From the NCBI RefSeq assembly GCF_002252635.1, contig NZ_NQKX01000001.1:248001-312000 (forward strand): a stretch of 64,000 bases of DNA, in the 5' to 3' direction. The number at the start of each line of letters is the position of its first letter. Position 1 is the stretch's first letter. This DNA is from Synechococcus sp. MW101C3. Its GTDB lineage: Bacteria; Cyanobacteriota; Cyanobacteriia; PCC-6307; Cyanobiaceae. Below are positions 1 to 64,000 of the stretch, piece after piece. Under the pieces are notes generated by a model. The model ran no database searches. It had not been told where the DNA came from and worked only from the letters and a program-made list of their open reading frames with translations. A program made the position numbers and the translations under genes.

Positions 1-553
1 CGATCAACAGCAGCACCGAACTGTTCAGGAAGGCTTCATGCAGCAAGCTGCCCCAGGCCACGCCCGTGCCGATGCCGCCGGCGTGGCGTTGATGACTGGT
101 GAGTTTCACCAACAGCAACCCCACGATGATGGCCGGTGATTCCATCAGCGCCAGGGCCGCCACCATGAAGCCGTCATGGGGGATGTCAGACACCACCAGA
201 AATGTTTCGGCGGTGATGAAGGTGACGGCGCTGATCGAGCCGTAGGTGGCGGCCACAGCGGCCGCATTGGAGGCGTCGAACTGCCGCCTGAGCACCAGGA
301 AGCTGTAGAGCGGCACCACGGCCGACATCACCACAGCGGCGGCGATCGTGGCGATCACCTGCATGCCCAGGCCGCTGTGTTGCAGCTCCACCCCTCCTTT
401 GAAGCCGATCGCCAGCAGCAGATACAGCGAGAAGAGCTTGGGCAGGGGGGCGGGAATCTCCAGATCCGATCGCACCAGCACCGCAATCACCCCAAGAGCG
501 AAGAAAAGAACCGGCGGAGAGAGCAGATTCTGCAGAATCAGTCCGGTCTGCAT
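1..553 (-). CDS. sbtA: Sodium-dependent bicarbonate transporter SbtA (partial, N-terminal part)
   Basis: Reading the minus strand from the ATG at 553 gives 184 codons open to the window edge. The protein begins MQTGLILQNLLSPPVLFFAL and continues through several hydrophobic helices with conserved SbtA stretches such as LYLLLAIGFKGGVEL, YGSISAVTFITA and MVAALALMESPAIIVG. SbtA is a plasma-membrane Na+/HCO3- symporter that feeds the carbon-concentrating mechanism. The C-terminal half, and any sbtB partner gene, would lie left of position 1. It sits downstream of leuA and the ABC permease on the same strand, separated by about 155 bases, so it may have its own promoter. The family call is from remembered sequence; the truncation is purely the window edge. 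Confidence 0.88.
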   Translation of the reverse strand, partial: MQTGLILQNLLSPPVLFFALGVIAVLVRSDLEIPAPLPKLFSLYLLLAIGFKGGVELQHSGLGMQVIATIAAAVVMSAVVPLYSFLVLRRQFDASNAAAVAATYGSISAVTFITAETFLVVSDIPHDGFMVAALALMESPAIIVGLLLVKLTSHQRHAGGIGTGVAWGSLLHEAFLNSSVLLLI

Positions 554-708
554 CGAGGTTCCCGTGATCGATCAATGGCGCACCGGCAGGCTACAGGTCT
601 GGGCCTGGGCGCCGGGATCCTGGCGACCGGGGATGGTGGGGGATCGAATTGTGAGCGCCGTAATCGTGAGCGAAGGGACAGCGAGTGCCGGAAAAGCGAG
701 CGCTGGAT

Positions 709-1563
709 TCAACCCTTCACACCATCGCCGCTGGAGCTGGGAAGGATATAACGTTGAAGCACAATGAACAGCACCAAAACTGGCAGGATCGACACCACTG
801 AACCCGCAGCCACAAGCCGCCAGTCGAGGGAGAAGCTGCTGGCAAGCTGCTGCAATCCGAGCGGCAGTGTATAGAGATTCGGATCATCGAGGATGATCAA
901 GGGCCAGAGAAAATCACTCCAGGTGCCGATGAACACGAACATCGCCAGGGTGATCAGATCGGCCCGGGCCGCGGGAATCATCACGTTCCACCATTCACCC
1001 AGCGGCGTGCAGCCGTCGATGCGGGCGGCCTCTTCCAGCTCCACGGGCACTCCGATGAAGCTTTGCCGCAGCAGAAAGATGCCGAAGGCGGTGGCGGCCT
1101 GGGGAATGATCAAGGCCAGCAGGGTGTTGCGCAGGCCCAGCTGCACCATCAACAGGTAGAGCGGGATCATCACCACCTGGAACGGAATCAGGATCGTGGC
1201 CACCACCAGCGCCAGCACCAGGCCACGGCCGGCGAAGCGCATCCGCGCCAGCGGGTAGGCCGCCAGGGAGCAGAACAGCAGGTTGCCCACCACTGCCAGC
1301 AGGCTCACCACCGTGCTGTTGAACAGGTAAAGGCCCAGCGGATGTTCAGCGAACAGGCGCCCATAGGCCGCCAGGCTGGGCTGCGCTGGAAACAACGACG
1401 GAGGCGAGGCGAAGATGTCTTCGGCCGGACCCTTCAAGGACGTGCTGACCAGCCAAAGCAGCGGCACCAGCACCATCAGGGCCACCAGCAGCAGCAGCCC
1501 GAGCTGCAGGGCCGGCAGCCACGGGGTCCGCTGGGGCTGCAGCCTGCGGGGAGAGCGGCTCAC
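709..1563 (-). CDS. Carbohydrate ABC transporter permease, MalG/GgtD type
   Basis: A 284-residue integral membrane protein of the MalG class of binding-protein-dependent permeases. It has a hydrophobic N-terminal helix at about residues 20-40, further helices, and the cytoplasmic EAA loop at about residues 178-200 ([16 protein letters not shown]) that contacts the ATPase. The GTG start overlaps the leuA stop by four bases (GTGA), which suggests translational coupling. Cyanobacterial relatives include the GgtD subunit of the glucosylglycerol/sucrose importer, but the substrate cannot be read from the sequence. No partner permease, binding protein or ATPase lies in the window, so its partners must be elsewhere. 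Confidence 0.85.
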
Positions 1564-3182
1564 AGGCGGGGGCGTTCCGCCACCGGCAGCGGTGCGCGCT
1601 GGGGGTGAAGAGGCAGCCGTTCGGTGCCCTGCACCAGCCGGTTGAGCGCGTGGATGAAGGCCTGGGCGGCAGCCACCACGATGTCGGTGTCGGCGGCGTG
1701 GCCCGAATAGAGCACCCCTTGGTGGCGCAGCCGGATGGTGACCTCCCCCATCGCATCGATGCCCTCGGTGACCGACTTGACGCTGAACTCCACCAGCTCG
1801 TTGGGCACGCGTGCCAGCGCATTGAGCGCCTGGCAGACCGCGTCCACCGGGCCTGTGCCGATGGCGGCGCCGGTCAGCTCGGCGCCATCGGCCGTCACCA
1901 GGGTGACCGTGGCGGTGGGCTGCAGGTTGGTGCCGGTGCTCACCTGCACCAACTTCAGCGTGTACTGGGCGTCAGGCTGCTGGGCCTGCTCGCTGACGAT
2001 CGCCTCAAGATCCCGGTCGGTGATCTCGCGCTTGCGGTCGGCCAGCTCCTTGAAGCGGGCGAAGGCGTCGTCGAGGTCTTCGCGCTCGAGGCCGTAGCCG
2101 AGCTCCTCCAGCCGGGCGCGGAAGGCACTGCGGCCGCTCAGCTTGCCGAGCGACAGCCGGGTGCTGCTCAGACCGATCGTGCGGGCGTCGATGATTTCGT
2201 AGGTGAGGCGGTTCTTGAGAACACCGTCCTGGTGGATGCCGGATTCGTGCGCGAAGGCGTTGGCCCCCACGATTGCCTTGTTGGGTTGCACCGCCATGCC
2301 GGTGAGGTTGGACACCAGCCGGGAGGTCTTGGCGATCTCCTCGGTGCGCACGCCGGTGAGCGGCTCGGTGCTGGCGGGGTCGTGGCCGAGGAAGGGGTTG
2401 AAGTAGGCGCGGCGCACATGCAGCGCCATCACCAGTTCCTCGAGTGAAGCATTGCCGGCCCGTTCACCGATGCCGTTGATCGTGCATTCGAGCTGGCGGG
2501 CGCCGTTCTTGACCGCCTCAAGGAAATTGGCCACGGCCAGCCCCAGGTCGTTGTGGCCGTGCACAGAGATCACCGCCTGAGCGATGTTGGGAACGTGGCG
2601 ATCAATGCCGGCGATCAGGGCACCGAATTCCGCCGGAGTGGCATAGCCCACGGTGTCGGGGATGTTGATCGTGGTGGCCCCGGCGGCGATGGCGGCTTCG
2701 ATCACTTCGTAGAGGAACTCCGGGTCGCTGCGGCCGGCGTCTTCGCAGGAGAACTCCACGTCCTCCACCAGGGAGCGGGCATAGGCCACCATCTCGGCGG
2801 CGATGTCCACGACCTCGGGCCGGCTCTTGCGCAGCTTGTGCTCCAGGTGGATGTCGCTGGTGGCGATGAAGGTGTGGATGCGCCGTCGCGCCGCCGGCGC
2901 CACCGCATCCGCGCAGGCCTTGATGTCGCCGCGCGTGGCCCGGGCAAGCCCGCAGATCACCGGGCCGTCGGCGGTGCCGACGGTTTCGGCGATGCGGTGC
3001 ACGGCGTTGAAATCGCCCGTGCTGGCGAAGGGGAAGCCCGCTTCGATGATGTCGACCCGTAGGCGCGCCAGCTGCTGGGCGATGGCCACCTTTTCCTCGA
3101 GGTTGAGGCTGGCCCCTGGCGATTGCTCACCATCCCGCAGGGTGGTGTCAAAAATCAGAACCCGGCCGGGATCCTTGGCCAT
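1560..3182 (-). CDS. leuA: 2-isopropylmalate synthase
   Basis: A 540-residue LeuA that condenses acetyl-CoA with 2-oxoisovalerate in the first committed step of leucine synthesis. The N-terminal TIM barrel carries the [12 protein letters not shown] signature, the metal ligands HGHN, and the [13 protein letters not shown] motif. The C-terminal third (from about residue 390) is the LeuA regulatory domain that binds leucine, so feedback inhibition is expected. The length matches the long bacterial LeuA form. The ATG at 3182 directly precedes a well conserved N-terminus. It is followed by the sugar-type ABC permease with a four-base overlap, an unexpected functional pairing. Confidence 0.97.
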
Positions 3183-3222
3183 GGCCGCTGCAGGTCGAAG
3201 TGAGTACGTGTTAGGGGGGATC

Positions 3223-3858
3223 CTAGACCGAGGGTCCGATCACCACTTCCCGAGGTGAGGGCTCAAGGGAGGCAGCGTCCGGGCGGATCACCTGGTGGCG
3301 CACCGGTTCCGATCGCGGAGAAGCCTCCGGGATGCTGCGCTGGAACACCGGTGCCTGGACGGCTTCCATCTTCTCGAGCTGGGGCTTGAGCTTGCCCAGG
3401 TCGATGAAGCGATCCACCGCATTGCGCAGCTCGCGCGGCACCATGCCATCGGCGTTGATCAAGGTGATCTTCAGGCCTTGGGCGCGGAGCATCTCCACCA
3501 GCCGTTCAAGGTCGCGGCTTCCGCTCATCAGCCACAGCTCATCGGTGCGGTGGGCCACGGCCATCAGGTCGAGGCAGATCTCCACATCAAGGTTGGCGCG
3601 CGCGAACTGCCGCTGGTCGGGGTCGGTGCCGAACTCCCGCAGCGGTTTGGTTCGCACGGTGAAGCCCAGGCTGGTGAGTGCGTCCCGGAAGGGGCGTTGG
3701 TCAGTGGGATCCTTCAGCCCCGTGTACCAGAAGGCGCTGCCAAGATCCGTGACGCCTTCCGCGGCCAGCTCCAGCAGGCGGCGTGGATCGAAGAACCAGC
3801 CGAGCTTCTGCTGGGCGTAGAACATGCCGTGCCCGTCAACTGCCAGACAGCGACGCAT
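3223..3858 (-). CDS. NYN-domain (LabA-like, DUF88) protein with altered active-site motifs
   Basis: About 211 residues. I chose the ATG at 3858; a GTG lies one codon upstream. The order of motifs follows cyanobacterial LabA-like NYN proteins: an N-terminal [18 protein letters not shown] block, [19 protein letters not shown], a [11 protein letters not shown] helix, [13 protein letters not shown], and a [15 protein letters not shown] block. NYN domains are PIN-like nuclease folds that use acidic residues for metal-dependent RNA cleavage. Here the usual GNNMFYAQ appears as GHGMFYAQ and the usual SGDGDFER as SGSRDLER, so catalytic ability is doubtful. The last 45 residues are proline-rich and probably unstructured. 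It is divergent from the GH57 gene. Confidence 0.75.
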
Positions 3859-3989
3859 CACTCGTTTCGTTAAACAAAAACTGTAGAGACCGCCCTCTGC
3901 CAGCTGTGCCCCCGCCGACCCCGACCGCGCCGCTGACCATTTTCATGGCGAAGCTCGTGGCGGAGGGCGTCGTGGTGGAACCGTCCCCG

Positions 3990-3995
3990 TACACT
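3990..3995 (+). promoter_or_regulatory. Possible -10 element ahead of the GH57 gene
   Basis: TACACT lies 17 bases before the GH57 ATG at 4012 and resembles the sigma70-type -10 consensus. No convincing -35 box is visible, so this is tentative. Confidence 0.25.
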
Positions 3996-4011
3996 CCCGT
4001 TAACGGCTGGA

Positions 4012-5589
4012 ATGGCAATGGCCACAGGCGAACTGGCCCTGGTCCTCCATGCCCATCTCCCATACGTCCGCAGCAGCCAGCCCGGCTCGCTGGAGGAAGA
4101 CTGGTTCTTCCAGGCACTGCTGGAGAGCTACCTGCCGCTGCTCGAGTTGCTCGAAGCTGCCTCTGAGGATCCCGCCCAGGCGCCCCGTCTCACCCTCGGC
4201 CTTTCCCCCACGCTTCTGTCGCTGCTGAGCGCGCCCGACCTGCAGGCCCGTTTCCCCGCCTGGCTTGATCAACGCCTGGCGTTGTTGCCATTGGCGCTGC
4301 CCCCGCATCTGGAGGCGGCCGAGGCTCTGGAGGCCCAGCTCACCCACACCCGCCAGCAGTGGCAGGCCTGCGGCGGTGATCTGCTGGCTCGTTTCCAGCG
4401 GCTCTGGCAGCTGGGGGTGGTCGACCTGCTCACCTGTGCCGCCACCCACGGCTACCTGCCGCTGCTGCGGGCCACCCCCGAGGCGGTGCGAGCCCAGCTG
4501 CTCACCGCCATCCGGGAACATGAGCGGCTGCTGGGCGCACGCCCGCAGGGGATCTGGCTGCCGGAGTGCGCCTACTTCGAAGGGCTCGATCAGCAGCTGG
4601 TGGCCTGCGGTCTGCGCTACGCGGTGCTCGATGCCCATGGGCTGCTGCACGCCCTGCCCCGTCCGCGCTATGGCGTGTATGCCCCGATCTGTTCGCCCGC
4701 TGGGGTGGCCTTCTTCGCTCGTGATGGGGCCTCCACCCTGCCGGTGTGGTCGGCCTCGGAGGGATACCCAGGCGATGGCGCCTACCGGGAATTCCACCGG
4801 GATCTGGGCTGGGATCTCTCCAGCGAGGCCCTCACCGCGGTGGGAATCGAGACCCCCCGGCCGCTCGGTCTCAAGCTGCACCGGGTGTCAGCCAGGGGCA
4901 CGCCACTGGAGCGGAAGCTGCCCTACCTGCCGGGGCCGGCCGAGCAGCGGGCCGATGAGCACGCCGCCACCTATCTGCGCGGGCGCGCCGGGGAGCTTGA
5001 CCATCTGAGCAGCGCCATGGACCGGCCACCGCTGCTGGTGGCGCCGTTCGATGCGGAGCTGTTCGGCCACTGGTGGTACGAGGGGCCCCGCTTCCTGGCC
5101 CAGCTTTTCCTGCAGGCGGCTGCCCTCGGCATCGGTTTCACCACCCTGCGCGATGTGCTGCGCCGCGGAGACGGGCTGCAGATCTGCCGCCCCTCCCCCT
5201 CCAGCTGGGGCCAGGGGGGGTACCACCACTACTGGCTCAACGAAAGCAATGCCTGGGTGGTGCCCGAGTGGAACCGGGCCTCGGCGGCCATGGTGGAGCG
5301 GGTGAACCGGGGGGTGGGCAGTGCCTCCCAGCTCCAGCGCCTCAACCAGGCGGGCCGTGAGCTGCTGCTGGCCCAGTCCTCCGACTGGAGCTTCATTCTC
5401 AGGGCCGGCACCACCACCGAACTGGCGAAGGAGCGGATCCGCACGCACCTGGATCGCTTCTGGCGCCTGCTGGCGGCGATCGACAGCGGCAACGATCCCC
5501 CCGGTGGCTGGCTGGCGGCGGTGGAACGGGAAGATCCGCTGTTCCCGCTCATCAACGCCGCCGACTGGGCCACACGGCCGCCGCGTTAG
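4012..5589 (+). CDS. Glycoside hydrolase family 57, probable 1,4-alpha-glucan branching enzyme
   Basis: A 525-residue protein of the GH57/DUF1957 type, predicted to make alpha-1,6 branches in glycogen in the cytosol. The N-terminus has the GH57 substrate motif LVLHAHLPYVR. The probable nucleophile is Glu185 in IWLPECAY, and the probable acid/base is Asp347 in APFDAELFGHWWYEG, spaced as in characterised GH57 branching enzymes. The C-terminal helical region (SSDWSFILRAGTT and following) is also typical. A second ATG at 4018 could be the real start. Some GH57 relatives are amylases, so the exact reaction is inferred from motifs. Confidence 0.87.
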   Translation: MAMATGELALVLHAHLPYVRSSQPGSLEEDWFFQALLESYLPLLELLEAASEDPAQAPRLTLGLSPTLLSLLSAPDLQARFPAWLDQRLALLPLALPPHLEAAEALEAQLTHTRQQWQACGGDLLARFQRLWQLGVVDLLTCAATHGYLPLLRATPEAVRAQLLTAIREHERLLGARPQGIWLPECAYFEGLDQQLVACGLRYAVLDAHGLLHALPRPRYGVYAPICSPAGVAFFARDGASTLPVWSASEGYPGDGAYREFHRDLGWDLSSEALTAVGIETPRPLGLKLHRVSARGTPLERKLPYLPGPAEQRADEHAATYLRGRAGELDHLSSAMDRPPLLVAPFDAELFGHWWYEGPRFLAQLFLQAAALGIGFTTLRDVLRRGDGLQICRPSPSSWGQGGYHHYWLNESNAWVVPEWNRASAAMVERVNRGVGSASQLQRLNQAGRELLLAQSSDWSFILRAGTTTELAKERIRTHLDRFWRLLAAIDSGNDPPGGWLAAVEREDPLFPLINAADWATRPPR

Positions 5590-5724
5590 CCCGGCCAACG
5601 GCCCGAGGCTCGCAGAACACAGCCGACACCCGTCACCGCCGCCCGAGGGCTAGCGCTCGCAGCTCAGAGGCCAGAACGCACAGCCCGCAGCCCACTGACC
5701 AGGGCCCACAACCCGTGCTCGAAT

Positions 5725-5747
5725 CAGAGCGGAGCCGTTCCGCTCTG
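5725..5747 (+). other. Perfect hairpin just upstream of the stress-protein ribosome binding site
   Basis: CAGAGCGGA and TCCGCTCTG form a perfect 9-bp stem around a 5-base GCCGT loop. It ends three bases before the GGAG ribosome binding site at 5751-5754. There is no T-run after it, so it is not a clear Rho-independent terminator for the GH57 gene. It could be a 5'-UTR structure. Confidence 0.6.
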
Positions 5748-5761
5748 CGTGGAGTTTGGCC

Positions 5762-6208
5762 ATGTTTCAGCATCTGCTCGTTCCCACCGACGGCTCCCGG
5801 CTTTCGCTGGCCGCCGCTGCTGCCGCCTGCCGTTTCGCCCGTGAGGCCGGAGCCCGCCTCACCGTCCTCAACGTGCGGGCCAATGCGCCGCTTGGGCTCA
5901 CCTACGGCGCCGGTGAATGGATCCAGCCCAGCACCCTGCAGGAAATCGAGGACGTGGGCAGGGAGGCTTCCCAGCGGGCCCTGGCGGAGGTGATGAGCCT
6001 CGCCGCAGAGGAAGGCGTGGAGGCGGCGAGCGAAAGCGTGGTCAACGACTCGCCGTCGGAGGCGATCCTGGCGGCGGCGGACCGCCACGGCTGTGACCTG
6101 ATCTTCATGGCCTCGCATGGGCGGCGCGGCCTCACCGGGCTGCTGATCGGCAGTCAGACGCAGCGTGTGCTCGCCCAGGCCAAGCAGCCAGTGCTGGTGT
6201 TCCGCTGA
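5762..6208 (+). CDS. Universal stress protein (UspA family)
   Basis: A single-domain Usp of 148 residues. I chose the ATG at 5762 over an in-frame TTG at 5756 because GGAG at 5751 is well placed for it and FQHLLVPTDGS is the normal Usp N-terminus. The ATP-binding signature is visible near the end as ASHGRRGLTGLLIGSQTQRVL, followed by PVLVF. Usp proteins bind ATP and act as dimeric stress or signalling proteins in the cytosol; no specific role can be inferred. A strong hairpin occupies the leader just ahead of the ribosome binding site. Confidence 0.92.
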   Translation: MFQHLLVPTDGSRLSLAAAAAACRFAREAGARLTVLNVRANAPLGLTYGAGEWIQPSTLQEIEDVGREASQRALAEVMSLAAEEGVEAASESVVNDSPSEAILAAADRHGCDLIFMASHGRRGLTGLLIGSQTQRVLAQAKQPVLVFR

Positions 6209-6260
6209 TCCCGTCAGGGTCAGCCCAAAGTCTCGGCTCGGGAGTGTCAGCCCAGCAGTT

Positions 6261-7486
6261 TCAGCCCGCCAGCGCCCGCCAGGCCAGGGCGAGCTCCTTG
6301 CCCTGCGGCAGCATCAGGCCGAGCCGAACATCGCTGGGGGCCTGCCCGAACAGGCCCAGCATCGCCTGCACCAGCTGCGGCACGGTGAGGGTGTTGGCCA
6401 GAAAACCGGTCCACTGCGGCTGGGGCAGATGGAAGAAGGTGTCGAAGAAGTGGCAGAGCTCCGCGTGCGAGAAGCGCATCAGCTTTTCGAGCCCGAAACG
6501 GTAGATCGCCTGCTTGCGCACCAGCTCGGCAGACCAGAGCGTCTGCCAGGCCTGCTGCGCCACTTCGCGTGAGGAGGTGGTCTGGTTGGCCAGGCCGGCG
6601 GCAATCGCGGCCGCCAGGCCGGGGGCGCGGCGCAGCAGCCCCCCCACCATGTAGCCCGAGGCGGGGTGCACCATGCTGGCGGCCCCACCGAAACCCACCA
6701 CCTGCTGGGTCAGATCCGGCAGCGGCAGAGTCATCGGGAACAGGCAACGCTCCGTTTCCCGCACCTGCTCTACCCGGATGCCCCGGTGGGCCAGCCGTTG
6801 GTGCAGACGCCGCTCCAGCAGGTCGAACGAGAGCGGCGGGGCGAGGGCGAGGGAGGTTTCCTCCACGAAGAACTCCCCCTGCCCCAGGTCCATCGCGTAG
6901 AGGAAGGTGGGCGGCTCCAGCCGCTCCTCTGCCTTGAGGTGATCGTTGCGGTAATCCATCAGCACGAACTGCCCTTCCGCCACAGGGTCAGCGGAGAAGC
7001 GGCCCACGAGGCCGAAGGCGGCCTGCTGGGCGACCGGGCCGCGCTCGGGGCGGCGGACGAACACCGGCGCATGGCCACTGGCATCCACCACCAGCCGGGC
7101 CGTCAGACTGGTGCCCTCGGCGGTGGTGACCACCGAGCTGTGGGACTCATGGCGGATGGCCGTCGCCTGGCCGCGATGCCAGCGGAGTTGTCCGGCGCAG
7201 GCCTCGAGCCAGTGCCGCTGCAGCCGCTGGCGATCGAAGAGGCCGTAGTCGTGATGCAGGGCCAGGGGGCCCGCCCCGAAATCGGCCACGCAATCCGACC
7301 AGCGATGCCCGAGCAGATCGCCGAGGCCGAGGGCATCGAGTTCCCGGCCCCAGATGCCATAGGTGTTCTGCCAGGGGCTGAGCGGATCGGTGGCGGCCAG
7401 GGCCTCCACCTCCAGCCCCTGGCGGCACAGTTCGGCGCCGATGGCCAGAGCGGCCGGGCCGGAGCCGATCAGCAGGACGTCGGCGC

Positions 7487-7490
<4 letters not shown>
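6261..7490 (-). CDS. crtL: Lycopene beta-cyclase (CrtL type), probable CTG start
   Basis: An FAD-dependent cyclase that turns lycopene into beta-carotene. Conserved stretches include [19 protein letters not shown], and [19 protein letters not shown]. The first ATG/GTG/TTG in frame is the GTG at 7409, but the essential dinucleotide-binding segment [19 protein letters not shown] is encoded upstream of it. That segment is open back to an in-frame stop at 7521-7523 and contains no standard start codon. A CTG at 7490 overlaps the gyrA stop (CTGA) and has GAGGA six bases upstream. Starting there gives 409 residues, about the usual CrtL length. Family assignment is firm; the start is inferred. Confidence 0.9.
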
Positions 7491-10174
<2,684 letters not shown>

Positions 10175-10270
10175 CTCTCACCACTTATCCGTGAGCCACT
10201 TTAATCGAGGCCCAGCCGCCTTGTTCGGTTCCGGTTTCCGACGCCCTCCTCAGCCTTGATCCGGCCACCG

Positions 10271-11425
10271 ATGTCCCTGGCTCCCCGCAGCGAAGCCGAT
10301 CTCCAGCAGCGCCAGCGCAGCGGTGATCTGCGCGTGCTTGCTGCCGCCGATTTCCGGGTGCTGGTGGCGACAGGCGGCCTGGAAGCGGCCTACGCCGCCA
10401 CCGACGTGGTGGTGGCCGCCAATGCGGAGTTCACCGACCAGGCCACGTTGCAGCTCAGCCTCGGGCCGGTGGATCCGCCTCTGCGCATTCGAGAGGCCCG
10501 GCTCGACGGGGTGCTCGCCCAGGGGGCGGGTGGCACCGCGGGCCTGTGTCTGCCGATCGGCGGCGGGCTGGGCGAACCGCTGCGCCAGGGGGGCGCCCAG
10601 GTGCTGGATGCTCTGCTGGCCGGCCTTGAACTGGAGCTGACACTCACCGGTGAGGCCACCGCCTCCCACCCGCGCCGCGAATACCGGGGCCGCCTCTCGC
10701 TGGAGCGCCTGGGCGGCGCACGCCTGCTCCTGCATCGTGCCATCGCCGAAAACGGGGTGGTGGCGGTGAGCAGCGCAGAGGGAGTGGTGCGCAGCCCGTA
10801 CGGACCCCTGCTCGGTCCTTACGGCAACGCCCTGTACAGCAGTTCGGGAAGCAGCAGTATCGGGCTCACCATGCCCTCACTGGCCTGGCTCGGTCCGGGG
10901 TCGCCCGTGCTGGTGGCTGGGGCGGTGGGCTGGGTGATCGGGGCCGGCCATGGGCATCAGCCCGGAACGCGGCGGCTGCCCAGCGGGCATGCGCGCACTC
11001 CCGGGGCGGTCGCGGCCGTGAGCGTCGACCTGCACGGGCTGCGGCCCGAATGGATCCGCGCCTGTTTCTTCGAGGGACACGGCAGTGCCCTGATGGTGCC
11101 GATCGCCGTTCCCGTGCCCCTGCTCGATCTCGCCGTGGCCCGCCGGGCGTCGATCGGCGACGACCAGCTGGAAGCGCCCGTGCTCGATTTCTCGATCCCG
11201 CGCCGTATTCGCCCCGGGTTCGGTTTTGTGCCCTACAGCCACTTGCTGGCGGGCAAGATCCAGGTGGATGGTCGCCGCATCCCCTGCGCGCCGGCCCACA
11301 GCCCGCGCCTGGCCCGGGAGATCGGCACCTGCCTGATCGAGCTGCTGCGGCAGGGACGCTTCCCGCTGCGCGGCCCGCTGGAGCCGCTGTCGGCGCGCCC
11401 GGGCCTGATCCCTCTGGAGGGCTGA
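10271..11425 (+). CDS. DUF39/COG1900 family protein (homocysteine-biosynthesis-like)
   Basis: About 384 residues starting at the ATG at 10271; an in-frame TTG lies at 10256. The layout resembles the DUF39 (COG1900) family, whose archaeal members take part in sulfide assimilation into homocysteine. Supporting features are a VDVVVAANAEF-like strand, LSLGPVDPPLRIREARLDGV, SPYGPLLGPYGNALYSSSG, and the AGAVGWVIGAGHGHQ glycine-rich stretch. The cysteine that follows the first motif in archaeal homologues is not obvious here. No NIL/ferredoxin partner is adjacent. The family call is from memory and should be treated as probable. Confidence 0.6.
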   Translation: MSLAPRSEADLQQRQRSGDLRVLAAADFRVLVATGGLEAAYAATDVVVAANAEFTDQATLQLSLGPVDPPLRIREARLDGVLAQGAGGTAGLCLPIGGGLGEPLRQGGAQVLDALLAGLELELTLTGEATASHPRREYRGRLSLERLGGARLLLHRAIAENGVVAVSSAEGVVRSPYGPLLGPYGNALYSSSGSSSIGLTMPSLAWLGPGSPVLVAGAVGWVIGAGHGHQPGTRRLPSGHARTPGAVAAVSVDLHGLRPEWIRACFFEGHGSALMVPIAVPVPLLDLAVARRASIGDDQLEAPVLDFSIPRRIRPGFGFVPYSHLLAGKIQVDGRRIPCAPAHSPRLAREIGTCLIELLRQGRFPLRGPLEPLSARPGLIPLEG

Positions 11426-11533
11426 TCGCCCTGCCAGGGGCTGCTGTGCCGGCCTGCTGCAACGGTCTGCCGAAGCGAGGCCTCGCCCTGCCGGAAGCGC
11501 CGTAGGCTCCCGGTGCGGTTTTTCTGGCAGTCG

Positions 11534-12370
11534 ATGACCGAGCCTTCCGCTTCCTCCAACGCGCCGTTCCTTCCCGGTGAGCAACCGTCGGCGCACGAGC
11601 CCGTCGGGGAGGTCGCCGCTCCCATGCCCACCAGCGGGGAGCACGGCGTTGCCGACCCCGCTGATCTGCCCCCAGCCGACCCCGCCGCTGTCGTTGGCGC
11701 GGATGCTGATGCCGCGCCCATGTGGCACTCGGCCCCGGAGCCGATGCTGCAGCCTGAACCGCTGACCCAGCCTGTGGCGGCAGTGGAAGCTGAAGTCTCT
11801 CCTCTCCTGCCCACGGGCGCGCCCGTGGATTCGGAGGTTGGCTCCCAGCCGGCTCCGGTTGATGCGTCGCTAGCTGCAGACCCGGTGAACGCTGCCGCGT
11901 TTGCTGCAGCACCTACTGGAGCAGGTGGCCAAGCCTCTGCCGAACCGCCTGCCACGCCCGCCGAGCTCCTGCCGGAGCCCACACCAGTCCCCACCCCTGA
12001 ACCCGCTGTGGCGGCCACCGTGCATGTGCCGGCCGCACCGGACACCGCTGAGGGCGGTGGCGAATGGGACCTGCTGCTGGCCAAGCTGCGCGAATGGATC
12101 GGCAGCGGACGCCTCCAGCAGATGCTGGTGCAGTACCAGGGGCCCTTGCGTGCGGTTGCTCTGGCGCTTGCCCTGGTGCTGGTGCTGCGCCTCTACGGCG
12201 CCGTGATCGGCGCGATCGACAGCCTGCCCCTGCTGCCGGGTCTGCTGGAGCTGGCCGGGGTGATCTGGCTGAGCCGCTTTGCGGCCACCCGCCTGGTGCG
12301 CAGCAGCGACCGTCAGGAACTGATCGCGTCGCTGGAGCAGCGTTGGCGGGCATTCCGCGGCAACAACTGA
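11534..12370 (+). CDS. CAAD/CurT-like thylakoid membrane protein with long disordered N-terminus
   Basis: A 278-residue protein; ATG at 11534 is preferred to a GTG at 11513. Residues 1 to about 175 are rich in Pro, Ala, Glu and Val with no clear fold. The last about 95 residues form a CAAD domain: an amphipathic helix (LREWIGSGRLQQMLVQYQ), a first hydrophobic helix (AVALALALVLVLRLYG), a turn (IDSLPLLPGLLELAG), a second hydrophobic helix, and a charged C-terminal amphipathic helix. This arrangement is that of CURT1/CurT proteins, which bend thylakoid membranes. Most CurT proteins are shorter, so the tail is notable. It lies between the DUF39 gene and guaB3. Confidence 0.75.
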   Translation: MTEPSASSNAPFLPGEQPSAHEPVGEVAAPMPTSGEHGVADPADLPPADPAAVVGADADAAPMWHSAPEPMLQPEPLTQPVAAVEAEVSPLLPTGAPVDSEVGSQPAPVDASLAADPVNAAAFAAAPTGAGGQASAEPPATPAELLPEPTPVPTPEPAVAATVHVPAAPDTAEGGGEWDLLLAKLREWIGSGRLQQMLVQYQGPLRAVALALALVLVLRLYGAVIGAIDSLPLLPGLLELAGVIWLSRFAATRLVRSSDRQELIASLEQRWRAFRGNN

Positions 12371-12455
12371 GGCCGCCCGTCGGGCTGGGCCGTGCCGGAT
12401 CGGGAGGCTGACAGGCCTGTTGATAGCTTGGCCCGACTGCGACGACCATCCACCG

Positions 12456-13619
12456 GTGACCATTCAGTTAGGCGGGAAGCGCACCGTCCGTCGTGCCTAC
12501 GGGATCGACGAGATCGCTCTGGTTCCCGGAGGTCGCACGGTCGACCCGGAGGTCACCGACAGCCGCTGGAGCCTCGGAGGCATCGACCGCGAGATTCCGA
12601 TCATCGCCAGCGCGATGGACGGGGTGGTGGATGTGGCGATGGCCGTTGAGCTCTCCCGCCTCGGCTCACTGGGGGTGCTCAACCTCGAAGGCGTCCAGAC
12701 CCGCTACGAAGACCCCAACCCTGCGCTCGACCGCATTGCGGCGGTGGGCAAAGAGGATTTCGTTCCCCTGATGCAGGAGCTGTACAGCCAGCCCGTGCAG
12801 GAAGAGTTGATCCGTCGGCGCATCGCCGAGATCCGCGAACAGGGCGGTATCGCCGCAGTCAGTGCCACCCCTGCGGCAGCGCTGCGCTTCGGCAAGGCTG
12901 TGGCGGAAGCCGGTGCTGATCTCTTCTTCGTGCAGGCCACGGTGGTGTCCACCGAGCACATCGGCCCGGAGGGCCGCGAGCGGCTCGATCTCGCCACCCT
13001 CTGCCGCGACATGGGCGTGCCGGTGGTGATCGGCAACTGCGTCACCTACGACGTGGCCCTGGAGCTGATGCGCGCCGGTGCCGCCGGGGTGCTGGTGGGC
13101 ATCGGCCCCGGTGCCGCCTGCACCTCCCGCGGGGTGCTCGGTGTGGGCATCCCCCAGGCCACCGCTGTCGCCGACTGCGCCGCTGCCCGCGACGATTACG
13201 AGCGGGAAACCGGCCGCCGTGTGCCGGTGATCGCCGACGGCGGCATCGTCACGGGCGGCGACATCTGCAAGTGCATCGCCTGCGGAGCCGATGCCGTGAT
13301 GATCGGCTCGCCGATCGCGAGGGCGGCCGAAGCACCGGGTCGCGGCTTCCATTGGGGCATGGCCACACCGAGCCCGGTGCTGCCCCGCGGCACCCGCATC
13401 AGCGTCGGCACCACGGGCAGCCTCGAGAAGATCCTGCGTGGCCCCGCCAGCCTCGATGACGGCACCCAGAATCTGCTGGGCGCGCTCAAGACATCGATGG
13501 GCACCCTGGGCGCCCGCACCCTGCGTGAGATGCAGCAGGTGGAGGTGGTGGTCGCCCCTTCCCTGCTCACCGAAGGCAAGGTGTACCAGAAGGCCCAGCA
13601 GCTGGGCATGGGCAAGTAG
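12456..13619 (+). CDS. guaB: GuaB3-type IMP dehydrogenase family protein
   Basis: A 387-residue IMPDH/GMPR-family barrel without the tandem CBS domains of classical GuaB. I chose the GTG at 12456 because homologues begin at about TIQLGGKRTVRRAYGIDEIALVPG. The phosphate and catalytic loops are readable: IASAMDGVVDVAMA, GIGPGAACTSRGVLGVGIPQ with the catalytic-type cysteine, and VIADGGIVTGGD. The family acts on purine nucleotides (IMP to XMP, or GMP reductase-like chemistry); the exact reaction is not settled by sequence. The sRNA Yfr1 and trxA follow directly, the same order known from marine picocyanobacteria. Confidence 0.9.
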   Translation: MTIQLGGKRTVRRAYGIDEIALVPGGRTVDPEVTDSRWSLGGIDREIPIIASAMDGVVDVAMAVELSRLGSLGVLNLEGVQTRYEDPNPALDRIAAVGKEDFVPLMQELYSQPVQEELIRRRIAEIREQGGIAAVSATPAAALRFGKAVAEAGADLFFVQATVVSTEHIGPEGRERLDLATLCRDMGVPVVIGNCVTYDVALELMRAGAAGVLVGIGPGAACTSRGVLGVGIPQATAVADCAAARDDYERETGRRVPVIADGGIVTGGDICKCIACGADAVMIGSPIARAAEAPGRGFHWGMATPSPVLPRGTRISVGTTGSLEKILRGPASLDDGTQNLLGALKTSMGTLGARTLREMQQVEVVVAPSLLTEGKVYQKAQQLGMGK

Positions 13620-13693
13620 AGCCCTTTTAGAGCCCTTTCGCATTGCCCGATTCGCTGCGGACTTTCCGGCGGTTTTCCAGCAATGAGACGCCG

Positions 13694-13721
13694 CTGGACA
13701 GGCCGAGACGGGGGCTAGTCT
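13694..13721 (+). promoter_or_regulatory. Probable promoter of the Yfr1 sRNA
   Basis: A -10-like TAGTCT at 13716-13721 is preceded at 13694-13699 by CTGGAC, a partial -35 match, with 16 bases between them. It would place the transcript start near 13725-13728, at the first Yfr1 stem. Confidence 0.4.
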
Positions 13722-13724
13722 CGT

Positions 13725-13790
13725 GCCGTGGGGGCTACGGCTCGCACACTCCTCACACCACCCCGCCCGGCGCGTCCGGGCATTTTCTCT
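13725..13790 (+). ncRNA. yfr1: Yfr1 small regulatory RNA
   Basis: The unpaired core ACTCCTCACACCAC at 13748-13761 is the diagnostic conserved element of the cyanobacterial sRNA Yfr1. It is flanked as expected by a 5' hairpin (GCCGT / ACGGC, 13725-13741) and a 3' terminator hairpin (GCCCGG / CCGGGC, 13765-13781) followed by ATTTT. The position between a guaB-type gene and trxA is the known picocyanobacterial context. Yfr1 is an abundant RNA that base-pairs with mRNAs, including those of outer-membrane porins. The exact ends are estimated from the stems. Confidence 0.9.
13765..13786 (+). terminator. Rho-independent terminator of Yfr1
   Basis: A six-base GC stem (GCCCGG/CCGGGC) with loop CGCGT is followed by ATTTTCT, forming the 3' end of Yfr1. 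Confidence 0.75.
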
Positions 13791-13865
13791 TCCAACGTTC
13801 GGTGGCGGTTCCGGGAATGATGCCAAGGCCGTTGCTACATTGGCAAAACCTTGTCCCTCCCTCGA

Positions 13866-14189
13866 ATGTCCAGCGCCACTGCCGTCACCGACGCCTCTTT
13901 TGAGCTGGATGTGCTCAAGAGTGATGTGCCCGTGCTGGTGGACTTCTGGGCTCCCTGGTGTGGTCCCTGCCGCATGGTCGCCCCGATCGTCGATGAAATC
14001 GCCAAGGAATTCGAGGGCCGTATCAAGGTCTTCAAGCTCAACACCGACGAAAACCCCAACGTCGCCAGCCAGTACGGCATTCGCAGCATTCCCACCCTGA
14101 TGGTCTTCAAGGGTGGTGTGAAAGTCGACACCGTCGTTGGTGCCGTGCCGAAGAACACCCTCTCCGGCACCATCACCAAATACCTCTGA
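13866..14189 (+). CDS. trxA: Thioredoxin
   Basis: A 107-residue thioredoxin starting at the ATG at 13866; an upstream in-frame TTG at 13851 is less likely. The active site WCGPC is at residues 31-35 in [14 protein letters not shown], the cis-proline loop is SIPTLMVF, and the fold ends normally. It is an m-type cytosolic disulfide reductase that receives electrons through thioredoxin reductase systems and controls Calvin-cycle and other enzymes. The gene follows Yfr1 and precedes the LOG-family gene by 23 bases. Confidence 0.97.
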
Positions 14190-14212
14190 GTTCTTCCCTC
14201 GCCCCTCCCGGC

Positions 14213-15370
14213 GTGTTGTCGCAGCCTGCCTCCGCCGCCACGCCGGATCCACGTCCTTCGCTCTCCACGGCGGCGGAACCCTCAGTCGGCTCCACTCCGC
14301 CGCCCTTTAGTGTCGGCCAGCCAGAGGCAGAGAGAGCGTGGGAGCATCAAGCCCCAGAGCTCAGCAACCACCCCCAGCGGCTGCTGATCGATCGGTCGAT
14401 CGCCACCTTGATGCGGATCGCCGGTAGCGGCGCCGATGGGGAAGATTGGGGGCTGATCAGTGGCACGCTTCAGGACATCCAGCAGGCGCTGCAGATGTTC
14501 GACCAGCACCGGCGCACCCGCAAGGTCACGGTCTTCGGCTCAGCCCGCACCGCCCCGGGCACCCCTTGCTACAGGCTCAGCGAAGCATTGGCCGGCCGTG
14601 CCATCGCGGCAGGTTTCGATGTGATCACCGGCGCTGGTGCCGGTGTGATGGAGGCGGCCAATCGTGGTGCCGGCAGCGAGCACGGTTTCGGCCTGAACGT
14701 GCAGTTGCCGTTCGAGCAGCAGCCCAATCCCTACATCGCCGGTCGTAGCGATCGCCTGGTCGACTTCCGCTACTTCTTCACCCGCAAGCTTTTCTTCCTG
14801 CGCGAGTGCGATGCGCTGGTGGTGCTGCCGGGAGGTTTCGGCACGCTTGATGAATTGTTCGAGTCGCTGACGCTCATCCAGACCGGCCGCATTGCTCCGA
14901 TTCCCGTGGTGCTGCTGGCCCCTCCCGGTGATCCCTTCTGGACCAACTGGCAGCACACGGTCCGCCACGACCTGATCGATCGTGGGCTGGTGAGTGAGGC
15001 GGATGCTGCCCTCTTCTGCGAAGCCAGCAGCGCCGCCGAGGCGATGGCGCAGATTTGCCGTTTCTACCGCGTGTTTCATACAGCCAGGCTGGTGGATGAT
15101 CGCCTTGAGCTGCTGCTGCACGCCCCGCTCACGCCTGCGCAGCTGGCCGTGCTGAACCAGCGTTTCGCCGATCTGCTGGACAGCGGGCAGATCGAGCACG
15201 ATGAAGTCTGCGATCTTTCCGATCAGCTCCGCCCTTCGCTGCGCTTCGATTTCAACGACCGCAAGGTGGGCCGGCTCTATCAGCTGATCGAGCATCTCAA
15301 CGGTCTCGACATTCAGGGCGCGCCGGAACCGCACCACCCAGAACAACGTCGCTGTACCTTCACTTCCTGA
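14213..15370 (+). CDS. LOG-family Rossmann-fold nucleotide-binding protein
   Basis: A 385-residue member of the LOG (TIGR00730, lysine-decarboxylase-like) family. The core is recognisable from VTVFGSART, the GAGAGVMEAANRGA motif, RKLFFLRECDALVVLPGGFGTLDE with the catalytic PGGxGT, and ESLTLIQTGR. LOG proteins hydrolyse nucleoside monophosphates such as cytokinin riboside 5'-phosphates or related nucleotides. About 90 residues precede the core and about 110 follow it, so it is longer than minimal LOG proteins. GTG at 14213 and TTG at 14216 are both possible starts. The cyanobacterial substrate is unknown. Confidence 0.83.
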   Translation: MLSQPASAATPDPRPSLSTAAEPSVGSTPPPFSVGQPEAERAWEHQAPELSNHPQRLLIDRSIATLMRIAGSGADGEDWGLISGTLQDIQQALQMFDQHRRTRKVTVFGSARTAPGTPCYRLSEALAGRAIAAGFDVITGAGAGVMEAANRGAGSEHGFGLNVQLPFEQQPNPYIAGRSDRLVDFRYFFTRKLFFLRECDALVVLPGGFGTLDELFESLTLIQTGRIAPIPVVLLAPPGDPFWTNWQHTVRHDLIDRGLVSEADAALFCEASSAAEAMAQICRFYRVFHTARLVDDRLELLLHAPLTPAQLAVLNQRFADLLDSGQIEHDEVCDLSDQLRPSLRFDFNDRKVGRLYQLIEHLNGLDIQGAPEPHHPEQRRCTFTS

Positions 15371-15393
15371 TGGCCCTTCTTCTCTTTCTTCCT

Positions 15394-15415
15394 CCCCCGG
15401 TTCTTCTGCCGGGGG
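15394..15415 (+). other. GC-rich hairpin between the LOG gene and hisH
   Basis: CCCCCGG and CCGGGGG pair around an 8-base loop, 24 bases after the LOG stop. A pyrimidine run precedes it but no T-run follows, so terminator function is uncertain. Confidence 0.4.
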
Positions 15416-15506
15416 CACATCGGCTGCTGACTGATCCCCTGCAGCTTCTGCTGCTCAGGACACAGCTGCCGGCGTTTCGCTCGCCTTCACTGGAGAGTCC
15501 GCTGCC

Positions 15507-16136
15507 ATGAGCCGGATCGGATTGATCGATTACGGCATGGGCAACCTCCATTCCGTGCGCCGCGCGATCGAGCGCCTCGGTGCCGAGGTGGTGCCCGTAC
15601 AGGACGCTGCCGCGATGCAGGCCTGCCATGCCTTGATCCTGCCGGGCGTTGGCGCGTTCGACCCCGCCATGCAGCGGCTGGAGCAGGCGGATCTGATCGA
15701 ACCGCTCAAAGGTTGGTGTGCCTCCGGTGGACGCCTGCTGGGGATCTGTCTGGGGCTGCAGTTGCTGTTCGAGAGCAGTGAGGAGGGGGAGCGCGAGGGC
15801 CTGGGTCTGCTGGCCGGACGGGTGCGGGCCCTGCCGCGCACGCCCGATCACCCGATTCCTCACATGGGCTGGGCGCCGCTGATGCCGGGCGCGCCATCAC
15901 CGCTGCTGCCAGCGGACCAGCCGCCTGCCTGGGTCTACTTCGTGCATTCCTTCGCCGCCGATCCCTCGGAGGCCGCCTGCATCACCGCCCAGGTGGACTA
16001 CGGCGATGCCCGGGTCACGGCCGCGGTCTGGCAGCAGAACGTGGCGGCCTGTCAGTTCCACCCGGAGAAATCCGGGCCGGTGGGTCAGCGTATGTTGCGC
16101 CGCTGGCTGGGCTGGGTGGAGAACGCCGCCGCATGA
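15507..16136 (+). CDS. hisH: Imidazole glycerol phosphate synthase, glutaminase subunit HisH
   Basis: A 209-residue class I glutamine amidotransferase that supplies ammonia to HisF in histidine synthesis. Visible features are IGLIDYGMGNLHSV at the N-terminus, the oxyanion region LPGVGAFD, the nucleophile Cys in LLGICLGLQLLFE, and the His-Glu pair in CQFHPEKSG. GGAGAG lies about ten bases ahead of the ATG at 15507. The stop overlaps the rsmD start by four bases. hisF is not in the window, as is common in cyanobacteria where his genes are scattered. Confidence 0.97.
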   Translation: MSRIGLIDYGMGNLHSVRRAIERLGAEVVPVQDAAAMQACHALILPGVGAFDPAMQRLEQADLIEPLKGWCASGGRLLGICLGLQLLFESSEEGEREGLGLLAGRVRALPRTPDHPIPHMGWAPLMPGAPSPLLPADQPPAWVYFVHSFAADPSEAACITAQVDYGDARVTAAVWQQNVAACQFHPEKSGPVGQRMLRRWLGWVENAAA

Positions 16137-16753
16137 CCCTGCGGATCAGTGGCGGCCGCCGGCTGATCAGCCCAGCGGGCTTGGCGGCCAGACCCACCAC
16201 CTCGCGGGTGCGGCTGGCGGTGATGAATCTGCTCAGCGCCAGGCTGGAGGGGGCGCGCTGGCTCGATCTCTGCTGCGGCAGTGGGGTGATGAGCTGCGAG
16301 GCGCTGCAGCGCGGTGTGGCGGCGGTGGTGGCGGTGGATCAGGACCGGGCGATGGCGGCCACGGCCCGGACCAACCTGGAAACGGTGCGTGCGGGGCTGA
16401 GGCGGCCGGTGACGGTGGAGGTGCTCTGCCGGCCGTTGCCGCGCTGGCTGGAGGGTGGTGGCGCCTGCCGTACGGCTGGCGGGCCGTTCGATCTGATCTA
16501 TGTGGATCCGCCCTACGGCGCGGGGCTGCACCAGCCGATCGCGGCAGCCGTGCTTCAGCACGGTTGGATGGCCGCTGGCGGGTTGTTGGTCTGGGAGTGC
16601 GGTAGCGGCCGTGTGCCTGAAGCACCGCCCGGCTGGGAGCTGAGCCAGCAACGCCGCTACGGCAGCTCGGAAGTGGTGGTGCTGAGGCCCCTTAGCCAGC
16701 AAGAGAGCCCCGCAGAATCCTCAATGGAACAGGGTCCAGCGGAGCGCCTTTGA
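16133..16753 (+). CDS. rsmD: 16S rRNA (guanine966-N2)-methyltransferase RsmD
   Basis: A 206-residue SAM-dependent methyltransferase. The N-terminal ISGGRRLISPAG and RPTTSRVRLAVMNLL match RsmD, the SAM motif is WLDLCCGSGVMSCEAL, and the catalytic motif IV is YVDPPYGAG. It modifies 16S rRNA during small-subunit assembly. The ATG overlaps the hisH stop (ATGA). The last about 20 residues are extra and rich in Gln, Glu and Ser. Confidence 0.92.
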   Translation: MTLRISGGRRLISPAGLAARPTTSRVRLAVMNLLSARLEGARWLDLCCGSGVMSCEALQRGVAAVVAVDQDRAMAATARTNLETVRAGLRRPVTVEVLCRPLPRWLEGGGACRTAGGPFDLIYVDPPYGAGLHQPIAAAVLQHGWMAAGGLLVWECGSGRVPEAPPGWELSQQRRYGSSEVVVLRPLSQQESPAESSMEQGPAERL

Positions 16754-16822
16754 GGGGCTGCGAGTGATGGCCTGGGAGTCCCGGACCCGGTGGCCTCCTG
16801 AGCCAGTGGTCTGATCACCTGC

Positions 16823-16856
16823 TGGCCTCATGACCAGCTTGGCCTCATGACCAGCT
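16823..16856 (+). repeat. Tandem 17-bp direct repeat between rsmD and petG
   Basis: TGGCCTCATGACCAGCT occurs twice in immediate succession. Each copy also contains partly self-complementary ends (GCTGG ... CCAGC), so the stretch can fold. It lies between two convergent genes. Confidence 0.85.
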
Positions 16857-16907
16857 TGAAGGATGTTCAGGCAGGCCAGTCGCTTGGTTCAGGCAAGCAG
16901 CGCCGGT

Positions 16908-17021
16908 TCAGCCGCCGAGGGCGCTGCCACGGCGGTACTGGTTCCAGGCCGCCACGAACAACCCCAACAGGGTGACGGGAATCAGGCCCAGCACGATGCC
17001 GCAGAGCAGGGGTTCGATCAT
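16908..17021 (-). CDS. petG: Cytochrome b6-f complex subunit V (PetG)
   Basis: A 37-residue single-helix protein beginning [20 protein letters not shown] and ending with a short basic tail, which matches PetG closely in sequence and length. PetG is a small subunit needed for assembly and stability of the cytochrome b6f complex in the thylakoid membrane. A longer open frame upstream of the ATG at 17021 exists but is not needed. It is divergent from cytM, while petC and petA lie separately at about 43-45 kb. Confidence 0.95.
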
Positions 17022-17095
17022 GGAGAGCAAGCCACACAGAAGTGACGCAATTGTTTCACGTCTGCGGCAGTGTGGTGGGAGCAGCGTGGCGTTCC

Positions 17096-17503
17096 TTGAC
17101 AGGTGATCTGACCCCGACAACGGCTCCTGAGGGGGCAGCGGAGGCCACCTTTCGCCGTCAGGGTCTGATCACAGCGATGGCGCTGATGGCGGCTGCTGCC
17201 TGCGCGCTGCTGGCCCTGGGGCTGCTCCCCTCCATCCAGGGCGACCCCTACACCCGCCAGACCCTGGATCTGGTCGGCTCGGCCGATCGCGGCAGCCGGC
17301 TGTTCCTGATCAACTGCGCCGGTTGTCATGGCATTGCCGGCCAGGGGCTGGTGGGCCCGAGCCTGCATGGCGTCACCCAGCGCAAGAACGACCGCCGGCT
17401 CGTGCAGCAGGTGGTGAGCGGCCGCACTCCGCCCATGCCCCGTTTTCAGCCTGATCCCCAGGCCATGGCCGACCTGATCGCCCATCTCCACGCACTGGCG
17501 TGA
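17096..17503 (+). CDS. cytM: Membrane-anchored c-type cytochrome (CytM-like)
   Basis: A class I cytochrome c with one haem site. The N-terminal anchor helix is [24 protein letters not shown], the haem motif is CAGCH, and a methionine ligand is likely in TPPMPRF. CytM is a membrane-bound cytochrome that modulates photosynthetic and respiratory electron flow in cyanobacteria. I chose the TTG at 17096, which leaves a short soluble tail before the anchor as in homologues. The frame is open to a GTG at 17042, and GTGs at 17072 and 17075 are alternatives. The stop overlaps the next gene by four bases. Confidence 0.72.
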
Positions 17504-18372
17504 CGGCCCCTGCGCCCGCTCCCTGCCCACCGGTGGTGGTGTTGGTGGAACCTGCTGGGCCTCTGAATGTGGGCAGCGCTGCCCGCCTCTGCGCCAATTT
17601 CGGCATCGTCGAGCTGCGCCTGGTGGCGCCCCGCTGCGATCACCTCGGCGATGAAGCCCGCCGCATGGCCGTGCATGCCCAGCCGCTGCTGGAGCGGGCC
17701 GTTGTGTTTCCCGCTCTGGCCGCCGCCATCGCCGATTGTCGCCGCGTCGTGGCCGCCAGTGGCCGGCCGGAGGCGGCACCGGTGGCCGTGGTGGACCCGC
17801 CCGAGGCTTTTGCCTGGCTGGCGGCGGGTGACGGAGAAGGCGATGGCGACGGGGCCTCAAGTGCGGCCCGCGGCCCCGGCGGCTCCCGTGGTCCCGACAG
17901 CCCTGGCCGCCCCCACAGCCCTGCGGATGCCCCTGGCCCGGCGACGGTGCCGAAGGTGGCTGCCCTCGTGTTCGGCCGCGAAGACCGGGGACTGAGCAAT
18001 GACGAACTCCTGCAGGCCGGACGGGTGCTGCGCATCGCCGCCGATCCCGGCTACAGCTCGCTCAACCTGTCCCATGCGCTGGCCATCGTGTTGCACGAGT
18101 GGCACCGGTTCCACGCCCGCCCGCCTGGTCCAGGCCCCGGGCCCATCACGGTGCTGCCCACACCGGCGCGCCGCGCCGATCTGGAGGCTGCGCTGGCTGA
18201 TGCCCAGGCGCTGCTGCTGGAGGTGGGCTTTCTGCTGCCGCACACGGCCCATGCCCGCATGGCCAAGGTGCGAGGCCTGCTGCAGCGGGCCCAGATCGAT
18301 GCCGATGAAGTGGCCATGGTGCGCGGCATGGTCCGGCAGCTGCGCTGGGCCACCGATCGCCGGACCCCTTAA
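17500..18372 (+). CDS. SpoU/TrmJ-type RNA 2'-O-methyltransferase with a low-complexity insertion
   Basis: A 290-residue SPOUT-class protein. The three SpoU motifs are seen as VVVLVEPAGPLNVGSAARLCANFG, ALVFGREDRGLSNDEL and YSSLNLSHALAIVLHEW. These knot-fold enzymes methylate tRNA or rRNA riboses; the TrmJ group acts on tRNA position 32. A run of about 40 residues (roughly 109-150), rich in Gly, Asp, Pro and Ser, is inserted between motifs 1 and 2 and is not typical. The GTG start overlaps the cytM stop. The exact RNA target cannot be told. Confidence 0.85.
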   Translation: MTAPAPAPCPPVVVLVEPAGPLNVGSAARLCANFGIVELRLVAPRCDHLGDEARRMAVHAQPLLERAVVFPALAAAIADCRRVVAASGRPEAAPVAVVDPPEAFAWLAAGDGEGDGDGASSAARGPGGSRGPDSPGRPHSPADAPGPATVPKVAALVFGREDRGLSNDELLQAGRVLRIAADPGYSSLNLSHALAIVLHEWHRFHARPPGPGPGPITVLPTPARRADLEAALADAQALLLEVGFLLPHTAHARMAKVRGLLQRAQIDADEVAMVRGMVRQLRWATDRRTP

Positions 18373-18393
18373 CGTCCTGCCAACCCTTTTCGT

Positions 18394-19485
18394 TTGTCTG
18401 TGCGCTCGGGCCGCCCCCCCCGATCCGGATCTACCGGCTGGTTCCAGCCCCTGGCTCTGGTGCTGCGATTGCTGGTGATGGGCGTCGGTCTCGGCGTCAT
18501 CACCGGCACGGTGCTGAAACAGCTCGCCCCCCGGATGGCCCAGGGAGCGATGGACACGCCGCGCATGGGAGCTGCCACCACGCCGGTGTCGCCCCTGCAG
18601 CAGGGCATCCCGCTGGGCAGTTTTGAACCGCGCAAGGAGCTCACGGCTCTCAGCGCCCGCTGGAAGGCCCTGGCGGCGGCCCAGAAGGATCTAAAGGTGG
18701 GAGGGTTCCTGCTGGTGCTTGATGACGGCCGCTTCGCCCAGCTGAATCCCGACACGCCTCTGCCTGCCGCCAGCTCGATCAAGACCCCGATCCTGCTGGC
18801 GGCGCTTGAGGACCTCGACCGCGGCAAGTTGCGCTGGGGCGAACCCCTGCCACTCACCAAGGAGGTGGTGGGCGGTGGTGCCGGCTGGATGGCCAATCGT
18901 CCGCTCGGCACCCGTTTCCCCTTCTACGAAGCGGCCACCGAGATGATCCGCGTCAGCGATAACAGCGCCACCAACCTGCTGATCAAACGGGTGGGCGGGA
19001 AGCTGGCCATCAATGCCCGCTTCCAGGCGCTGGGCCTTCCTGCCACCGTGGTGAACAACTGGCTTCCCGATCTGGAGGGCACCAACACCACGAGCCCCCA
19101 CGACCTCGCCCGTTCCATCGCCCTGGTGGATACCGGTGCCAAGCTCAGTCCACGGGCACGGGATCACTTCCGCACGATTCTGGGCACCTCCCGCACCAAT
19201 ACCCTCCTGCCCGCCGGGGTGCTCAAGGGGATCGGTGGCGATTCCAGCGACCCCGACAGCGAACTGCTCGCCCGCGGCATCACCGTGCTCAACAAGACCG
19301 GCGACATCGGCATCGCCTACTCCGATGCCGGACTGATCGAACTCCCCAACGGTCAGCGGGCCGTGGCGGCCTTCATGGTCAAGGGCCCTTTCAACGATCC
19401 CCGCTCCACCGATCTGATCCGGGCGATGGCCGCGGCCATGAGCGAAACCCTGATCGGCCGTTCCCCTGCTCCCACCCCGCGATGA
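18394..19485 (+). CDS. Class A beta-lactamase-fold serine hydrolase, membrane anchored
   Basis: About 363 residues from TTG 18394 (GTG at 18400 is close). A hydrophobic segment at about residues 20-42 looks like an anchor or uncleaved signal. The serine-hydrolase motifs are in order: S127-S-I-K130 (SxxK), VSDNS (SDN), and NKTGDIG (KTG). The omega-loop glutamate of true lactamases is not evident, so it may be a peptidoglycan-active or regulatory hydrolase in the periplasm. It overlaps the DUF3370 gene by four bases. Confidence 0.8.
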   Translation: MSVRSGRPPRSGSTGWFQPLALVLRLLVMGVGLGVITGTVLKQLAPRMAQGAMDTPRMGAATTPVSPLQQGIPLGSFEPRKELTALSARWKALAAAQKDLKVGGFLLVLDDGRFAQLNPDTPLPAASSIKTPILLAALEDLDRGKLRWGEPLPLTKEVVGGGAGWMANRPLGTRFPFYEAATEMIRVSDNSATNLLIKRVGGKLAINARFQALGLPATVVNNWLPDLEGTNTTSPHDLARSIALVDTGAKLSPRARDHFRTILGTSRTNTLLPAGVLKGIGGDSSDPDSELLARGITVLNKTGDIGIAYSDAGLIELPNGQRAVAAFMVKGPFNDPRSTDLIRAMAAAMSETLIGRSPAPTPR

Positions 19486-21077
19486 ATCCGCAAGCTCCCC
19501 GCAACCGCCGCTGTCGGTGGCTGAGCTCCCTGCTGCCAGCTGTTGCCGGTGGCCTCCTGGCGCTGGGCGCGAGTGGCGGGGCCGCCGCCGCCGATCCGCT
19601 GACCACTCTGGCGGTCACTCCCGCGGCCAAGCCGGCAGCGAATCCAGCGGCCGCTGCGGGGCCCACCAAGCCAGCTGCGGCGCCTGCCCCTGCTCCCGCC
19701 CCCGCTGCGGCTCCCACCACCGTGCTGCGGCCCCAGCAGGTGCGGCCGCTGCCCGGAAAGCTGGATCAGGTGCCGTTGATCAATGACAACAACCCCGAGC
19801 TGATCACGGCGCCCGGCATCCTGCTCTCCACCTTCGATGGGGCCGCCACCCTGGGCGGGCAGCCTCTCGGTGTGCCGGCGGCTCACCTCAACCGTCCCCT
19901 GAAGGGCCGCTTCGACCTGTTCAGCCACCACGTCTACGCAGGGCGGCCCGAAACCGTGGATTCCACCCTCTGGCTGGGGGTGGTGGCGGCACCCAGCGGC
20001 CCGCGGCCGGTGCGGCTGCAGTTGATCAGCGGTTCCACGGCGCTGTCGCAGGCCACCGACCCGAAGCAGGCGGACGCCCCCTTCCTGCCCCTGCCGGCTC
20101 TGGTTCCCCACGACGGCACCTCCGCGTTTTCCGGCCCGGGCAGCCGGGTGGCGGCTGAACTGCTGCAGCAGCGCCGCAGCCCTGAGATTCCGGCCCAATG
20201 GCAGCTGCCGGCCGGAGAACTCACCACCCTGGTGGCAGTGCCGATCCCGGTGCGCGGCCTCGACCCCCTGCTCAACGGCCGCAACCTGCAGCTGCGGCTG
20301 GTGAGCGACGGGCCGGTGCAGGTCGCCACCCTGGCCGCCTTCGGCGGTGACCAGCCCCCATCGGACGCCACCTGGCTGGAGCTGTTGCGGGGCGGGCTCA
20401 GCCCCAAGGAGCACCAGCCCACTCCGCGCGGCGCCAAGGGGCGGATCATCTATTCACGGGTCAGTGGCGTGCAGCTGGGCAGCCGTTGGACCGGCACGCT
20501 CACCGATCCCGGCAGCCCGGTGCTGTCGGTGCGCAGCGCCCCGGTGTCGTGGCCGATCGCCGGGCTGGAGCTGGGCACCCTTGGCACCGGCCAGGTGCAG
20601 ACCGCCGAGCTCGATCCCTTCTATCCCGGCACTGCCTGGGCCGCCCACGGCAACTACGGCGTCGAGTACGACCTGCGCCTGCCGCTGCGGAACGACAGCG
20701 ACCAGCCGAGCGTGCTTTCGCTGGCGCTGGAGTCGCCCCGCAAGACGGACAAGCCGCTGGGGGGGTTGAGCTTCAACGCCACCGAGGCCCGGCCGGTGAT
20801 GTTCCGCGGCACCGTGGAGGTGAGTGGCCTCGACGATCCTCAGGGCCGGCGGATGGGCCGGCGCTGGTTCCACCTGGTGCAGCGCCAGGGGCAGCAGGGG
20901 CCTGAGCTGGGCCGCGTTCGGCTCCAACCTGGAGAGCGGCGGGAGCTGCGCGTGCGCTTGGTCTACCCGGCTGATGCCACCCCACCCCAGGTGCTCACCC
21001 TGCTGCCGGTGCCCGCCGCTCCGGCGGAAACCTCAGCTGTGAAACAATCCGAACCCGTGCCGAGCTGTCGTCCGTGA
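19482..21077 (+). CDS. DUF3370 family secreted protein
   Basis: A 531-residue protein with an N-terminal signal peptide (basic start, hydrophobic core to about residue 36, AAAADP cleavage region). A Pro/Ala/Lys-rich linker follows at about 40-85, then a large beta-rich domain matching the cyanobacterial DUF3370 family. Characteristic stretches include GGFDLFSHH-like GRFDLFSHHVYAG, LWLGVVAAP, GNYGVEYDLRLPLRN and VMFRGTVEV. The function is unknown; it is expected in the periplasm or outer envelope. It is coupled by four-base overlaps to the upstream serine hydrolase and downstream chlI. Confidence 0.75.
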   Translation: MNPQAPRNRRCRWLSSLLPAVAGGLLALGASGGAAAADPLTTLAVTPAAKPAANPAAAAGPTKPAAAPAPAPAPAAAPTTVLRPQQVRPLPGKLDQVPLINDNNPELITAPGILLSTFDGAATLGGQPLGVPAAHLNRPLKGRFDLFSHHVYAGRPETVDSTLWLGVVAAPSGPRPVRLQLISGSTALSQATDPKQADAPFLPLPALVPHDGTSAFSGPGSRVAAELLQQRRSPEIPAQWQLPAGELTTLVAVPIPVRGLDPLLNGRNLQLRLVSDGPVQVATLAAFGGDQPPSDATWLELLRGGLSPKEHQPTPRGAKGRIIYSRVSGVQLGSRWTGTLTDPGSPVLSVRSAPVSWPIAGLELGTLGTGQVQTAELDPFYPGTAWAAHGNYGVEYDLRLPLRNDSDQPSVLSLALESPRKTDKPLGGLSFNATEARPVMFRGTVEVSGLDDPQGRRMGRRWFHLVQRQGQQGPELGRVRLQPGERRELRVRLVYPADATPPQVLTLLPVPAAPAETSAVKQSEPVPSCRP

Positions 21078-22162
21078 GTCAGACCCGCAAGCGCAGGGTG
21101 TTCCCCTTCACCGCCATCGTCGGCCAGGAGGAGATGAAGCTCGCCCTGCTGCTGAACGTGATCGATCCCCGCATCGGCGGCGTGATGATCATGGGCGACC
21201 GGGGCACGGGCAAGTCGACCACCATCCGCGCTCTGGCCGATCTGCTGCCAGCCATCCCGGTGGTGGCCGGCGACCCCTACAACAGCTCTCCCACCGACCC
21301 CGACCTGCAGAGCAGCGAGGTGCGCGCGCGGGCCGAATCCGGCGAGACCCTGCCGGTGGAACCTCGCCAGGTGCCGATGGTGGACCTGCCGCTGGGTGCC
21401 ACCGAAGACCGTCTCTGCGGCACGATCGACATCGAGAAAGCCCTCAGCGAGGGCATCCGGGCGTTTGAGCCGGGCCTGCTGGCCAAGGCCAACCGCGGTC
21501 TGCTCTACGTCGATGAGGTGAACCTGCTCGACGACCACCTGGTGGACGTGCTGCTCGACTCGGCCGCCTCGGGCTGGAACACGGTGGAACGGGAAGGCGT
21601 GAGCGTGCGGCACCCGGCGCGTTTCGTGCTGATCGGCTCCGGCAACCCGGAGGAAGGGGAGCTGCGGCCCCAGCTGCTCGATCGCTTCGGCATGAGCGTG
21701 GAGGTGCGCACCGTGCGCGATCCCGAGCTACGCGTGCAGGTGGTCGACCAACGCACCGGCTTTGATGCCGACCCCGAGGCCTTCAGTGCCCAGGTGCAGG
21801 ACGTTCAGGAGGCCCTGCAGGCCAGGGTGGTGGAGGCCCAGAACCGGTTGCCGTCGGTGGTGATCGACGACGACCTGCGGGTGCGCATCTCGGCGGTGTG
21901 CGGCGAACTGGATGTGGATGGTCTGCGCGGCGACATCGTCACCAACCGGGCGGCCCGGGCCCTGGCCGCCTTTGAGCACCGCAACGAGGTCACCGACGAC
22001 GATGTGGCCCGGGTGGTGGCCTGCTGCCTGCGCCATCGCCTGCGCAAGGATCCACTGGAGCAGATCGACACAGGCGATCGGGTGATCAAGGTGTTCTGCA
22101 AGGTGTTTGAGCGGCCTGAGCCAAGCGACCGCAACGGTTTCGAACTGGCCCTGGCGGCCTGA
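21074..22162 (+). CDS. chlI: Magnesium chelatase ATPase subunit I
   Basis: A 362-residue AAA+ subunit of the Mg-chelatase ChlI-ChlD-ChlH, which inserts Mg2+ into protoporphyrin IX at the entry to chlorophyll synthesis. The N-terminus VFPFTAIVGQEEMKLALLLN, Walker A GDRGTGKST, Walker B LLYVDEVNLLDDHLVD, sensor GSGNPEEGELRPQLLDRF and the C-terminal helical lid are all present. The GTG start overlaps the DUF3370 stop. Length is normal. ruvC follows after 45 bases. Confidence 0.98.
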   Translation: MSQTRKRRVFPFTAIVGQEEMKLALLLNVIDPRIGGVMIMGDRGTGKSTTIRALADLLPAIPVVAGDPYNSSPTDPDLQSSEVRARAESGETLPVEPRQVPMVDLPLGATEDRLCGTIDIEKALSEGIRAFEPGLLAKANRGLLYVDEVNLLDDHLVDVLLDSAASGWNTVEREGVSVRHPARFVLIGSGNPEEGELRPQLLDRFGMSVEVRTVRDPELRVQVVDQRTGFDADPEAFSAQVQDVQEALQARVVEAQNRLPSVVIDDDLRVRISAVCGELDVDGLRGDIVTNRAARALAAFEHRNEVTDDDVARVVACCLRHRLRKDPLEQIDTGDRVIKVFCKVFERPEPSDRNGFELALAA

Positions 22163-22207
22163 GCCGGTCGGCTGCTCAACTCCCGCAGGGCGCGGATAAT
22201 TCGCCCC

Positions 22208-22669
22208 ATGCGCATCCTCGGTATCGATCCTGGTCTCGCCCGTGTCGGCTACGGCGTGATCGAGTCCGGCCCGCCCCAGCGGATGCTCGACTGCGGCATG
22301 ATCCAGACCCTTCCTGGCCGCTCCGATGGCGCGCGGATGGTGGAGATCGCCCGTGACCTGCGCTGGCTGGTGCGGCGCTGGCGCCCGGAGCTGGCGTCGG
22401 TGGAGAAATTCTTCTTCTACCGCTCCAGCACCACGATTTCGGTGGTACAGGCCCGGGGCGTGGTGATCATGACCCTGGCGCGGCTGCAGGTGCCGGTGGT
22501 GGAGTTTCCGCCGATGCAGGTGAAGCTGGCGCTCACCGGTTCGGGCCATGCCGGCAAGGAGGAGGTGCTCGACGCCGTGATGCGCGAACTGTCGCTGGAT
22601 CACCCCCCACGCCCCGACGACGCTGCCGATGCCCTGGCTGTGGCGCTCACTGGCTGGTTTCAGCGGTGA
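22208..22669 (+). CDS. ruvC: Holliday junction endonuclease RuvC
   Basis: A 153-residue resolvase. Catalytic acids are visible as Asp7 in [13 protein letters not shown], Glu66 in SVEKFFF and the aspartates of the C-terminal [11 protein letters not shown] motif. It cuts four-way junctions in the RuvABC complex during recombinational repair. The ATG at 22208 gives a full-length protein. Its stop overlaps the GTG of the folate gene by four bases. Confidence 0.97.
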
Positions 22670-23328
22670 AGCAGCCCGCTGCCGGTGGTGCTGCTCCCGG
22701 TGACGCTGCGGCCAGTGGGGCAGGTGCCGACAAGGCAGCCCTGCGGAGCCACTGGCGGCAGCAGCGCTTGGCCCTGCTGATGGAGGCGCACCCTGCCCTG
22801 CAACAACAGGCCGTTGCGGCGCTGGCTCCCTGGCTGGATCGCCCGCAGCGGTTGGGGCTCTACTGGCCCCTCCGCGGCGAAGCTGACCTGAGGCCGCTTC
22901 AGGAGCTGGGATCGGCTTCGCTCGCCCTGCCGGGGGTGCGGCCGGCAGCGGGCCTGGAAGGAGACCCGGCCGCAGGAGCGTCGGGGAGGGGCGCCGCCGC
23001 ACTTCATTACGTCGCCTGGAACCCGGGCGCGCCGCTGCTCCCTGATCACTGCGGCATCCCGGCCCCACAGGGGCCCAGCCTCGAGCCCAGCGCCCTGGGC
23101 CTGCTGCTGGTGCCGGCGCTGGCCTTCGACCGCCGCGGCTTCCGGCTGGGTTCGGGCGGCGGCTGGTACGACCGCTTGCGGCAGCACCCGGCCTGGCGCT
23201 CCGTGCCGGCTGTGATCGTGGCGCCCTACGGCTGTCTGGTGGAGGCCCTGCCCACCGACCCCTGGGACATTCCCTTCGACGGATGGCTGAGCGAGCGGGG
23301 CCTGGAATGGTTGCAACCTGTTGAGTGA
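22666..23328 (+). CDS. 5-formyltetrahydrofolate cyclo-ligase family protein
   Basis: A 220-residue protein of the 5-FTHF cyclo-ligase (YgfA) family, which converts 5-formyl-THF to 5,10-methenyl-THF with ATP. The core motif is [22 protein letters not shown] and the substrate region [14 protein letters not shown] is also typical. The first 20 residues are Ala/Gly-rich. It overlaps ruvC by four bases, so both are probably co-transcribed with chlI. Confidence 0.88.
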
Positions 23329-23391
23329 TGACCACCCCAGCCCGCCTGACGGGGCTGCATTTGCCAGGATCCCCGCAGTTGAAGCCTTCCT

Positions 23392-23676
23392 GTGGTGCTC
23401 TCCTCGGATTCGTCCGCTCAACCGCCAATGGGCCTGATGCAGCCTGCGGTGGCCCGGATGGATGCCGATGGCACCAGTGGTCGGCGCCTTTCCCCAGCGC
23501 TGCGCGCCGGAACCGCCGCAGCGGCAGGCCGCACCGTGGCCGATCGCGTGATGGCCGCCGAGCTCGGTCACCGCTCCGAGCCCAGCGAGGCCCTCTCGAT
23601 GATGGTGAGCTCGATGGTGCGGATGGTGCAGGCGGGCAAGGCCCATGCCGCCGGCAACCGCTGGTCGGCCTCCTGA
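23392..23676 (+). CDS. Small hypothetical protein
   Basis: A 94-residue open frame on the coding strand between two real genes. GTG 23392 or ATG 23428 may be the start, and neither has a clear ribosome binding site. The sequence is rich in Ala, Met, Ser and Arg, with an amphipathic C-terminal half (ALSMMVSSMVRMVQAGKAH). I do not recognise a family. Its strand and position fit a real small gene, but evidence is limited. Confidence 0.45.
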   Translation: MVLSSDSSAQPPMGLMQPAVARMDADGTSGRRLSPALRAGTAAAAGRTVADRVMAAELGHRSEPSEALSMMVSSMVRMVQAGKAHAAGNRWSAS

Positions 23677-23746
23677 ACCCCACTTACGCTGGAATGCCTG
23701 GCCCTCCTGAAGCGCGGCCGGCCCTCCGCTGTTTGCTCAATCGCCC

Positions 23747-24253
23747 GTGACCTCCTGCCAACGCCTGGTCGTGCCATGCCTGGGAGCGGTGGCCCTGGCC
23801 CTGCTGCCGGTGGCAGCCCGGGCCCATGCCATCGAGAGCAGCCTCGATCAGCTCCGCTCCCTCAACGACTCCCTGCTGCTGGAGAGCCGCTTCTCCTCCG
23901 GTGAACCGGCGGCCGGAGCACAGGTGCGCGTGGTGCCGCCAGGAGGCGGCACGCCGGTGACGGTGGGCCAGCTGGATGCCGACGGCAAGCTGTCCTTCGT
24001 GCTGCCGAGCGGCGCCGATGGCACGTGGGAGCTCCAGGTCGACGACGGCCCCGGCCATCGCGACTTCCTCGACCTGACGGTGAAGAGCGGCCGCCCTCTG
24101 ATCGACAGCCTCAGCGGCCGCCCGGCCGAGCCGACGGCGTCCTGGACCTCCCCCTGGCTGATCGGCACCGTGGTGCTGGGCGGCCTCGGCAGCGTCGGCG
24201 GGGTGATCGCCGGTCTGAGCGGCTGGTCCGCTGCGCGCCGTCGCCTTCGATGA
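23747..24253 (+). CDS. Secreted membrane-anchored protein, unknown function
   Basis: A 168-residue protein with an N-terminal signal peptide ending near ARAHA, a soluble region that looks like a small beta-sandwich (SSGEPAAGAQVRVVPPGG, WELQVDDGPGHRDFLDL), and a C-terminal transmembrane helix near residues 130-158 followed by basic residues. The layout resembles periplasmic carboxypeptidase-regulatory-like or NikL-type anchored domains, but I do not recognise a specific family. GTG start at 23747. The stop overlaps the sufE ATG. Confidence 0.7.
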   Translation: MTSCQRLVVPCLGAVALALLPVAARAHAIESSLDQLRSLNDSLLLESRFSSGEPAAGAQVRVVPPGGGTPVTVGQLDADGKLSFVLPSGADGTWELQVDDGPGHRDFLDLTVKSGRPLIDSLSGRPAEPTASWTSPWLIGTVVLGGLGSVGGVIAGLSGWSAARRRLR

Positions 24254-24705
24254 GCGCCGGCACCGAAGCGCTCGATCGGATCGTTGAGCGACTGCGCGGC
24301 ACCACTGACCCCAAGCGCCGCTACGCCTACGTGCTCTGGCTGGCCCAGAAGCTGGAGCCGCTGCCGGATGAGTTCCGCGTCGACCCCTTCAAGGTGAAGG
24401 GCTGCGTGTCGCAGGTGTACGTGGTGGGCGAGCTTCAGCAGGGGCGGCTGCACTGGCGTGGGGATTCCGATGCCCAGATCACCAAAGGGCTGCTGGCCCT
24501 GCTGATCGAAGCGCTCGAAGGCCTGACGCCCGAGCAGGCTGCTGCCGTGGATCCTTCCTTCCTGGCGGACACGGGCCTGCAGGCCAGCCTCACCCCATCG
24601 CGGGCCAACGGCTTCCTCAACATCTTCAAGATGATGCAGGCGCAGGCCCGCAGTCTCGCCGGCGGCGCGCCCAGCGCCGGTGCAGCGTCCGGCGCCCCCT
24701 CCTGA
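24250..24705 (+). CDS. sufE: SufE family cysteine desulfurase-activating protein
   Basis: A 151-residue SufE that accepts persulfide sulfur from the desulfurase SufS and passes it to the SUF scaffold for iron-sulfur cluster assembly. The catalytic cysteine lies in VKGCVSQVYV at about residue 51, and the C-terminal SRANGFLNIFKMMQ is typical. The ATG at 24250 overlaps the preceding stop (ATGA). The last 20 residues are Ala/Gly/Ser-rich and extra. A longer open frame upstream in this register is a shadow. Confidence 0.93.
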   Translation: MSAGTEALDRIVERLRGTTDPKRRYAYVLWLAQKLEPLPDEFRVDPFKVKGCVSQVYVVGELQQGRLHWRGDSDAQITKGLLALLIEALEGLTPEQAAAVDPSFLADTGLQASLTPSRANGFLNIFKMMQAQARSLAGGAPSAGAASGAPS

Positions 24706-24784
24706 TGACCAGCGGCGTCGGCCTGCAGGAGCAGCCGCGCTGCAGCCAGGTTTCTAGGCTCGGACGTTTCCAGGCGAGACAGGC

Positions 24785-26089
24785 ATGACCATCGGCATCG
24801 GCTTGCTGGGTCTGGGCACGGTGGGAGCGGGTGTGGCCGCCATCCTGTCCGCCCCGGCGGGTCGCCATCCGCTGGTGGACCAGCTGCGGCTGCAACGGGT
24901 GGCCGTCAGGGATCTGAGCCGCCCGCGCCCGCTGGAGCTGGATCCAGCCCTGCTCACCACCGACGCCGAAGCGGTGGTGCAGGACCCGGCCGTCGACATC
25001 GTGGTGGAGGTGATGGGGGGCCTCGAACCCGCCCGCAGCCTGATCCTCAGCGCCATCGCCGCCGGGAAATCGGTGGTCACGGCCAACAAGGCGGTGATCG
25101 CCCGCCACGGCCAGGAGATCGCCGCGGCGGCCGCGGCGCGGGGCGTGTACGTGCTGATCGAGGCCGCGGTGGGCGGCGGCATTCCGATCATCGAGCCGCT
25201 GAAGCAGTCGCTGGGTGCCAACCGCATCCAGCGGGTGAGCGGCATCATCAACGGCACCACCAACTACATCCTCACCCGCATGGCGGATGAGGGGGCCCTT
25301 TACGGCACGGTGCTGGCCGATGCCCAGGCCCTCGGCTACGCCGAAGCCGATCCGGCCGCCGATGTGGAAGGCGGCGATGCTGCCGACAAGATCGCCATCC
25401 TGGCGGGACTGGCCTACGGCGGTGGCGTCGAACGCTCCGCCATCCCTACGGAAGGCATCAGCGGCCTGCAGGCCAGAGATGTGAGCTACGCCGACCAGCT
25501 GGGATTCCGCGTCAAGTTGCTGGCGGTGGCGCAGAGCGAGGGCACTGATCCCGACGGCACCGAGCAGCTCGATGTGCGGGTGCATCCCACCCTGGTGCCG
25601 AAGGATCACCCACTGGCGGGGGTCAACGGCGTCAACAACGCCATCCTCGTGGAGGGGGATCCGGTGGGGCGGGTGATGTTCTACGGGCCTGGTGCCGGGG
25701 CCGGGCCCACCGCTTCGGCTGTGGTGGCCGACATCCTCAACATCGCCGGCATCCGCCAGGTGGGCGGCCCTTCCGCCGGGCTTGATCCGCTGCTGGCGGC
25801 CGGCAGCTGGCGCCGTTGCCGCCTGGTGGATCCCGCCGTCACCCGCCACCGCAACTACCTGCGCCTGCAGACCACCGACCAGGCGGGCGTGATCGGGCGG
25901 ATCGGCAGTTGCTTCGGCCAGGAGGAGGTGTCGATCCAGTCGATCGTGCAGTTCCAGGCCTCCGGCGGGGAGGCTGAGATCGTGGTGATCACCCATGACG
26001 TGCAGGAGGCCCGTTTCCGTGCGGCGCTCACGGCGATCGCCGCCCTGCCCGACGTCAAGGCGGTGGCGGCCTGCCTGCGAACCCTCTGA
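24785..26089 (+). CDS. hom: Homoserine dehydrogenase
   Basis: A 434-residue enzyme reducing aspartate semialdehyde to homoserine for threonine and methionine synthesis. It has an N-terminal NAD(P) fold (IGLLGLGTVGAGVAAIL), the TANKAVIARHG motif, the catalytic region SGIINGTTNYILT, and DPAADVEGGDAADKIAILA. A C-terminal ACT domain (YLRLQTTDQAGVIGRIGSCF and following) implies feedback control, probably by threonine. ATG start and length are normal. Confidence 0.97.
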   Translation: MTIGIGLLGLGTVGAGVAAILSAPAGRHPLVDQLRLQRVAVRDLSRPRPLELDPALLTTDAEAVVQDPAVDIVVEVMGGLEPARSLILSAIAAGKSVVTANKAVIARHGQEIAAAAAARGVYVLIEAAVGGGIPIIEPLKQSLGANRIQRVSGIINGTTNYILTRMADEGALYGTVLADAQALGYAEADPAADVEGGDAADKIAILAGLAYGGGVERSAIPTEGISGLQARDVSYADQLGFRVKLLAVAQSEGTDPDGTEQLDVRVHPTLVPKDHPLAGVNGVNNAILVEGDPVGRVMFYGPGAGAGPTASAVVADILNIAGIRQVGGPSAGLDPLLAAGSWRRCRLVDPAVTRHRNYLRLQTTDQAGVIGRIGSCFGQEEVSIQSIVQFQASGGEAEIVVITHDVQEARFRAALTAIAALPDVKAVAACLRTL

Positions 26090-26343
26090 GGCAATGATCC
26101 GCAAACCCTCTGCCGGGACATGCTGAGCGGCCTCACCTGATGGGAGTGATCAGCAGCACCGATCCTTCGGTCGCGATCCCCTCACCGGGATTTCTTAAGG
26201 TTCATAGCGAACGCCTTCCCCTCTCCAGCCCCGAAATGCTGTCGACACACGCCCCCACCACGGGCGACCCGCAGCGCCGTCAGGCCCCATCCCCCCTCGC
26301 CACCCCCCTCCCTACGGACACCCCTTCAATCCGCACCAGCCCG

Positions 26344-26547
26344 ATGAGCCTCCACCAGGGTGATTGCATTCACCTCGCCTCGGATTCGAACCTGTACCAG
26401 GTGATCGCCGTGGATCCGCCCCACGACCGCTGCTGGGTGCGCCGCTGGCCCTTGGCGCGGGGGGGCTCCCCAGTGTTCGAGGTGTCCTTGCAGCAGGTTC
26501 ACAACAGGCCGCCTTCCCTGGCCCTGAATGGCCAGCCGAGCCTTTGA
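26344..26547 (+). CDS. Small conserved-looking hypothetical protein
   Basis: A 67-residue protein from the ATG at 26344 (MSLHQGDCIHLASDSNLYQV). A compact beta-rich core with WVRRWPL and SPVFEVSLQQV is seen. The frame is open back to 26140, but that extension is Pro/Thr/Ser-rich and unlike coding sequence here. I do not recognise a named family. It overlaps the following ABC binding-protein gene by 20 bases. The 254 bases before it hold no clear gene. Confidence 0.6.
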   Translation: MSLHQGDCIHLASDSNLYQVIAVDPPHDRCWVRRWPLARGGSPVFEVSLQQVHNRPPSLALNGQPSL

Positions 26548-28168
26548 ATGGCCGCAGCGAGCGTCACCGCCCCCCATCGCCCCCTTTCCTGATCTGAAGC
26601 GCTGGCTGACGCTTCCCCTGGTGGGAATGCTGAGCCTGGGCCTGCTGTCCGCCTGCCAGCCCGTCCGTCCGGTGGACCGGCTGGTGGTGGCGGGGCGCAG
26701 CCGCATTGATTCGGTGGATCCGGCCGCCACCTTCAGCATCGGCGCGATGCAACTGCTGAGCGCTCTGGGCGATCCCCTCTACGCGATCAGCCCCGACGGC
26801 GAGCTGCAGCCGCGCCTGGCCGTGGCGCCGCCCCGGCTCAGCGCCGATCGCCTCACCGCCTGGGTGACGCTGCGTCAGGGCGTGCGCTTCCACGACGGCA
26901 GCCGCTTCGATGCCGCCGCCATGGTGTTCACGCTGGAGCGCTTCCTGGCAATCGGCAAGCTGAGTTACCTGCTGGGCGACCGGATCGTCTCGGTGCGGGC
27001 CAGTGGGCCCTACGAACTGGAGCTGCGCCTGCGGCGCCCGTTCACGGCCCTGCCCCAGCTGCTCACGGCGGTGAATCTCACGCCGCTGTCCCCCACGGCC
27101 TACCGGGCCCACGGCCGCCGCTTTCTGAACGAGCGCTTCGTGGGCACCGGGCCCTACCGGCTCACCTTCTTCAACGATCAGCAGCAGCGGCTGGAGCCCT
27201 TCGCCGACTACTGGGGGCCGAAGCCAGCCAATGGCGGCATCGATCTGGTGAACCTGAGCAACTCCACAGCCCTCTACGGCGCCCTTCGCAGCGGTGAGGT
27301 GGATGTGCTGCTCTCCACCAGCCTGGAGGGCGACCAGCAGCTGTCGCTGCATCGTCTGGCCGAGGCCGGCGCCCTGCGCGAAGGCAGGGGGCCGGCCCTG
27401 GAGATCGGCTATCTCACGCTGCTCAGCGACCAGCCGCCCCTGAAGGATCCACGCCTGCGCCGCGCCCTGGCGTTCGGCCTCGATCGGGAGCTGATCAGCC
27501 AGCGGGTCAGCCACGGGCTGCGCCCGTCCCTGCGGGAGCTGGTGCCCCCGACGATCCCCGGCTCCGATCCGCAGGCCTGGCCTGCCTTCGATCCGGCCCA
27601 GGCCCGTGCGCTGTTTCGCCAGGCCGGCTACTGCAGCGGCCGGCGGTTGCGCGTGCCCCTCACCTTCCGCTCCAACATCCCCTCCGACCGCCTGTTCGCG
27701 CTCACCTGGAAGGAGCAGCTGGCCCGTGACCTCGGCGACTGCGTGCAGCTGGAGATCAGCGGGATGGAATCCACCACGGCCTACCGGCAGCTCGGCGAGG
27801 GCGCCTTCACGGCGATCCTGCTGGAGTGGATGGGGGATTTCCCCGATGCCGACAACTACCTGATTCCCCTGTTGGGGTGCGAGCAGGCAGAGGGCAACCG
27901 CTGCCTCAAGGGGGCCAGCGCCGCCAGCGGCAGCTTCTGGACCCAGCCGGGTCTTGAGCAGGATCTCAAGCGCAGCGAAAGCCTGGAGGGCGAGGAGCGC
28001 GTCGCCCTGCTGCGCCGCCTGCAGCAACAGGTGGCCCAGGCTTCCCCCTACATCCCGGTCTGGCTGGTGGCCCCGCGCGCCTGGGCCCGCCCCAACCTGC
28101 AGACGCCCCGCTTCGATGGGGCCGGCCGGGTGGTGTTCAGCCGGCTGCAGAAGGAGCGCCACCCATGA
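26528..28168 (+). CDS. Family 5 (peptide/nickel type) ABC substrate-binding lipoprotein
   Basis: A 546-residue extracytoplasmic binding protein. A lipoprotein signal is visible as a hydrophobic stretch followed by the lipobox LLSACQ at about residues 40-45. The SBP_bac_5 fold is supported by DSVDPAATFS, GVRFHDGSRFDAAAMVFTLERF, FVGTGPYRL, and the late region IPVWLV. Family 5 proteins bind peptides, nickel or sugars; the ligand here is unknown. The stop overlaps the permease ATG by four bases, so both form a transport set. Start is uncertain because about 30 residues precede the signal core. Confidence 0.88.
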   Translation: MASRAFEWPQRASPPPIAPFPDLKRWLTLPLVGMLSLGLLSACQPVRPVDRLVVAGRSRIDSVDPAATFSIGAMQLLSALGDPLYAISPDGELQPRLAVAPPRLSADRLTAWVTLRQGVRFHDGSRFDAAAMVFTLERFLAIGKLSYLLGDRIVSVRASGPYELELRLRRPFTALPQLLTAVNLTPLSPTAYRAHGRRFLNERFVGTGPYRLTFFNDQQQRLEPFADYWGPKPANGGIDLVNLSNSTALYGALRSGEVDVLLSTSLEGDQQLSLHRLAEAGALREGRGPALEIGYLTLLSDQPPLKDPRLRRALAFGLDRELISQRVSHGLRPSLRELVPPTIPGSDPQAWPAFDPAQARALFRQAGYCSGRRLRVPLTFRSNIPSDRLFALTWKEQLARDLGDCVQLEISGMESTTAYRQLGEGAFTAILLEWMGDFPDADNYLIPLLGCEQAEGNRCLKGASAASGSFWTQPGLEQDLKRSESLEGEERVALLRRLQQQVAQASPYIPVWLVAPRAWARPNLQTPRFDGAGRVVFSRLQKERHP

Positions 28169-29184
28169 GCCGCCGTTCCCAGCTGTTGCGCTACGGCGCC
28201 AGCCGCCTGCTGCTTGGCCCGGTGATGCTCTGGCTGATCGCCTCCCTGGTGTTCCTGCTGCTGCGGCTGGCTCCGGGTGACCCGATCGATGCCCTGCTCG
28301 GCATCCGCGCTCCAGAGGAGGCCCGCGCCGCCCTGCGCCAGCAACTCGGGCTTGATCTGCCGCTGCTCACCCAGTACGGCCAGTTCCTGCTGGGTTTGCT
28401 GCGCGGGGATCTGGGCGCCTCGCTCACCAATCAGACACCGGTGGCCCAGGTGATCGGCCAGAGCCTGCCGGCCAGCCTGGAGCTGGGCGTGTGCGCGCTG
28501 TCGATCGCCGCCGTGCTGGGGCTGGCGGTGGGGTTCTCAGGCATCGCCCGTCCCGACGGCAAGCTCGATCTGGCCGGCCGCCTCTACGGCATCGGTACCT
28601 ACGCCCTGCCGCCGTTCTGGGCGGCGATGGTGGTGCAGCTGGTGTTCGCCGTCTGGCTCGGCTGGTTGCCGGTGGGTGGGCGCTTCCCGGTCACGCTGCT
28701 GCCGCCCACCGGCTCCGGCTTCTACCTGTTCGACAGCCTGCTTGCCGGCAACTGGCAGCAGTTCAGCGGCACGGTGCGGCATCTGGTGCTGCCCGCCACC
28801 ACGCTCGGCGTGCTGCTCAGCGGCATCTTCGATAACGCGCTGCGGCTCAACCTGCGCCGGGCGCTCCGCTCCGACTACGTGGAAGCGGCCCGCAGCCGCG
28901 GCCTGAGCGAACCAAGGGTCGTGCTGCGCCACGCCCTGCCGAATGCCCTGTTGCCCGTGCTCACGATCACCGGGATCACCGTGGCGTCCCTGATCGGTGG
29001 CGCCCTGCTGATTGAGGTCACCTATTCGTGGCCGGGCATCGCCTTCCGGCTGCAGGAAGCGATCGCCCAGCGCGACTACCCCCTGGTGCAGGGGATCGTG
29101 GTGGTGGTGGCGGCGCTGGTGGTGGTGGTGAGCGTGGTGGTGGATCTGCTGGTGGCCCTGCTGGATCCGCGGATTCGTTTCTGA
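28165..29184 (+). CDS. Peptide/nickel-type ABC transporter permease (DppB type)
   Basis: A 339-residue inner-membrane permease with about six helices. The N-terminal helix, the LAPGDPIDALLG segment, and the cytoplasmic EAA-like loop YVEAARSRGLSEPRVVLRHALPNALLPV identify the DppB/OppB class. It is translated from an ATG overlapping the binding-protein stop. A DppC-type second permease and ATPases are absent from the window, so they are encoded elsewhere. Confidence 0.92.
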   Translation: MSRRSQLLRYGASRLLLGPVMLWLIASLVFLLLRLAPGDPIDALLGIRAPEEARAALRQQLGLDLPLLTQYGQFLLGLLRGDLGASLTNQTPVAQVIGQSLPASLELGVCALSIAAVLGLAVGFSGIARPDGKLDLAGRLYGIGTYALPPFWAAMVVQLVFAVWLGWLPVGGRFPVTLLPPTGSGFYLFDSLLAGNWQQFSGTVRHLVLPATTLGVLLSGIFDNALRLNLRRALRSDYVEAARSRGLSEPRVVLRHALPNALLPVLTITGITVASLIGGALLIEVTYSWPGIAFRLQEAIAQRDYPLVQGIVVVVAALVVVVSVVVDLLVALLDPRIRF

Positions 29185-29279
29185 CGCTTGCTGCTGAAGC
29201 CGGTGCTGAACGCTGCCGCTGGTGCCTTTTTGCGCCCTGCTGTGGGAGCGGATGGTCTGCCCCGTCCCGCTGTTGCCGT

Positions 29280-30875
29280 TCAGCCGTCGAGGCGCCGGTG
29301 CCAGTGGCGAGCTGCCTCCCGGTCCAGCACGTAGGCCCGCACGGTGCCCTGCAGGCGCTGCTGGCTGGCCAGGGCAGCGGACCCGTCGAGGGAGCCGAGG
29401 AAGTCGGCGGTGAGGTTGAGCAGCAGCTCCTGCACCTGATGCGGTTCCACCCCGACCAGCTCCTCGCCTAGCTGCAGCAGCGCGGGGTTGTCGTCACCGA
29501 GGCGCACCACCGAGAAGTGGCTGCCTCCCTCCACCATCACCAGCCGGCTGCGGGGGTTGTGCTGCTGCAGGAACAGCTCCAGCTGCTCGCCCACCGGCGG
29601 CGTGACCAGATCAAGGCCGCCACCCACCATCAGCAGCGGCGTGCCGTTGAGGCGATCGAGGCCGCGGCCTGGCCAGAGCAGGCTTCCGAAGGGATTGAAG
29701 CTCACCACCGCCGCCACCGGGTCGCGCCCGTCGCCGCTGCCCACCTTCGGCAAGGGCACCTCCGGCAGCTGGCATTGCAACAGCCGCGAGAGGTTGTTGA
29801 GCGGGATCCCTCTCATCGCCTGCTTGCAGCGCTGGTCGAGGCCCGCCACGGGTCGGGCGCCTCCGGCCATCAGAGCCGACAGCCCACCGAGCGAATGGCC
29901 CAGCAGCACCGCGGAGGAGCCCAGGGGCGGCAGCCGGCCGTCCTGCTCGGCTTTCAGCACCGCCTCCACATCCGCCAGGCGGGCGGGGAGCGTCTCGGCG
30001 CCGGGGGGCGGGCGCTGCCCATCGAGCAGTTGCCGCACGACGTGTTCGTCGCTGCTGGGGTCATCGATCAGCAGCACCGGGTAGCCGCGCTCCGCCAGCC
30101 CGCGGGCCAGCCAGTTCAGCTGGGCGCCGCTGCTGCCCAGCCCCGGCATCACCAGCAGGTAGGTGCCACGAGCGGGCCCCACTGCCTCCCACAGCTCGAT
30201 CTTGAGGGGGTCGGGCCGGTGGGTCACCGCCAGTTCCAGCAGGCGGGGCATGGGAACGGCGCCGGTGGGCTGCAGGGCCGGCGCCCGTGCGGTGCTGGGG
30301 GTGGCGGTCAGGGGCAGTCGCAGCTGACGCAACTGCCTCAGGGCCTGGCCCTGCAGTTCCACCTGCCGGCGCCATTGCTGCGCCAGCTTCAGCACCTCAT
30401 CCACCTCCAGGGTGAGCCGGGGGGTGGGCACGGCCCGCAGCAGGCTCAGCGGGGTGACCGGTTCCGGGCGTTGCAGCAGGCCGCGGAGTGTGTTCACCAG
30501 CAGAGGGCCGCTGCCGCTCTGGTCGGTGCTCAGCAGTGCCCCCATCTCCTCGACCACCTGCCGGCCCGCCCAGCTCTGGATCAACTGCAGAGCCAGGTCG
30601 CGCTCCTCCAGGATCGGCGTGAGCAACAGGCGCCGCAGATCCTCGCGGCTGCGGGGGTCGAGCAACTCGAACCACACGCCCAGGTCGTTGCCCCGGGAGC
30701 CGGGATCACGGCTCCAAGCCTCCAGCTGGCCGATGTCGATCGGCAGCGAGAACCCGTCGAGCCGAACGATCAGTTGATCTGCGGCCTTGGCCGGACTGCC
30801 CCCCCCGACCAGCAGACTGGTGAGAAGCACGAACAGCGGTCGGAACCGGTTTGACACGACGTCGCGCAGGGGCAA
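29280..30875 (-). CDS. Secreted alpha/beta hydrolase with DUF1400 N-terminal domain
   Basis: A 531-residue protein with an N-terminal signal peptide (to about residue 31, SPAKAAD), a cyanobacterial DUF1400 region at about 32-140, and a C-terminal alpha/beta-hydrolase domain. The nucleophile elbow is GHSLGGLSALMAGG and the oxyanion strand is YLLVMPGLGSSGAQ; a late GGSHFS may hold the catalytic His. Such proteins are putative lipases or esterases of the cell envelope. The 5' end overlaps the divergent MFS gene by about 25 bases. Confidence 0.82.
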   Translation of the reverse strand: MPLRDVVSNRFRPLFVLLTSLLVGGGSPAKAADQLIVRLDGFSLPIDIGQLEAWSRDPGSRGNDLGVWFELLDPRSREDLRRLLLTPILEERDLALQLIQSWAGRQVVEEMGALLSTDQSGSGPLLVNTLRGLLQRPEPVTPLSLLRAVPTPRLTLEVDEVLKLAQQWRRQVELQGQALRQLRQLRLPLTATPSTARAPALQPTGAVPMPRLLELAVTHRPDPLKIELWEAVGPARGTYLLVMPGLGSSGAQLNWLARGLAERGYPVLLIDDPSSDEHVVRQLLDGQRPPPGAETLPARLADVEAVLKAEQDGRLPPLGSSAVLLGHSLGGLSALMAGGARPVAGLDQRCKQAMRGIPLNNLSRLLQCQLPEVPLPKVGSGDGRDPVAAVVSFNPFGSLLWPGRGLDRLNGTPLLMVGGGLDLVTPPVGEQLELFLQQHNPRSRLVMVEGGSHFSVVRLGDDNPALLQLGEELVGVEPHQVQELLLNLTADFLGSLDGSAALASQQRLQGTVRAYVLDREAARHWHRRLDG

Positions 30876-32092
30876 GCGGCCTCGGCTGGTTCCTCCAGTT
30901 TCCCGCGCCCCTGCAGCAATTGTGCTGGATGCGGCTGCTGAGCGGCCTTGGCGGCGGCGGCGTGATCTATCTCACCGCTGTGGTGTTCCACAACGCCGGC
31001 TTCTCCGCCACCGCGGTCGGGCAGGGGCTGGCGGCAGCCGCATTGGCCGGTACGGCCGGTCGCTTGCTCTGCGGCTGGTGGCTCGACCGCGGCCGCTCCT
31101 GCAATGGCCCGATCGTGCTGGCCGCCTTGATCTCGGTGCTGGCCGACGCGCGCCTGTACAGCGCCACCAGCTTCCCCGCCTACATGAGCGGGCAGATGCT
31201 GATCGGACTGGCCCTCGGGCTCTGGTGGCCCGCGATCGAGCTTGCCGTGACCCAGAGCTGCGCGCCGTTGCCCTCCAGCCGCGCCTTCGCGTTGGTGCGC
31301 ACCGCTGATGCGCTTGGTATCGCCACCGGCGTGCTGCTCGGCTCCGGGCTGGCGGCCCTTGGCCGCTTGCGGGGCATCTTCCTCGTCGACATCGCCTGCA
31401 TGGTCGTGCTGCTGAGCCTGCTGCTGCGCCGGCCGCTGCCGCCGGCACCAGTCCGCAGTGCCGACATCCGACTCGATTCCTGGCAGGGATGGGTGCGGCC
31501 CCTGCTGCCCCTGCTGGCGATGACGGTGCTGTCCACCGGCATGGTGGCCCTGCTGCAGGGCGCCCTGCCCCTGGATCTGGTGCGAGGCGGGCTGGCCCGC
31601 CCTCCCCTGCCGGAGAGCACCGGTGCCCTGCTGCTTGCGCTGCAGCTGGGGCTCCTGCTGGCCCTGCAATGGCCGCTGGGGCGCTGGCTGTCAGAGCGTT
31701 CGGTGGCCTTCGGGCTCGGACTGAGCCTGCTGGGCTTCGCGCTCGGCAGCTCCCTGCTGGCCTTCTCCAGCCTGGGCTGGCACAGCCTCACGGTGCTGCT
31801 GCTGGCCCAGCTGCCGCTGGCGGCGGCTGTGGCCGCCTTTCTGCCCACGGCCACCGAAGCGGTGGTGGAGATCACGCCCCCCGCCCATCAAGGCATGGCC
31901 ATGGCGCTGTTCTCGCAGTGTTTTGCGCTGAGTGCCTTCGTAGCGCCGCAGGTGGCGGGCCTGTTCCTCGATCAGCAGCGGCATGGGGGCGGCCTCTGGC
32001 TGGCGATGGCGGCGCTCTGCCTGCTGGGCCTCACCCTGGTGCGTCCCTTAGCCCGCGTCCACCCCCACGCCAGCCCCTCCAGTGTGATCTGA
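30851..32092 (+). CDS. Major facilitator superfamily transporter
   Basis: A 413-residue polytopic protein with about 12 hydrophobic segments. The MFS signature loop is present as GTAGRLLCGWWLDRGRS between helices 2 and 3. The TTG at 30851 overlaps the start of the divergent hydrolase, so a later start is possible. Substrate is unknown. The 3' end overlaps the next convergent small gene by 45 bases. Confidence 0.85.
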   Translation: MTRRRAGASGLGWFLQFPAPLQQLCWMRLLSGLGGGGVIYLTAVVFHNAGFSATAVGQGLAAAALAGTAGRLLCGWWLDRGRSCNGPIVLAALISVLADARLYSATSFPAYMSGQMLIGLALGLWWPAIELAVTQSCAPLPSSRAFALVRTADALGIATGVLLGSGLAALGRLRGIFLVDIACMVVLLSLLLRRPLPPAPVRSADIRLDSWQGWVRPLLPLLAMTVLSTGMVALLQGALPLDLVRGGLARPPLPESTGALLLALQLGLLLALQWPLGRWLSERSVAFGLGLSLLGFALGSSLLAFSSLGWHSLTVLLLAQLPLAAAVAAFLPTATEAVVEITPPAHQGMAMALFSQCFALSAFVAPQVAGLFLDQQRHGGGLWLAMAALCLLGLTLVRPLARVHPHASPSSVI

Positions 32093-32386
32093 GGCCCCGG
32101 CCCCGCCAGGGGCGGGCCGGGAGATCCAGCCCTGCTGCTCGTGAGGCAGGGGCTCGGTGCCGTACTCCCAGTCGTCGTAGTCGGGGTCGTTGCGGATGCG
32201 CTGGTGCAGTTCCTTCTGAATGTCGAAGTTGTGTGCGCCGGCATTGCGCGCACCGGTGGCGGATCCCGCACCTCGGTCAGGGGGCGCCGCGGTGGCGCCT
32301 GTGACCTCGTCCAGCGGCGGCTCAGCGGCAGGCAGATTTGCAGGCGCTGCCGCGCTGCCAGCAGAGGGCTCCTGGGAGGGGTTCAT
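32048..32386 (-). CDS. Small acidic hypothetical protein
   Basis: A 112-residue protein. Residues 1 to about 52 are Ala/Pro/Gly-rich; the middle (NFDIQKELHQRIRNDPDYDD) is charged and looks structured; the tail is again Gly/Ala-rich. No family is recognised. It lies downstream of ychF on the same strand and its 3' end overlaps the MFS gene. The charged core suggests it is real, but proof is weak. Confidence 0.5.
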   Translation of the reverse strand: MNPSQEPSAGSAAAPANLPAAEPPLDEVTGATAAPPDRGAGSATGARNAGAHNFDIQKELHQRIRNDPDYDDWEYGTEPLPHEQQGWISRPAPGGAGASDHTGGAGVGVDAG

Positions 32387-32519
32387 CAGGCTTCGCCTCG
32401 TCGGACACCATTCTCGCCGAAGGCGGCCGCCGCCCCGGTCACGGAAGCCAAAGAGGAGGGCGGCTCAATGCTCTGCGCCTGCATCAGCCGCCGAAACGTC
32501 TGCTGAAGTTGAAACCGCT

Positions 32520-33611
32520 TCAGACGTTGAACAGGAACTCCATCACGTCGCCTTCGGCCACCACGTACTCCTTGCCCTCGCTGCGCAGCCAGCCTCGGTT
32601 GCGTGCTTCCGACAGGGAGCCCGCTTCGATCAACTGCGCGTAGGCCACGGTCTGGGCGCGGATGAAGCCCCGTTCGAAATCGGTGTGGATCACGCCGGCG
32701 GCCTGAGGCGCGGTCATGCCGGCTGTGATCGTCCAGGCCCGGGTTTCCTTTTCGCCGGTGGTGAAGTAAGTGCGCAGGCCGAGCAGCTGATAGGTGGCGC
32801 GGATCAGGCTCTGCAACCCGCCCTCGCTCACCCCCAGCCCGTCGAGATAGTCGGCGCGCTCGGCTTCGCCGAGTTCAACGAGTTCCGCCTCCACCTGCGC
32901 CGAAATCCGCACCACCTCAGCCCCTTCACGCTGGGCAAGGGCCACCACGGCCTCGCTGTGGCCGTTGCCTGCCGCCAGGTCGTCTTCCGACACGTTGGTG
33001 GCGTAGATGATCGGCTTGAGGGTGAGCAGGCCGAGCGGACGGATCGTCTCGCGCTCGTCGGCGCCGAGGGCAACCCCGCGTGCCGGTGCGCCGGCTTCCA
33101 GCGCAGCGGCGATGCGGCCCAGCACCTCGTCTTCTGCCTGGGCTTCCTTGCTGGTGCGAGCCTGCTTCTTGAGCCGTTCCCGCCGCTTCTCCACCTGGGT
33201 CAGGTCAGCGAGAGCCAGTTCCAGATTGATGATCTCGGCGTCCTGGGCGGGATCCACCTGACCAGCCACGTGGATCACGTCGTCGTCCTCAAAGCAGCGC
33301 ACCACGTGCACGATCGCGTCCACCTCGCGGATGTTGGCGAGGAACTTGTTGCCGAGCCCTTCGCCCTGGCTGGCGCCCTTCACCAGGCCGGCGATGTCGA
33401 CGAACTCCACCCGGGTTGGCACGATCTCGCGGGAACTGGAAACGTCTGAGAGCATTTTCAGGCGCCCGTCGGGCACCGCCACGGAGCCCACGTTCGGCTC
33501 GATCGTGCAGAACGGAAAGTTGGCGGCCTGGGCCTGGGCGTTGGCCACCAGGGCATTGAAGAGGGTGGATTTGCCCACGTTGGGCAGCCCCACGATTCCG
33601 GCTTTAAGCAT
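32520..33611 (-). CDS. ychF: Ribosome-associated GTPase/ATPase YchF
   Basis: A 363-residue Obg-like P-loop protein. The N-terminus is [20 protein letters not shown] (G1), G3 is [17 protein letters not shown], and the G4-type motif is YATNVSE instead of NKxD, which matches the ATP preference of the YchF/OLA1 group. A TGS-like C-terminal domain ends [11 protein letters not shown]. It binds ribosomes and affects stress responses. Its ATG and the ATG proposed for the divergent adaptor gene share the sequence CATG. Confidence 0.97.
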
Positions 33612-34896
33612 GGGGCTAAATCTAAACGGCGCCCCCCGGGCCTCCCATGGCCACGTTTTTCGCCGCGACCATCAAGACTGGTTACAGCGACCGCTGACCG
33701 TCATTCCCCGCTCCGACCTTCGCCCTGCGCCGGTGCTGACACCGCCCCAGGAACAACCGGTCCCGGCCGCCCCTCGCCGGCCCGGTCCCAAAAAGCGGCG
33801 CTGGCCTCTCTGGGCAGGGGTGGCCGCGGCAGTGCTCGTGATCGGCGGTGTGGCCCTCTGGCAGCGCCAGCGCAGCACCACCCAGCAGCAGCAGTCGCTG
33901 GCCGCCTATGTGGTGAAGGCCGAGCGCGGCAGCCTGCCGGGCATCGTCACCTCCAGCGGGGAGCTGGAAGCGGCCCGCAGCGTCAACGTCAGCCCCAAGC
34001 GGGGCGGCGTGCTCGCCGACCTGTTCGTGGATGAGGGCGATCTCGTGCAGGCCGGCCAGCCGATCGCTCTGATGGACAGCGGTGACCTTCGCGATCGGGA
34101 GAATGAACTGCTGGCCCAAGAGCGGCAGGCGGCCGCCGAGTACGCCCGCAGCCGCTCGGAGTTCGAACGTCGCCAGAAGCTGTATCAGCAGGGCGCGATC
34201 AGTCAGGACGACATCGTCAGCTTTCGCACCCGCATGCTCACCAGCAAGGCGGCCCTTGATGCAGCCCGGCAGCGCAACGCTCAGCGGGACGTTGAACGCG
34301 GCGAGCTCACGATCCGCGCCCCCTTCAATGGCGTGATCACCCAGCGGTTCGCCGACCCCGGAGCCTTCGTCACCCCCACCACCTCCGCCTCCGCTAACGC
34401 GGGCGCGTCCAGTTCATCGGTGGTGGAGCTCGCCCGCGGCCTGGAGGCGGTGGCCAAGGTGCCGGAAAGCGACATCGGCCGCATCCGCCTCGGCCAGATC
34501 GCCACCGTGCGGGTGGATGCCTTCCCGGACCGCCGCTTCACCGCGCGCGTGCGCCAGATCGCCCCCCGGGCGGTGAAGATCAACAACGTCACCTCCTTCG
34601 ATGTGAAGCTGCTGTTCACCGATCCCCACAGCGAGCTGAGGATCGGCATGACCGCCGACATCGACTTCAAGACCGGCACCCTGCCGGCTCAGACCCTTGT
34701 GCCCACTGTGGCAGTGGTCACCGAGGAAGGGCGGCCTGGGGTGCTGCTGGTGGGCAAGAACAACCAGCCCACCTTCCAGCCGGTGACGCTCGGCTCCAGC
34801 AGCGGCCGAAACACCCAGATCCTCTCCGGCCTCAAACCGGGTACCCAGGTGTTCATCGATCTGCCTCCCTGGGCAAAGAAACGCCCCGGCAGCTGA
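33610..34896 (+). CDS. Efflux RND/HlyD-type periplasmic adaptor protein
   Basis: A membrane-fusion protein of about 428 residues from the ATG at 33610. A single N-terminal helix ([20 protein letters not shown]) is followed by a barrel-sandwich/lipoyl half ([31 protein letters not shown]), a coiled hairpin (about [19 protein letters not shown] onward), the second half ([17 protein letters not shown]), and beta-barrel domains. It links an inner-membrane transporter to export. The frame is open well into the antisense of ychF; no other standard start lies between 33610 and the helix, so the start is uncertain. No pump gene is adjacent. Confidence 0.85.
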
Positions 34897-34942
34897 ATCC
34901 CACTCCGATCAGGCCCACTGCCAGCTCAGGCCAGTGGCCAGC

Positions 34943-36073
34943 TCAGTTCCGTTCTGCCAGGAAGGCACGGCAGGCCGCCACGATCCTGCCGCTCGCCTGG
35001 CCGTCCCCGAAGGGGTTGTGAGCCATGGCCATGGCCGCGTAGGCCGCAGGGTCGTCGAGCAGGCGCCCGGCTTCCGTGGCGATCGCTGCCGCATCGGTGC
35101 CGATCAGGCGCGCCGTGCCGGCAGACACCGCTTCCGGACGTTCCGTGGTGCGCCGCAGCACCAGCACCGGTTTGCCCAGGGCTGGGGCCTCTTCCTGCAG
35201 GCCGCCGGAGTCGGTGAGCAGCAGCGTGCAACCGCGGATCGCTCCCACCAGCTCGTCGTAATCGAGCGGCTCGGTGAGAAAGGCCCGCGGGTGATCGCCC
35301 AGCATCTTCTGCAGGGGTTCCCGAACGGTGGGGTTGCGGTGCAGCGGAAGGAGCAGGGCGGTGTCGGGGTGTTGCTCCAGCAGTCGCAGGAAGCCATCAC
35401 CGATGGCGAGCAGACGCTCTCCCCAGTTCTCCCGGCGGTGCACGGTGGCCAGGATCACCCGCTGCTGGGTCCAGTCGAGGCCAGGAAGCTGCAGCAGCGG
35501 CGCCTGCTTCGCCATCAGCAGCAGCGCATCGATCACAGTGTTGCCCGTGACCAGCACCCGGCCCACCACCCCGGAGGCCAGCAGGTTCGCCTCCGACACC
35601 GAGGTGGGGGCGAAGTGCAGTTGGCCGATCTGGGAAATCAGCCGGCGGTTGGCTTCCTCGGGGAAGGGGTCAAGCAGGTTGTCAGTGCGCAGGCCGGCTT
35701 CCACGTGCCCCACGGGGATCTGCTGGTAGAACGCCGCCAGAGCGGAAGCGAAGGCGGTGGTGGTGTCGCCCTGGACGAGCACCAGATCCGGCCGGTGCTC
35801 AGTGAAGTCCTGCTCCAGCCCCATCAGGGCGGCGCAGGTCACGTGGGTGAGCGTCTGGCGGGGCGTCATCAAGGCCAGGTCGCGATCAGCGGTGAGGCTG
35901 AAGAGCTCCATCACCTGCGCCACCATTTCCCGATGTTGGCCGGTGAGCACCACCCGGGTGCGAAAGCCTTCGGCTTGTTGGAAGGCGCGGATCACCGGTG
36001 CCAGCTTGATCGCTTCGGGCCTGGTTCCCAGCACGATGCTGACGAGCGGAGCGGTGGTGATCAAAGAGCCCAT
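34943..36073 (-). CDS. wecB: UDP-N-acetylglucosamine 2-epimerase (non-hydrolysing)
   Basis: A 376-residue epimerase interconverting UDP-GlcNAc and UDP-ManNAc for surface polysaccharide synthesis. The N-terminal VSIVLGTRPEAIKLAPV, VLTGQHREMV, VQGDTTTAFASALAAFY, GHVEAGLRT, HFAPTSVSEANLL, VLVTGNTVIDALL, and LLTDSGGLQEEAPALGKPVLVLR are all standard. Length is normal. It stands alone, with no adjacent glycan operon, though nanE at 59 kb also concerns N-acetylmannosamine. Confidence 0.97.
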   Translation of the reverse strand: MGSLITTAPLVSIVLGTRPEAIKLAPVIRAFQQAEGFRTRVVLTGQHREMVAQVMELFSLTADRDLALMTPRQTLTHVTCAALMGLEQDFTEHRPDLVLVQGDTTTAFASALAAFYQQIPVGHVEAGLRTDNLLDPFPEEANRRLISQIGQLHFAPTSVSEANLLASGVVGRVLVTGNTVIDALLLMAKQAPLLQLPGLDWTQQRVILATVHRRENWGERLLAIGDGFLRLLEQHPDTALLLPLHRNPTVREPLQKMLGDHPRAFLTEPLDYDELVGAIRGCTLLLTDSGGLQEEAPALGKPVLVLRRTTERPEAVSAGTARLIGTDAAAIATEAGRLLDDPAAYAAMAMAHNPFGDGQASGRIVAACRAFLAERN

Positions 36074-36201
36074 GCGGGGGTGTCGATCCTAAGGAGAGCC
36101 GGTGTCGCATTCACGTGGCGGAGCATCCCCGTACCGATCAGCAGCTGCATGTGAACTCAGGCGAGTACTTGCCCCAAAATGGCTGCAATGCTGTCCAGCC
36201 G

Positions 36202-37371
36202 ATGACCAGTTCCCTGTTTCCCCCTAGCTCGGTGCCTGCGCCCGACTCCCACCCCGCCGGCGTGGATGGTGTAGATCCGGCCCCAGCGCCACCACGGCCA
36301 TCCGTGGCTACGCCCTGCACACTGGAGGAGGTGGTGCGCGTGGCTTTTGAGGCCAAGTGCTCAGATGTGCACCTCGGCGTCGGTGAGGAACCGCGGTTGC
36401 GCTTTCGCGGCGATATGCAGATGACCGGTTGGCCGATCATCACGAACCAACGGTTCTCGGAGTGGCTGAATGAGATTCTCTCTCAGGAGGATCGTCAGGC
36501 TTTTCGCAGCGATAAGGAATTCGACGGATCACATTCTTTCGGTTTCGTGAGGGTGCGGATCAACCTCTTTGAATCGCTTCTTGGCCCAGCCATGGTGCTG
36601 CGGCTTATCCCCTTTGAGGTCCCCACACTGGAATCCCTTGGGTTTCCGGATGTCTTTAAGCATCTTCTCAAGTACACCAAGGGCCTGATCCTGATGACAG
36701 GCCCCACGGGCTGCGGCAAATCCACCACTCTAGCCGCAATGATCAATTGGATGAATTCAACTCAGTCGAAGCACATCCTCACCATTGAGGATCCAGTTGA
36801 ATTCGTTCATGTCAGCAAATCCTGTCTGGTGCGGCAGCGTGAGATCGGCCACCACACAAAGTTGTTCTCCACTGCTCTGCGGGCGGCATTGCGGGAAGAT
36901 CCTGATGTGTTGCTGATCGGGGAGATTCGCGACCAGGAAACCCTCTCCACTGCCTTGGAGGCTGCTCAGACCGGCCACTTGGTCTTCGGCACGCTCCACA
37001 CTAACTCCGCCGTAAAAACCGTTGAGCGGATGCTGGGTATGTTTCCGTCCGAAGAACAAAAATCAATCCGCACAAGTGTGGCCGAATCGTTGTTGGCGGT
37101 GATCTCGCAGGGGCTGCTCAAGACGACTGAAGGTGGCCGAATCGCTTACCACGACATTTTCATCAACACCGATGCCTGCCGGGATTACCTCCTTCGCGGC
37201 GAATTCGACGAGGTGGAGGAAATCATGAAACGCAGTTCGTTTGAAGGCATGAAAACATTGAACCAGTCCCTTCTTGAGCTGGTAGTGGCAGGCAAAGTGA
37301 GTGCGGATGAGGCGTTGGCCGTGAGCCTCAAGCGTGGTGAGCTCTCCCAGGCCCTACGAGGCCGCGAATAG
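36202..37371 (+). CDS. pilT: Twitching motility ATPase PilT
   Basis: About 389 residues from ATG 36202 (a GTG frame extends to 36115). A Pro-rich stretch of about 35 residues precedes the PAS-like PilT N-domain (SDVHLGVGEEPRLRFRGD). The motor domain has Walker A GPTGCGKST, an Asp box TIEDPVEFVH, Walker B LLIGEIRDQETLSTALEAAQTGHLVFGTLHT, and a His box. PilT retracts type IV pili. The gene is clearly less GC-rich than its neighbours (29 of 60 bases G+C at 36481-36540). No other pil gene lies in the window. Confidence 0.93.
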   Translation: MTSSLFPPSSVPAPDSHPAGVDGVDPAPAPPRPSVATPCTLEEVVRVAFEAKCSDVHLGVGEEPRLRFRGDMQMTGWPIITNQRFSEWLNEILSQEDRQAFRSDKEFDGSHSFGFVRVRINLFESLLGPAMVLRLIPFEVPTLESLGFPDVFKHLLKYTKGLILMTGPTGCGKSTTLAAMINWMNSTQSKHILTIEDPVEFVHVSKSCLVRQREIGHHTKLFSTALRAALREDPDVLLIGEIRDQETLSTALEAAQTGHLVFGTLHTNSAVKTVERMLGMFPSEEQKSIRTSVAESLLAVISQGLLKTTEGGRIAYHDIFINTDACRDYLLRGEFDEVEEIMKRSSFEGMKTLNQSLLELVVAGKVSADEALAVSLKRGELSQALRGRE

Positions 37372-37412
37372 GGCGGAGTCCACTGGCAAAACGTTTGTTG
37401 ACTTGGCCTGGC

Positions 37413-37652
37413 TCAGTGGGCCCTGGCCAGGCGGAGAAGCAGCAGGGTGGCGATGCCCAGCGAGAGCCCGAGCATGGCCAGGCGGCCATTCCAAATCTCG
37501 GCTTGGGGGGTGAAGCCCCGGCGCCAGGCGTTCAGCTCTTCCGGCCCCACTTCAACGGGCTGGCTGGAGCCGAGCCCCTCAGCAGCGGCTGGTGATGCTG
37601 CAAGAGAGCTGTTCGGCAGCAGTGCATTCTCTGTGGTGTCAGCTGAAGCCAT
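37413..37652 (-). CDS. High-light-inducible (Hlip/CAB-ELIP) protein
   Basis: A 79-residue protein from the ATG at 37652. The first 40 residues are flexible; a single helix follows with the chlorophyll-binding ExxNGRxAMxG motif (AEIWNGRLAMLGL) and ends in a basic tail. Hlips bind chlorophyll and carotenoid and protect photosystems and chlorophyll synthesis in strong light. The spacing of 38 bases from tsaD, on the same strand, leaves room for joint transcription. Confidence 0.9.
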   Translation of the reverse strand: MASADTTENALLPNSSLAASPAAAEGLGSSQPVEVGPEELNAWRRGFTPQAEIWNGRLAMLGLSLGIATLLLLRLARAH

Positions 37653-37690
37653 CCACCCCCTTAACAACGGGTTCGGCCACCATAAAGGGA

Positions 37691-38788
37691 TCAAAAGCAA
37701 GGCTGTTGCTCGTAGAGCGCGTCGCTTTGCTGCAATGGCAGGCGGGCCGCCACACCCAGGGCCGTGCTGCTGCTGGATCCGGCGGCAAGCCGCTGGGCTG
37801 CTGCCACGCCGATCATGGCGGCGTTGTCGGTGCAATAGGCAAGTGGTGCCCGGCGCCAGTGCAGCCCCAGCGCGCCGCAGCGTTCCTCCAGCCGCTGGCG
37901 CAGGCGTTGGTTGGCGGCCACCCCGCCCACCAGCACCAGGGTGCCGAGTCCCTCGTCGCGGGCGCAGCGGCAACTGCGCTCCACCAGCACGTCGACCACG
38001 GCCAGTTCGAAGCTGGCGGCCACATCAGCCAGGTCCTGCGGAGCCAATTCCCCAGTTGAAGGCGGATCCGCCGGCCCCGCGGCACCGGTGCCGGCGCGCA
38101 GCGACTGCACAAGGCGGAGTACGGCCGTCTTCAGCCCGCTGAAGCTGAAGTCGTAGGGGTGGTAGCCCCCTTCCGGCCTCGACACGCGCCCTTTCGGCAG
38201 TGGAAAGCGCAGGGGATCCCCCAGCGCTCCGGCCGCCTGGATCGCCGGACCGCCGGGATACCCCAGCCCAAGCAGCCGTGCCACTTTGTCGAAGGCCTCG
38301 CCGGCCGCGTCGTCGTGGCTGCGGCCAAGCCGCCGGTAGTGGCCGGCGCCGTCGACGCGGATCAGCTCGGTGTGGCCGCCGCTCACCAACAGCACCAGGA
38401 ACGGACCCTCCGGCAGGGGGTCTCCCAGGTGGACGGAACAGAGATGGCCTTCGAGGTGGTGCACCCCCACGAAGGGACGATCGTGCAGCCGCGCCAGCGT
38501 GCGGGCTGTGACCGAGCCCACCAGCAGGGCCCCCACCAGGCCCGGCGCCACGGTGGCGGCGATGCCGTCGAGGTCGGCGAAGCCGAGGCCGGATTCGGCC
38601 ATCACACTGGCGATCAACTGGGGCAGCGCCTCCACGTGCCGCCGCGAGGCAATCTCGGGCACCACACCTCCCCAGCGAGCATGTTCGGCGATCTGGGAAG
38701 CCACGGCACTGGCGAGCACCTGCTCGCCGCGCACCACGGCCGCCGCTGACTCGTCACAACTTGTTTCGACGGCCAGAACGGTGTTCAA
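37691..38788 (-). CDS. tsaD: tRNA N6-adenosine threonylcarbamoyltransferase TsaD
   Basis: A 365-residue ASKHA-fold protein that makes t6A37 on ANN-decoding tRNAs with TsaB, TsaC and TsaE. The N-terminus [31 protein letters not shown], the metal motif [42 protein letters not shown] and [15 protein letters not shown] are standard. Slightly long because of a variable loop near residue 240. It is divergent from psaF, an arrangement common in picocyanobacteria. Confidence 0.97.
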
Positions 38789-38864
38789 GTGCCTCCATGG
38801 CCTCCCTTACTCTCCGCAAGTGACATCCTGCCCGCTGGCAGGCCTTTCCCCGGATCCGGATACG

Positions 38865-39344
38865 ATGCGCCGCCTTTTCGCCGTTCTGATTTCCGCCCTG
38901 CTGATCTTCGGCTTCGCCCCTGTGGCCCATGCCGATGTGGCCGGGCTCACCCCCTGCTCCGAAAGCCCCCGCTTTCAGCAGCGTGCCGCCGCCGCTGCCA
39001 CTCCGCAGGCCAAAGCCCGCTTCGAGATGTACAGCCAGGCCGTGTGCGGCACCGATGGCCTGCCCCACCTGATCGTTGATGGCCGCTGGAGCCATGCCGG
39101 CGACTTCATGATCCCTGGCATCGCCTTCCTCTACATCGCCGGTTGCATCGGCTGGGCCGGTCGCGTGTACCTGCAGGCCATCCGTGGCAGCAAGGACGCC
39201 ACCATGCGCGAGATCCAGATCGATGTGCCCCTCGCCCTGAAGAGCACCATCGCTGCAGCCACCTGGCCTCTGGCGGCCTTCAGCGAATTCACCAGCGGCA
39301 AGCTGCTGGAATCCGATTCCAAGGTCACCGTTTCACCGCGCTGA
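38865..39344 (+). CDS. psaF: Photosystem I subunit III (PsaF)
   Basis: A 159-residue protein. A signal peptide (about residues 1-23, ending AHA) is followed by the mature start [14 protein letters not shown]. The lumenal domain with paired cysteines, the transmembrane stretch [20 protein letters not shown], and the C-terminal re-entrant part [19 protein letters not shown] are typical. PsaF lies on the lumenal side of photosystem I. ATG at 38865 gives the normal length; the frame upstream is antisense to tsaD. psaJ follows after 49 bases. Confidence 0.97.
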
Positions 39345-39393
39345 ATCTCGGTTCAGTCGACCAACCCCTCTGTTCTCCATCCGGAGCACGCCC

Positions 39394-39510
39394 ATGAAGA
39401 AATTCCTCACCACAGCCCCTGTTTTCGCTGCGATCTGGTTCACCGTCACCGCCGGAATCATGATCGAATTCAATCGCTTCTTCCCGGATCTTCTGTTCCA
39501 TCCCCTTTGA
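39394..39510 (+). CDS. psaJ: Photosystem I subunit IX (PsaJ)
   Basis: A 38-residue single-helix protein starting [20 protein letters not shown] and ending FPDLLFHPL, which matches PsaJ exactly in layout. It binds pigments next to PsaF in photosystem I and is normally co-transcribed with psaF. GGAG lies about ten bases before the ATG. A strong terminator follows 30 bases after the stop. Confidence 0.97.
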
Positions 39511-39540
39511 TCCGCTGGCCTCCAGCCGGAGGCTCTGAAC

Positions 39541-39575
39541 GTCACAAGCGGCCGTAAAGGCCGCTTTTTTGTGAC
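39541..39575. terminator. Bidirectional Rho-independent terminator after psaFJ
   Basis: AGCGGCC (39548-39554) and GGCCGCT (39559-39565) form a GC stem around GTAAA and a run of six Ts follows. The outer bases GTCACAA and TTGTGAC extend the pairing. It serves psaJ on the plus strand and may also stop minus-strand transcription from gmk. Confidence 0.88.
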
Positions 39576-39602
39576 TTGCACGTTGTGGCTGGCGCTGGAG
39601 CT

Positions 39603-40211
39603 TCAGCTGCCGGCCAGTTGCAGCAGGGCTTCCAGCTCGCCGATGGCGGTGTCCAAGTCGCCGTTCACCACCACGGCGTCGAACTCAGCGGCGGCCGCCA
39701 GTTCCTCCCGGGCCCGGCGCAGGCGCCGTTCGATCGCGCTGTCGTCGTCGGTGCCGCGGCCGCGGATGCGCCGCTCCAGTTCCTCCAGCGACGGAGGTTC
39801 GATAAACACCTGGAATCCCTGCGGGAAGCTGCGCCGCACCTGGCGGGCCCCCTCCAGTTCGATTTCCAGCAGCACCGGTTGCCCCTGGGCCAGATGCTCG
39901 CTGACGGGCGCCCGTGGCGTGCCGTAAAGGTTGCCGGCGAATTCCGCCCACTCCAGCAGCCCTTCGGCAGCCACCTGCTGCTCGAACTGCTCCCGGCTCA
40001 TGAAGAAGTAGTGCTCCCCGTCCTGTTCGCCGCTGCGGGGCGCGCGCGTGGTGGCGGACACAGACAGCCAGATCTGCGGATGGCGCCGGCGCAGCGCGGC
40101 CACGAGTGTGCCCTTGCCCACGCCGCTGGGGCCGGTGATCACCGTGAGTTGTCCCGGACCCGCCGCTGCTGCCTTTGTTGCTGCCATTGCCACTGCCGCT
40201 GCCTCCGCCAT
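39603..40211 (-). CDS. gmk: Guanylate kinase
   Basis: A 202-residue GMP kinase. Walker A is [19 protein letters not shown] after an Ala-rich leader of about 18 residues. The GMP-binding region [21 protein letters not shown] and the lid [21 protein letters not shown] are present. It phosphorylates GMP to GDP in nucleotide metabolism. The real start may be a little downstream of 40211 because of the repetitive leader. Convergent with psaFJ, as in other picocyanobacteria. Confidence 0.95.
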
Positions 40212-40291
40212 CAGGCCCTCGCACGTGAGCCAGCAGAGTAAGGGGCATCCCTGTCCACGCGGTTCCCTTGACCTCCCGGACGCTCCAACCC

Positions 40292-42004
40292 ATGGACGTC
40301 ACCACCTTGCGGGCGGTGCTTGCCGAGCTGCGGCCGCAGCTGTTGCCCAGCCGCTTCGAGAAGGCCCAGCAGCCCAGCGCCCACAACCTCCAACTCGGCT
40401 TTCGCGCACTTGATGGTCGTCACTGGCTGGAGCTGAGCTGGTGGGCGGATGCGCCGCGCCTGCTGCCGATCGACCCTCCCGCCCGGCGCGGTGAGGGCAG
40501 CACTCTGGCCCAGCAACTGCAGCACGGCCTGGGCGGCCTGGCGCTGGTGGCGATCGATCAGCACGGCTGGGAACGGGTGGTGGAGCTGGGCTTTGCCCCC
40601 CGCCCCGGTGAGGCGATCTGCCGCACGCTGGTGGTGGAGCTGATGGGCCGCCACAGCAACCTCTTCCTCCTGGATGGCCAGCGTCGGGTGGTGGCCCTGG
40701 GCCGCCAGGTGAAGCCGAACGAATCCCGGCTGAGGCCGATTGCCAGCGGCGACACCTACAGCCCGCCGCCGCCCCTGCAGGCCGATCCCCCCGATGCCGG
40801 CGAAGCTCTGTGGCACTGGCGTCGGCGCCTGCAGCTCCTGCCGCTGCCGCTGGGCAAGGCGCTGCTGCAGAGCTACCAGGGGATCAGTCCTGCCCTGGCC
40901 CTGCAGTTGGCCGGCGATCATCCCGACACATCCACGGCGCTGCTGAAGCTGCCGGTGGAGCAGCTCAGCGAGCTGCAGTGGAGTGCCCTCTGGGTGGCCT
41001 GGCAGCAATGGCTGGGCGACCTGGCGGCGGACCGCTTTGGCTTCGTCACCGGTGGAGCCACCGCCTACCGCTGCTGGGGCGCCGAGCTGGCCGGCCCGGT
41101 GGGGCGCCCGCTGGCGCAGCTCTACGACCGGCAGCTGACAGCCCAGGCCTTCCAGCTGCGCCACGATCAGCTGCAGCGGCGCCTGTTCACGGCCCGGGAT
41201 CGCCAGAGTGCCCAGCGGGCCGAGCAGCAGGCGTTGCTGGAGCAGGCCGCCGGCTGCGACCAGTTGCGGCGGCAGGCGGATGCCCTGCTCTGTCTGGCCG
41301 ACCCCAGCCGCGAGCAGGTGGCTGAGGCACAGGCTCTCTATAAGAAGGCGCGCCGCCTGCAGCGCTCCTCCGCCGTGATCACCACCCTGCTGGAGCGTCA
41401 CGACCTGCAGCTGGAGCGCATTGAGGCCAGCCTGGCCTTTCTGGAGCTGCACCGGCCCGAGGAGACCACCCCCCATGCCCTGCGCGGGGCGCTGGAGGAT
41501 CTCGCCGCCCTCGAAGACGACGTGGAGGAACTGCTCAGCGTCGGCGGCCGCGAGCGGGACAAGGGACGAAGCAAGGCGCGCGCCCGGCGGCATCCCCTGC
41601 CATGCCAACCGCTGGAGTTCCTCACTGCCGGAGGGCTGCGCGTGCAGGTGGGCCGCAACCATCGCCAGAACGAATGGATCAGCCTGCGGCAGGCGCGGCG
41701 CGGTGATCTCTGGTTCCATGCCCAGGAGTGCCCGGGCAGCCACGTGATGCTCAAGAGCTCGGAAGCTCCCGCCACCGACGCCGACCTGCAGGCGGCGGCC
41801 GATCTGGCCGCCCGCTTCAGCCGTGCCCGCGGCAATGCCCGTGTGCCCGTGGTGATGGTGCCCAGCGACCAACTGCAGCGCATTGCCGGAGCCGGACCCG
41901 GCACCGTGCGCCACCGGGGCGGCGAGGTGGTCTGGGGCGATCCCGGCCGCGGCGCCACCCTGTGCAGTCGCTCCTTAGGCTCAGCTCCAGCGCCTGCGCC
42001 ATGA
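40292..42004 (+). CDS. NFACT family protein (Rqc2/FbpA-like)
   Basis: A 570-residue NFACT protein from ATG 40292 (TTG 40268 is alternative). It has the N-terminal NFACT-N part ([34 protein letters not shown]), helical linker and coiled coil ([13 protein letters not shown] to ASLAFLE), and the C-terminal NFACT-R domain ([40 protein letters not shown]). Bacterial RqcH adds Ala tails to nascent chains on stalled 50S subunits; this homologue is a candidate. The stop overlaps tatC. Confidence 0.9.
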
Positions 42005-42789
42005 GCGACTCCCCCCTCCCCGCACCTCCCCCACCGATCCGGGTGCCACCGGCGGATGAGTTTCCCGCCGAGGTGGAGATGAGCCTTGTGGACCACCTCG
42101 AGGAGTTGCGGCGGCGGGTACTGCGCAGCCTGCTGGCGGTGGTGGTGGCGGCCGGCGGCTGTCTGCTGCTGGTGAAACCGCTCGTTCGGCTGCTGGAACT
42201 GCCCGCCGTGGGCATGCGCTTCCTCCAGCTCGCCCCGGGTGAATTCCTGTTCGTGTCGATCAAGGTGGCTGGTTATGCCGGGCTCACGCTGGCGCTGCCC
42301 TACGTGCTCTACGAGGCGCTGGCCTTCGTGCTGCCGGGGCTCACGCGCCGGGAGCGGCGACTGGTGGCGCCAGCCGTGGCGGGGTCGGCGGTGCTGTTCG
42401 CCGCAGGGCTTGCCTTCGCCTGGTGGGCGCTGGTGCCGGCGGCGCTGCGGTTCCTGGTCAGCTACGGCGCGGATGTGGTCGAGCCGATCTGGTCGATCGA
42501 GCGCTACCTCGATTTCGTGCTGCTGCTGATGGTGGCCACTGGCCTGGCCTTTCAGCTGCCGGTGCTGCAACTGCTGCTGGGTGCCTTCGGCCTGATCCGC
42601 TCCGAAGCCATGTTGAAAGCCTGGCGCTGGGTGGTGCTGGTGGCGGCCCTGGCCGGCGCCGTGCTCACTCCTTCCACCGACCCCGTCACGATGCTGCTGC
42701 TCACCGGCTCGATCACGGCCCTGTTCCTGGTGGGTGTGGCCCTGGTGGCCCTCACCGAGCGGCTCCGGCCTGCGGCCAGCGGCGCCTGA
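42001..42789 (+). CDS. tatC: Twin-arginine translocase subunit TatC
   Basis: A 262-residue protein with six helices. The N-terminal [16 protein letters not shown] and [36 protein letters not shown] are the TatC hallmarks that recognise the twin-arginine signal. The ATG at 42001 overlaps the NFACT stop (ATGA). It lies next to petC, whose Rieske product carries an RR signal-anchor, so substrate and translocase genes are neighbours. Confidence 0.97.
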
Positions 42790-42797
42790 GGCCAGGT

Positions 42798-43199
42798 TCA
42801 GAGCAGGAATTCACTGCTGCGCCCGCCCTCGGCCGGCTCCAGGGTGAGGCTCATCGCCCGTCCCAGTCGGGGTTTGTCGCGGGTGGTGGTGAGCCACTGG
42901 CGCACCTGATCGGCCACCCCGAGGCCGTTGAGCAGCTCGATCAGCTCCTGCAGCTTGGCCTCATAGCCCTCGGCATCGAGTGGAAAGGACTGCTGCTCCA
43001 GGTAGGCCCACATCACCTGCAGGTAGAGGCGGCCGCGCCGCTGTACAAGCTGGAGGTCGTAGGACGCGTGCCAGCGCTCACGCAGCACCTGCAGCACTTC
43101 ATCGAGCCGGAGGGGGGCGAAGCGGCCGCTGGAGCCGGGCTCAGCAGCCGGATCAGGCAGGGACACGGCGGCGAGGGTGAGGACACTCCACAACAGCAT
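42798..43199 (-). CDS. DUF3067 family protein
   Basis: A 133-residue protein. The conserved DUF3067 core is [40 protein letters not shown], and the C-terminal [10 protein letters not shown] region. Function is unknown, though plant relatives have been linked to thylakoid complexes. The ATG at 43199 lies directly after a hairpin; a start inside the protein before the core is also possible. It is convergent with tatC and divergent from petC. Confidence 0.72.
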
Positions 43200-43200
43200 G

Positions 43201-43217
43201 TTGCGCCGCAGGCGCAA
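43201..43217 (-). other. Perfect hairpin abutting the DUF3067 start
   Basis: TTGCGCC and GGCGCAA pair around GCA. On the minus strand it would occupy the ribosome-binding position of the ATG at 43199, so it may affect translation or indicate a different start. Confidence 0.55.
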
Positions 43218-43255
43218 GCTGCGTCCTGGCAAAACGTGACGGCCAGGGCAACGTC

Positions 43256-43261
43256 CATAAT
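43256..43261 (+). promoter_or_regulatory. Possible -10 element of the petC-petA operon
   Basis: CATAAT lies 38 bases ahead of the petC ATG and is AT-rich in a GC-rich setting. No good -35 box is visible, which is not unusual for cyanobacterial promoters. Confidence 0.35.
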
Positions 43262-43298
43262 GGGCGCCTCGTTGCTTCGGCACCCAGGAACGTTCCGT

Positions 43299-43835
43299 AT
43301 GACCCAGATCCCAGTGAGCGATGTGCCCGGAATGGGCCGTCGTCAGTTCATGAATCTGCTGACTTTCGGCTCCGTCACTGGTGTCGCACTGGGTGCTCTC
43401 TACCCCGTCGCCCGCTACTTCATTCCCCCCCGGCCCGCCGGCGGTGGCGGTGGCACCACCGCCAAGGATGAACTGGGCAACAACGTCACCGCCTCGGGCT
43501 GGCTCAGCACCCACAAGGAGGGTGACCGCAGCCTCGTGCAGGGCCTGAAAGGTGACCCCACCTACCTGCTGGTGGAAGGTCCCGACGCCATCGGCAGCTA
43601 CGGCATCAACGCCATCTGCACCCACCTGGGTTGCGTGGTGCCCTGGAACAGCGGTGCCAACAAATTCATCTGCCCCTGCCACGGGAGCCAGTACGACCCC
43701 ACCGGCAAGGTGGTGCGTGGTCCTGCTCCGTTGTCGCTTGCCCTGGCCAACGTCTCCGTCGAAAGCGACAACGTTTTCCTGAGCACATGGACCGACACCG
43801 ATTTCCGCACCGGTGAAAAGCCCTGGTGGGCCTGA
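43299..43835 (+). CDS. petC: Cytochrome b6-f Rieske iron-sulfur subunit
   Basis: A 178-residue Rieske protein. The N-terminal [18 protein letters not shown] is a Tat-type signal-anchor; a Gly/Pro hinge follows at about 43-52. The 2Fe-2S ligands are Cys107 and His109 (CTHLGC) and Cys125 and His128 (CPCHGS), with Cys112 and Cys127 forming the usual disulfide. It passes electrons from plastoquinol to cytochrome f. petA follows after 44 bases, so both are probably co-transcribed. Confidence 0.98.
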
Positions 43836-43879
43836 TCGTCCGACCGTCCATCTCCTCCCGTCGCCCGTCCGCCCACCCC

Positions 43880-44812
43880 ATGCGCCGCACCCTTTCCCTG
43901 CTGCTCTCCACCGTCCTGGCTTCGGCCGCCCTCTTCCTGGCGCCATCTGCCTCCTGGGCCTACCCCTTCTGGGCCCAGCAGAACTACGAGAGCCCCCGCG
44001 AAGCCACCGGCAAGCTCGTCTGTGCCAACTGCCACCTCGCCAAGCTGCCCACCCAGGTGGAAGTGCCCCAGGCCGTGATGCCTGACACCGTGTTCAAGGC
44101 GGTGGTGAAGATCCCCTACGACACCAGCGTTCAGCAGGTGGCCGCCGATGGCAGCCGCACGGGCCTCAACGTGGGTGCGGTGCTCATGCTCCCCGATGGC
44201 TTCACCCTTGCTCCCGCTGATCGTCTCAGCGACGAGCTGAAAGAGGAAACCGCCGGGGTCTACGTGACCCAGTACAGCGACGACAAGCCCAACATCCTGC
44301 TGGTGGGCCCCCTGCCGGGTGATCAGCACCAGGAGATCGTCTTCCCGATCCTCTCCCCCGATCCCGCCACCGACAGCGCTATCCACTTCGGCAAGTATTC
44401 GGTGCACGTGGGTGGCAACCGTGGCCGTGGCCAGGTGTACCCCACCGGTGAGAAGAGCAACAACGGCGTCTTCACAGCTCCTGCCGCCGGCACCGTGAGT
44501 GCCATCACCGCCGGTGAGAACGGCGCCAGCGTCGTGGAGATCCGCACCGCCGACGGCACCACCGTGAGTGAAACCATTCCGGCTGGCCCTGCCCTTGCTG
44601 TGGCTGTGGGCGATGACGTGGTGCTCAACGGACCCCTTTCGGAAGATCCCAATGTGGGCGGCTTCGGTCAGCTGGATTCCGAGATCGTGCTGCAGAACCC
44701 TGTGCGCATCTACGGCATGCTCGCTTTCTTCGCCGCCGTTGCTCTCGCCCAGATCATGCTGGTGCTGAAGAAGAAGCAGGTGGAGAAAGTGCAGGCTGCC
44801 GAAGGCGTCTGA
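43880..44812 (+). CDS. petA: Cytochrome f
   Basis: A 310-residue apocytochrome f. A signal peptide ends near Ala27 and mature Tyr28 ([17 protein letters not shown]) is the axial haem ligand. The haem motif is CANCH at residues 48-52. The large and small lumenal domains and a C-terminal anchor helix ([23 protein letters not shown]) follow. ATG 43880 begins the proper signal; an upstream in-frame GTG at 43826 is not needed. Confidence 0.98.
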
Positions 44813-44875
44813 GGCTGACCCCCATCTGCTGAGCCGTTTCCCTTGGCGCTTCTTCCCCCAGCCCTGCCGACGGCA

Positions 44876-45739
44876 ATGTTCACTTCACCGGGGCCCCTGC
44901 TCTTCCAGCTGGGGCCTTTCTCCCTGCGCTGGTATGGCCTGCTGATTGCCGTGGCGGTGCTGCTCGGCCTGATGCTCTCCACCAGGCTGGGCCGGCGGCG
45001 CGGCATCGAGCCGGCCATGATCGCCGACCTTCTGCCGATTCTGGTCCTTGCTGCTGTGCTCGGTGCCCGCCTCTACTACGTGGTGTTGGAGTGGCGCCAG
45101 TATCAGCTCAACTGGCTGGATGCCCTGGCCATCTGGCAGGGGGGCATTGCCATCCATGGCGCCCTGATCGGCGGCTCACTGGCGGTGGTGGTCTACTGCC
45201 GCTGGCGCAAGCTCGCCTTCTGGAATCTGCTCGATGTGCTCGTTCCCTCGGTGGCCCTGGGCCAGGCGATCGGCCGCTGGGGCAACTTCTTCAACTCCGA
45301 AGCCTTCGGCCTGCCCACGGATCTCCCCTGGCGGCTGTTCATTCCAGCGGTGAACAGGCCGGCCACCTTCGTCGACGAGCAGTTCTTCCACCCCACCTTT
45401 CTCTACGAATCGCTCTGGAACCTGGCGGTGGTGGCGTTGCTGCTCACCTTGTTCCAGCTTGGTTCGCGGGGCCGCATCGCGTTGCCTGCCGGGGCGCTCA
45501 GCTGCATTTACCTGATCAGCTACAGCCTGGGCCGCTTCTGGATCGAAGGACTGCGCATCGATCCGCTCTGCCTGTTCTCCACCCCGCCCTTCTGCGAAGG
45601 CGGCCTGCGCATGGCGCAGCTGATGAGCCTGCTGCTGATCGCGGCCGGATCGATCGGCCTGATCTGCTTCTACCGCGGAGCCCGTCGCCTTCAGAGCGAG
45701 TCTGGCCCCAGTGAACCTTTCCAGGGCACCAACCCTTGA
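44876..45739 (+). CDS. lgt: Prolipoprotein diacylglyceryl transferase
   Basis: A 287-residue membrane enzyme transferring diacylglycerol to the lipobox cysteine of lipoproteins. Visible motifs are [32 protein letters not shown], the signature [13 protein letters not shown], and [13 protein letters not shown] chose ATG 44876 over TTG 44843. The stop overlaps the cobM TTG. The family 5 binding lipoprotein at 26.5 kb would be one of its substrates. Confidence 0.96.
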
Positions 45740-46608
45740 CCACTTTCCCCAGCCAGCCGGAAGCCACCCCGTCGGAACCGGCGGCGGTCACGATCGTGGG
45801 AGCAGGGCCCGGCGCCCCTGATCTGCTCACGCTGCGGGCAGCCCGTGCCATCGAAGCGGCCGAGGTGCTCGTCTGGACCGATTCCCTGGTGTCGCCCCAG
45901 ATCGCAGCCCTGGCCCCGGCGAGCGCTGAACGGATCCGCACCAGCACCCTCACCCTCGAGCAGGTGCTTGAGGTGCTGATCGAGCGGGCCCGCGCCGGCA
46001 AGCGGGTGGTGCGACTCCACGATGGCGACCCCTGCCTCTACGGGGCACTGGCGGAGCAGGTCAGCAGGCTCACCGAGGCGGGCCTGGTGGTGGAGGTGGT
46101 CCCGGGTCTCAGCGCCTATCAGGCCACGGCGGCAGCGCTGCAGACTGAGCTCACCATCCCCGGCCTGGTGCAGACGATCGTGCTCAGCCGGGCTTCCGGA
46201 CGCACCGGCGTGCCGGAGAAGGAATCCCTGGAACGCCTGGCGGCCCTGGGGGCCTCCCTCTGCCTGTATCTCAGCGCGCGCCATGTGGAAGAGGTGCAGG
46301 AGGTGCTGCTGGCGCACTACGCCGCCGACACCCCGGTGGCGATCGGCTACCGCGTCAGCTGGCCCGACCAGTGGATCACTGTGGTGCCCCTGAGCGAGAT
46401 GGCGGAAACGAGCCGCCAACGCCAGCTGATCCGCACCACCCTCTACGTGGTAAGCCCTGCTCTCGACGCCCCCCAGCAGGCCCGCTCGCGTTTGTACTCC
46501 TCCTCCCACACCCATCTGTTTCGCCCCGGTGGGAAGGGACTGCCTGTCGATCAGGCCGCCAGCGACTGCGGGCAGCTGGCTGAATCCTCCCCCGCGTCCT
46601 TGCCGTAG
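45736..46608 (+). CDS. cobM: Precorrin-4 C11-methyltransferase
   Basis: A 290-residue SAM-dependent corrin-ring methyltransferase. The glycine-rich [41 protein letters not shown] and [15 protein letters not shown] are typical of CobM/CbiF. It acts in cobalamin synthesis. The TTG start overlaps the lgt stop (TTGA). The last about 45 residues extend past the family core, and its end overlaps the convergent mqo gene by 58 bases. Confidence 0.93.
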
Positions 46609-48047
46609 AGCTCGGCCTCAAAGCGTTCGCGGGCGAAGCGGCAGCCGCTGCGCGCCACGATCGCCTCGAGATCCAGTGCTGCCACCCCCAGGCAGCAGGT
46701 GCCTCCCGGCGATGGCGTCACGTTGAACACCAGCCCGGGCCCGGCTTCGATCCTCACCTCCCCGAGCATCAGCTTGCGGGCCTGCTTGTCGATCAGCTGG
46801 GGGCGCACCCCTCCATAGCCTTCGGCGAAGCTCAGGTCATTGAGCGCCATGCCGGGAACGATCTTGCGCACATCGCGCAGAAACAGCCGTCGCCGCAGCC
46901 AGGGCACCTCGAACAGCAGGTTGCGCACGATGTAGGCACGGATGTCGCTGTTGCCGAGCAGTTGCCACAACACCGCCAGCACGGCCAGATCGAGCCTGAG
47001 CACCTCAAGGAATTCGAAGAACGAGCCGAGCCGGTAGCGCTCGAGCAGGGGCAGCAGCAGCGCGGTGGGGCCGAAGCGCGTCTGGCCGGGAGCTCCCACA
47101 TCGGGGTCCCCGTGCAGGGCGGCGAAGGGCAGCTTGTCGTTCTGCACCGTGTAGACCTTGCCGTTCAACAACTCGGGGGTGAAGTAGAAGCTGCCGGCCA
47201 CCGGCAGGCAGGAGTAGCGCAGTCCGTGGCCCATGCGCTGGGCCATCAGCAGGCTGTGGGCGCCGGCATTCACCACCACATGCCGCGCCCGCCAGAGCTG
47301 GCGGCCCGCCGCCTTGCTCTGCGTCTCCACCAGAAATGTCTCGCCCTCGGGGGTGATCGTCTCCACGCTGGTGCCGAGGGCCAGGTCGATGCAGCGCGCG
47401 CTCCCCTCCACAGCGGCGTGGGCCTGGCGCACGAACGCGGCCGAGAGCGCTTCGTAGTCGACGGCGGTGGCGGCCTCGCGGATGCCGATCGCCACCATTT
47501 CCTCGCTGCGTGGCACGCCATTCACCAGCGCCACCGCTGGCTCCCAGGCGGCGATGTCCTCTTTCTCCAGCAGTTGCATCGCCGGAAAGTGAGGCGAAAA
47601 CAGTTCAAAGCGCTGGCGCAGGCTGGCGCATTCCCGCTCGCCCACCCCCAGCACCATTTTCGGGGTGCGGAACAGGCAACGCTCACGCTCCTCGCCCTCC
47701 AGCAGGTTGCCGAAGCGCACGACCATCTCAGCCGTGCGCTTCACCCGCAGCGCCTTCTCCAGGGTGTAATTGGTCTCGATGTCGCCGCAGTGGATCGTCT
47801 GGCTGTTGCTGGTGGCCTTCGAGTTCACCTGGGCCAGCTGTTCATAGCGCTCGATCAGCGCCAGCCGGGGCAGGTCGGTGTAGCGGGCGAGCTCGAAGAG
47901 CAAGGCCGTGCCACAGACCCCACCACCCACCACCAGCACGTCCACCTCCCGCGGGGTCGGAGCCTTGGCGGTCTCTGTTCCCTGCCCCGCAGGCTGGGGG
48001 GAGGTTGAGGCCGGGGCGGACGCACGGATCGGAGAGACAGAAGACAC
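46551..48047 (-). CDS. mqo: Malate:quinone oxidoreductase (FAD-dependent)
   Basis: A flavoprotein with an N-terminal FAD motif VDVLVVGGGVCGTALLFELA, an NSKATSNSQTIHCGDIETNY segment and ALRVKRTAEMVVRFG, which match the Campylobacter-type Mqo. It oxidises malate to oxaloacetate and reduces quinone at the membrane. The start is unresolved: the frame is open to 48152 with an ATG at 48140, but that part has non-coding-like codon use. I used the GTG at 48047, about 36 residues before the FAD motif. The name rests on sequence memory and related FAD oxidoreductases are possible. Confidence 0.8.
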   Translation of the reverse strand: MSSVSPIRASAPASTSPQPAGQGTETAKAPTPREVDVLVVGGGVCGTALLFELARYTDLPRLALIERYEQLAQVNSKATSNSQTIHCGDIETNYTLEKALRVKRTAEMVVRFGNLLEGEERERCLFRTPKMVLGVGERECASLRQRFELFSPHFPAMQLLEKEDIAAWEPAVALVNGVPRSEEMVAIGIREAATAVDYEALSAAFVRQAHAAVEGSARCIDLALGTSVETITPEGETFLVETQSKAAGRQLWRARHVVVNAGAHSLLMAQRMGHGLRYSCLPVAGSFYFTPELLNGKVYTVQNDKLPFAALHGDPDVGAPGQTRFGPTALLLPLLERYRLGSFFEFLEVLRLDLAVLAVLWQLLGNSDIRAYIVRNLLFEVPWLRRRLFLRDVRKIVPGMALNDLSFAEGYGGVRPQLIDKQARKLMLGEVRIEAGPGLVFNVTPSPGGTCCLGVAALDLEAIVARSGCRFARERFEAELYGKDAGEDSASCPQSLAA

Positions 48048-48126
48048 GCGGTAGCGGCGAAACAGAGGGTGCGCAGGCCATGTTCGCCGATCCTGTGCAG
48101 GCGGGCGTAGCCATTGGCGGAGCGCT

Positions 48127-49020
48127 TCAACGGGCTGCATTGAGCACCGCAATGGCGCCGGCGAGCATCAATGCGGCGGCGGGCAGCCGCAGCCCGCCCC
48201 GCGGTTCGTCCAGCAGCGTGACGCCCACCGTGGCGCTCATCAGCGTGCTCAGGCGCTTGATGGCGATCACATGCACCACGGCGGTCTGGCGCAGCGCCTC
48301 CATCTGGCAGACCATGCCCACCGCCCCGGTGAGACCGCAGAGCAACACCAACAACAGCAGCCCCTCAGAGGTCGCTGCCGCAGCCAGCCGTGCGGTGCCC
48401 CCTCCTGAGCCGGTGAGCTCGGGGGCCAGCAGCGGTACAGCCACCACCAGGTTGAACAGCACCACCCAGGTGAGCGAGCCGCCAGCGTTCACCCCCACCT
48501 TGTCGAAGGCGGCGCCGAGGCCCCACAGCACGGCCACCAGCAGCATCGAGCGTGCCCCCGGACTGCTCAGCAGGGGCAGGCCACCACCCGTGCCGCGGCC
48601 CAGCAGCAGGGCTCCCAGCACCAGCAGCGCCACACCCGCCAGGGCCGCCGGTGCTGGCCGCTCCCCCAGCAGCCACCAGCCGCTGAACAGCAGCACCAGG
48701 GGCGAGAGGTTGATCAGGGGCAGCACCAGGCTGAGGTCGCCGCGGGCGAGGGCGCGCCCGTAGGCCCAGAAGGCCAGGGCGTTCACCAGCCCCCCGGCAG
48801 CCAGGGCCAGCAGCAGACGGGTGCCGTCGCTGGGCCAGCCGCCTCCGCCTGGGGCCAGCAGCAGCCATGGCAGGGTCAGGGCGGCACTGATCAGGCAGCT
48901 GAGGCCCATCACCCGCGCCGCCGTCCAGCCGCTGCGCTGTAGCAGGCGGCGGACGGCCAGATCGCGGCCGCTTTCGCAGCAGGCCGTGAGCAGGGCCAAG
49001 GCGGGCCAGGGAAGCAGCAA
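48127..49020 (-). CDS. EamA/DMT family transporter
   Basis: A 297-residue protein with about ten hydrophobic helices in two repeats, each ending in an EamA-like segment (LGERPAPAALAGVALLVLGA and LLDEPRGGLRLPAAALMLAGA). Such drug/metabolite transporters move amino acids, purines or other small solutes; the substrate is unknown. It is followed on the same strand by mqo and preceded by the tRNA-Val gene on the other strand. Confidence 0.87.
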   Translation of the reverse strand: MLLPWPALALLTACCESGRDLAVRRLLQRSGWTAARVMGLSCLISAALTLPWLLLAPGGGGWPSDGTRLLLALAAGGLVNALAFWAYGRALARGDLSLVLPLINLSPLVLLFSGWWLLGERPAPAALAGVALLVLGALLLGRGTGGGLPLLSSPGARSMLLVAVLWGLGAAFDKVGVNAGGSLTWVVLFNLVVAVPLLAPELTGSGGGTARLAAAATSEGLLLLVLLCGLTGAVGMVCQMEALRQTAVVHVIAIKRLSTLMSATVGVTLLDEPRGGLRLPAAALMLAGAIAVLNAAR

Positions 49021-49079
49021 AGGAAGCGGGGGAAGGACAGGCTGGGTGGCGCCGCCCGTGTTTTAAGATCCAGAGGTGC

Positions 49080-49151
<72 letters not shown>

Positions 49152-49225
49152 TAACTTCTCCACTATTTCCCTAGTCAATTCTCCGGAAACTTTCAATTGT
49201 TTTGGTCCGGGAGAGGCCAGCTCAG

Positions 49226-49663
49226 TCAAGCCAGCACTGGATTTCCCACCAGGCTGGCGTGCAACAGATCCATCACCTGGAGGATCTGGTCGTGTTGGGC
49301 GGCGGGGATGGTGAGGTGGCTGGCCAGATCCTCGAGGATCCGCTGTTCCTCGGCCACCAACTCGCCGTCGGAGCGCATGATCTCGGCAGCCACGGTGAAG
49401 GCCGTGAGTCGCTGCCGCGGATCCAGCACGGCGGAGGCATGCTCCATGAGCTGGCGGCAGCCTTCCAGGCGCAGCTGGGCCAGCAGGCGGTCGAACAGCT
49501 GGATCATTTCAGCGTCCGACATATGGCGGAAGGGTTCGCGGTAATCGAGCGCATGGCGCAGAGCACGCGAGCCTGCCTTGGTGAGCACCCCATCCCAGGA
49601 CACGGCCGCCAGCGCCACGGCCACGAAGGCGGTGGGTGAATCCATTGGTTGCATCGCGTTCAT
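49226..49663 (-). CDS. TerB-like (tellurite-resistance-domain) protein
   Basis: About 145 residues from the ATG at 49663, which has AGGA just upstream; the frame is open to 49732. The all-helical TerB-like fold is suggested by FVAVALAAVSWDGVLTKAGSRAL, the middle CRQLMEHASAVLDP, and AFTVAAEIMRSDGELVAEEQRILEDLASHL with its Asp-rich DGxL loop that could bind metal. A role in tellurite resistance should not be assumed. An AT-rich 74-base gap separates it from tRNA-Val. Confidence 0.78.
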   Translation of the reverse strand: MNAMQPMDSPTAFVAVALAAVSWDGVLTKAGSRALRHALDYREPFRHMSDAEMIQLFDRLLAQLRLEGCRQLMEHASAVLDPRQRLTAFTVAAEIMRSDGELVAEEQRILEDLASHLTIPAAQHDQILQVMDLLHASLVGNPVLA

Positions 49664-49816
49664 CACGTCCTGTGCTGGGAGCTGCGCCATTGCCTTCAGC
49701 GGAGTCATGGCGGTGATCGAAGCCAACGCCATTGCGGCCGCTCAGGCAGGCCTCCATCTGTCATGGCGAACGGCTGGGGCCTGTGGTGTGAGCTCCGCTA
49801 CCAAGCGCCACCAAGC

Positions 49817-51517
49817 TCAGGATTCCACCACAAGCCGCAGGCCGGCGGCTTCCGCCAACGGCTCCCGGCAGGCCGCCAGGCTCCAGCGCTCCAGGCTGAG
49901 ATCCTGGGCTGGATCGGCGGAGATCAGGCCGATGCGCAGCTCGCCGCCACGGCAGCGGATGCGCAGGTCGTCCACGGCCGGCACCGGCCGCCGATCCAGC
50001 GAGGTGGCCAGCCGCAGCAGCAGCGCCATCGCATTCACCGTGCGCCGCTGGTCACGGCCGGGGATCTGCAGCCAGGCCTCGTGGCGCTTTTTCGGCAGGC
50101 TCTTGCGGTGGTAGCGGGCGATCGCCGCCACCATCAACTGCTCGCTTTCGGAATAGCCCAGCAGGTCGCAGTGCCGGATCAGATACCAGCTGTGCTTGTG
50201 GTAGGCGCTGATGTTGATGTGCTGGCCGCAGCTGTGCAGCAGGGCGGCGGCCCAGAGCAGTGCCCGCCCGTTGCCGGCGTCGTCGTGCAGCACGCCGCGG
50301 GTCTTGTCGTAGAGCAGCAGGGCCTGCTTGGCCACGTGTTCGGCGCGGCGCTGGTCGACCCGGTAACGCCGGGCCAGATCGAGCACGGTGCGCTGCCGGA
50401 TGCCGCTCTGGTAGGCGAAGCGGTCCACGATCAGGTCGTGGCGGAGCATCCAGTCGACGATCAGGCCCTCGCGCAGGGCCCGCTCACTGATCACCAGTTC
50501 CCGCACCTGCAGCATCGCCATCGCCTGCTGCAGCACCAGGGCCCCCGGCACGATGATCTCGGCCCGGCGTTCATTGATCGGTGGCAGCGCCTTGCGTTGC
50601 TCCAGGGTCAGCGTGGCCAGCTGGTTCACCTGGGCGTCGATGCGCTCCCGGCTCACCCGGTAGCCCTGCAGCCGCGTCGGCGGGCGCTCCTCGCTGGCGG
50701 CACAGAGCGCGGCCAGGGCCAGGGCCGTGCCGCTCGTGGCCACCATCACCGGTCGCTCCCCCCGCCGTAGCCGCCGCTTCACCCGGTCCACCGCCGGCTC
50801 CAGTGAGCCCTGGATGAAGGCCCGCAGAAAACTGAGCCGTTCCGGCGTCACCGGATCCTGGGTGATGAAATCCCGCTGCAGCCGCACCGCACCCAGCCGC
50901 GTGCTGGTGAGCTCCCTGGCATCACGGCCGTCGGCCAGGATCAGCTCCGTCGATCCGCCGCCGATGTCGAGGATGAGGTGGGGGTCATCGCCGAAGGCCA
51001 TGCCCGAGAGCACGCCCAGGTAGATCAGCCGGGCTTCCTCAGGGCCGCTCACCAGCTCCACATCAAGGCCGAGCTGCTCCTGCACCGCCTGCACGAACTG
51101 GCGGCCGTTGGGGGCCTCTCGCACGGCACTGGTGGCGGCAGTGAGGATCTGCTCCACCCCGTGGCTGGTGGCGAGCTCGCGGCAGTGACGCAGGGCCAGG
51201 AAGGCGCGCTCGATCGCCGCCGTGCTGAGGTCGCCCGTTTCCGGATCGCGCTCGCCCAGGCGGGTGGTGGATTTTTCCGCCTGCACCACGCGGAAGGTGC
51301 GCAACACCGGGTCGACGGCGGCGATCAGCAGGTGGATGGAATTGGTGCCGATGTCGATGGCCGCCACGTGGCGCAGACCAGACCCTTCCGGGCGCTGCTC
51401 GGCGGCCTCCGGCAGGGCCTCCAGAGCGGCCGGCTGAGCCGGCGCCTCTGTCTGAGCCGAGTCAGTCGCTGAGGCGCTCAGCGTCGCCGCTGCGGGAGAA
51501 GGATCGGAACGGGCCAT
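49817..51517 (-). CDS. ppx: Ppx/GppA family exopolyphosphatase
   Basis: A 566-residue protein with a low-complexity start of about 50 residues, then the ASKHA phosphatase domain: VAAIDIGTNSIHLLIAAV, TAATSAVREAPNG, LILDIGGGSTELIL, and MVATSGTALALA. A C-terminal HD-like helical domain follows (AAALLHSCGQHINISAYHKHSWYLI). It degrades polyphosphate or pppGpp. It is divergent from ubiA, a pairing known in picocyanobacteria. Confidence 0.95.
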   Translation of the reverse strand: MARSDPSPAAATLSASATDSAQTEAPAQPAALEALPEAAEQRPEGSGLRHVAAIDIGTNSIHLLIAAVDPVLRTFRVVQAEKSTTRLGERDPETGDLSTAAIERAFLALRHCRELATSHGVEQILTAATSAVREAPNGRQFVQAVQEQLGLDVELVSGPEEARLIYLGVLSGMAFGDDPHLILDIGGGSTELILADGRDARELTSTRLGAVRLQRDFITQDPVTPERLSFLRAFIQGSLEPAVDRVKRRLRRGERPVMVATSGTALALAALCAASEERPPTRLQGYRVSRERIDAQVNQLATLTLEQRKALPPINERRAEIIVPGALVLQQAMAMLQVRELVISERALREGLIVDWMLRHDLIVDRFAYQSGIRQRTVLDLARRYRVDQRRAEHVAKQALLLYDKTRGVLHDDAGNGRALLWAAALLHSCGQHINISAYHKHSWYLIRHCDLLGYSESEQLMVAAIARYHRKSLPKKRHEAWLQIPGRDQRRTVNAMALLLRLATSLDRRPVPAVDDLRIRCRGGELRIGLISADPAQDLSLERWSLAACREPLAEAAGLRLVVES

Positions 51518-51592
51518 CAGCCGTCGGAACCGGCGCAGTCGGCGTCACTTTGCCATTGCAGGGCCGGTGAACCCCGGTTCTACGCTCCCTCC

Positions 51593-52474
51593 ATGCACAT
51601 CCTCGGAGCCCTGCGGGGGTGGATCGAGTTGCTGCGCTGGCACAAGCCCAGCGGTCGACTGATCCTGCTCATTCCGGCCGGCTGGGCCCTCTGGCTGCTG
51701 CCGCAGGGTCCGCCTCTCCCCTCGCTGGTGGCCTTGATCGTGGTGGGAGGCCTGGCGGTGAGCGGCGCGGGCTGCGTTGCCAACGACCTCTGGGACCGCC
51801 GCATCGATCCGCTGGTGGAGCGCACCCGCACCCGGCCCCTGGCCAGCGGCCGGGTGCGGGTGGCCAGTGCCGTGCTGCTGCTGCTGCTGTGCCTGCTGCT
51901 GGCCCTGGCGGTGGTGCTGTTGCTGCCACTGCCCGGGCGGCAACTGTCGCTGCAGCTGGCGCTGCTCGCCCTGCCACCGGTGCTGCTCTATCCCTCCGCC
52001 AAGCGCTGGTTTCCCTTCCCCCAGCTGGTGCTCGCCCTGTGCTGGGGCTTCGCGGTGCTGATCCCCTGGGCCGCCGCCAGCGGCAACCTGGCCGGCGGCT
52101 GGCCGCTGCTGCTGGTCTGGCTGGCCACCCTGCTGTGGACCTTCGGCTTCGACACCGTCTACGCCATGTCGGACCGCAGCGATGACGCGGCGCTCGGCAT
52201 CCGCAGCAGTGCGCTCACCCTGGGTGCGGCCGCCCCCGGCGCCGTGGCCCTCTGCTATGGGCTCACGTCGCTGCTGCTGGCCACCGCTGCCGCGCTGCAG
52301 ACAGTGAGCTGGCCCTTCTGGCTGCTGTGGGCTGCCGCCTCGCTGGGCATGCAGAGCGAAGCCTGGCGCCTGCGGGGTACGCCGCCGCGCTCCCGCTTCG
52401 CGCAGCACTTCAGCCGCCAGGTGCTGCTGGGCGGGGTGTTCTGGTTGGCCTTGGTGGTCGGGAGGCTGCCGTGA
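51593..52474 (+). CDS. ubiA: 4-hydroxybenzoate polyprenyltransferase
   Basis: A 293-residue membrane prenyltransferase. The two Asp-rich motifs are NDLWDRRIDPLVERTRTRPL and DTVYAMSDRSDDAALGI, with eight or nine helices. It attaches a solanesyl-type chain to 4-hydroxybenzoate, the early step of plastoquinone synthesis in cyanobacteria. ATG at 51593. The stop overlaps the next gene by four bases. Confidence 0.95.
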   Translation: MHILGALRGWIELLRWHKPSGRLILLIPAGWALWLLPQGPPLPSLVALIVVGGLAVSGAGCVANDLWDRRIDPLVERTRTRPLASGRVRVASAVLLLLLCLLLALAVVLLLPLPGRQLSLQLALLALPPVLLYPSAKRWFPFPQLVLALCWGFAVLIPWAAASGNLAGGWPLLLVWLATLLWTFGFDTVYAMSDRSDDAALGIRSSALTLGAAAPGAVALCYGLTSLLLATAAALQTVSWPFWLLWAAASLGMQSEAWRLRGTPPRSRFAQHFSRQVLLGGVFWLALVVGRLP

Positions 52475-53430
52475 GCGCCGCCGGCCCGCTGCCAGCTCTG
52501 CGGCGCGGTGATCGCGTGCGTCTGGTGGCGGCCAGCTCCGCCCTGGCTGAGCTGGGCCGCCTCCAGCAGGGGGTGGCGGTGCTGCAGAGCTGGGGCCTCA
52601 CGGTGGAGATGCCCTTCGATCCCGCCCGTCGCTGGGGCTATCTGGCCGGCCACGACCAGCAGCGCCGCGCCGATCTGCAGCCGGCGCCGCTGCTGGCCTG
52701 CGTGCGGGGCGGCTGGGGCGCCGCCCGCCTGCTGGAGCAGCCCCTGCCGGAGGCCGACGGCTGGCTGCTGGGTTTTTCTGATGTGACCTCCCTGCTCTGG
52801 GCCCGCCAGGCCCGTGGCCAGGCGGGCGGGGTGCATGGGCCGCTGGTCACCACCCTGGCGGCTGAACCCGATTGGAGCCGCGAGCGCCTGCGGGCGCTGT
52901 TGTTCGGCGAGCCCTTGCCCCCCCTGACCGGGGACACCTGGTGTGCGGGGGTGGCGCAGGGTCCGTTGCTGGTGGGCAACCTCACGGTGGCCACCCACCT
53001 GCTCGGCACGCCCCACCTGCCGGCACTCGACGGCGCCATCCTCGTGCTCGAGGACGTGGGCGAAGCGCCTTACCGGATCGAGCGCATGCTCACCCACTGG
53101 CGCCTGTGCGGCGCCCTGCAGCGGTTGGCTGGCATCGGTTTCGGCAGTTTCGAGGCATGTGAAGACCCCGAGAGCGAGACGCCGGCGGCGGGGGTGGCGC
53201 AGGCTCAGGCACTGCAAGACATGGAACCGCAAGCCGAGGGCCCTGACCTTCAGAGGCCCCAGGCTGCGTCCCAGCGCTTCAGCCTCGAGCAGGTGTTGCG
53301 GGAGCGCACCGCCGACCTCGGCATTCCCGTGCTGGCGGGCCTGCCGCTGGGGCATGCGCCCGGCAATGGGGCCCTGCCGCTGGGCGTACGCGCGCGGCTG
53401 GGTGACGGCGTGCTCAGCCTGCTGCCCTAG
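52471..53430 (+). CDS. ldcA: LD-carboxypeptidase (peptidase S66)
   Basis: A 319-residue S66 peptidase from the GTG overlapping ubiA. The Ser nucleophile is in [13 protein letters not shown], the catalytic Glu in [15 protein letters not shown], and the His in [14 protein letters not shown]. It trims the terminal D-Ala of murein tetrapeptides during cell-wall recycling. A loop of about 45 residues rich in Glu, Gln and Pro is inserted at about residue 230. The 3' end overlaps ispD by 17 bases. Confidence 0.93.
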
Positions 53431-54100
53431 TGGCAAGCACCGCTGCAGCAATGGTGAGATCGAAGGGGGTGGTGAGCTTGATGTTCGAGGGGGGGGCCTC
53501 GATCACGCCCACCGGCCAGCCTAGCCGCTCGAACAGGGCCGCGTCATCGGTGACGCTCCAGCCCGCCTGCTCCGCCTGGGCATGGGCCTGGCGCAGCCGC
53601 TCAAGCGGAAAGCCCTGGGGGGTCTGGGCTGCCCACAGCTCGCTGCGGTCGGGGGTGGAGAGAATGACCTGCTGCCCGTCCACCCGCTTGATCGTGTCGG
53701 TGACGGGGGTGGCGGCGATCACGGCCTCGCCGGCGTGCACGCGCGCGGCACAGCGGCGGATCAGCTCCGGTTCCACCAGGCAGCGGGCTCCGTCGTGGAT
53801 GAGCACGGCGCCTGCAGCGGCGGGCAGGGCCGCCAGCCCGCGGCTCACCGATTCCTGGCGTGTGTCGCCCCCTTCGATCCAGCGCACGGGGCGATCGGGC
53901 TGCGCCGCCGCGATCATCGCCTCCACATCCGCCTGATCCACGGGTTGGCCCACCACCCCGATCCACTGGATCGCCTCACAGGCCAGCACCGCGTCCAGGG
54001 TCCAGGCGAGCACGGCGCGCCCGGCCACGGGGAGCAGCAACTTGTTGCGCTGCGACCCCATACGCCTGCCGCTGCCGGCCGCGGCGATCAGCAAATGCAC
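53414..54100 (-). CDS. ispD: 2-C-methyl-D-erythritol 4-phosphate cytidylyltransferase
   Basis: A 228-residue IspD for the MEP isoprenoid route that feeds carotenoids and chlorophyll phytol. The N-terminal [38 protein letters not shown], and the terminal [15 protein letters not shown] are typical. I chose GTG 54100, which has GGGAG six bases upstream and matches the family length; the frame is open to 54214 with an ATG at 54139. Confidence 0.95.
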
Positions 54101-54176
54101 AAGCGGCTCCCGAACACATCGAAATCGGATCAGATTCATACAATCAGCCCGCCCGAAACCCGATCGCTGCCGCCTG

Positions 54177-55058
54177 ATGCGAGTTCTGTTTTTGATCCCG
54201 GGCAGCGGCGCCACCCAACTTCAGGCCATGCCGGCGGTGGCCGCCACCGCCAGCCAGCTGGGGGCCACCGTTCAGGTGGCCTGCCCCCCGGCCCAGGTGT
54301 CCATCTGGAAGCTGCTGCCGGCCGTGGAGAAGGTGCTCCCTTACAGCTTTGACACCGGCGTCAGCCTGGCGGACTGGGCCAACCTGCTCGGCGCCGTGCG
54401 CGAGCCCGATTTCCAGCTCTGCCTCAACCTCTCCTCCGGCTGGCCGATCGATCTGCTGCTTTCCCTCACTCACATCCCCACCCGCATCGCCGCCGGCGGC
54501 TTCTCCGCGACCGTGCGGGTGCCTGCCCCAGGCACGGCCGGATCCGTCAACGGCAGCCAGTCGCCCACCGGCGGCTGGCCCAACCAGCAGTACGAGAGCT
54601 GGCTGCGCCCGCTGGAGATCCCGCTCGATGCTGAGGTCTTCCGTCTGCGGCTTAAGCCAAAGGCGCTGGAAGCCGCTGCCGCCGCCCTGCCGGCGGGGGA
54701 TGGTCCACTGCTGCTGCTGGCGCCCAGGCCGGCGGCCGCCGCTGCCGACTGGCCTGCTGCCCACTGGCAGGCGTTGCCGGAGGCGATCCGCTCCCGCCTC
54801 CCCAACCTGCGCGTGGTGACGCCCCCGGCTGGGGCCACGCCGCAGGAGCTGGCGGCCCAGGTGGCTGCCGTGGATGTGGTGCTCAGCAGCGACCCGGTCA
54901 TCACCGAACTGGCCCTGCTCACGGCCACGCCGTTGGTGGCGCTGGGTCGCAGCAGCGACAGCCTGCCGCCGCGTCAGGGGGTAAAAGCGGTCGGTATCCC
55001 TGGATCCCTGGATCAGCTGAGCGTTGCCGAGGTGCTGTTGGCGTTGGGGATGGCTTGA
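54177..55058 (+). CDS. Glycosyltransferase family 9 (heptosyltransferase-like)
   Basis: A 293-residue GT-B-like protein. The start [21 protein letters not shown], the [16 protein letters not shown] region, and a degraded nucleotide-binding half ([46 protein letters not shown]) match the GT9/WaaF class. It would act in lipopolysaccharide or surface glycan synthesis. The usual acceptor and donor residues are hard to pick out, so activity is inferred. Confidence 0.75.
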
Positions 55059-55097
55059 TCCTGCGGTCACGGTCCCGCAGGCTCCTCGTGGTGCGTC

Positions 55098-57033
<1,936 letters not shown>

Positions 57034-57045
57034 GCGGGCCGGTGA

Positions 57046-59112
<2,067 letters not shown>

Positions 59113-59137
59113 GCCCTGCTCCCTGAGAGCTCAGCAG

Positions 59138-59164
59138 CAGCTCAGCCGTTCAGCGGCTCAGCTG
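59138..59164. other. Imperfect inverted repeat between groEL and nanE
   Basis: CAGCTCAGCCG and CGGCTCAGCTG pair with a single mismatch around TTCAG, between two convergent stops and reaching into the nanE end. No T-run follows, so it is at best a weak terminator in both directions. Confidence 0.4.
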
Positions 59165-59899
59165 CTGCACGTAGGCGGCCACCTGAAGATCCACCCCGGT
59201 GATGGCGGTCCCCACCACCACCGCGTCGGCTCCCTGCTGAAGCGCCCGCTGCGCCTGCTCCGCACTGGCGATGCCGCCTTCACAGATCAGCGTGGTGGTG
59301 GCCGGCAGGGCAGCGCGCAGCGGCCCCAGCAGATCCCAGGCCGGCGGCTGCAGCCCTGCCGTGCTCTCCGTGTAGCCGTACAGGGTGGTACCAACCCAGC
59401 GGCAGCCGAGGGCCGCGGCCTGCACCCCGTTGGCCACGCTGTCCACATCGGCCATCAGCGGTGCGCCAAGCTCCGTCGTGGCCCGCTCGATCAGCTCGGC
59501 CAGTGGCTGTCCGCCCGGCCGTTGCCGCTCGGTGGCATCGATTGCCACCACATCGGCTCCTGCTGCCCACACCGCCAGCAGTTCTTCCCAGCCGGGCGTG
59601 ATGTACACCGGGCTGCCTGGGAAGCTGCGCTTCCACAACCCCACGATCAGCGCCTGCGGGCAGCGGCGCCGCACGGCACCGATGTGCTCGGGGCTTTCCA
59701 GGCGCACGCCGATGGCCCCGTTGGCCAGGCTGGCCTCCGCCATGGCGGCGATCACCTGCGGATCCCGCAGCGGCGAGCCTTCAGGCGCCTGCACCGAAAC
59801 GATCAACCCACCCTGCACGGCCGCCCTCTCCAGCCGCTCCGCAGGTGTGACGCCGGTGATGGCACAAGGGGCCCCGAGGGGCGTAGAGGCAGGGGGCAT
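59150..59899 (-). CDS. nanE: N-acetylmannosamine-6-phosphate 2-epimerase (NanE family)
   Basis: A 249-residue TIM-barrel protein. NanE motifs are in order: GGLIVSVQAPEGSPLRDP, ANGAIGVRLES, GLWKR, VYITPG, VVAIDATERQRP, ADVDSVANGVQAA, WVGTTLYGYT, ICEGGIASAEQA and VVVGTAIT. It interconverts ManNAc-6-P and GlcNAc-6-P. In bacteria it usually serves sialic acid catabolism, but no other nan genes are nearby, so its role here may concern amino-sugar interconversion. The gene is downstream of the low-complexity protein on the same strand. Confidence 0.9.
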   Translation of the reverse strand: MPPASTPLGAPCAITGVTPAERLERAAVQGGLIVSVQAPEGSPLRDPQVIAAMAEASLANGAIGVRLESPEHIGAVRRRCPQALIVGLWKRSFPGSPVYITPGWEELLAVWAAGADVVAIDATERQRPGGQPLAELIERATTELGAPLMADVDSVANGVQAAALGCRWVGTTLYGYTESTAGLQPPAWDLLGPLRAALPATTTLICEGGIASAEQAQRALQQGADAVVVGTAITGVDLQVAAYVQQLSR

Positions 59900-59956
59900 G
59901 GTGGGAGCTGAAAAGGGGCAAGGGGCCGGTGGCCGCAGCCGAGACTGACGGCCGCG

Positions 59957-61861
59957 TCAGCTGCTGCGGGTGTCCTCTGAGGAGGAGTCATCCGGCAGCC
60001 AGGAGCGCAGCGAGGCCAGACCGGGATGGGAAGGAGCGGGGGCCGGCCGGCCGGCGACGGCAGCCGCAGCCCGCTCGCGCAGGGGCGGGGTGCGGCCCTG
60101 GGGCGTGAGCTCCGGGGCGATCTCCGTGGCGCTGCGGCGGGCTGGGCCGGCAGGGCGGTCCGGTTCCAGCGGCGGACGTTGTCCTGTTGGCGAGGTGCTG
60201 GCGGGAGCGGAGCCACGGGCCTGGCCGCTGCCCCGGGGTTGGAACGTGTCGCCGAACTGAGCAGGGCCGCGGGCCGCAGAAGTGGTGCTGGTTGAAGCGT
60301 TGTCGCTGGCGGAAACTGTCTCGCTGCCTGAATCCGTGTTGCGGTCGCTGTCCATGGTCTGGAAAGTGCTCACCACTTCTTCCACGCAGACGCGGACCAG
60401 GTGTTTCACCCGGGCCAGTGGGCGCTGCCAGATCGGAGCCTGCTCGGGTTCGGGGGCTTCCGGCTGTGTGGGGCTGGATTCGGCGGGGAGCGAGGCCACC
60501 AGCGCGACAGGCGCCTCAGCACCTTCAGGTTCAGCAGCAGGAGCAACCTCGTGGAGGTCAGCAGCGGGAGCAACGGCCACTGGGTCAGCCGCTGGAACGG
60601 CAGCAGTGGCTTCGCCCGACGGGGGCCCGACGGGTTGTGGGGCCGTCACCACAGACTCGGCTCCGAAGCTGAACACCCCTGCCGCCGCAGGCCGAGCCGG
60701 AATGAAGGGAGGAACGGCCGTCCCTGGATCGGGGGAGAACTCCGGGACAGGACGTGGCCACTGGGCTAAGCCATCGAGGGCCTGATCCCCCGGGACTGGA
60801 GCAGAGGCAGAGAGTGTCTCTGCGCCAGGGTCATCGGTCACGGGCGCGGCGGTGGAAACGCTCGGAGGCGTTTCGTTTGCGGGAGCAACGGATTCGATGA
60901 AACCGTCTTGGCCCACCAGCTCCCTGGCAGCAAGCTGATTGCTGAGCAGGCCTTCGTTGATGGAGCTCTCGGTGGGCGGGATGTCCGTGAGATGGCTCTC
61001 AGCGCCCAGCACCGCACCAGCTCCGATCGCAGAGGGCTCGTCGTTGGAGGTCAGATCGTCCGCAGGCGGTTTGGTGCGTGAGGCCGGGTGCTCCGCTGGG
61101 TTCTCAACCAGGGGGATTGAAACGGCGGGAGCTTCAAGCCAGGGATCAAAGGCGAGTGGTTGGCCCAGGAATTCAATCGGTGCCTGAGCAGGCACGCCGG
61201 GCTGAGCATCTGGCTCTGCGGAGGCGGCACCTTCGCCGGCGATCCCGGTATCACCGCCATCGCTGCTTGCCGGGCTGATCTGAGCCTCCACGCCCGCATT
61301 CACGTCAAGGTTGGGAACCGGCTCCGTGCTTGTACTCCCCTCGCAGGGGACGGCGGGCTCAAGGCCAGCAACATCCGCAAAGCTGAGCACCAGCTCTGTC
61401 GAAGGTTCCTCAACCTCCTGCGGCTCCGCCTCCAGGGTGATCTCCGCAAAGGAAAATCCCGGCGCCACCTGCACCGATGCAACGCTAGGTGTTGCTACTG
61501 CTGCAGACGTCGAATCGGCTGTGGAGGCCGAATCCACCGCTGAGGCCACCACTGGAGCTGCCTCCTCGGAAGCCACTGCCCCTGCAGCCGGCGCAGAAGC
61601 AAAGGCACCAGCAGCAGGAACGGCCGTGGCATGCAGGTGGTCGTGCCACCAACCTTTCAGTGAGGCATCGCCGGCAGTGAGCTCCTGCATCAGTGGCGAG
61701 AGAGCCTCGACGCCATGGCGGTGCACCCAGCGCAGCGACAGCCAGGCCACTGCTCCCTCATCCCTGCGGTCGAGGGCACCCTTCAGCACCAGGCGCTCGG
61801 AGAGCCGTTTCTGCTGGGGTCGGGGCAGCACGGGCGCAGGCAGGGAAGGGGACGGGGTCAC
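59957..61861 (-). CDS. Long Pro/Ala/Glu-rich low-complexity protein, unknown function
   Basis: A 634-residue protein from a GTG at 61861, eight bases after the ABC permease stop. Residues 1 to about 70 form a helical, ordered-looking segment (QQKRLSERLVLKGALDRRDE, WLSLRWVHRHGVEALSPLMQ). From about 75 onward it is a long run of Ala, Pro, Ser, Glu and Val with few aromatics, broken by a short basic/hydrophobic stretch near residue 490 (RPLARVKHLVRVCVEEVVST). The C-terminus is Arg/Pro-rich. I do not recognise a family and see no signal peptide. Its operon position suggests a link to the exporter. Confidence 0.75.
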   Translation of the reverse strand: MTPSPSLPAPVLPRPQQKRLSERLVLKGALDRRDEGAVAWLSLRWVHRHGVEALSPLMQELTAGDASLKGWWHDHLHATAVPAAGAFASAPAAGAVASEEAAPVVASAVDSASTADSTSAAVATPSVASVQVAPGFSFAEITLEAEPQEVEEPSTELVLSFADVAGLEPAVPCEGSTSTEPVPNLDVNAGVEAQISPASSDGGDTGIAGEGAASAEPDAQPGVPAQAPIEFLGQPLAFDPWLEAPAVSIPLVENPAEHPASRTKPPADDLTSNDEPSAIGAGAVLGAESHLTDIPPTESSINEGLLSNQLAARELVGQDGFIESVAPANETPPSVSTAAPVTDDPGAETLSASAPVPGDQALDGLAQWPRPVPEFSPDPGTAVPPFIPARPAAAGVFSFGAESVVTAPQPVGPPSGEATAAVPAADPVAVAPAADLHEVAPAAEPEGAEAPVALVASLPAESSPTQPEAPEPEQAPIWQRPLARVKHLVRVCVEEVVSTFQTMDSDRNTDSGSETVSASDNASTSTTSAARGPAQFGDTFQPRGSGQARGSAPASTSPTGQRPPLEPDRPAGPARRSATEIAPELTPQGRTPPLRERAAAAVAGRPAPAPSHPGLASLRSWLPDDSSSEDTRSS

Positions 61862-61869
61862 AGCGGGGC

Positions 61870-62742
61870 TCAGCTGAGTTTGCGATCCAGCAGCGGCCGG
61901 ATCAGAAGGAACAATCCGATTGCCAGCAGAGCCAGCACGCCCAGACAGGTGGCACCGGTGAGCTCCCCGTAAGGAGCGATCAGCACCACGTCGCCGAGGG
62001 AGGGGTGGCCGGCATAGGCCGCACGAATGGGTTCAATCGCGAAGGTAAGGGGATTCAGGGCGGCAAGCCAGCCCAGCCAGGTGGGCATGAAGGAAATCGG
62101 GGCCAGGGCCGTGCTGGCGAACAGCAGGGGCAGGTTGGCCACGAAGATCACCGCGATCAGCTCGATGTGGCCGGGCAGCGCGAAAGCCAGCCCCAGACTC
62201 ATGGCCGTGACGGCGAACACCAGCAGCACCAGGGTGACCAGCACCAGCGCCAGCCCGGCGGTGCCGGGCCAGCCATAACCGAGCAAGGCTGCGGTGCCCA
62301 TGATCGCCAGGCTCTGAACCAGGCTCAGGCTGGTGATGTAGAGCACCGAGGCCAGCACGATCGAGCTACGGGAGCGCAGCGGTGCCACCAGCAGCCGGTT
62401 GAGGAAGCCGAATTCCCGATCGAACATCACCGGCAGGCCGGCATTGAGAGCGGCGCTGAACGCCGTGAACACGATCACCCCCGCACCGAGAAAGCGTCCG
62501 TAGCTCATGCCATCGGGCAGCAGACCTTCCGGCGCCTTGGCGAAGAGGGCCCCAAACAGCACCAGCCAGATGAGCGGCTGCAGCACGCCGGCCACCAGCG
62601 TGGTGGGCCGTCGGGCCAGTTGGAGGAACAGCCTGCGGGTGAGCGCCAGGGTTTCCTGCGTCACGTCGGCCAGGGCGGAACGGTTGGCCGCCGGTAGGGC
62701 CGGAAGGGGCGGCTGGGTGGGGAGGGTGGAGGCGCTGGTCAT
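61870..62742 (-). CDS. ABC-2 type transporter permease
   Basis: A 290-residue protein from ATG 62742. It has six hydrophobic helices and the ABC-2 layout: LARRPTTLVAGVLQPLIWLVLFGALF, a reentrant part with MFDREFGFLNRLLVAPLRSRSS, and PISFMPTWLGWLAALNPLTFAIEPIR near the end. It pairs with the ATPase 40 bases upstream to form an exporter of lipid, polysaccharide or drug type. The substrate is unknown. Confidence 0.93.
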   Translation of the reverse strand: MTSASTLPTQPPLPALPAANRSALADVTQETLALTRRLFLQLARRPTTLVAGVLQPLIWLVLFGALFAKAPEGLLPDGMSYGRFLGAGVIVFTAFSAALNAGLPVMFDREFGFLNRLLVAPLRSRSSIVLASVLYITSLSLVQSLAIMGTAALLGYGWPGTAGLALVLVTLVLLVFAVTAMSLGLAFALPGHIELIAVIFVANLPLLFASTALAPISFMPTWLGWLAALNPLTFAIEPIRAAYAGHPSLGDVVLIAPYGELTGATCLGVLALLAIGLFLLIRPLLDRKLS

Positions 62743-62782
62743 GGCCGAAGGGTGTCGGAGGGTGGGACGAGGGGGTGGCGGG

Positions 62783-63802
62783 TCAGCGCATGGCCTGTTT
62801 GCGCTCGGCTTTGGCATCCCGGCTGCCGGCAACCGCCAGCTCTGCGTCCATCAGGGTGCGGCCGGTGGCCTGCAGATACACATCATCAAGACTGGCCTGG
62901 CTCTGGGCCAGCGAGAAGACGGGCAGTTCGGCGGCCTCCAGCTGGCGGCGCAACTGCTCGATCACGGCCTGGTGTTCCACCACCAGGTTCAGCGAGTGGC
63001 CCTGGGCCCGGTTCACCACCACCTGCCGCACGCCGGGACAGGTCTGAAGCAGCTCACTGACGTGGCCGGCTTCATTCTCGTCGCTGAATTCACGCACGCG
63101 CAGGGTGACCCGGTCGCCGCCCAGGGCCTCCTTGAGCGAGCTGGGGCTGCCTTCGGCGATCACGCGGCCGCCGTCGATGATGGCGAGACGATCGGCGAGC
63201 GCATCCACTTCCTCCAGGTAGTGGCTGCTCAGCAGCACGGTGGTGCCGGCCTGACGCAGCTCACGCAGCACCTGCCAGATGGCAGCGCGGCTTTCGATGT
63301 CAAGGCCCACCGTGGGTTCGTCGAGCACGAGCAGCTCGGGGCTGTGCAGCAGGCCGCAGGCCAGATCGAGGCGTCGACGCATCCCGCCGGAGTAGGAGCC
63401 GCAGCGCCGGTCGATCCAGTCGCCCATGCCCATGCGCTCCACCAGTTCCTCGATGCGAGGAGCGAGCAGGCGGGCGGGCTGGTGGTAAAGCGCCCCCTGC
63501 AGCTGGAGCAGCTCCCGGCCGGTGAGGATCTTGTCGATCGCCACCTCCTGGGCCACGTAGCCCAGCAGTTCCCGCACCTGGCGCGGTTCCTTGAGCGCGT
63601 CGTGGCCCGCCACGATCACCCTGCCGCTGTCGGGGGCCAGCAGGGTGCACAGAATGCGCAGGGCGGTGGTCTTGCCGGCTCCGTTCGGACCCAGCAAGCC
63701 GTAGAGGCACCCCCGCGGCACACTCAGATCGAGCGACTGGAGGGCCTCCACCGGGCCATAGCGTTTGGTGAGTTGCTGCAGCTCAATCACCGCGTCTGGC
63801 AC
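62783..63802 (-). CDS. ABC-2 transporter ATP-binding protein (DrrA type)
   Basis: A 339-residue ATPase. Walker A is [17 protein letters not shown]-loop GYVAQE, signature [19 protein letters not shown], Walker [13 protein letters not shown] and the His switch SSHYLEE. A C-terminal extension of about 90 residues ([13 protein letters not shown] to [12 protein letters not shown]) is typical of DrrA-like exporters. It heads a minus-strand cluster with the permease and the low-complexity protein. Confidence 0.95.
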
Positions 63803-63877
63803 CGCTGAGCAGGCTTGCGCCCGTTGGAAAGGAGAACCAATCTAGAAAGGAGCCCCATCAAGCGGCTCTGGCGAGGA

Positions 63878-64000
63878 TCAGCGGCTGCCTACAACATTCA
63901 GGAGCGGAAAGCCGCTCAGCTGCGGAAATCCCAGGGGTGCGAACCCGCTCAGGCCGTTGAACACAGGCAGCCCGTCAATACCGGTCGCCCAGCCGATCAG
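63878..64000 (-). CDS. Possible C-terminal end of a Gly/Phe/Leu-rich protein (partial)
   Basis: The minus strand from the right edge is open for 40 codons to a TGA at 63878-63880. The residues are rich in Gly, Phe, Leu and Pro with a loose LSGF pattern (NGLSGFAPLGFPQLSGFPLL). No family is recognised and it could be chance. The 75 bases between it and the ATPase start hold nothing else clear. Confidence 0.35.
   Translation of the reverse strand: MIGWATGIDGLPVFNGLSGFAPLGFPQLSGFPLLNVVGSR

Follow-up and report, generated by a model that had tools for sequence, protein, structure and literature searches.

Yfr1 is a small RNA of cyanobacteria that is defined by an ultraconserved undecamer, ACUCCUCACAC, lying within an unpaired stretch of 16-20 nt, and its published location is in the order guaB, yfr1, trxA (PMC2190773). 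In Prochlorococcus MED4, two porin mRNAs are bound by Yfr1 through base pairing, an interaction with which a second RNA, Yfr2, interferes (PMC6778093), while the Yfr1 of Nostoc acts on cell-envelope mRNAs and mostly represses them (PMC6974561). Yfr2 corresponds to the Cyano-1 motif (PMC8400943), and many picocyanobacteria carry two or more copies of it (PMC6778093). SS120, which is devoid of Yfr1, has an RNA named Yfr10 with the same motif (PMC6778093).

Here we analysed a 64,000-nt stretch of Synechococcus sp. MW101C3 DNA (the window), in which a Yfr1 gene had been predicted between guaB3 and trxA. The element is a standard Yfr1 ortholog at the standard locus, of a known kind and with a likely mechanism that is known as well. 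Taken as a whole, the evidence is best explained by the element being, almost certainly, the Yfr1 sRNA, which most likely silences porin messages through its seed.

Identification of Yfr1

A covariance scan of the whole window detected the Rfam Yfr1 family (RF01116) at 13728-13784 on the forward strand, with 62.9 bits against a gathering threshold of 38 (E 4.2e-10) and with the model covered end to end (positions 1-59 of 59). With the score above the cutoff, the Yfr1 identity put forward in the original prediction is upheld. The 14-base core ACTCCTCACACCAC occurs exactly at 13748-13761 (forward strand) and is the sole match in the window even if two mismatches are allowed. Because the chance mean at two mismatches is 0.39, the motif by itself is not decisive, and it is the covariance model that supplies the score. 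The 3.03-Mb genome contains a single above-threshold copy of Yfr1 by search with the Rfam model. The only other Rfam family above threshold in the window is an ordinary tRNA gene (49080-49151, forward strand).

The guaB3-trxA setting, also part of the original prediction, was borne out by family models on both sides, TIGR01304 being found 5' and TIGR01068 3' of the RNA, both on its strand (Table 1), in agreement with the published order. Viral contigs scanned with trxA gave distant thioredoxins alone (at most 58% identity), with no sign of a phage-borne copy of the locus. This analysis itself established the sequence and fold of the RNA, the conservation of its promoter and terminator, its single-copy state and its locus, as well as the complementary sites described below.

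Table 1. Features of the yfr1 locus, numbered from the first letter of the window.
Feature	Position	Strand	Basis
guaB3 (GuaB3-family IMP dehydrogenase-related protein), upstream neighbour	12456..13619	+	NCBIfam TIGR01304, 529.1 bits vs cutoff 342.1; start codon is the choice of the family model, starts further upstream possible
-10 box TAGTCT, yfr1 promoter	13716..13721	+	TANNNT 6-8 nt before RNA start in 53/53 distinct relatives
Yfr1 sRNA	13728..13789	+	RF01116 match 13728-13784; predicted 3' end approximate, in T-rich tail
5' hairpin GUG.GGGC UACG GCUC.CAC	13728..13747	+	covariance match, fold; 86% of cells paired, 31 distinct relatives
Conserved core ACTCCTCACAC, target-pairing seed	13748..13758	+	exact motif; unpaired in fold; conserved in alignment A3
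Intrinsic terminator	stem 13765-13781, broken T-rich tail to 13791	+	terminator scan
trxA (thioredoxin), downstream neighbour	13866..14189	+	NCBIfam TIGR01068, 133.9 bits vs cutoff 96.8

Structure and its conservation

When folded from 13728, the RNA takes the two-hairpin form of Yfr1 (-24.4 kcal/mol, ensemble frequency 0.96). Folding of 13694-13790 gave a long-range stem with no marked excess stability (z -1.07). The unpaired conserved core, the 5' hairpin and the 3' terminator hairpin with its T-rich tail, all read from the letters at the outset, were each recovered: the core as the exact motif, single-stranded in the fold from 13728; the 5' hairpin by covariance match and fold; and the terminator by terminator scan and fold. 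The 5' hairpin has 7 pairs and one G-G mismatch, where the family has 6-10 bp with one bulge or internal loop allowed; the mismatch belongs to the family form, since the position is unpaired in 26 of 31 sequences. The unpaired stretch (13748-13764) is 17 nt long, within the range of the definition, and holds the undecamer. The terminator hairpin has 6 pairs and a tail read as ATTTTCTCTT or AUUUUCUCUU, in keeping with the GC-rich 6-9 bp hairpin and U-tail of the family.

Across 31 distinct sequences, both helices are paired in 91.4% of cells, compared with 24-51% if one arm is slid, and the terminator stem reaches 98% of cells in the 31 relatives. Two-sided changes were seen at 4 pairs (14 cells), mostly from G-C to A-U at the inner or closing terminator pair, and since they are few, covariation gives modest support only.

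Promoter and predicted transcript ends

The promoter-like -10 of the original prediction could be fixed as TAGTCT by comparison of 53 distinct upstream sequences, which come from many genera but are mutually related and are therefore not 53 independent events. The spacing from TANNNT to the first RNA base is 6-7 nt in 52 of these and 8 nt in the remaining one; in shuffled upstreams, TANNNT falls at 5-7 nt in 3.6%. A generic sigma-70 scan gave no full -35/-10 promoter on the forward strand at yfr1, and for this reason no -35 is claimed. From the position of the -10, conserved in all 53, it follows that the RNA starts at about G13728 and that the transcript is about 57-63 nt long, a length predicted from the -10 box and the terminator and lying within the family range of 54-69 nt. 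The RNA had previously been given as 13694-13790; position 13694 is ~34 nt upstream of the RNA, in promoter DNA, and the start was re-set accordingly.

The position of this element between two co-directional genes, together with the presence of a terminator, might suggest that the hairpins are cis elements only, namely a guaB3 terminator and/or an attenuator in the trxA leader, with no free sRNA. We consider this very improbable, as a conserved -10 box belongs to the element itself and the family model is matched over its full length. Moreover, in other cyanobacteria Yfr1 is found away from trxA or guaB, for example in the order ligA, yfr1, clpX, and it was detected as a separate RNA in 10 of 10 tested cyanobacterial species (PMC2190773).

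Distribution among relatives

Yfr1 is present in all three genomes of the genus and in 114 of 120 sampled genomes of the order. Relatives with a near-identical Yfr1 are an uncultured Cyanobium MAG, Synechococcus sp. ATX 2A4, in which the RNA is identical, and the more distant Synechococcus sp. CCY 9618, in which the RNA block is kept and the flanks have diverged. Two genomes show a second, sub-threshold Yfr1 match of 34-35 bits on the opposite strand, overlapping the true Yfr1 (G025:C1:688547-688592 and G035:C1:671575-671644). These are probably the palindromic hairpins read in reverse.

An RNA of the Yfr10 type would share the Yfr1 motif without being Yfr1 itself, and Yfr10 indeed bears the same core (PMC2518516, PMC6778093). 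Its homologs, however, have the motif alone in common, with structure and synteny not kept (PMC6778093), whereas here all 59 model positions are matched and the locus is that of Yfr1, so that we give this reading hardly any credence. Among the exact-motif sites of this genome, none was a Yfr10 with a terminator. A weak second Rfam Yfr1 match (G000:C6, 21.7 bits) falls within an open frame of 721 codons whose reading is glycosidase-like, and it was rejected as Yfr10. Chance resemblance or a decayed copy is just as implausible, for although five further copies of the bare motif exist in the genome (all on the opposite strand with respect to the contigs, and without a terminator), the match is end to end with the E value given above, stems, core and terminator are intact, and two further species of the genus have identical or near-identical RNAs with diverging flanks.

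Likely porin targets and a likely Yfr2 partner

The genome encodes four SomB-type porins. Pairing of the core with porin ribosome-binding sites had been anticipated in the original prediction, and at the level of sequence complementarity it was found in two of them: porin L049 carries TGGTGTGAGGA, 11 nt that are perfectly complementary to the core and overlap the Shine-Dalgarno site, and porin L047 carries GTGTGAGGA, a 9-nt perfect complement at the same place. Both complements end 4-5 nt before the ATG; the other two SomB porins have no core complement. With a GAGGA Shine-Dalgarno sequence granted, matches of at least 9 nt are expected by chance in 1.5% of cases and matches of at least 11 nt in 0.075%. 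The two genes lie side by side on a single contig and probably arose by duplication, and therefore they are not independent. Cofolding with Yfr1 gave -14.8 kcal/mol for L049 and -10.0 kcal/mol for L047, compared with -2.6 and -1.5 kcal/mol with a seed mutant. In this GC-rich genome, duplex energy alone did not set the porins apart from other start regions, and because such a ranking is uninformative, we used exact complementarity and the Shine-Dalgarno-conditioned null.

The pattern is kept across genera, with 22 of 30 porins sampled from 16 Yfr1-bearing genomes carrying a complement of at least 8 nt; the seven porins of this sample with no complement at all have N-termini of other types. In two genera without Yfr1, 13 porins keep 7-9 nt of the site. 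The site is thus not a Yfr1-specific signature, although these genera bear other putative RNAs with the same motif. Its retention fits the report of Yfr10 with this motif in SS120 (PMC6778093), and by published analogy the two genera may be likened to low-light Prochlorococcus. At loci L229, L241, L248, L250 and L251, such a motif stands ahead of a GC-rich inverted repeat and a T-run.

One gene of the Cyano-1/Yfr2 family (RF01701) was found, at G000:C5:182896-182965 (L255; 45.2 bits). As the only copy found in the genome it is on the low side, since many picocyanobacteria have two or more. It is a different RNA from Yfr1 and a likely partner of it: the 5' end of Yfr2, GGGGGTGTGAGGGGT, is the complement of the Yfr1 core, an arrangement already published for Prochlorococcus, and cofolding puts its pairing with the seed at an energy of -31.5 kcal/mol.

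With this in mind, a mechanism can be proposed. A free-standing promoter would start a transcript of ~60 nt at about G13728, which the GC-rich hairpin and the T-rich tail would terminate. The two hairpins would leave the ACUCCUCACAC core exposed as a seed for pairing in trans with GUGUGAGGA-type sequences, which cover the ribosome-binding sites of mRNAs for outer-membrane porins, and this pairing would block porin translation. Yfr2, whose 5' end complements this seed, would probably compete for it. Silencing of outer-membrane porin messages through their ribosome-binding sites is the most likely function of Yfr1. Published work on orthologs suggests that expression of Yfr1, translational repression and competition by Yfr2 would also take place in this organism.

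A possible replacement of Yfr1 in a related genus

In one related picocyanobacterial genus (g22; G115 and G122-G130), none of 10 genomes, 7 of them of high quality, has a Yfr1 match, and in one (L123, G115) the guaB3-trxA spacing is only 47 nt. The drafts of this genus are small and of high GC content, and at a guess it may be a symbiont such as Ca. Synechococcus spongiarum. A block of ~76 nt is common to five g22 genomes, located near 1480-1570 on the forward strand in L244, L243 and L238 and on the reverse strand in L252 and L253. The block is identical save for two C/T positions and its flanks have diverged; it holds ACTCCTCACAC, is preceded by CATAAT at a distance of 6 nt and is followed by a terminator-like hairpin. 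It has no Rfam match, and in its fold the motif is less clearly unpaired. Porins of g22 (L077, L217, L218, L219, L222) have GTGTGAG or GTGTGAGG directly before the ATG, and three Cyano-1 (Yfr2)-like loci (L234, L235, L236) score 36-38 bits against a cutoff of 41 and carry, at their 5' ends, a sequence perfectly complementary to the Yfr1 motif.

The ~76-nt block is a candidate Yfr10-type RNA replacing Yfr1. One may speculate, at about an even chance, that g22 lost Yfr1 from the guaB3-trxA gap, that the seed function was kept by this different RNA with its own promoter and terminator, and that the porin leaders keep the site. If this is true, the pairing between motif and target outlives the RNA scaffold that carries the motif. 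Porin sites that are kept where Yfr1 is lost and another motif RNA is present make the question of Yfr10-type replacement testable.

Comparison with known systems

The value of this work is mainly one of annotation: a predicted ortholog is confirmed, its ends are set, and its likely targets (two porin genes) and likely sponge (one Yfr2) are named. The Yfr10 family has the ACUCCUCACAC motif in common with this RNA, and targets in part (PMC6778093), but Yfr10 is not located at guaB-trxA and its structure is not conserved. From the Rfam Yfr1 consensus the RNA differs only by GC-rich substitutions in the stems and by a linker before the terminator that is 2 nt shorter, and we see no functional difference from known Yfr1. 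It is like the Yfr1 of the guaB-yfr1-trxA locus of Prochlorococcus and marine Synechococcus in its core, 5' stem-loop, 3' terminator hairpin, length, strand, neighbours and single copy.
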